Below are positions 1-23,878 of a stretch of 23,878 nt of DNA, piece after piece. Where the stretch lies: contig CAMLKC010000011.1 in NCBI GenBank assembly GCA_946480595.1, forward strand, positions 1 to 23,878. The letters run 5' to 3'. Within the stretch, counting starts at the first letter, position 1. The number at the start of each line of letters is the position of its first letter. The DNA is from an uncultured Candidatus Saccharibacteria bacterium. Its GTDB lineage: Bacteria; Patescibacteria; Saccharimonadia; Saccharimonadales; CAMLKC01. Position numbers and translations under genes: made by a program. The notes beneath the pieces are model-generated. The model saw only the letters and a list, made by a program, of their open reading frames with translations. It searched no databases and was not told the DNA's origin.

Positions 1-1054
1 CTAAAGGTTAACAGGGATTAACTAGGTACATCGGTACTGACAAAGTACGCGCGCTCTAACGCCTATATGAATTTGGCGGAGCATCGGCAACGTCACTGTA
101 ACTGCGAAAAAAGGTGCGTGACTCGTATGTGATGAGTCAATGTTTTTTGTGTTTGCAGGGGCGTGTCGTTACCGACTTTCCGTCAAACTTGACGATCAGT
201 TTTTGAATTGTAAATGTGTTTTTTGCGCTTTTTGTTTTTGTAAAAGCTTGTCTTTAGACTAGCATGATATATCGTTTTGGTCAATACGTTAATGCTATAA
301 ATACGATGTGTCAATTACAACTAAGAGGCTTTTTGTCTTATTCTTAGGTGTTAAATCGTAATGATGTATATTTATCTACGTTGTTATAAAAGGTATTATT
401 AAATAGTGAATGGCTTCTTCTGGGGCATTCCTATACCGCACAAGCCCTCCAGACTCCGCATAGTCGCCACATAGTAGCATTTGAACTTTAGCCCGAATAT
501 GGCTTTTATCCGCATGCTATAGATTCTAAACCCGGGCCGCCTGGCAGGCTCGCTTACATTACTTACTAATACGCCTGCAAACAAAAAAGCATAGCATACA
601 GCAAAAAGGCATAGCTAACCTATGGTCAAAAATCCATTCTAATAAATTCGACATGTATTGCCTGAACTGTCCAATTCGACGCGCACAAACTTCTATGTGT
701 CATGCGCTATGTCCTTCAATTAGTCCAAAGAACTTAGTGCCCATGCCACAATAAAGCAGCAGCGCGTGCTACTTACGAATGACAAAGCAACATTACATTA
801 AGTCTACGTATGATCACATCCAGCTCCTGGCACATTCTTGTCAGTCGATATAATAGTCTATTCATTTTTCGATCGGCGGCTGCTACTAAAACAGGTCCTG
901 ACATTGTTTTTGCTTTATGGTTGTAAAAAATATTTTGGACATTTTTTATACACCTGCCCTGCGTAATTTTTGTCCCCTTCCCTGTCATACACAAGGCGGC
1001 TTTATGGTTATCCACACATGTATTTAGCTAATAAACATTTTCTCTAAAATAGTG
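1..1054. other. AT-rich intergenic region, no convincing gene
   Basis: About 1 kb with frequent stops in every frame. The few short open frames (longest about 80 codons, minus strand) lack a ribosome-binding site, family resemblance and coding-like composition, so I leave them out. Small signals seen: a perfect 9-mer DnaA-box match TTATCCACA at 1008-1016; an extended -10-like element TGCTATAAA at 293-301 with a poor -35; and a short inverted repeat CGTCAA/TTGACG at 181-194. None is strong enough to assign a function. An untranslated RNA could hide here. Confidence 0.5.
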
Positions 1055-1083
1055 TTGACACAAGCGGTATGGCATCATATTAT
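1055..1083 (+). promoter_or_regulatory. strong sigma-70-type promoter
   Basis: A perfect -35 box TTGACA (1055-1060), a 17-bp spacer and a -10 box TATTAT (1078-1083). The predicted start is near 1090. The only thing downstream on this strand before a terminator is a stretch of about 100 nt, so the promoter appears dedicated to a small transcript. Confidence 0.7.
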
Positions 1084-1089
1084 AGGGGT

Positions 1090-1187
1090 AGCTCTTGAAT
1101 AAAAAAATTATGCAGGAGCCAAAAATAAACAAAACGCAAAAAACTCCACACTAAACAACCACTACTCGCAGGTGGTTGTTTTATTTT
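1090..1187 (+). ncRNA. putative small transcript (sRNA or tiny-peptide mRNA)
   Basis: The segment is bounded by a consensus promoter and an intrinsic terminator, predicting an RNA of about 98 nt. It matches no RNA family I recognise (not SRP RNA, not 6S RNA). It contains a 14-codon frame, ATG at 1110 to TAA at 1152-1154, reading MQEPKINKTQKTPH, which ends exactly at the base of the terminator stem. An in-frame TTG at 1095 would extend it by five codons. There is no well-placed ribosome-binding site for the ATG. A regulatory RNA is the simpler reading, but a lysine-rich micro-peptide cannot be excluded. Confidence 0.45.
1153..1187 (+). terminator. intrinsic terminator of the small transcript
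   Basis: A 10-bp perfect stem, AAACAACCAC (1153-1162) with GTGGTTGTTT (1172-1181), and a 9-nt loop, followed by a T-rich tract. Confidence 0.75.
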
Positions 1188-1211
1188 GGTGCTTTTATGC
1201 TTTTTTGCCAC

Positions 1212-1236
1212 GAAAAAACCGCCCTAGCGGCGGCTT
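1212..1236 (-). terminator. intrinsic terminator of tmRNA
   Basis: On the minus strand a CCGCC/GGCGG stem with a 5-nt loop is followed by six T (1218-1213). It lies 14 nt downstream of the tmRNA CCA end. Confidence 0.75.
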
Positions 1237-1249
1237 GACGATTCAATTT

Positions 1250-1652
1250 TGGTGGAGCTGCGGGGCACTGCCCCCCGGTCCAAAAGGTAATAAATTATTC
1301 GTCTACAAACATAGTCTGACTTAAACTTTTACGACGTCCCGGGCTAAAAAATCAGACGAAAATGTCCGAATACGTCGTGCAGAAAGATTTCCTTCACCCA
1401 TTCTGCGTGCATGAATGAAGTAAGTGACATAGGTATGACACCACGAGCCAGCATGTCACCTATCGGCTAATGGTGATCGAGCTTATTAGGCTGCGATTGG
1501 CGCAAATGCCAACTTTGGAAGCGCGAAAGCGCTCTTCAGGCTAGCAAATGCAGATGCAAGTTTGTTTGCAATTAAAAATATGCGTTACGCGCAAGTTCGG
1601 TTTGCAGAATAATCTATTAAGGTCCTCTTGTCGAAAGCTAAAATTCAGCCCC
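1250..1652 (-). ncRNA. ssrA: tmRNA (transfer-messenger RNA)
   Basis: Rescues stalled ribosomes by acting first as tRNA-Ala and then as mRNA for a degradation tag. The 5' end GGGGCTG (1652-1646) pairs with the 3' CAGCTCC followed by ACCA (CCA end at 1250), the usual alanine-type acceptor. The conserved 5' TTCGAC segment is present. The likely resume codon is GCA at 1569-1567 and the tag frame ends in tandem stops TAATAA (1488-1483). The tag is 27 residues, starts Ala-Asn-Lys-Leu, contains three Ala-Phe-Ala motifs and ends Pro-Ile-Ala-Ala. That is far longer than the roughly 10-residue tag of E. coli. The T-loop reads GGCAGTG rather than the TTC-R-A type, which is unusual. A terminator follows and an extended -10 promoter precedes it. 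Confidence 0.93.
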
Positions 1653-1669
1653 AAACATGAATACCCGTT

Positions 1670-1678
1670 ATTATAGCA
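1670..1678 (-). promoter_or_regulatory. tmRNA promoter, extended -10
   Basis: Minus-strand TGC followed by TATAAT, 17 nt before the mature tmRNA 5' end. That leaves a short precursor leader of about 10 nt for RNase P to remove. No good -35 box is seen. Confidence 0.65.
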
Positions 1679-1682
1679 TGGT

Positions 1683-1711
1683 TTGCTTGTATTTACCAGT
1701 TATGCTTAACT
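1683..1711 (+). promoter_or_regulatory. comM promoter, near-leaderless
   Basis: -35-like TTGCTT (1683-1688), a 17-bp spacer ending in TGC, and -10-like TTAACT (1706-1711). The predicted start is near 1718, only about 3 nt before the comM ATG. No ribosome-binding site lies upstream of that ATG, which fits a leaderless message. It diverges from the tmRNA promoter. Confidence 0.5.
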
Positions 1712-1720
1712 ACGTACATA

Positions 1721-3235
1721 ATGAGTACGGTGGCTAAGGTATGTACTGTGGCGCCCATTGGTTTTAGCGGGCACATAATCGACGTTGAGAGCGACGCTAC
1801 TAAGGGCCTTCCTTCCCTGCAGATCGTCGGTCTCGGTAACAAAGCCATCGACGAAGCCAAGGAGCGCGTTAAGAGCGCTGTCACGAATTCACTCTTAGAA
1901 TACCCGGCCAGACGCATCACAATCAACCTGGCGCCTGCAGAGCTCCCAAAAGATGGGACACATTACGACCTCCCCATCGCCCTAGCGATCCTTACGGGTA
2001 GTGGGCAGTTACGACAAGAGGAGGTAACAGGAGCTGCATTTGCTGGCGAACTGGCCCTTGATGGCCAGCTTCGCCCTATCAAGGGCGCGATTACTATGGC
2101 AGAAGCAGCCAAGAATGCGGGGTTGAGACAAATTTTCCTGCCAAAAGCCAACGCCCCTCAGGCGAGCTTAGTAAATGGCATTGATGTCATAGGTGTCACT
2201 AGCCTGAAAGAACTCTTTCTCCATCTAAAGCAGGAGGTGAAAGTCACCCCTACGCTCTTTCAACCTATTCAAAACACCACCGATGAGTCATCTACACTCG
2301 ATGACATACACGGCCAGGAGCAAGCAAAAAGAGCACTGGTCATAGCTGCCGCGGGACATCACAACGTCCTTCTCACCGGCCCACCGGGCGCCGGCAAAAC
2401 AATGCTGGCAAAGAGCCTCGCTTCACTTCTCCCTCCCCTGTCTGCCGAAGAGCAGATCGCCGTCACCAAGCTTCACAGCCTCGCTGGCGAAGCTATAGAT
2501 ACCGTCATTACCCGTCGGCCTTTTCGGGCGCCCCACCATACAGCAAGCCGTGCCGCGATCATTGGCGGTGGTAGTCGCCCAAAACCGGGCGAGATAAGCC
2601 TCGCCCATTTAGGTGTGCTTTTTTTGGACGAAATCCCTGAATATCCCAGATCAACGCTTGAAGCTCTGCGTCAACCACTCGAGGACCGTCAGGTATCTGT
2701 AAGCCGTGCGGACAGCCACGCCCTCTACCCTGCCAATTTCATGCTTATCGCGACTATGAACCCTTGCCCTTGCGGGTTTTACGGTGACCCATCGCGCGAG
2801 TGTCGCTGTACGAGTACGCAGCTCCTCAATTATCAGAAGAGGTTGTCGGGACCACTCCTCGACCGTATCGACATGATCGTCAATGTCTCACGTGTCCCAA
2901 ATAGCACCCTGCTTGAACATAATCCGATGAGTAAAAAACAACATACTGATGCGATAAGCGTAATTAATATGGCCGTAGACCGTCAACGTAACAGATATAA
3001 GTCTAGTTCTAAATACAACAGTTCTCTCACTAGTCGAGAAACGAAGACATCGTTAGCACTCTCACCTGCAGTCCGCCAACTTCTCGAAACCGCCACGAAC
3101 AAGCTCAACCTCAGCGCACGGAGTTACTTCAAGGTGCTAAAAGTAGCGCGAACAATCGCCGATTTGGACGGCGCCAACGAGATTTCGACAGGCCATCTCG
3201 GCGAGGCATTGCAATATAGATTCAAAAGCCCTTGA
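1721..3235 (+). CDS. comM: ComM/YifB family AAA+ ATPase (Mg-chelatase-like)
   Basis: A 504-residue YifB/ComM family protein. ComM is a hexameric AAA+ branch-migration helicase that helps incoming single-stranded DNA integrate during natural transformation. Visible features are the N-terminal S5-like domain (about 1-170), Walker A GPPGAGKT at 220-227, Walker B with LFLDE at 300-304, a four-cysteine knuckle with Cys349, 351, 361 and 363, and a C-terminal Mg-chelatase-type helical domain. Length is normal for the family. The ATG at 1721 is kept because homology starts at once (MSTVAKVCTVAPIG) and a promoter lies just upstream, although no ribosome-binding site is seen. It stops with TGA. The infC promoter overlaps its 3' end. 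A role in DNA uptake is inferred from the family and from the pilus genes at the right end of the window. Confidence 0.93.
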   Translation: MSTVAKVCTVAPIGFSGHIIDVESDATKGLPSLQIVGLGNKAIDEAKERVKSAVTNSLLEYPARRITINLAPAELPKDGTHYDLPIALAILTGSGQLRQEEVTGAAFAGELALDGQLRPIKGAITMAEAAKNAGLRQIFLPKANAPQASLVNGIDVIGVTSLKELFLHLKQEVKVTPTLFQPIQNTTDESSTLDDIHGQEQAKRALVIAAAGHHNVLLTGPPGAGKTMLAKSLASLLPPLSAEEQIAVTKLHSLAGEAIDTVITRRPFRAPHHTASRAAIIGGGSRPKPGEISLAHLGVLFLDEIPEYPRSTLEALRQPLEDRQVSVSRADSHALYPANFMLIATMNPCPCGFYGDPSRECRCTSTQLLNYQKRLSGPLLDRIDMIVNVSRVPNSTLLEHNPMSKKQHTDAISVINMAVDRQRNRYKSSSKYNSSLTSRETKTSLALSPAVRQLLETATNKLNLSARSYFKVLKVARTIADLDGANEISTGHLGEALQYRFKSP

Positions 3236-3260
3236 AACACAGCCCCACATCTGATAAAAT
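3232..3260 (+). promoter_or_regulatory. promoter of infC-rpmI-rplT operon
   Basis: TTGAAA (3232-3237), a 17-bp spacer and TAAAAT (3255-3260), overlapping the comM stop codon. The predicted start is near 3267, giving a leader of about 42 nt before infC. Confidence 0.7.
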
Positions 3261-3308
3261 AGCCAACGAGTAACGCTTAAAAATTGCAGACTCGAGAGGA
3301 GATCAGTA

Positions 3309-3815
3309 ATCAATAAATCAATTCGTATCAACGAGGATATCCGGGCACAGGAACTGCGAGTGATCGGTTCGGATGGAACGCAACTTGGCATTATGAGTCG
3401 CGCTGAAGCGCTTAAGACTGCCGAGGAAGCGGGCGTTGACCTTGTTGAGATCTCACCGGAAGCCGCGCCACCTGTTGCTAAGGTTGTCGACTGGGGTAAA
3501 TACCAATACCAGAAGATGAAAGAACAACAGAAGAACCGCAAGAGCAGCAAAGCGAGTGAATTGAAGCAAATGCGCTTCGGTTTAAAGATCGGCTCTGGCG
3601 ATCTTGACATCAAGCTTCGCAAGATCCGGGGATTTCTCGCCGCTGGCCACAAGGTACGAATTCAAATTTTCTACCGTGGACGCGAAATGGCTCATAAAGA
3701 GCTAGGCTACGAAATGATTGATAAGATTACTGCCCTTTTAGAAGACGACGCAGTCGTAGAGCAGAAGCCTCAGATGGCTGGTCGCAATCTGAGCATAATA
3801 GTAAGGAGTAAATAA
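3309..3815 (+). CDS. infC: translation initiation factor IF-3, AUC start
   Basis: IF-3 binds the 30S subunit, prevents premature 50S joining and discriminates against non-AUG starts. The 168-residue product has the N-terminal domain (RINEDIRAQELRVIG, near residue 6), the basic linker rich in Lys and Gln (about 72-90) and the C-terminal domain with RIQIFYRGREMAH. The first ordinary start in frame is GTG at 3360, but that would remove the conserved RINEDIRAQEL segment. An AGAGGAG ribosome-binding site (3295-3301) sits 7 nt upstream of an in-frame ATC at 3309, just where family alignments would begin. Rare AUU/AUC/AUA starts are the known basis of IF-3 autoregulation. The stop overlaps the rpmI ATG by one base. 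Confidence 0.93.
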   Translation: MNKSIRINEDIRAQELRVIGSDGTQLGIMSRAEALKTAEEAGVDLVEISPEAAPPVAKVVDWGKYQYQKMKEQQKNRKSSKASELKQMRFGLKIGSGDLDIKLRKIRGFLAAGHKVRIQIFYRGREMAHKELGYEMIDKITALLEDDAVVEQKPQMAGRNLSIIVRSK

Positions 3816-4009
3816 TGCCAAAGTTAAAGACCCACAAAGGTACTGCCAAGCGCATCAAGCTGACAAGTACCGGTAAGCTGACCCGCCGACGCGCATTTGG
3901 TGCCCACTTGCTTTCCAAGAAGAGCAAGAGCCGCAAACGCGCAATCAACACCACCGCAACCGTTACTGGTTCGATGGCTAAAAATGTTAAACGAGCCTTA
4001 GGAGTATAG
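3815..4009 (+). CDS. rpmI: 50S ribosomal protein bL35
   Basis: A 64-residue, very basic protein with the bL35 signature [20 protein letters not shown] and the C-terminal segment ending KRALGV. It is part of the large ribosomal subunit. AAGGAG at 3803-3808 lies 6 nt upstream of the ATG, inside the end of infC. It sits in the conserved order infC-rpmI-rplT, with 1 nt separating it from rplT. Length is typical. Confidence 0.97.
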
Positions 4010-4010
4010 T

Positions 4011-4355
4011 ATGCGAGTAAAACGAGGTGTCACCGCACGCGCAAAGCACAAAAAAATCTTAAAATTAGCCAAAGGCATGCAGCACAACCGCACGCGTTCA
4101 TTCCGTCTTGCTAAGCAAGCCGTCATTCGTGCATTGCAGTACGCCTACCGCGACCGCCGCAACCGCAAGCGTGATCTCCGTGGTCTATGGATCACCCGCA
4201 TCAACGCTGCAGCACGCGAAAACGGTACAACATACGGTAAACTGATTGCCGGCCTCAAGGCTGCCAACATCGAATTGGACCGCAAGGTTCTCGCTGAGAT
4301 CGCCGTTAACGAACCAAAAGCATTCGCTGAAGTCGTAAAAAGCGCCAAAGCTTAA
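4011..4355 (+). CDS. rplT: 50S ribosomal protein bL20
   Basis: A 114-residue bL20, an early assembly protein that binds 23S rRNA. It has the basic N-terminal arm ([20 protein letters not shown]) and the conserved segment [20 protein letters not shown]. Length matches the family. The ribosome-binding site GGAG lies at the end of rpmI. In other bacteria bL20 represses this operon through a leader structure; I see no clear equivalent here. A bidirectional terminator follows. Confidence 0.97.
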
Positions 4356-4373
4356 TCTTGTACACTCCTTACC

Positions 4374-4403
4374 AAAAATACCGCTCATCGAGCGGTATTT
4401 TTG
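4374..4403. terminator. shared bidirectional terminator (rplT / rnpB)
   Basis: A stem of ACCGCTC with its complement (4379-4398) is flanked by five A on the left and five T on the right. It can stop the plus-strand ribosomal operon and the minus-strand RNase P RNA, which ends at 4407. Confidence 0.85.
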
Positions 4404-4406
4404 ATT

Positions 4407-4745
4407 GACAGTCTATCGGTAAGCCGGGTTCTGTCGTGGACGATCATCTATCTAGTCTGGTAGTTGCCTACCAGATCAAGCGGGTAGCGACCTACGGACG
4501 GACCATCCTTTATGTAGATCTCCTTGCAGCTGACAGGGTTTACCTCCTCCGCACGTCACCGTGCGTCGCTGTGGGCTCTTACCCCACTCCTTTCACCCTT
4601 ACCCTTTGGTTACCCGCAGGGCGGTTTCGTTTCTGTGGCACTTTCCCTAGGGTTTCCCCCGGTCGCCGTTAGCGACTGTCATGTCCTACGCTGCCCGGAC
4701 TTTCCTCTTAGGCCCTAAGCCCAAGCGATCGTCTAATAAACTGTC
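4407..4745 (-). ncRNA. rnpB: RNase P RNA
   Basis: The catalytic RNA that matures tRNA 5' ends. On the minus strand it has the hallmark GAGGAAAGTCCGGGC near the 5' end, the core segments CAGAAACGAAACC and AGAGCCCAC, GGTAAACC (the CCA-binding L15 region), and ACAGAACCCGGCTTA near the 3' end. The ends form a 10-bp P1 helix, GACAGTTTAT with ATAGACTGTC, which sets the limits at 4745 and 4407. At about 339 nt it is slightly shorter than E. coli M1 RNA (377 nt). Confidence 0.95.
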
Positions 4746-4751
4746 CCCCGT

Positions 4752-4781
4752 ATTATACCTCATTTTGGGCATGCGCGTTAA
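4752..4781 (-). promoter_or_regulatory. rnpB promoter inside the end of the upstream gene
   Basis: Minus-strand TATAAT (4757-4752) lies 6-7 nt before the 5' end of RNase P RNA. A weak -35 TTAACG (4781-4776) is 18 bp away. It overlaps the final codons of the Nudix-RNase HI gene. Confidence 0.65.
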
Positions 4782-5631
4782 GTATCTTATTAACCATACC
4801 ATCGGCAAGTTGGTTAAACTCTCGTTTTACATGTGTAAACGTTACCTTGTCGAATTGCTTCACCAGTTCATGAATCCGTTCATTTATTGGCCACAACTCG
4901 CGGCTTTTTATCTGATAAAGGCCGTTCATCTGGTTAACGACAAGGAGGCTATCGATCCTAAAATCAACCACTCTTGCTCCCATGCTGTGCGCCTTTTCCA
5001 AACCTAGCCGCACCCCATGATATTCGGCAATATTGTTGGTAGTAATACCGAGATACATTCCACCCTCGTGAATGACGTGCTCGCGATCATCCATCACCAC
5101 AAAGCCAGCCGCTGAGGGACCGGGATTCCCTCTCGAGCCCCCATCGGAATATATGATGAGGCGAGATGATTTCGTTGCGTTCGTTACATCATTACCGATT
5201 AGTTCTTCTTTTTGGGCAGATTGTATTTGTTGTTGTGATATACCCAACAAAAGCTTTGCCGATTCTGTTAAATTTTCTTGATGTATGTTTGACAACTTTT
5301 CCCAGAGGTAGTGATCATAATTTTGGCTTAATGTAATTTTAGCATCATCTCTTACGAGGCTTACAAGGTACAAAATAAAAACGTACTGCGTATCACGATC
5401 ATCATGATCAATATACGACAATACGTCAAATAGCTGAGTTGTTCGGATGATAAGCCCTGCCTCATCGTGCAGGTAACGCCCCATCGCATCCTCGGGCTGC
5501 TCTCCATATTCGAGCTTGCCGCCAGGCAGTTCGTATTTGCCAAGAATTGATTCACGACCATTAGCGCGTCGCAAAAGTAAGGTCTTTCCATCTCGATGAA
5601 TAATAGCTCGAACGGCAATACGCTGGTTCAT
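4753..5631 (-). CDS. Nudix-like domain fused to RNase HI
   Basis: A 292-residue two-domain protein. Residues 1 to about 135 resemble a Nudix hydrolase, but the Nudix box is degenerate. Gly38 to Glu44 fit GX5E, while the REUXEE part reads Arg52-Tyr53-Leu-His-Asp56-Glu57, replacing two of the usual acidic residues. Residues about 156-285 are RNase HI, with the catalytic acids apparently present: Asp163 (YSDGGSRGNPGP), Glu203 (NNIAEY), Asp227 (FRIDS) and Asp277 (LADGMVN). RNase HI removes RNA from RNA-DNA hybrids. AGGAG precedes the ATG. The gene lies 53 nt downstream of tRNA-Pro and may be co-transcribed with it. I am sure of the RNase H half and of a Nudix fold, less so of Nudix activity. Confidence 0.87.
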   Translation of the reverse strand: MNQRIAVRAIIHRDGKTLLLRRANGRESILGKYELPGGKLEYGEQPEDAMGRYLHDEAGLIIRTTQLFDVLSYIDHDDRDTQYVFILYLVSLVRDDAKITLSQNYDHYLWEKLSNIHQENLTESAKLLLGISQQQIQSAQKEELIGNDVTNATKSSRLIIYSDGGSRGNPGPSAAGFVVMDDREHVIHEGGMYLGITTNNIAEYHGVRLGLEKAHSMGARVVDFRIDSLLVVNQMNGLYQIKSRELWPINERIHELVKQFDKVTFTHVKREFNQLADGMVNKILNAHAQNEV

Positions 5632-5684
5632 AACTCTCCTGATTTTTTATTTTTTGATGAAGCCGTACAGCAACCTCATCTCTA

Positions 5685-5760
5685 TGGTCGGGGTGACAAG
5701 ACTTGAACTTGCGACCTCACGGCCCCCAGCCGTGCGCGCTACCAACTGCGCCACACCCCG
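5685..5760 (-). tRNA. tRNA-Pro (GGG)
   Basis: A full cloverleaf on the minus strand: acceptor CGGGGTG with CACCCCG, discriminator A and an encoded CCA (5687-5685). The anticodon stem CACGG/CCGTG encloses CTGGGGG, giving anticodon GGG, which reads CCC and CCU. A 5' C at position 1 is typical of proline tRNA. Just upstream is an unusual structured leader. Confidence 0.95.
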
Positions 5761-5771
5761 TTATACCTAAA

Positions 5772-5916
5772 GCCCCAGAATCAGCCTTCGGCGGTTTGAT
5801 ATTCCCTCGCATGTGCAAAGGTGGGTGCTCGCAGTCTATCTCCACAGAGACAAACCATTAGAGCTCCCTATCAAATGATATTAGGAAAATCATATGCGCC
5901 TAAGCGATCCTGGGAC
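5772..5916 (-). ncRNA. structured RNA upstream of tRNA-Pro, unknown family
   Basis: The predicted transcription start G5916 begins an 11-bp helix, GTCCCAGGATC (5916-5906) with GATTCTGGGGC (5782-5772), including G-U pairs. Further helices inside: GCTT/AGGC and GGCG/CGCC continuing the closing stem; a small AUGAU/AUCAU hairpin; TTTGATA with TATCAAA; then two hairpins, one based on GGGAGCTC/GAGCACCC topped by a 9-bp GTTTGTCTC/GAGATAGAC stem, and one CCTTTGC/GCGAGGG. This multi-branched fold ends 11 nt before mature tRNA-Pro. I recognise no known riboswitch, 6S, SRP or 5S motif. RNase P cleavage of the tRNA would release it as a free RNA of about 150 nt. Confidence 0.55.
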
Positions 5917-5922
5917 TCTTTT

Positions 5923-5931
5923 ATTATAGCA
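5923..5931 (-). promoter_or_regulatory. promoter of the leader RNA / tRNA-Pro, extended -10
   Basis: Minus-strand TGC then TATAAT (5928-5923), 7 nt before G5916. It sits just after the peptidase stop codon, with no clear -35 box. Confidence 0.65.
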
Positions 5932-5939
5932 TTTACCGT

Positions 5940-6575
5940 TTAAGAGATGCCGAATATGCGGCCAAATATACCGACAAAAAAGTCGATTGCGACTATCATA
6001 AACCGTCCAATGACCGAACTGGCAAGCATGACTATAAGAAAAATAACGATGATACCATAGCGTTCGATTACCTCCATGCCCCGTCGGGCAAATTCAGGCG
6101 CCAGCGCATACAAAACGCGCGATCCATCCAGGGGCGGAATAGGAATCATATTAAAAACAAAGAAGCCAAGATTGACCATCACCCCTGTCGTAAGTACCAG
6201 CGCCATAAAGCCCGACGTTGGCGTCCCCAACAGCGCATAAATACCGAAAAGCACAAAAGCTATGACGAGGTTTGTAAGAGGGCCCGCAATTGCTACCAAG
6301 GCCGCGCCCCATTCATCGTACTTTACCCTGTTCGGGTTAAATGGGACTGGCTTTGCGCCACCAAATACGGGTGCACCGACCAATGCAAGAAAAAGCGGCA
6401 GGAGCAACGTTAAAAAAGGATCGATATGCTTTACAGGGTTAAGAGTTAGGCGACCTTCGAGCTTTGCTGTGTCGTCGCCCAAAAAGTACGCCATAAAGCC
6501 GTGCATCGCCTCGTGCAGCGTCATGGAGACCAAAATGACCCCAAGTACGATAAGAATATAACCAATGTCCACCAT
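5940..6575 (-). CDS. M50 / site-2-protease-like membrane metallopeptidase
   Basis: A 211-residue integral membrane zinc peptidase of the rhomboid-free, site-2 type that cuts substrates within the membrane. The zinc motif HEAMH (His21, Glu22, His25) lies in the first membrane segment. The third ligand region NMIPIPPLDG carries Asp150. GGAKPVPFN (72-80) is typical of the SREBP-type M50B subgroup. Four to five hydrophobic segments are visible and no PDZ domain. Its substrate is unknown; anti-sigma factors and signal peptides are common ones in the family. A TATACT box (6589-6584) lies 8 nt before the ATG, suggesting a very short leader, although AGAGGG just upstream could serve as a ribosome-binding site on a longer transcript. 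Confidence 0.88.
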   Translation of the reverse strand: MVDIGYILIVLGVILVSMTLHEAMHGFMAYFLGDDTAKLEGRLTLNPVKHIDPFLTLLLPLFLALVGAPVFGGAKPVPFNPNRVKYDEWGAALVAIAGPLTNLVIAFVLFGIYALLGTPTSGFMALVLTTGVMVNLGFFVFNMIPIPPLDGSRVLYALAPEFARRGMEVIERYGIIVIFLIVMLASSVIGRFMIVAIDFFVGIFGRIFGIS

Positions 6576-6583
6576 TACCCTCT

Positions 6584-6589
6584 AGTATA
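6584..6589 (-). promoter_or_regulatory. possible -10 element for the M50 peptidase
   Basis: TATACT on the minus strand predicts a start at about 6577, 2 nt before the ATG. No -35 box is visible. Confidence 0.35.
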
Positions 6590-6613
6590 CAAGAGAAGAG
6601 GTGTTTTTAGCTA

Positions 6614-7324
6614 TCAATACTCAGACTCGTCGTAGTAAAATTCACGCTCTGCAAAAGTCTCGCCTTTATCCATCAGCTCCATGAACTCATCGACGCTCTT
6701 GAAGCGTTTGGGTACCTGGTGAAATTCCTCCACGGTCATCCATTTATTTATACCGCCCTCAAACTCTTCTATAAGCTCGCCGCGGAATTCTGTAGCGTAT
6801 ACACAAAAGAATAATTTATCCTCGAGGAGCTTACCTGTCGTCTTACTGAAATCACGCTTGTGATACAGCAATTTATATTCAAAGTCGGCCTCGAGCCCCG
6901 TCTCCTCTTTCAGTTCCCTATCCGCAGCCTCAATTACCGACTCACCCCAGCGAATTTTGCCGCCCATGCGTCCCCAAAAGTCAAAATACGGGTTCTTTTT
7001 GCGTTGTTGGAACAAAAACTCTCGCTCTCCCTCGGCATTCTCCCGCTCCAAGGTAATTGCAACCGATACTTTGGGCTGCTTTTCTATCTCATTTTCATCC
7101 GTATCCATTCTGTTGGCGTACTCTTTACCCTTGTGCGTCAGACGGTAGTGCTTCTCCAATTTCTCCACGTAGCCCTCTTCAATCAGTTTCTTAACATGAA
7201 AGTTGAAGTGGTCGCTCGTTAGGCTGGTCGCCTTTTGTAATTCCGAAAAGCCGGCTTGCGGCTTAAATAACAGATGTCGTAAAATTGCTACCTGTGCCGC
7301 GTGCGTATTTGGTTCATAACTCAT
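6614..7324 (-). CDS. winged-helix + Nudix domain protein (putative regulator)
   Basis: 236 residues. The N-terminal part (about 8-72) looks like a winged helix-turn-helix of the transcriptional-regulator type (ILRHLLFKPQAGFSELQKAT, then an HVKKLIEEGYVEKL recognition region and a wing). The C-terminal part is a Nudix domain with an intact box: Gly122, Glu128, Arg136, Glu137, Glu140, Glu141, Gly143 and Leu144. NrtR regulators combine the same two modules in the opposite order and sense ADP-ribose-type ligands. By analogy this could be a nucleotide-sensing repressor, but the intact box also allows catalysis. AGGAG lies 5 nt before the ATG. The M50 gene follows 38 nt downstream. Confidence 0.82.
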   Translation of the reverse strand: MSYEPNTHAAQVAILRHLLFKPQAGFSELQKATSLTSDHFNFHVKKLIEEGYVEKLEKHYRLTHKGKEYANRMDTDENEIEKQPKVSVAITLERENAEGEREFLFQQRKKNPYFDFWGRMGGKIRWGESVIEAADRELKEETGLEADFEYKLLYHKRDFSKTTGKLLEDKLFFCVYATEFRGELIEEFEGGINKWMTVEEFHQVPKRFKSVDEFMELMDKGETFAEREFYYDESEY

Positions 7325-7409
7325 AGTTACTCCTAGTATCTCTTATTTCTCTTTTCACCCCAAGCATAACCAAACTAAGGCCGCTTTATCTAGTAAAGTC
7401 GACTTCACC

Positions 7410-7438
7410 TTGACGAAAAACACCAAAAGAGGTAAACT
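7410..7438 (+). promoter_or_regulatory. rpmB promoter
   Basis: TTGACG (7410-7415), a 17-bp spacer and TAAACT (7433-7438). The predicted start near 7445 leaves a leader of about 32 nt with a GGAAG ribosome-binding site. Confidence 0.7.
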
Positions 7439-7476
7439 GGTACAGATTGTAAAAAGTTAAGTGGAAGTAATAAATT

Positions 7477-7701
7477 ATGGCAGCACGATGTGAACTCACC
7501 GGAAAAGGCAAACAGTTTGGCCACAATGTCAGCTTCTCTTTGCGTCGCACAAAACGCGTCTTTAAGCCTAACCTCCAGAAGAAAACCTTCATGGTCGACG
7601 GCCAAAAAGTAACGATGGTCCTTTCAACACAGGCAATTCGTACGCTTAAGAAAAAAGGCATTCTGCCAGCTGCTAAGAAAAGCCTAGTAAACGCAGGCTA
7701 A
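7477..7701 (+). CDS. rpmB: 50S ribosomal protein bL28
   Basis: A 74-residue basic protein with the bL28 pattern: MAARCELTGKGKQFGHNVSFS, then RRTKRVFKPNLQKK and the C-terminal STQAIRTLKKKG. The N-terminal region holds only one of the cysteines found in zinc-binding versions, so it is the zinc-free type. It is monocistronic, with its own promoter and terminator, and lies between divergent and convergent minus-strand genes. Confidence 0.95.
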   Translation: MAARCELTGKGKQFGHNVSFSLRRTKRVFKPNLQKKTFMVDGQKVTMVLSTQAIRTLKKKGILPAAKKSLVNAG

Positions 7702-7715
7702 TCTGTCTCACAAAT

Positions 7716-7749
7716 AAAATACACCCCCTACTCGGGGGTGTATTTTTTA
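7716..7749. terminator. terminator shared by rpmB and the MBL-fold gene
   Basis: The stem ATACACCCC with its complement around TACT (about 7719-7744) has A-rich sequence on one side and six T on the other, so it can work from both directions. Confidence 0.85.
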
Positions 7750-7766
7750 TTAGAGTTACCCGCGCC

Positions 7767-8405
7767 CTAGCTTCGGGTAACCTCAACAATCGTTAAAACG
7801 GGAGCAAGCGACGACTCGCCTTTTATCTTGTACTTAGTACCTACGGCTTCAACTGGCGAACCAAGCTCTTTTACGAATAGCTCCAAAGAACCTTGAGGCA
7901 TTTCGTACGTCAGGTCATCATCGGCATAATGCGTAGGAATAACAACCTTCGGGTCGATTTGACGCACCAGTCCGGCTGCGCTCGTCGCGTCTGGGGTTAG
8001 TCCGCCGCCGCCAACCGGCAAGATAAGAATATCAACGACACCCAGCGCCTCAAGCTGGTCTTCACTGAGCTTTGGAGCTACGTTCCCAAGTAGCGCGATA
8101 CGGACCTCACCTACTTCAATACGGTAGATTGTCGCGATCTTCTCGTCTTGATCGGTATCAATATGTCGAACCGCGCTAGCGCCGTGGATAGAAAAATCAC
8201 CGATCTCGTAGTCGCCAGGCCCTTCAATGGAAAGCTGCGCATCTACACCGTTGAGCGCGAATCGCGGCTCAGTTGCCAACTCTATGGCGTCCTTAACAGC
8301 CAGATCTTTCAGCCCTACCACTGATAGTTTTGGATCTATGACCAGTGTCGATTTCTTTGTAGCAATAACAACACCATTTCCACCTTTGTATGCAATATCA
8401 AACAT
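7767..8405 (-). CDS. metallo-beta-lactamase-fold protein lacking the HxHxDH motif
   Basis: 212 residues resembling the UlaG/YtkL branch of the metallo-beta-lactamase superfamily: the N-terminal strand pair with TLVIDPKLS, a GPGDYEIGDFSIHG segment, GEVRIALLGNV, VDILILPVGGGG and a late PTHY. The HxHxDH zinc motif that should follow the first strands is missing; that stretch reads VGLKDLAVKDAIELATEPRF. Activity is therefore doubtful and a binding or structural role is possible. AGGAG precedes the ATG, 15 nt after the upstream winged-helix gene, so the two form an operon. Confidence 0.75.
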   Translation of the reverse strand: MFDIAYKGGNGVVIATKKSTLVIDPKLSVVGLKDLAVKDAIELATEPRFALNGVDAQLSIEGPGDYEIGDFSIHGASAVRHIDTDQDEKIATIYRIEVGEVRIALLGNVAPKLSEDQLEALGVVDILILPVGGGGLTPDATSAAGLVRQIDPKVVIPTHYADDDLTYEMPQGSLELFVKELGSPVEAVGTKYKIKGESSLAPVLTIVEVTRS

Positions 8406-8420
8406 TTTTTCTCCTTTAGC

Positions 8421-9008
8421 CTATTTCAGCACATTATCTGTATCGAGCAGCACGGCATGCTTACCGCCCAAGATCTGGGTAATAAACTTGTCCCGAACGC
8501 TCAGCCTATAATAAAACTCGTCGTAGCTCAAGACAGTATAGTTCAGCTCACGGCCTTCACTCTTTTCAATTTGCTTGACGGCATTCTTTAGCTTTGCGAT
8601 CGGCACGTCACCTACGACCAAAAGATCGACCGCTGTTGAGGATCCTTTTACAAGTACACCCGCGGCAATAGCGAGTCGTACACCGGCCAGCTCCTTGACG
8701 GCATCTTGCCATTGGTCTTCTGACTTCACCTTCTGACCGGTAGTTTCCACATGTTCATCAGCGAAGATGGCACGAAACGGAACGTAGTAGTCATATCGCT
8801 GGTTAATTTCATAGTACAGTTTATTGTCCGCACTATCACTGGTTATAATACCTACCTCGAGCATGTTCGAGAGTTCTCTGCGTACAGAGTTAATTTGTTC
8901 GTCAATCAGCCGGGTAATCTCGCGTACGTAAAACGCCTTCCCTGGATTATTGAGGAACAAATGGAGGAGTTTCACCCGAGTTTTTGAACCGAATAGTGCG
9001 TCAATCAT
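8421..9008 (-). CDS. winged-helix regulator with nucleotidyltransferase-like domain
   Basis: 195 residues. Residues about 1-70 form a winged helix (SKTRVKLLHLFLNNPG, YVREITRLIDEQINSVRRELSNM, a wing with KLYYEINQRY). Residues about 95-190 resemble a minimal nucleotidyltransferase fold, with STAVDLLVVGDVPIAKLKNAVKQIEK where the active-site GS-x-DxD region would be. Only one acidic residue of the DxD remains, so it is probably a regulatory or binding domain. A promoter lies between it and miaA. It is co-transcribed with the MBL-fold gene. Target unknown. Confidence 0.78.
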   Translation of the reverse strand: MIDALFGSKTRVKLLHLFLNNPGKAFYVREITRLIDEQINSVRRELSNMLEVGIITSDSADNKLYYEINQRYDYYVPFRAIFADEHVETTGQKVKSEDQWQDAVKELAGVRLAIAAGVLVKGSSTAVDLLVVGDVPIAKLKNAVKQIEKSEGRELNYTVLSYDEFYYRLSVRDKFITQILGGKHAVLLDTDNVLK

Positions 9009-9037
9009 TTCTCTACCTAGAATAACTTTCGTACTCT

Positions 9038-9066
9038 ATCATACCACGGTTTTTATTCCTTGGCGA
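9038..9066 (-). promoter_or_regulatory. promoter of the winged-helix / MBL-fold operon
   Basis: Minus-strand TCGCCA (9066-9061, within the last miaA codons), a 17-bp spacer and TATGAT (9043-9038). The predicted start is near 9031, 23 nt before the ATG. Confidence 0.5.
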
Positions 9067-9928
9067 GAAGGTCAAACAAATAGCTTTTCGCTTCGCTTCT
9101 ACTCATCCATTGGATAAAGGGATCCCGACGGAACCATGTCAGCTGACGCTTTGCGAGCCGCCAATCTTGTGTTGTATTTTTTTCTTTTGCTTCATTCAAA
9201 GTAAGCCGACCCTCTAGATAGTCGTGGAGTATCGGATAGATATTCCCTGTCATAGCTTCGCTACTCCAGCCGTACTTTTCGCCCAATAAAGTGGCTTCTT
9301 CTACAACACCATCGTCAAATAATTGTTCGGTGCGCTGCTGTATGCGAGCACGCAAAATATCTTTATTCGTAGCAATTCCTACAATAATACTATTGACTAC
9401 CGGCTGATTTTTTCTCTTTGTGTTTATGCTTTTCTGCTCGATAGCGCGTATAACATAGCGTTTATTATTGTGGTTTTCTGGCAGTTTTATGTTGTTTTTT
9501 ACGCAATATTCGTACAGTTCTTCTAGGCTCTTTGATTCAAGTTCGGCCCGTCTCTCAGGATTCGCCGCCGGTCCAAATTGATAGTCAAAAAGTATCGCAT
9601 CTATATACAGCCCCGACCCACCAACAAGAAACGGCGTACGACCACGGGACCGTATGTCCTGAATCTTGGATTCAGCATACTTCTTAAAATCAGCCACCGA
9701 AAAGTGCTGCCCCGGCTCTGCAATATCGAGCCCCCAATGAGGTACCAGCGAACGCTCTTCTAAAGACGGCTTGGCTGTGCCGACGTTCATATGCTTATAC
9801 ACCGTACGAGAATCGGCACAAATAATTTCGCCGCCAAATTGACGCGCAGCTTCAATAGCTAGCGCTGTCTTTCCACTCGCCGTAGGACCGACAATCACCA
9901 CTAATGGAGCTACGGAGTTGGTCGCCAT
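9053..9928 (-). CDS. miaA: tRNA dimethylallyltransferase MiaA
   Basis: Transfers a dimethylallyl group from DMAPP to A37 of tRNAs reading UNN codons. The 291-residue protein has the P-loop GPTASGKT (14-21), the DSRTVYKHMNVGTAKP segment, LVGGSGLYIDA, and the C-terminal QLTWFRRD region. Length is slightly below the usual 300-310. AAGGAG lies upstream of the ATG, inside the end of the alkyltransferase-like gene, with which it overlaps by 19 nt. It is the last gene of thrS-ATL-miaA, so its expression probably follows the thrS attenuator. Its presence implies a source of DMAPP in the cell or from the host. Confidence 0.95.
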   Translation of the reverse strand: MATNSVAPLVVIVGPTASGKTALAIEAARQFGGEIICADSRTVYKHMNVGTAKPSLEERSLVPHWGLDIAEPGQHFSVADFKKYAESKIQDIRSRGRTPFLVGGSGLYIDAILFDYQFGPAANPERRAELESKSLEELYEYCVKNNIKLPENHNNKRYVIRAIEQKSINTKRKNQPVVNSIIVGIATNKDILRARIQQRTEQLFDDGVVEEATLLGEKYGWSSEAMTGNIYPILHDYLEGRLTLNEAKEKNTTQDWRLAKRQLTWFRRDPFIQWMSRSEAKSYLFDLLAKE

Positions 9929-10221
9929 CGACGCTCCTTAAAGTCATCTACGATAAAGTCCGTACACAACACCCCTTCTGCCTCGAGCAGCTGCTGCTGC
10001 ACCTCACGTCCGCCATGAAACCCGGCAGCAAGACCACCAAATCGATTGACCAGCCGATGCCACGGCAGCTCAGAGGGACCATAATGAGCAATACCGCCCA
10101 CAATCCGTGAAGCATTGGCATGGCCAGCGAGACCGGCCACATCCCCATACGTTACGACTTTGCCCTGAGGAACACGCGCTATTATCTCGTACACCTTTTC
10201 CCGAAAGGATGCGTCGACCAT
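9910..10221 (-). CDS. alkyltransferase-like protein (MGMT-fold, Trp for Cys)
   Basis: A 103-residue protein matching the DNA-binding domain of O6-methylguanine-DNA methyltransferase. The active-site motif PCHR is replaced by Pro53-Trp54-His55-Arg56, the mark of ATL proteins. These bind and flip O6-alkylguanine without removing the alkyl group and pass the lesion to nucleotide excision repair. The N-terminal part has the winged-helix segment VPQGKVVTYGDVAGLAG. The start lies 2 nt after thrS and the end overlaps miaA, so it is embedded in a translation operon. Confidence 0.92.
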   Translation of the reverse strand: MVDASFREKVYEIIARVPQGKVVTYGDVAGLAGHANASRIVGGIAHYGPSELPWHRLVNRFGGLAAGFHGGREVQQQLLEAEGVLCTDFIVDDFKERRWRPTP

Positions 10222-10223
10222 GG

Positions 10224-12032
10224 CTATAGCTGCTGCAGGTACTCTGCAAGATTAACTAGCGTCACTTTTTCTTCGCCGTCTTGAGTACGGACACTCACCT
10301 CACGCGCCTCTTTATCCTTTGGACCAACGATAAGCTGCACTGGAATTTTCCAGCTAGTTGCCTCGCGAATTTTCTTGCCCAGAGATTCGTTGCGGTCGTC
10401 GACCGTAAAACGCAGTTCATTGTATTTGATTGGCTTCATAAGAACAGCGTCGCTTAGTACCGTCTTAACATCCTTAACATAATCCATAACCGTATCATTG
10501 ATAGTCAAAATACGTATTTGTTCTGGTGCCGCCCACAATGGGAACCAACCTGCCGTGTGCTCAATGTAAATGCTCATGAACCGTTCGATCGACCCTAAGA
10601 GCGCACAGTGAATCATGATCGGGCGTTTTTTGCTGCCGTCTTCAGCGGTGTATTCTAGCTGGAACCGTTCCGGCTGCGCATAGTCAAGCTGCACGGTGGC
10701 TAGCTGGGTTTTACGCCCCAGGGCGTCGGTTGCCATGAAGTCCATCTTCGGACCATAGATTGCCGCCTCGCCGATACCGATCTCGTACTCCAAGCCAAAC
10801 TTTTCCGCCAAAGAATGGATAGCGTTTTGCGCACTTTCCCATACCGCCGGGTCGCCTAGGTAATTGTCGGCGTCGTCACGAAATGACAGGCGCAGCGAAA
10901 GCTTCAGATCGAGTAGTTCGTACATTGCCTGGGCACTCTCAATCAGTTCTGCAAAAACACCTTCAATCTGCTCTTCGCTACAGAATACATGCGAGTCGTC
11001 TTGGGTGATCGCCCTAACGCGGTTAAGGCCACCGAGTTCGCCGCTCTTTTCGTCACGAAAAACAGTAGTCGTCTCGAGGTATTTGATTGGCAGCTCCTTA
11101 TAGCTACGTGGCCGGCCGGCAAAAATCTGCGTATGATGCGGGCAATTTACTGGTTTTAAGGCTAGTTCATCGCCAGATTCAGTTGAGGTAAACCGAAGGA
11201 GTTCAGGAAATTTCTCAAAGTGACCAGACGTTTTGTAGGTGTCGAGCTTGGCAATGTGTGGAATCCACACCTTTTCGTAGCCATTTTTAATACGATAGCT
11301 CTGAGCAAGTTCGTTTAGCTTGTCACGCAAAACGGTTCCGCGCGGAGTAAAAAGCGGCAATCCGGCACCGATAAGTGTTGAGCTAGTATAGAGATCCAGC
11401 TCTTTACCTAGTTTGCGATGGTCGCGCTGTTTTGCTTGTTCAAGCATCTCAAGGTAGTGATCTAACTCTTCTTGAGTGGCGAAGGCAACCCCATACAGCC
11501 GTTGCATCTGCGGGTTCTTTTCGTTGCCGCGCCAGTACGCCCCAGCTACCCGCATAAGCTTAAACGCGCCCACCTCTTTAGTACTGCCTACGTGCGGACC
11601 GCGGAAAAGGTCGGTAAAGTCGCCATTCTTGTAAAACGAGACCACCTCAAGGGCCGCATCTCCCTCTGCAATCGTCCCCATCTCGCTCTCATCGAGGTCT
11701 TTTGCAACAGTAGTGCCGGAGCGTTTAAGGTCGTTGAGCAGTTCTTCTTTGTACGGCTGGTTGTTCTCTTTCGCCCAAGCAATTGCCTCATCTACCGGCA
11801 TGGTAAACCGCTCAAAGTCCTGCGCTTCTGTAACGATACGACGCATAGTCTTTTCGATCTTGCCAAAATTCGCTTCGGAAATCTTTTCATCACCGAGGTC
11901 GATGTCGTAATAAAAGCCATTCTCTACCACTGGGCCAACACCAAATTTCGCGTTCGGCCAAAGGCGCTTCACAGCGGCTGCGGTAATGTGGGCTAAACTG
12001 TGCCTCATTGCATGCAGTTGTTCGTCATTCAT
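10224..12032 (-). CDS. thrS: threonyl-tRNA synthetase (no TGS domain)
   Basis: Charges tRNA-Thr. The 602-residue protein starts directly with the editing domain (HSLAH, His11 and His15). The TGS domain of about 60 residues found at the start of many ThrRS is absent. The editing region also has GPHV with His147, but the usual Cys of LCRGPHV is Phe143 (DLFRGPHV). The catalytic core is intact: zinc ligands Cys297 (KPVNCPHH), His348 (QDDSHVF) and His475 (MIHCALLGSIERF), and the motif 2 region VFRDEKSGELGGLNRVR. The anticodon-binding domain is C-terminal. GGAG precedes the ATG. A T-box-like attenuator lies in the leader and the gene heads an operon with the ATL gene and miaA. Confidence 0.96.
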   Translation of the reverse strand: MNDEQLHAMRHSLAHITAAAVKRLWPNAKFGVGPVVENGFYYDIDLGDEKISEANFGKIEKTMRRIVTEAQDFERFTMPVDEAIAWAKENNQPYKEELLNDLKRSGTTVAKDLDESEMGTIAEGDAALEVVSFYKNGDFTDLFRGPHVGSTKEVGAFKLMRVAGAYWRGNEKNPQMQRLYGVAFATQEELDHYLEMLEQAKQRDHRKLGKELDLYTSSTLIGAGLPLFTPRGTVLRDKLNELAQSYRIKNGYEKVWIPHIAKLDTYKTSGHFEKFPELLRFTSTESGDELALKPVNCPHHTQIFAGRPRSYKELPIKYLETTTVFRDEKSGELGGLNRVRAITQDDSHVFCSEEQIEGVFAELIESAQAMYELLDLKLSLRLSFRDDADNYLGDPAVWESAQNAIHSLAEKFGLEYEIGIGEAAIYGPKMDFMATDALGRKTQLATVQLDYAQPERFQLEYTAEDGSKKRPIMIHCALLGSIERFMSIYIEHTAGWFPLWAAPEQIRILTINDTVMDYVKDVKTVLSDAVLMKPIKYNELRFTVDDRNESLGKKIREATSWKIPVQLIVGPKDKEAREVSVRTQDGEEKVTLVNLAEYLQQL

Positions 12033-12055
12033 ATCGTTACTCCTTTTTTAGTAAT

Positions 12056-12109
12056 TAAAAAACATGCGATGACTGGTTTTAATCGGTATTAAATCCATAT
12101 ATCGCATGT
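12056..12109 (-). terminator. attenuator terminator in the thrS leader
   Basis: A 9-bp stem ACATGCGAT (12109-12101) with ATCGCATGT (12070-12062) extends, across a 3x3 internal loop, into a second 10-position stem with one A-A mismatch and an ACCG loop. Six T follow. It lies between the promoter and the thrS ribosome-binding site, so it must be overcome for thrS to be expressed. Confidence 0.85.
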
Positions 12110-12227
12110 CTCGGACCCTTTTAAGGGCGGTTCCACCGGACTTCCTGATTGTCAGGCACTTATGAAACAACGTTATCGCACGTGTCACACCCGCGGAACT
12201 CAGCGGATGGTTGGGCCGCGTCAACGT
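12108..12227 (-). promoter_or_regulatory. T-box-like riboswitch of thrS
   Basis: The leader has a T-box antiterminator. Helix A1 is GUC+CGG (12141-12136) with CCG+GAC (12114-12108, one bulged A). A 7-nt bulge UGGAACC (12135-12129) comes next, then helix A2 GCCCU/AGGGU with a 4-nt loop. Upstream are a stem III-like hairpin CCUGA/UCAGG (12156-12144) and a short stem I closed by AACGUU at 12228-12223 and 12174-12169, with an upper helix CAUCCGC/GCGGGUG. Its internal loop contains possible Thr specifiers (ACC, ACA, ACG). T-boxes sense uncharged tRNA: UGGN pairs with the NCCA end. tRNA-Thr(CGT) in this window ends UCCA, matching UGGA. The 3' edge overlaps the terminator stem by 2 nt. Confidence 0.75.
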
Positions 12228-12232
12228 TCGGT

Positions 12233-12238
12233 ATTATA
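12233..12238 (-). promoter_or_regulatory. thrS promoter -10 box
   Basis: TATAAT on the minus strand; the predicted start is near 12227, giving a 195-nt leader. No good -35 box at 17 bp. Confidence 0.6.
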
Positions 12239-12258
12239 ATATATAACTCACCTCAATA

Positions 12259-12287
12259 TTGCAATCCCCACCTCTATTTGCTATCAT
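12259..12287 (+). promoter_or_regulatory. tRNA-Val promoter
   Basis: TTGCAA (12259-12264), a 17-bp spacer ending in TGC, and TATCAT (12282-12287). It diverges from the thrS promoter. Confidence 0.7.
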
Positions 12288-12301
12288 AAGTCAGCAACTG
12301 A

Positions 12302-12378
12302 GGGCGATTAGCTCAGTTGGCTAGAGCGCCACATTGACGTTGTGGAGGTCAGAGGTTCGAATCCTCTATCGCCCACCA
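12302..12378 (+). tRNA. tRNA-Val (GAC)
   Basis: A complete cloverleaf: acceptor GGGCGAT with ATCGCCC, discriminator A, encoded CCA. The anticodon stem CCACA/TGTGG encloses TTGACGT, giving anticodon GAC. It is a single-gene transcript with its own promoter and terminator. Confidence 0.96.
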
Positions 12379-12387
12379 AACAAAAGC

Positions 12388-12411
12388 CCAGGCAACCAGC
12401 CTGGTTTTTTG
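12388..12411 (+). terminator. terminator of tRNA-Val
   Basis: CCAGGC/GCCTGG stem with a 5-nt loop followed by six T, starting 9 nt after the CCA end. Confidence 0.85.
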
Positions 12412-12512
12412 TTCCTTTTATGCACTCCCCCACATTAGTTTTCCACCTATCATTGCTACTGTTTTTTGTCTTTTGTATATCATATATAGCATACCGCTCA
12501 TGGCGACGATGG

Positions 12513-12541
12513 TTGACATTTATATACGCTTATGCTAAAAT
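12513..12541 (+). promoter_or_regulatory. strong promoter of a 40-codon gene
   Basis: A perfect TTGACA (12513-12518), a 17-bp spacer ending in TGC, and TAAAAT (12536-12541). The predicted start coincides with the A of the ATG at 12548. Confidence 0.75.
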
Positions 12542-12547
12542 GAACTT

Positions 12548-12670
12548 ATGGGTAAAGATAAGAATATATCACAGCCATCAGCACTAGAACAAGTTCACCT
12601 ATCGTTTGAGTACGATGTAACTTGGGGCGATGCGAAAAAAGCTATCCGAATTCGTACGCATAAGTCATAG
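12548..12670 (+). CDS. small protein, 40 residues, unknown function
   Basis: An open frame of 40 codons from ATG to TAG, beginning MGKDKNISQPSALEQVHLSF and ending KKAIRIRTHKS. A consensus promoter lies just upstream and a strong terminator 20 nt downstream, so it is a complete monocistronic unit. The predicted transcript starts at the ATG, so the message would be leaderless. The product is hydrophilic, with a central acidic and aromatic patch (FEYDVTWGD) and a basic C-terminus (KKAIRIRTHK). It has no membrane segment or signal peptide. I do not recognise a family. Confidence 0.65.
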   Translation: MGKDKNISQPSALEQVHLSFEYDVTWGDAKKAIRIRTHKS

Positions 12671-12690
12671 TCTCGTTTTTATAGCATACT

Positions 12691-12726
12691 AAAAAGACTG
12701 CCATCTACCGATTGGCAGTCTTTTTT
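12691..12726 (+). terminator. terminator of the 40-codon gene
   Basis: AAAAGACTGCCA paired with TGGCAGTCTTTT around a 9-nt loop, ending in a run of six T. Confidence 0.88.
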
Positions 12727-12787
12727 ATCCCCATATCACTTATGTTTTCCACTAGCTTTTTTAATAGCGGTATGTCAATATATAGCT

Positions 12788-13267
12788 ATGTTTTGCATAA
12801 ATTGTTTTCACCCTTCGACACAAATTGCCAACTCCCGACCAAATAAAAAGCAGCCGTCGGTATGGCGACGGCGCAAATGCCCTAAGTGCGAGACGGTGTT
12901 TACTACCTATGAGCGGCCTTCGCTTGCCGACAACCGAACGGTCCAGCGACCAGACGGCAGCGACGAGGTGTTTAATCTAGGTAAACTGATCGTCAGTATC
13001 TCAAAATCTTTTGCACACCTTCCAAAAGAAGCAGCTTACAACTCGCTGTGGCTAGCGCAGACCGTCGAAGACACTCTCTCCTCACAGCGTCAAACCATCA
13101 CGCCTGGTGATATAGAAGCTGTCACCCATGACACACTCCACCGTTTTGATGAACTAGCGGCAGTACAATATGCTGCCCAGCATCATATGATTACGACTAC
13201 TCGGCGTCGTGGCCGGCCTTCTTTGCGCGGGCGCGGGCAACAGAAGCCGCAGTCGCCTTCTCGGTAA
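12788..13267 (+). CDS. nrdR: NrdR transcriptional repressor
   Basis: NrdR senses ATP/dATP and represses ribonucleotide reductase genes. The 159-residue protein has the N-terminal zinc ribbon with Cys3, Cys6, Cys31 and Cys34, and SRPNKK followed by RRRKCPKCETVFTTYE as in the family. An ATP-cone runs from about residue 50 to 135. The C-terminal tail (RRRGRPSLRGRG and beyond) is basic, low in complexity, and lies over the end of the convergent glycosyltransferase gene. No ribosome-binding site is visible before the ATG, which follows an AT-rich stretch. No ribonucleotide reductase gene is in this window. Confidence 0.93.
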   Translation: MFCINCFHPSTQIANSRPNKKQPSVWRRRKCPKCETVFTTYERPSLADNRTVQRPDGSDEVFNLGKLIVSISKSFAHLPKEAAYNSLWLAQTVEDTLSSQRQTITPGDIEAVTHDTLHRFDELAAVQYAAQHHMITTTRRRGRPSLRGRGQQKPQSPSR

Positions 13268-14867
13268 CATCAAACTTATCGAGGTATTTGCCAAGTAACA
13301 GATGCGTTTGGGCGTTGTAAGCCGATGAGGCGCTGTAAGCGATGGCCGTCACTGGCATCAAGAACCACTGCAGCAGCATACCTATAGTGCGGCGGCGTTT
13401 GTACCTAGCTGGTCGAGGCGGCAGCATCTTGAAGCCAAGAAAAATAGTTATAAACAAACCAATAAGCGCTACCTGCTGAATACTACTAATCACCTCTGGT
13501 AATTGGTGTGCGGCAATGTCACGTGCAGCGTCGGCATTGATGAGCAGCGGCACCCAACCACCGACAGCAACCAGAATAGAAATACTTGCGAGCGTGATGT
13601 GGCTGTCGATAAGCCTGAGTAGCCGAGCAAGGCCGGCGCCAAGCGGCACATTACGATGCCGGCTCAGCACTCGAACAGCAACATACGGAATGTCCGAGGC
13701 GCCATAAGCCCAGCGCCGGAGTTGTACGAACTGCGCTTTCAGGGTTCGCCGATAAGTCTCGGAGAGAACTGCATCCTGATAAATAGGCACGTAAATCGGC
13801 GTCACGGCATAATTACCGTTAAAATAGAAGTAACTGCGCCAGTACTGATGGCCGTCTTCTACGATAGATCGCACGCTCCAAAAGCCCATTTCTACCAGCG
13901 CATCCATCGGCTGGGAGTGTGATGCGAAGTTACGGAGGGTATAAGGGCGCATCGAGCTGATGATATTCCAAAACGAGTTACCCGTTGCAAGCACGCGCAT
14001 CGGTGCGGGGACGTCCCAAATATTGTTGAGAAACAAGGATACTGGCTGATACGAGAGGTGCTTTCGGTCTTCGTGCACAATATATTCGTATGCCACATAG
14101 TCAAAGTACGTCGCGTGCGGGCGGTTATCACAGTCGAGCGTCGTAATGATGACATCTTTATAAGCAATGTCGTGCTCGTCCACCCACTTTTGCAGATAGT
14201 GACCAGCATACGTAATGTTGCCGCCCTTACCTCTTACTTCGTTAGGAAGACCGTCGGGATGTTCGACGATCTCAAAAGCCTTAAAGGTATCTTTAAACCG
14301 CTTTTTAAGCGCTTCGGCGGTTTTTTTCGTATCGGCACCGCCTCGCTGCTCGTATCCAAGAATAACGATAAGCCTATCGTTATCGTAGGTAGAATCTGCA
14401 AGCGACTGGATCGTGGGCTCAATAACCTCATAGGCCTCATTGTACGTGGCTACAATAACGGCATTATAAAGCTGTGAGGGCTTAGGGAAAATATCAGGTT
14501 CGGTGGTCGCAGCCATAAGCCGCAGGTTTTCCCGGTGAGCCTCAAAACCAAAGCTGTCGTTAGACTGCCCTTTTTCTTTCTCATAGCTTTGGACAGGGTT
14601 TTCAAGCTGTAGTAAGCGGTGATGCCAGTCGACGCGTTGCGCGCGCTCCAGCCGAGTACGGCCGCCAATAGTATGAAAAGCAATGCCAGCCGCTTTTACT
14701 AGCATGGTAATGATAAGTAGCAGCAAGTACACCGCAGCAGCAAGCGGGCTAATGAGCGCAAGGACAACCAACAACACCAGCATGCCGTAACTAAGAATAG
14801 CCGGCAGCATCTCGAAAAAACGGTACATCTTGGTGCGTTTTTTTAGAGGCAGTTCAAGATCTATCAT
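13197..14867 (-). CDS. membrane glycosyltransferase, family 2 (BcsA/NdvC-like)
   Basis: A 556-residue processive-type GT2 enzyme. Two membrane segments lie near the N-terminus (about 22-62). The cytoplasmic GT-A domain has VIVATYNEA (138-145), the DxD motif Asp245-Cys-Asp247, the catalytic base region Glu337-Asp338 (VEDGHQYWR) and the product-binding QLRRW motif (Gln382, Arg385, Trp386). About four further hydrophobic segments follow. These features point to polymerisation of a nucleotide-sugar with transport across the membrane; the sugar cannot be told from sequence. It lies 3 nt downstream of a small membrane protein gene. Its last 71 bp overlap the end of nrdR on the other strand. Confidence 0.9.
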   Translation of the reverse strand: MIDLELPLKKRTKMYRFFEMLPAILSYGMLVLLVVLALISPLAAAVYLLLLIITMLVKAAGIAFHTIGGRTRLERAQRVDWHHRLLQLENPVQSYEKEKGQSNDSFGFEAHRENLRLMAATTEPDIFPKPSQLYNAVIVATYNEAYEVIEPTIQSLADSTYDNDRLIVILGYEQRGGADTKKTAEALKKRFKDTFKAFEIVEHPDGLPNEVRGKGGNITYAGHYLQKWVDEHDIAYKDVIITTLDCDNRPHATYFDYVAYEYIVHEDRKHLSYQPVSLFLNNIWDVPAPMRVLATGNSFWNIISSMRPYTLRNFASHSQPMDALVEMGFWSVRSIVEDGHQYWRSYFYFNGNYAVTPIYVPIYQDAVLSETYRRTLKAQFVQLRRWAYGASDIPYVAVRVLSRHRNVPLGAGLARLLRLIDSHITLASISILVAVGGWVPLLINADAARDIAAHQLPEVISSIQQVALIGLFITIFLGFKMLPPRPARYKRRRTIGMLLQWFLMPVTAIAYSASSAYNAQTHLLLGKYLDKFDVTEKATAASVARARAKKAGHDAE

Positions 14868-14870
14868 AAT

Positions 14871-15245
14871 TTATAAAAAGGCAACCTTTAGGACGGCGTG
14901 GGTCATAAAGAACGCAATAACGAGCAGCAAAAGGCTGATCGAGGCAAAAAGAAGTGCGATTTGACGGCGGCCCTGTGCGTGTAGTTTTACGACAAGCGCC
15001 GTGTGAATGGTGGCAATAAGCAAGCCAAATACGGCGAAATTAATAAGATAATACCACTTCTGACGGTAAAAACCCGTCTGACCAAAGGCCGTGTAGTGAA
15101 CGGCAACCTGTAGATCGCTTGGCCGGAGTGAAACGCCAACGTAAATACAATACACCAGGCTTAACAGGATAAGACCTATAATCATGCCCGTAAGCAGTCG
15201 GTCTTCCAGGATTGTCTTAATTGTCGTTGCAATAGTTTTTTTCAT
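14871..15245 (-). CDS. small membrane protein, three predicted TM segments
   Basis: 124 residues starting MKKTIATTIKTILEDR. Three hydrophobic segments are seen, near residues 20-38 (MIIGLILLSLVYCIYVGV), 66-88 (YLINFAVFGLLIATIHTAL) and 95-120 (ALLFASISLLLLVIAFFM). The sequence between the first two is polar. I do not recognise the family. A longer reading frame runs back to 15290 but would overlap tRNA-Gly, so the ATG at 15245 is preferred; AGAG precedes it. It lies directly upstream of the glycosyltransferase and probably shares the tRNA-Thr/tRNA-Gly transcript. Confidence 0.75.
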   Translation of the reverse strand: MKKTIATTIKTILEDRLLTGMIIGLILLSLVYCIYVGVSLRPSDLQVAVHYTAFGQTGFYRQKWYYLINFAVFGLLIATIHTALVVKLHAQGRRQIALLFASISLLLLVIAFFMTHAVLKVAFL

Positions 15246-15255
15246 AACAATCTCT

Positions 15256-15330
15256 TGGTGCGGGTACAGAGAATCGAACTCTGCTCTCAACCTTGGGAAG
15301 GTTGCATATTAACCACTATACGATACCCGC
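15256..15330 (-). tRNA. tRNA-Gly (CCC)
   Basis: Acceptor GCGGGTA with TACCCGC, discriminator A and encoded CCA (15258-15256). The anticodon stem CAACC/GGTTG encloses TTCCCAA, giving anticodon CCC. It is 11 nt downstream of tRNA-Thr. Confidence 0.94.
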
Positions 15331-15341
15331 ATATCGCAATA

Positions 15342-15417
15342 TGGAGCCGCTGTCCGGATTTGAACCGGAGACCTACGCTTTACGAAAGCGCCGCTCTACC
15401 AGCTGAGCTACAGCGGC
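15342..15417 (-). tRNA. tRNA-Thr (CGT)
   Basis: Acceptor GCCGCTG with CAGCGGC, discriminator T (U73) and encoded CCA. The anticodon arm GCGCT/AGCGT encloses TTCGTAA, giving anticodon CGT, reading ACG. The UCCA end is complementary to the UGGA bulge of the thrS leader. Confidence 0.95.
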
Positions 15418-15434
15418 ATGGATGGACCTCAGTT

Positions 15435-15443
15435 ATTATATCA
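15435..15443 (-). promoter_or_regulatory. promoter of tRNA-Thr / tRNA-Gly / membrane protein / GT2
   Basis: Minus-strand TGA followed by TATAAT (15440-15435), about 18 nt before tRNA-Thr. No clear -35. Confidence 0.55.
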
Positions 15444-15467
15444 TTGCCAACGGGGAAAATAAAACTA

Positions 15468-15496
15468 TTGCTCTAGGGGTGAAAAACTGCTATCAT
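15468..15496 (+). promoter_or_regulatory. tRNA-Asp promoter
   Basis: TTGCTC (15468-15473), a 17-bp spacer ending in TGC, and TATCAT (15491-15496). It has the same layout and -10 box as the tRNA-Val promoter. Confidence 0.65.
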
Positions 15497-15518
15497 ATGG
15501 GAAGCAAAAACGCTTTCT

Positions 15519-15594
15519 GCGCTCGTAGTGAAGGGGTTATCACGCCTCCCTGTCACGGAGGAGATCGCCGGTTCAAATCCGGTCGAGCGCGCCA
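15519..15594 (+). tRNA. tRNA-Asp (GTC)
   Basis: Acceptor GCGCTCG with CGAGCGC, discriminator G (expected for Asp) and encoded CCA. The anticodon stem CCTCC/GGAGG encloses CTGTCAC, giving anticodon GTC. Confidence 0.95.
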
Positions 15595-15599
15595 CGAAA

Positions 15600-15627
15600 C
15601 AACGCCATCTTACGATGGCGTTTTTTC
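15600..15627 (+). terminator. terminator of tRNA-Asp
   Basis: ACGCCATC/GATGGCGT stem with a TTAC loop and a run of six T. Confidence 0.85.
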
Positions 15628-15664
15628 GTGGGAACATGCCGTCAGTAGCTCATACGGAGGGATT

Positions 15665-16114
15665 CTAGTGCTTTTTAGCTAAAGGCGGTGTCTGCGAGGC
15701 AATGCCTACAGCAACCGCAACGATAACGAGGTTTTTGATAATGTACTGACCTTCGAGCGTCGGAACAAACCAGTTCTGCCAAACTTCCCCCGGAACAAGA
15801 ACAAGCGGCGCACACACTACTGCCATATGTACTAAAAGCAGCGGAACAACTATTCGCGTGGCCTTTGGAATAAGAAACAATACGCCGATAAGGCATTCGA
15901 CGACCGACAGACCCTTAAACATAACGTCGAAATACTGTAACCCGATAGTGTGTGCCGTAAGAGCCTCTGCAAGTGGGCTGGCCGGACTAAGGTCAAATAG
16001 CTTTAAAATACCGAACCAAAAGAAGACAACAAATAGCGCTCCCCTAGCAAAAGGTAGAAAAGCTTTTTTAAAAAACCTAATAACGCGAAGATCTATGGTC
16101 TTCAGGCTTTTCAC
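15665..16114 (-). CDS. DoxX/DUF417-like membrane protein
   Basis: 149 residues with four hydrophobic segments. Characteristic pieces are the FWFGILKLFDLSPASPLAEAL region near residue 33 and TLEGQYIIKNLVIVAVAVGI near the end, which resemble the DoxX/YkgB (DUF417) group. Their biochemical role is poorly defined; some members act with redox or oxidative-stress proteins. The ATG overlaps the stop of the superoxide dismutase gene by 4 nt (ATGA), so the two are probably translationally coupled, which fits a redox role. Confidence 0.8.
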   Translation of the reverse strand: MKSLKTIDLRVIRFFKKAFLPFARGALFVVFFWFGILKLFDLSPASPLAEALTAHTIGLQYFDVMFKGLSVVECLIGVLFLIPKATRIVVPLLLVHMAVVCAPLVLVPGEVWQNWFVPTLEGQYIIKNLVIVAVAVGIASQTPPLAKKH

Positions 16115-16713
16115 TTGCTCATTTCGTTGTAACGTCGTTCAACGAACTCCCAGTTAACGACATTCCACCAGGATTTCACGTAATCATCCCGCTTGTTCTT
16201 GTAGTCAAGATAGTAGGCATGCTCCCAGACATCGAGTCCCAAAAGCGGTGCATCAAGCCCCTGCATAATGGGAGTGTCCTGGTTAGGTGTTGTAATAATT
16301 TCCATGTCTGGTTGCAACCACGCCCAACCACTGCCAAAAACGCCGAGTGATTTTGTTGTAAATTCATCTACAAAACCCTGAAAGCTCCCGTATTTTTCAG
16401 TGATTTTTTCGGCTAGTTCGCCCTTTGGCTCCCCGCCGCCGTCTGGTGACATCCACTGCCAGAAAAGACTGTGGTTATAATGACCACCGCCGTGGTTTCT
16501 AATCGCCGTCTGGACTGCCTCAGGCAGAATTGCCAGGTCACCAAGAAGGCTCTCAAGCGGACGCTCCCTCAGGGCCGGTGCGCTGTCTATTGCCGCATTT
16601 AGCTTGTCTACATAAGCCTGGTGGTGCTTGTCATGGTGAAGCTGCATAATCTCACCGCTAATATACTTTCCAAGTTGATCATAGCCATATGGCAGGTCAG
16701 GAACGCTGTACAT
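16111..16713 (-). CDS. sodA: superoxide dismutase, Fe/Mn family (Mn-like)
   Basis: Converts superoxide to hydrogen peroxide and oxygen. The 200-residue protein has metal ligands His26, His81, Asp161 and His165. GGGHYNHSLFW and Gln145 in NQDTPI match the manganese pattern (Gly in the first site, Gln in the later one), though metal choice cannot be proven from sequence. There is no signal peptide, so it is cytosolic. AGGAGG lies 6 nt before the ATG. It lies 9 nt after the foldase gene and overlaps the DoxX-like gene, in a probable four-gene envelope-stress operon. Confidence 0.95.
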   Translation of the reverse strand: MYSVPDLPYGYDQLGKYISGEIMQLHHDKHHQAYVDKLNAAIDSAPALRERPLESLLGDLAILPEAVQTAIRNHGGGHYNHSLFWQWMSPDGGGEPKGELAEKITEKYGSFQGFVDEFTTKSLGVFGSGWAWLQPDMEIITTPNQDTPIMQGLDAPLLGLDVWEHAYYLDYKNKRDDYVKSWWNVVNWEFVERRYNEMSK

Positions 16714-16722
16714 AAATGCCTC

Positions 16723-17781
16723 CTATTTTTTTAACTGTTGATTGTCTACGGCCGGAATAGAAATATATTCGTGAATCTTGCCATCTTTTTTCAATGAGGC
16801 CAGCTTTTCTTCAAATGCAGTCAGCGGAATACGAATGTACTGGTAATTGATCTGCGAGTCATTCTTTTCGATTAATCGTACAAAGTAGTACCCGTCGCCC
16901 GTCGTCGTCTTGATGGCACCTGAGGTTTCGCCCTTCTTGAGCGCTGCTGCTGCCGTACTTAGGCCACCATCACTGTTTGCCAGCGGGACCAGGCCAGAAA
17001 CACCCACTGTTACCTTTGCCTTTCCCTCACCACCTAGCTTTTTAGCGATGCCACTAAAGTTAGCTTTTTTCGCTTTTACAAGCACTGCGGCTTGATCAGC
17101 CTTGTCCTTGGCTGAGGAGTCAATAGCATAAGACACGGCTTTTAGGATGAGCTTGTTCTTGATAGCCAGTCGGTACTCGTCTGGGGCCCAGCCGAGAATA
17201 CTAAGCGTAGAGGCGTCGTAGGTTTCCTGCGAAATACGACCGTTAGAGGTATTGAGCTGTTCGCTCACCGTTGCATCCACATCTTTGTCGCTCACCGTTA
17301 CGTTCATTTCACGCGCCAGCTTGCTTGCGTAAGCATCGGCAATCGCGTTGTCCATATTTTTGCGCTTATAGTAATCGAGCTGACGCTTACCATCCTCACT
17401 ACTAAGATTAACCTGCTCGCTTTGCTGCAAGTAATGCGTAGAGCTATTGAGGTACATGAGATACGAACTGTAACGGACCCCCTCCCCATCGATCGAGGCG
17501 ACCGGTAATGGCAGTACCCGCGCTACGCGGTAGAAAAACCCGCTGCTGTTTTGAACAAGATAGAGTTGCCACCAGCCAACAATAACCACTAGAACAAGAG
17601 TGACGAGCGTGACGATAATCGTATTAAACACCAGTTTGTGGCGAGCGTACTGCATCGGATATTTGAAGCGACGTCCACCTGCAAGGATCCGCTCGCGGTG
17701 TTCGGCAACGGTTTCATTGGTGATGCGTGCGGGGATAGCCTTTTTGGCTTGCTCACGTTTTTTAAACGGTAGTTTCTTCAT
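16723..17781 (-). CDS. SurA/PrsA-like membrane-anchored foldase (parvulin-type)
   Basis: 352 residues from the chosen start. A basic cytoplasmic N-terminus is followed by one membrane segment (about 53-80, with IIVTLVTLVLVVIVGWW). The outer part has a SurA-N-like helical domain and a C-terminal parvulin-like PPIase region (FSGIAKKLGGEG, then ALKKGETSGAIKTTTGDGYYFVRLIEKND). Such proteins help secreted proteins fold. The frame stays open back to 17940, deep inside the upstream PH-domain gene. The ATG at 17781 is preferred because AAGGAG lies just upstream, although the spacing is only 3 nt. An ATG at 17796 is the alternative. It overlaps the PH-domain gene by 20 nt. Confidence 0.83.
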   Translation of the reverse strand: MKKLPFKKREQAKKAIPARITNETVAEHRERILAGGRRFKYPMQYARHKLVFNTIIVTLVTLVLVVIVGWWQLYLVQNSSGFFYRVARVLPLPVASIDGEGVRYSSYLMYLNSSTHYLQQSEQVNLSSEDGKRQLDYYKRKNMDNAIADAYASKLAREMNVTVSDKDVDATVSEQLNTSNGRISQETYDASTLSILGWAPDEYRLAIKNKLILKAVSYAIDSSAKDKADQAAVLVKAKKANFSGIAKKLGGEGKAKVTVGVSGLVPLANSDGGLSTAAAALKKGETSGAIKTTTGDGYYFVRLIEKNDSQINYQYIRIPLTAFEEKLASLKKDGKIHEYISIPAVDNQQLKK

Positions 17782-18301
17782 ATGCTCCTTGTTCATCGGC
17801 AATGGCCGCCGACACCGCATCTTGTAATTTATTATAGATTTTATCCGGATGCTCGACCTTTTGAATGACAAGGTCGCCAACAAGCGTTTGGATAACAATG
17901 GTGCCAAATCCAAATATCTCGCCGGAAAGTCCAGGTACATTATAGCTTATGTTTTGGATCTTTGACAATCTCAGCTCGACGACGTTTTTCCCGAAAAACC
18001 CCTTTTGAGTGATCTGTCGTATCCGCTGGTCGGTCACGATATACACCGTGAAATACCACATAATAAAATGGTAAGAAAACAGCATCAATCCGATAATCAG
18101 CCCGACAACTGGCAAAAGAAATAGTTCGATATTCGACTGCCAAATAAGCGGTGGGATAGAAAGAGCTGCAAACGGTATGAGCAAAAGGTAAAACCCTTTG
18201 CGCATTGCAATCATATGCCGCCTGAACACAAATAACAGCTGTTCCCCATCTCGTTGTCCATCAAAATCGGGTTGCTGTTCGGACGCGTCTGCTTTAGCCA
18301 T
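17762..18301 (-). CDS. PH domain-containing membrane protein (YdbS-like)
   Basis: 179 residues. Two hydrophobic segments (about 35-53 and 58-80) are followed by a bacterial PH (bPH2) domain, VYIVTDQRIRQITQKGFF to GTIVIQT. Members are membrane-associated with poorly known roles. A TATAAT box (18313-18308) preceded by TGC ends just before an ATG at 18307. The predicted transcription start coincides with the second ATG at 18301, so a leaderless message starting MAKADASEQQ is preferred over MVMAKAD. It heads the operon with the foldase, superoxide dismutase and DoxX-like genes. Confidence 0.82.
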   Translation of the reverse strand: MAKADASEQQPDFDGQRDGEQLLFVFRRHMIAMRKGFYLLLIPFAALSIPPLIWQSNIELFLLPVVGLIIGLMLFSYHFIMWYFTVYIVTDQRIRQITQKGFFGKNVVELRLSKIQNISYNVPGLSGEIFGFGTIVIQTLVGDLVIQKVEHPDKIYNKLQDAVSAAIADEQGAYEETTV

Positions 18302-18307
18302 GACCAT

Positions 18308-18316
18308 ATTATAGCA
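18308..18316 (-). promoter_or_regulatory. extended -10 promoter, leaderless PH-domain gene
   Basis: Minus-strand TGC then TATAAT, 6 nt before the ATG at 18301. No -35 box. The upstream flank overlaps the tRNA-Arg terminator. Confidence 0.6.
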
Positions 18317-18353
18317 AAATAAAAGGCCGGGCGATCAAGACCGGCATTTTATT
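18317..18353 (-). terminator. terminator of tRNA-Arg
   Basis: GCCGG/CCGGC stem (18345-18341 and 18330-18326) with a 10-nt loop, followed on the minus strand by a T-rich tract. The flanks are symmetric, so it may act in both directions. Confidence 0.7.
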
Positions 18354-18430
18354 TGGTACCCCGGGCGGGAGTCGAACCTGCAACCTTTTCCTTAGGACGG
18401 AACTGCTCTATCCAATTGAGCTACCGAGGC
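18354..18430 (-). tRNA. tRNA-Arg (CCT), with non-canonical pairs
   Basis: The acceptor GCCTCGG pairs with CCGGGGT using G-U at positions 1-72 and 4-69. Discriminator A, encoded CCA. The anticodon loop GTCCTAA gives anticodon CCT, reading AGG. The anticodon stem has four good pairs plus a G27-A43 mismatch, and the T stem has an A-C mismatch (GCAGG/CCCGC). The fold is still recognisable and it has its own -10 box and terminator, so it is probably functional. Confidence 0.88.
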
Positions 18431-18441
18431 GTACAAGGGTT

Positions 18442-18450
18442 AGTATACCA
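18442..18450 (-). promoter_or_regulatory. tRNA-Arg promoter, extended -10
   Basis: Minus-strand TGG followed by TATACT (18447-18442), 11 nt before the tRNA. Confidence 0.5.
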
Positions 18451-18452
18451 TA

Positions 18453-18478
18453 TAAAAACAGCGGCCCTGAGACCGCTG
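18453..18478 (-). terminator. terminator of ndk
   Basis: CAGCGG/CCGCTG stem with an 8-nt loop, followed by five T on the minus strand. Confidence 0.75.
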
Positions 18479-18495
18479 CTTTAGCATAAAACAGA

Positions 18496-19020
18496 CTACG
18501 CTGCTTTTTTCTTACCTGGCATTGGCTGGGTAAAGTATTCGTGAACCGTTTGGTAGTCGGCGTAGATTTCCGCGTCGGTGAACCAGTGGTCAATCTCTTG
18601 TTTTGCCTCGTCAACATCGCCTGATGCGTGCAGAATCGTTGGCAGTGCAACGTTGTGCGCGTTGACGTGGTCAAGGCTAGCGTGAGCATAGTCACCACGA
18701 ATAGTGCCTGGAGCAGCTTCGTTCGTGCTAGTAGCACCTACCATCTTGCGGACAAGCGCAACAGCACCAACGCCCTCAAGCACCATGGCGATTACAGGAC
18801 CTTCCTGCATCGCACCAAGCTGAACCCTGAACTGATCTTCGCCACGACGAGAAACCATCTTGCCGATAGTTTCGTAGTGATGAAAATAGTGAGCTTCGTC
18901 TGGGTTAAGCATCTTCATGCCAACAATCTTAAGACCTACTTTTTCAAAGCGAGTCAGTACTTCTCCGACGATACCGCGCTGTACAGCATCTGGTTTGAAA
19001 ATCACCAGTGTTCGTTCCAT
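18496..19020 (-). CDS. ndk: nucleoside diphosphate kinase
   Basis: Transfers the gamma-phosphate between nucleoside triphosphates and diphosphates through a phospho-histidine. Family features: ERTLVIFKPDAVQRG (Lys9), the Kpn loop region, GATSTNEAAPGTIRGDYA and the catalytic His131 in LHASGD. At 174 residues it is longer than the usual 140-155. The region before the active-site histidine reads HVNAHNVALPTILHAS instead of the compact GRNIIHGS, so an insertion sits near the active site, and there is a Lys-rich C-terminal tail. GGAG precedes the ATG; a TGA-TAAAAT promoter lies at 19059-19051. Confidence 0.94.
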   Translation of the reverse strand: MERTLVIFKPDAVQRGIVGEVLTRFEKVGLKIVGMKMLNPDEAHYFHHYETIGKMVSRRGEDQFRVQLGAMQEGPVIAMVLEGVGAVALVRKMVGATSTNEAAPGTIRGDYAHASLDHVNAHNVALPTILHASGDVDEAKQEIDHWFTDAEIYADYQTVHEYFTQPMPGKKKAA

Positions 19021-19050
19021 GAATTTATCTCCTTGTTTTGTAATGGCTTT

Positions 19051-19059
19051 ATTTTATCA
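19051..19059 (-). promoter_or_regulatory. ndk promoter, extended -10
   Basis: Minus-strand TGA followed by TAAAAT (19056-19051); the predicted start is near 19044, with a leader of about 24 nt containing GGAG. Confidence 0.5.
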
Positions 19060-19133
19060 AATGTCCCGCCATTAGGATAGTCGCTGGGGTGCCAGAGGTA
19101 CCAAAGCTGCGTCATCTGGGTTATGCTATAACC

Positions 19134-20048
19134 ATGTACGTCAGTGAACTTCTTTTGGACTATATTGAACACCTCGAGGTTGAAGGAGGTCGGTCGGCAA
19201 AAACCGCTGAAAACTATAAGCTCTACTTGGAACGGTTTGTTGAATTTAGCGACGACATCCTCGTCGGTAAAATCACAACAGAGATGATCCGCAAGTACCG
19301 CCTATGGCTCAACCGTTACAAAAACGACAACGAAGACGAACTGGCGATAATTACCCAGGGATACCACCTTATTGCCCTGCGCGGTTTTTTAAATTATTTG
19401 TCCAAACGCGATATTCCCAGCTTGAGCCCTGAAAAGATCGAGTTGCCGAAAGTCGCTCGTAAACAAGTCACCTTCCTTCATTACGATGAGGTCGCCCGAA
19501 TGCTCGACGTTATTCCACTTGATGGCGAAAAGGGCCTGCGGGACCGCGCTATTATTGAACTACTTTTTTCTAGCGGCCTGCGTGTCTCGGAGCTCGCAAA
19601 CCTTAACCGTGACCACGTAAATACCAAGCGCCGCGAATTTATGGTTCGAGGAAAAGGACAAAAAGACCGGCCGGTATTCATCGGTGAAGCGGCCGCACTG
19701 CGGGTTGAGGATTACCTTTCAGCCCGGCTCGATAATCTTCCTCCTTTATTTTTGAGCTATAGCCGAAATAATGTCGCCACGACCAGCGGTGGATACCGCC
19801 GGCTGACGACACGCAGCATCCAGCGGATCATTAATAAATACGCTCGGCTGGCAGGTATCACCAAGCATGTCAGCCCCCACACAATGCGGCATAGTTTTGC
19901 CACTGACCTTCTGATGAATGGCGCCGACCTACGAAGCGTTCAGTCTATGCTCGGGCACAGTAACATCAGTACTACCCAGGTATACACGCACGTGACCGAC
20001 GAACATCTGCGCGAAGTGTACGAAAAGTTCCATAGCGATACTGAATAA
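19134..20048 (+). CDS. xerC/D-like: Xer-type tyrosine recombinase
   Basis: 304 residues from ATG 19134, starting MYVSELLLDYIEHLEVEGG. An N-terminal SAM-like core-binding domain (about 1-95) is followed by the catalytic domain with the complete set Arg150, Lys174, His249, Arg252, His275 and nucleophile Tyr284 (LGHSNISTTQVYTH). Length and layout match XerC/XerD, which resolve chromosome dimers at dif; a role in element integration is less likely because no mobile-element context is visible. The frame is open to a GTG at 19089, but family proteins usually begin near LLLDYIEHL. No ribosome-binding site is seen at either start. It converges on the pilin operon with a 5-nt gap. Confidence 0.92.
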   Translation: MYVSELLLDYIEHLEVEGGRSAKTAENYKLYLERFVEFSDDILVGKITTEMIRKYRLWLNRYKNDNEDELAIITQGYHLIALRGFLNYLSKRDIPSLSPEKIELPKVARKQVTFLHYDEVARMLDVIPLDGEKGLRDRAIIELLFSSGLRVSELANLNRDHVNTKRREFMVRGKGQKDRPVFIGEAAALRVEDYLSARLDNLPPLFLSYSRNNVATTSGGYRRLTTRSIQRIINKYARLAGITKHVSPHTMRHSFATDLLMNGADLRSVQSMLGHSNISTTQVYTHVTDEHLREVYEKFHSDTE

Positions 20049-20053
20049 ATTTT

Positions 20054-21253
20054 TTATGGCGTACAGGTGGAGGTACCACTGTAGTCTGCTTCTTTGTCAG
20101 TCACAGAAAAGTTTTTGCACAAGTTGCCCTGCATATCGATTGCAGCTTCTGGATACGTAAAGTCACCGGATAACTCGACACGGGCCTGAATACGGCGAAA
20201 AACATTGTCTGCACGACCGGTTGAGTCGATGAGCGGCTGAATTCCGTTAAACTGAACGTACGTAGCACCTCTTTTAAGCCGCAGCTTGTAGTGCGAGCCG
20301 TTATATAACGACGTCAGCCGGAGATAAGCGTTTCGGTTTACCGTATTGCCATCGATAGGTGCCGGCAACCGAATAGTTGCCTTACAAGCGTATTCTCCAT
20401 CAACAAAGCTGGCGTTACACTTTACCTGATGCGGCGTATTCGTAGGGCTGCGACGAGCGTCTAGGGCAAAATCTTCATTGGCAACACCCGTTGCAGACGG
20501 ATACAAGAAGAGAGTATTTGCGTTACTCTTATTACCCGCTTGGCTATCGTCAAAATCACTTAGTTTATAGCTGGCACCCATTTGCATGAGCTGTACGCGC
20601 ATTAGTGAAGGATAGTTGAACTTCCATCGCTCACCCATTCGCGGCAGGCTGACATTGGCGCCCGTGGACGGGAACCCGATGCTCTGATCGGTCGTCGAAG
20701 AAGTGTCCTCTTTGCTGAACCAACTAAGCTCGACGGTATCGAACTCACCCACGCCGCGAATTGGGACGATGCCCGAACCATTTACCGACAGTGAGTTTTT
20801 ATAATCATCGGTGTTAACGCCGATCTTCACACAGGTATACGCTTGATTAAGGGCGGCCGAGTTATCGTCTCCTTCGTTTTGCTGGATAATAGTCTCGTCA
20901 TTGGTCTGGCCTACCAGCCCTGCTTTAGAGAGTGCATCACAGCTTGTCGAGGATTCACCGACCGCAGGAGTCAGTGCAGCTTCTATTGCGACACAGTTCA
21001 CCGAACCCGGAGCCGTATTGTTACGGCACTGCTGGTCAAGCAGCAGTAGACGTTTGGCATCCTCTACTCCTGCTTGTGATGAGTCATATGCGCTCTGCGA
21101 TAAGTCATTGGATGTTGCCTGCTCTTGGTCTTTGACCATAAGTTGTACAAAGCTCACCGTTACAATCATCATGAGCAGTGCAGCGAAAATGACAACAAAT
21201 AGCGACACTGCTCCAGATTCATGCTTATTTTTTTGATATATTCCAACTCTCAT
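20054..21253 (-). CDS. PilX-like pilus assembly protein (large pseudopilin)
   Basis: 399 residues. The N-terminus has a short basic leader ending ...HESG, then AVSLFVVIFAALLMMIVTVSF, the hydrophobic helix of pilin-like proteins. It lacks the FTLIE motif and the Glu5 position is not conserved, so it resembles PilX-type subunits. The remainder is a Ser/Thr/Asn-rich extracellular domain with several cysteine pairs (for example QQCRNN...VNC, the KCNAS/YACKA pair, and LCKNF...STC) that could form disulfides. The ATG overlaps the stop of the preceding pilin gene (TAATG). It is the last gene of the operon. Confidence 0.75.
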   Translation of the reverse strand: MRVGIYQKNKHESGAVSLFVVIFAALLMMIVTVSFVQLMVKDQEQATSNDLSQSAYDSSQAGVEDAKRLLLLDQQCRNNTAPGSVNCVAIEAALTPAVGESSTSCDALSKAGLVGQTNDETIIQQNEGDDNSAALNQAYTCVKIGVNTDDYKNSLSVNGSGIVPIRGVGEFDTVELSWFSKEDTSSTTDQSIGFPSTGANVSLPRMGERWKFNYPSLMRVQLMQMGASYKLSDFDDSQAGNKSNANTLFLYPSATGVANEDFALDARRSPTNTPHQVKCNASFVDGEYACKATIRLPAPIDGNTVNRNAYLRLTSLYNGSHYKLRLKRGATYVQFNGIQPLIDSTGRADNVFRRIQARVELSGDFTYPEAAIDMQGNLCKNFSVTDKEADYSGTSTCTP

Positions 21254-21969
21254 TATTGTCCCCCTGCTTTGTTACCTGCCCTTGCGATAATATCCCACTG
21301 ATTCACTGAACAATAGACTTCATCTCCCGCTCCTGTAGCCGGTGGTTTACATGAAGCGCTATTCGTTGTCAGTTGCGCCTGGTCATTCGTTCCAATCACC
21401 ATAGTAATTGCATAGAGTGCCTGATTGGTTGTCGTATCACTGGATGTCTTGGTGATAGTAAACGTATGGAGCACGAGGTCACGGTCGCCCGTTGAGAGTA
21501 GTTCGCTCGCCCGGGCCTTGGGGACAGCCAGGTTGACATCGGAGCAAAGTGAGCCACCCGCATCTTCAACCTTTGCAAAGCGAACCGGTGTATTGTTGTC
21601 GTACTTATTGTAAATTACTGGTGCGCCATTTCCTCCCGCCAGAGCCTTGCCGTAATTCCAGGCGTAGCTATAGTTACCAAGACAAAGACGGCCGCCACCA
21701 TCACGCACAACGTAGCGCGAGGTCTGGGTCGTCGGAGAATTATCCGCTTTTGGAGTAACGTCAAATGGGACGCTCGAGGCGATACTTCGTTGCAATTCGG
21801 ACGACACAGAGCGCCCCGCCTGATTAACCTGCCGAAGAGTGATGCCTTTGTTGTAAATATTGCTTATTTGAATGGTTGTCATAGCGATTGCAACAAGCAA
21901 GATCGAAATAAATGTCATTGCCAACATTAACTCAATGAGAGTAAAGCCTGATTTATTGCTGTGGTTCAT
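21253..21969 (-). CDS. type IV prepilin-like protein (PilW/GspJ-like)
   Basis: 238 residues with a classical class III signal, KSG/FTLIELMLAMTFISILL: cleavage after Gly8, Phe+1 and Glu+5. The long hydrophobic helix is followed by an extracellular domain with cysteines near residues 97, 144, 210 and 223. Size and order in the cluster suggest a minor pilin. The start overlaps the upstream gene by 17 nt and the end overlaps the PilX-like gene by 1 nt, indicating translational coupling. Confidence 0.85.
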   Translation of the reverse strand: MNHSNKSGFTLIELMLAMTFISILLVAIAMTTIQISNIYNKGITLRQVNQAGRSVSSELQRSIASSVPFDVTPKADNSPTTQTSRYVVRDGGGRLCLGNYSYAWNYGKALAGGNGAPVIYNKYDNNTPVRFAKVEDAGGSLCSDVNLAVPKARASELLSTGDRDLVLHTFTITKTSSDTTTNQALYAITMVIGTNDQAQLTTNSASCKPPATGAGDEVYCSVNQWDIIARAGNKAGGQ

Positions 21970-22585
21970 ACAACCTCACAATCGTTCCTAGGGTTATAGG
22001 CGCTGAACTGCCTGGACTCTCCCAACAGGCACGAATGTGGAAATCGACGAATCCTGTGCCGTTTGTCGTTGCCGACGGTACGGCCTCAACCCATATGCCG
22101 TACGCCTGGTTAATACTTGAGTCACTGTTATATACAACCTGCGAGAAGGGCGGTAGTGATGCGCTCGGGGGCGGAACCATAACCGGAGCGCCGTTGGACA
22201 CAGTGGCTGTACGTGCATTAAGAATAAAGGGGCGCTGCCCAGGCACGGTCGACGGACAAACCACACCAGCAGTCTGGCCAAAGTCTGATGCACCATCAGC
22301 CCCCTTGCCTGTCGCCTTGCTTGTCATTTTTACCCATTCTGCAGCAGTCCCGGTTGGCGCAGCTCCGTTATTTTGAAAAGCCGCAACATACGCCTTGTGA
22401 ATATAACGGATCGCCTCCGCCTGGGCGTCAATCTGCCCGCGCACGAGCGTGATTTCAAGGGAGCGTTCCGCAGTGGCCGTTCCTTGGTTCATAATCGCCA
22501 TACTTCCTACGGCCACCATTGCGAATATTACTATTGCAAAGAGGACTTCGACAAGCGTGTCGCCGCTTTCTCGCCGCGTGCGCAT
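21953..22585 (-). CDS. type IV prepilin-like protein (PilV/GspI-like)
   Basis: 210 residues from ATG 22585 (TAATG overlap with the upstream stop); a second ATG at 22597 would add four residues. The leader ends RRESG, followed by DTLVEVLFAIVIFAMVAVGS, a pilin helix with Glu at +5 but Asp rather than Phe at +1. The extracellular part is rich in Ala, Ser and Pro, with a PPPSASLPPF stretch and two cysteines. It is probably a minor pilin that helps start fibre assembly. Confidence 0.82.
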   Translation of the reverse strand: MRTRRESGDTLVEVLFAIVIFAMVAVGSMAIMNQGTATAERSLEITLVRGQIDAQAEAIRYIHKAYVAAFQNNGAAPTGTAAEWVKMTSKATGKGADGASDFGQTAGVVCPSTVPGQRPFILNARTATVSNGAPVMVPPPSASLPPFSQVVYNSDSSINQAYGIWVEAVPSATTNGTGFVDFHIRACWESPGSSAPITLGTIVRLYEPQQ

Positions 22586-23334
22586 TAGTTGTCGCATACG
22601 CTTTCGCTTTCCGTTGGTACTTGTATTGCACTTTGGCTTGAGGCGAACGGCTCAATTCTGATTTCCATACGCTTACCAACAAACGACCCTACGTCAGCAT
22701 TCACACAGAGGTCGCGCCGTACGCTCAGGTTTGCAGCGTCAATCATGCTATCCGGGTTTGTCTGGACACCCTCTTTTGTAAACGTAAGTGTGGCGCCGCT
22801 CAGTGGTGAACGAATAATCAAAATAGACATCGGCATTGGCGTGCTAGTTTTTGGCTTTACCACCTGAGCACCCCAATTCACAGACTGGTCATCCCTATCA
22901 ATCGGCGCAACACCCATCTTATAGTTAGCGGCTATTTCGGCGACATCACTTGTTTGTGCCACCGCACCGGGGTTTTTGTATCCTACAACCACCGACGAGC
23001 TTAAACTTGTCCCCGTAGCATCAATCGTTACTAGGCGTCCAAGCACGACACAGTCGCTCGTGCCACGTGCTTCGCCCGCAGAAGCGTTTTGTACCTGTGA
23101 GACATTACCATTACTATCACAAGTCCACGCCTTGTCGCGGTCGTTCGTAACGTTAATAGTCTTATTGTACTGCTGTTGAATGTATGACTGCAGTGAGCCG
23201 ACGCTGTCTCTGTACCGCTGCTGTCCGATGGCAACACCCGACCCAACCAAAATCGCGGCCGCTAGCATCCCCGTTATCGCGAGAAAGAGCATGACTTCGA
23301 TAATAGTAAAACCGGTTTGTGTCTTAGCGCCCAT
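22585..23334 (-). CDS. type IV prepilin-like protein (GspH/FimT-like)
   Basis: 249 residues with the prepilin signal MGAKTQTG/FTIIEVMLFLAI: cleavage after Gly8, Phe+1, Glu+5. The C-terminal domain has four cysteines (two near residues 68 and 95, two near 212 and 247). It is the first gene of the four-pilin operon. A TGC-TATAAT promoter lies 9 nt upstream of the ATG, giving an almost leaderless message; no ribosome-binding site is seen. Confidence 0.85.
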   Translation of the reverse strand: MGAKTQTGFTIIEVMLFLAITGMLAAAILVGSGVAIGQQRYRDSVGSLQSYIQQQYNKTINVTNDRDKAWTCDSNGNVSQVQNASAGEARGTSDCVVLGRLVTIDATGTSLSSSVVVGYKNPGAVAQTSDVAEIAANYKMGVAPIDRDDQSVNWGAQVVKPKTSTPMPMSILIIRSPLSGATLTFTKEGVQTNPDSMIDAANLSVRRDLCVNADVGSFVGKRMEIRIEPFASSQSAIQVPTESESVCDN

Positions 23335-23342
23335 TTGGGCTC

Positions 23343-23351
23343 ATTATAGCA
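23343..23351 (-). promoter_or_regulatory. prepilin operon promoter, extended -10
   Basis: Minus-strand TGC then TATAAT (23348-23343). The predicted start at about 23336 is 2 nt from the ATG. No good -35 box. Confidence 0.6.
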
Positions 23352-23384
23352 TAAGTGGTTTGGCGCAAATAGCCTACGAAGCGA

Positions 23385-23878
23385 CTAGAAGTAGATCGAG
23401 AAATACCACGCCAGAATGCTCGTCCCCCACCACGCGGCAACTAGCGCACCTAAAATAAGCAGCGGCCCGAACGGAACGCGGGTTTTTCTGGTTAGCTTGC
23501 CGCTCATCATACCAGGTATAACGATAAGGCAGCCTATGAGATTGGCCGCAAAAAGCGCGATAAACGCTAGCTTCCAGTCCCCCAGCAGTAGCCCCAAGGC
23601 AAGACCCAACTTCACATCACCAAAGCCTATCCACTGGCCTTTTGAAATGATCCAGAGAATAAGATAGAGACCGCTGAGTAGAAAGATTGCGATAGCAAGG
23701 TTGATGAGTGAGTTAACAGGGTCTAACGAGCTAAAAACATTAAAAGCTGCCGCGACCGCTGCGACCGCGATAAGTGGGAACATTGCCCGGTTGGGCAAAA
23801 TTGACCACTTGAGGTCGTAAGCAAACAAAATTGCCAGTAGTACACCAGAAACCAGCCAGAGAATAAAGTAGGCCATCT
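23385..23878 (-). CDS. pilD: prepilin peptidase (partial, 5' end outside window)
   Basis: The C-terminal part of an A24 aspartic prepilin peptidase, which cuts the Gly/Phe junction of prepilins. About 164 residues are visible, with membrane segments and the two catalytic aspartates in AYDLKWSILPN (near residue 21 of the visible part) and GFGDVKLGLALGLLLGDW (near 87). The frame continues past the right edge of the window, so the N-terminal part (often with a CxxC zinc domain and methyltransferase activity) is not seen. It lies 50 nt upstream of the prepilin operon that supplies its substrates. Confidence 0.9.
   Translation of the reverse strand, partial: MAYFILWLVSGVLLAILFAYDLKWSILPNRAMFPLIAVAAVAAAFNVFSSLDPVNSLINLAIAIFLLSGLYLILWIISKGQWIGFGDVKLGLALGLLLGDWKLAFIALFAANLIGCLIVIPGMMSGKLTRKTRVPFGPLLILGALVAAWWGTSILAWYFSIYF

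What the first reader, a model, noticed from the sequence alone, without database searches (positions are those of the whole stretch)
12056..12238. T-box-like attenuator controlling thrS, with a matching tRNA-Thr end in the same window
The thrS leader has the T-box antiterminator architecture (A1 helix, UGGAACC bulge, A2 helix) directly before a strong intrinsic terminator. UGGN in T-boxes pairs with the tRNA NCCA end, and the local tRNA-Thr(CGT) has discriminator U, giving UCCA, which matches UGGA. T-boxes are best known from Firmicutes and Actinobacteria. A compact version in a reduced, probably epibiotic lineage would tie its translation to amino acids obtained from a host. The ATL gene and miaA lie downstream in the same operon.
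Basis: partly seen in the sequence, partly recalled or inferred. Interest (0 to 1): 0.72.

Follow-up and report, generated by a model that had tools for sequence, protein, structure and literature searches.

The report
Compact T-box riboswitch before thrS
The RNA in front of a threonyl-tRNA synthetase gene, probably of a host-dependent Saccharibacterium, looks like a very small T-box riboswitch, an RNA switch that reads uncharged tRNA, and the standard RNA-family search of this window does not see it.

Summary
On the minus strand, 12229..12056, thrS has a complete T-box-like leader: a 34-nt K-turn-like stem I with Thr codon ACC in its apical loop, a small pseudoknot, a stem III, an antiterminator (A1, UGGAACC, A2) and a terminator overlapping A1. 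Rfam finds no T-box here. Comparison settles it: 27 related thrS loci share the leader, and all 8 stem I pairs show compensatory changes. Models from thrS and ileS leaders find similar RNAs across Patescibacteria. In 60 such loci that I read, 59 have an aminoacyl-tRNA synthetase as longest downstream ORF. The loop codon follows the gene (Thr ACN, Ile AUC, Val GUC, Asp GAC, Tyr UAC, Gly GGA), and so mostly does the T-box base. RF00230 itself matches 95 of 286 Patescibacteria genomes, 9 above its cut-off, so T-boxes in this phylum are within reach of the known model. The thrS type is a compact variant without a long stem I or the stem II S-turn pattern (0 of 36 thrS leaders; 44 of 50 leaders of the other synthetases except glyS). 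Function is inferred; nothing was assayed.

The parts
12236..12264 (-). sigma-70-like promoter TTGCAA-17-TATTAT, ending 6 nt before stem I
   Evidence: 9 of 12 matches; 7 sites found in the scanned region against 5.6 in shuffles, so weak alone; -10-like A+T-rich stretches lie just before stem I in many related leaders, by eye
12196..12229 (-). stem I: K-turn-like hairpin, C-stem GAAC/GUUC, bulge GUU, tandem GA, NC stem GCGG/CCGC, 9-nt loop CCCAACCAU
   Evidence: 8 of 8 pairs with compensatory changes; folds alone as drawn, -5.5 kcal/mol
12209..12211 (-). specifier ACC (Thr), followed by A (12208)
   Evidence: all four Thr codons occur at this place in related thrS leaders
12170..12195 (-). H-type pseudoknot: CGC 12195-12193 with GCG 12179-12177; ACGU 12183-12180 with ACGU 12173-12170 (stem IIA/B-like)
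   Evidence: helices 3 and 4; third pair UA 11, CG 4, UG 3 of 18, the other two pairs do not vary
12144..12156 (-). stem III CCUGA/UCAGG, absent from many relatives
12108..12141 (-). antiterminator: A1 GUCCGG 12141-12136 with CCGAGAC 12114-12108; T-box bulge UGGAACC 12135-12129; A2 12128-12115
12059..12112 (-). intrinsic terminator sharing GAGAC with the 3' arm of A1; U-rich tail to about 12056
10224..12032 (-). thrS, threonine--tRNA ligase
   Evidence: TIGR00418 582.2 bits (cut-off 383.65)
9910..10221 (-).
   Evidence: TIGR00589 46.5 bits (cut-off 46.4)
9053..9928 (-). miaA
   Evidence: TIGR00174 195.7 bits (cut-off 148.65)
15342..15417 (-). tRNA-Thr(cgt), U73

Best explanation
The thrS leader is a transcriptional T-box riboswitch of a compact kind. 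Shown by sequence and comparison: a K-turn-like stem I with a Thr codon in its apical loop, a pseudoknot in place of stem II, an antiterminator with the UGGA bulge that complements the UCCA end of tRNA-Thr, and a terminator that shares five bases with A1. Inferred: when threonine is short, uncharged tRNA-Thr pairs its anticodon with the loop codon and its UCCA end with UGGA. This holds the antiterminator and lets transcription run into thrS and the genes after it. Charged tRNA-Thr cannot seat its 3' end, so the terminator, more stable by 3.2 kcal/mol in the model, forms.
For: 27 thrS loci plus the window share the leader. Covariation on 18 of these 28: 98.0% of cells paired, 14 of 25 pairs changed on both sides, score 0.462 against 0.246 (sd 0.016) shuffled, 0 of 500 as high, and at most 0.121 for slid structures. 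Specifier in 28: ACC 21, ACG 4, ACU 2, ACA 1 (AAC was part of the pattern). With no codon in the hairpin scan, 8 of 8 thrS leaders from the phylum sample had ACN in the loop. The same layout precedes other synthetases with their own codons. T-box base in the phylum sample: thrS A 8 of 8, aspS C 4 of 4, valS U 17 of 18 scored, ileS U 22 of 25; tRNAs of G001: Thr U73 3 of 3, Ile A73, Val A73 2 of 2, Asp G73, Tyr A73. The terminator overlaps A1 in 25 of 28. RF00230 matches 3 of 17 ileS sources (best E 1.7e-5) and 1 of 20 thrS sources (0.016), below its cut-off, and two thrS leaders of the phylum search, also below it (G410:C58 54.1 bits, G033:C2 36.4 bits).
Against: No RF00230 match in the window or in G001. 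The free MFE of the 124-nt leader is a different 5' hairpin, -40.3 against -34.4 kcal/mol with stem I enforced (the model gives no credit for K-turn or pseudoknot). RNAalifold on 28 leaders gave stem I and A2 but not A1; it drew a 3-pair hairpin inside the T-box element instead, and in the 18-leader set 4 of 6 A1 pairs never vary. Some T-box bases do not match A73: 5 of 27 ileS leaders have UGGA, G001 among them, where tRNA-Ile is A73; one ileS and one valS of the phylum sample have UGGC. In G001 tRNA-Gly is A73 and tRNA-Lys U73, which would not suit the glyS and lysS leaders seen in other genomes. An aspS leader (L297) carries AAC, an Asn codon. The thrS leaders of the first set were collected with GGTGGAAC[CA] in the pattern, so their A is not independent. 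R1 and R2 were not run on an unrelated group as control. No expression or binding data.
Confidence: 0.9

Rival explanations
1. A ThrRS-binding operator: the synthetase binds its own leader, as at the E. coli thrS operator (recalled), where hairpins mimic the tRNA anticodon arm.
For: The leader sits before thrS and has small hairpins.
Against: The loop holds the codon, not the anticodon. The same layout precedes ileS, valS, aspS, tyrS and glyS with their codons, which a ThrRS operator would not predict; the UGGN bulge would have no role.
Confidence: 0.03
2. A plain intrinsic attenuator with a conserved fold but no tRNA ligand.
For: Strong terminator; leader folds better than shuffles.
Against: Does not explain the codon that follows the gene, the UGGN base, or the conserved stem I and A1/A2.
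Confidence: 0.03
3. A ribosome-mediated (leader peptide) attenuator.
For: The window's leader has an open frame of 58 codons from a TTG at its sixth base, with 6 scattered Thr codons, and of 46 from a GTG, with 5.
Against: Such a frame is not conserved: 10 of 28 leaders have a closed ORF of 8 or more codons with at least 3 Thr codons, and in the ORFs listed no run of Thr codons is longer than 2. It does not explain the loop codon or the bulge.
Confidence: 0.02
4. A T-box that also needs a protein (K-turn binder or other) to work; a variant of the best explanation.
For: The K-turn signature is conserved. The review PMC7583486 says the B. [quoted passage not shown]
Against: No protein was looked for here.
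Confidence: 0.3

Closest known systems
Rfam RF00230 T-box leader (long stem I form)
   Same: Specifier in stem I, UGGNACC bulge between A1 and A2, terminator, K-turn at the base of stem I (the last from PMC7583486); weak sub-threshold matches to some ileS and thrS relatives.
   Different: Stem I is 34 nt with the codon in the hairpin loop; no distal stem I; no stem II S-turn pattern; the window itself does not match.
T-boxes with naturally truncated stem I of Actinobacteria, such as ileS of N. farcinica and M. tuberculosis (from passages of PMC7583486)
   Same: Truncated stem I, K-turn, pseudoknot, discriminator. Most of the ileS and valS leaders of the phylum sample also have an S-turn-like pattern.
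   Different: Here a terminator follows (control of transcription, inferred), the gene is thrS, and the thrS leader has no S-turn pattern.
glyQS T-box (Firmicutes)
   Same: No stem II, as PMC7583486 says.
   Different: glyQS keeps the long stem I that touches the tRNA elbow; this leader has neither.
E. coli thrS operator (recalled)
   Same: cis control of thrS.
   Different: Protein-bound, anticodon mimic, translational.

Membership tests
T-box riboswitch | Specifier codon of the regulated amino acid in stem I | tested here: met
   ACC in the window; ACN in 28 leaders (AAC in the pattern) and in 8 of 8 thrS leaders scanned without a codon
T-box riboswitch | UGGN bulge between A1 and A2, N complementary to tRNA position 73 | tested here: met
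   UGGAACC and U73; exceptions in 5 of 27 ileS and in one ileS and one valS of the phylum sample
T-box riboswitch | Antiterminator and terminator mutually exclusive | tested here: met
   A1 3' arm and terminator 5' arm overlap in 25 of 28; -29.8 against -26.6 kcal/mol in the window, antiterminator is the MFE before the 3' arm is made; by prediction only
T-box riboswitch | K-turn at the base of stem I | tested here: met
   sequence signature NNN-GA/GA with covarying stems; the bend itself is not shown
T-box riboswitch | Location before an aminoacyl-tRNA synthetase or related gene | tested here: met
   thrS; 59 of 60 loci read in the phylum sample
T-box riboswitch | Response to uncharged, not charged, tRNA | not testable with these tools
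   needs an assay
Rfam RF00230 (long form) | Score at or above the gathering cut-off (93 bits) | tested here: not met
   no match in the window at E<=10
Rfam RF00230 (long form) | Distal stem I with elbow-binding loops | tested here: not met
   stem I is 34 nt with the codon in the apical loop
Truncated-stem-I ileS type (class II) | Stem II with S-turn next to a short stem I | tested here: not met
   a simple sequence pattern for it in 0 of 28 and 0 of 8 thrS leaders; a differently built support is not excluded
Truncated-stem-I ileS type (class II) | Control of translation | tested here: not met
   a terminator with a U-run lies before the start codon; by sequence only
Truncated-stem-I ileS type (class II) | Stem IIA/B pseudoknot | tested here: inconclusive
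   an H-type pseudoknot whose first helix has one covarying pair out of three; equivalence to IIA/B is inferred

The most novel reading that the evidence does not exclude
Patescibacteria have a third way to read tRNA with a T-box: in the thrS (and one glyS) leaders a K-turn hairpin of about 34 nt, with the codon in its loop and neither the elbow-binding distal stem I nor the stem II S-turn, suffices together with the antiterminator; L267 has little more than these two parts. In the same group most ileS leaders use another switch, in which the terminator stem is made from stem III and encloses a still-folded antiterminator.
Probability: 0.55. Interest if true: 0.75.

Novelty: new variant of a known kind. 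Interest (0 to 1): 0.62.

Why it matters
In the passages of the review PMC7583486 that I saw, stable codon reading by T-boxes rests on an elbow-binding distal stem I, on a stem II S-turn, or, for glycine, on a strong codon-anticodon duplex next to a long stem I. A thrS leader with neither support would be a minimal test case for what tRNA reading by RNA needs. It would also give bacteria with small genomes that depend on hosts an amino-acid-starvation response that may need no protein factor, in a phylum for which I found no T-box paper in the held open library.

Tried and rejected
MFE of the whole leader: gives a different 5' hairpin with an internal loop that could hold ACA or ACG; set aside because comparison supports the K-turn hairpin. 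RF00230 as the only test: misses the window. Strict K-turn search in 27 ileS leaders: fitted 3, too strict; a looser one without a codon gave AUC in the top loop of 21 of the 25 with any hairpin, and 2 of 27 had none. In the 60 loci of the phylum sample the scan without a codon put the gene's own codon in the top hairpin for 17 of 25 ileS, 2 of 19 valS, 8 of 8 thrS, 1 of 1 tyrS, 1 of 1 glyS, 2 of 4 aspS (a third AAC, the fourth another hairpin) and 0 of 1 lysS; for most of the rest, most valS and the lysS among them, I read the codon by eye in the printed leader, and for a few I saw none. 12 of 30 ileS loci showed no leader to my script. Of 19 R1 hits looked at, 8 lie before ThrRS and 8 before IleRS frames (named by eye), 2 are false (L220, L226) and one (L210) ends with its contig. 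Rows left out: L016 (leader runs into N's); L225 (A1 search failed); 6 of 26 collected ileS sequences from the alignment; 10 of 28 thrS leaders, the second type and L036, from model R1 and its pair counts. 51 of 79 thrS loci show no leader, a few because little upstream DNA is held. Of the hits in the phylum I fetched 60, mostly the best-scoring from genomes not in the class sample; many weaker listed ones were not read. Sherwood 2015 is not held.

Full report
What is there. The leader lies on the minus strand. thrS starts at 12032 and the leader runs from about 12229 to 12056. Promoter-like TTGCAA-17-TATTAT ends 6 nt before stem I; such matches are common by chance, but -10-like stretches lie just before stem I in many related leaders, by eye. 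Rfam gives no T-box match at E<=10, in the whole window or in the 261-base stretch. The leader folds better than shuffles (z -3.84).

Relatives of thrS. One scan of genome contigs gave 80 loci, most of them named Saccharibacteria. In 79 with the gene start in reach, 28 have GGTGGAAC[CA] shortly before thrS; one (L016) runs into N's, so 27 plus the window make 28 leaders. They fit one 34-nt hairpin: C-stem of 4, three bases, GA, one base, NC stem of 4, a 9-nt loop, NC stem, one base, GA, C-stem. 19 of 28 meet all ten checks of my script, 7 lose one or two, and L001 and L020 have an inserted base. This is the sequence signature of a K-turn. The codon reads ACC 21, ACG 4, ACU 2, ACA 1 of 28. AAC was part of the pattern, so the free third codon base is the informative part here.

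Covariation. RNAalifold on all 28 found stem I and A2; 12 of 16 pairs had changes on both sides. It did not draw A1, but a 3-pair hairpin inside the T-box element. On the 18 leaders of the window's type, a structure of 25 pairs including a pseudoknot had 98.0% paired cells, 14 pairs changed on both sides and a score of 0.462 against 0.246 (sd 0.016) in 500 shuffles, none as high, and at most 0.121 when slid. All 8 stem I pairs have compensatory changes; in A1 one of 6 has, and 4 never vary. The pseudoknot joins CGY just after stem I with RCG in the next hairpin loop; only its third pair varies (UA 11, CG 4, UG 3).

The switch. A1's 3' arm and the terminator's 5' arm share GAGAC in the window, and overlap in 25 of 28 leaders; for two my script found no stem and for one only a poor one. 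For the window the terminator form has -29.8 kcal/mol, the form with A1 enforced -26.6; before the terminator's 3' arm is made, the antiterminator is the MFE. Stem I alone folds as drawn (-5.5); in the whole 124-nt leader a different 5' hairpin is 5.9 kcal/mol better by the nearest-neighbour model, which does not count K-turn or pseudoknot. Folding during transcription would favour stem I, but that is inference.

Spread in the class. Model R1 (thrS) matches 13 of 13 genomes behind loci that I chose for having the leader, and 161 of 392 genomes of the class at E<=0.05 per genome, a threshold at which about 20 chance genomes are expected if the rough E-values hold. Its weak second hits proved to be ileS leaders. 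A search with an IleRS fragment matched 182 of 195 genomes; of the 30 loci given, 18 have a leader by my script. With 9 from other searches this gave 27 ileS leaders. When AUC is asked for, all 27 have it between fully complementary 4-mers, mostly in a 7-nt loop; without asking, AUC is in the top loop of 21 of the 25 with any hairpin. The T-box base is U in 22 and A in 5 of 27. Covariation on 20: score 0.575 against 0.230 (sd 0.017), 18 of 23 pairs changed on both sides.

The phylum. Model R2 (ileS) matches 127 of 379 Patescibacteria genomes and R1 47 of 379, at E<=0.01 per genome (about 4 chance genomes expected, E-values rough, no unrelated group searched as control). I fetched 60 of the listed hits, from genomes that were not in the class sample; whether some belong to the class is not told. 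The longest downstream ORF is IleRS in 25, ValRS in 19, ThrRS in 8, AspRS or Asp(Asn)RS in 4, LysRS, TyrRS and GlyRS in 1 each, and NAD(P)H-hydrate dehydratase in 1 (L283, GUC by eye). In L311 two ORFs lie between the leader and thrS. The hairpin scan without a codon gave UAC for tyrS (L306), GGA for glyS (L325), GAC for two aspS (L309, L310), ACN for 8 of 8 thrS, AUC for 17 of 25 ileS and GUC for 2 of 19 valS; most of the rest I read by eye in the printed leaders as AUC, GUC and, for lysS, AAG. The T-box base was A for 8 of 8 thrS and for glyS, C for 4 of 4 aspS, U for tyrS and lysS, U for 17 of 18 valS scored (one C; L316 not scored) and U for 22 of 25 ileS (one C; two picks by my script look wrong). 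In G001 tRNA-Thr is U73 in 3 of 3, Ile A73, Val A73 in 2 of 2, Asp G73, Tyr A73, as expected; but Gly is A73 and Lys U73 there, which would not suit UGGA and UGGU, and I did not read the tRNAs of the genomes that hold those two leaders.

Known or new. RF00230 run over 286 Patescibacteria genomes matches 95 at E<=0.01, 9 over its cut-off, with forms of 215-299 nt there; of its 14 control genomes 5 ring, 2 over the cut-off. So T-boxes in this phylum are within reach of the known model, and the family assignment rests on homology as well as on layout. The model is weak on the thrS type: nothing in the window or G001, 1 of 20 thrS sources at E 0.016, and in the phylum search at least two thrS leaders below the cut-off, G410:C58 at 54.1 bits (thrS, L311) and G033:C2 at 36.4 bits (L257, ThrRS frame by eye). 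In structure the thrS type lacks the long distal stem I and the stem II S-turn pattern: the pattern is in 23 of 25 ileS, 15 of 18 valS, 3 of 4 aspS, and in L283, lysS and tyrS (44 of 50), and in 0 of 28 plus 0 of 8 thrS and 0 of 1 glyS. Two cautions: the pattern is a simple regular expression, and most of these thrS leaders were found with a pattern or model taken from S-turn-less leaders, so thrS leaders with a stem II could have been missed.

Literature. In the held open library, searches for T-box with riboswitch and Saccharibacteria, T-box riboswitch with Patescibacteria, T-box with riboswitch and candidate phyla radiation or Parcubacteria, and T-box riboswitch with threonyl-tRNA synthetase and stem II gave no paper. 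Riboswitch with Saccharibacteria listed 7 papers; in the two that I searched T-box does not occur; the other five I saw as listings. Of the review PMC7583486 and the TBDB paper PMC7778990 I saw passages only. Subscription papers and the TBDB database itself were not searched, so absence in print is not established.

Verdict. A T-box riboswitch by the tests that sequence allows, in a compact form that the standard model misses in this window; regulation by uncharged tRNA-Thr is inferred.

Noticed in passing
ileS leaders: L178 (G001), L186, L197, L203, L217 and others: In most ileS leaders the terminator's 5' arm lies upstream of the T-box bulge, in stem III, so the terminator encloses an intact antiterminator; my script found such a stem of 9 or more pairs in 20 of 27 leaders (fold of the G001 leader -36.0 kcal/mol). 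Stem III, not A1, would then be the competitor.
   Followed up: partly
L267 (G732:C7:32163-32248): A leader before a ThrRS frame (by eye) of only 86 nt from stem I to A1: K-turn-like hairpin with ACC in a 7-nt loop, a short linker and the antiterminator, with no clear pseudoknot or stem II.
   Followed up: partly
L297 100-240 on the minus strand of the fetched stretch: A leader before a bacterial-type aspS carries AAC (an Asn codon) in its hairpin loop, while two other aspS leaders carry GAC; perhaps a non-discriminating AspRS controlled by tRNA-Asn.
   Followed up: no
L283 1-1150: A T-box-like leader with GUC precedes an NAD(P)H-hydrate dehydratase gene; whether valS follows was not read.
   Followed up: no
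L329-L338: Patescibacteria loci with the best RF00230 scores, 9 of the 10 over the cut-off; genes and specifiers not read.
   Followed up: no
L178, L206, L207, L094, L224: ileS leaders with UGGA although tRNA-Ile of G001 has A73; the mismatch is unexplained.
   Followed up: partly
window 12302-12378 and related thrS loci: tRNA-Val lies divergently next to the thrS leader in the window; a tRNA match lies near the leader in 19 of 20 related thrS sources, type not read.
   Followed up: no
L004, L010, L013, L026, L029, L030, L032, L034, L035: A second thrS leader type whose A1 is roughly GCC-AA-GG/CC-GA-GGC, with a longer middle hairpin.
   Followed up: partly
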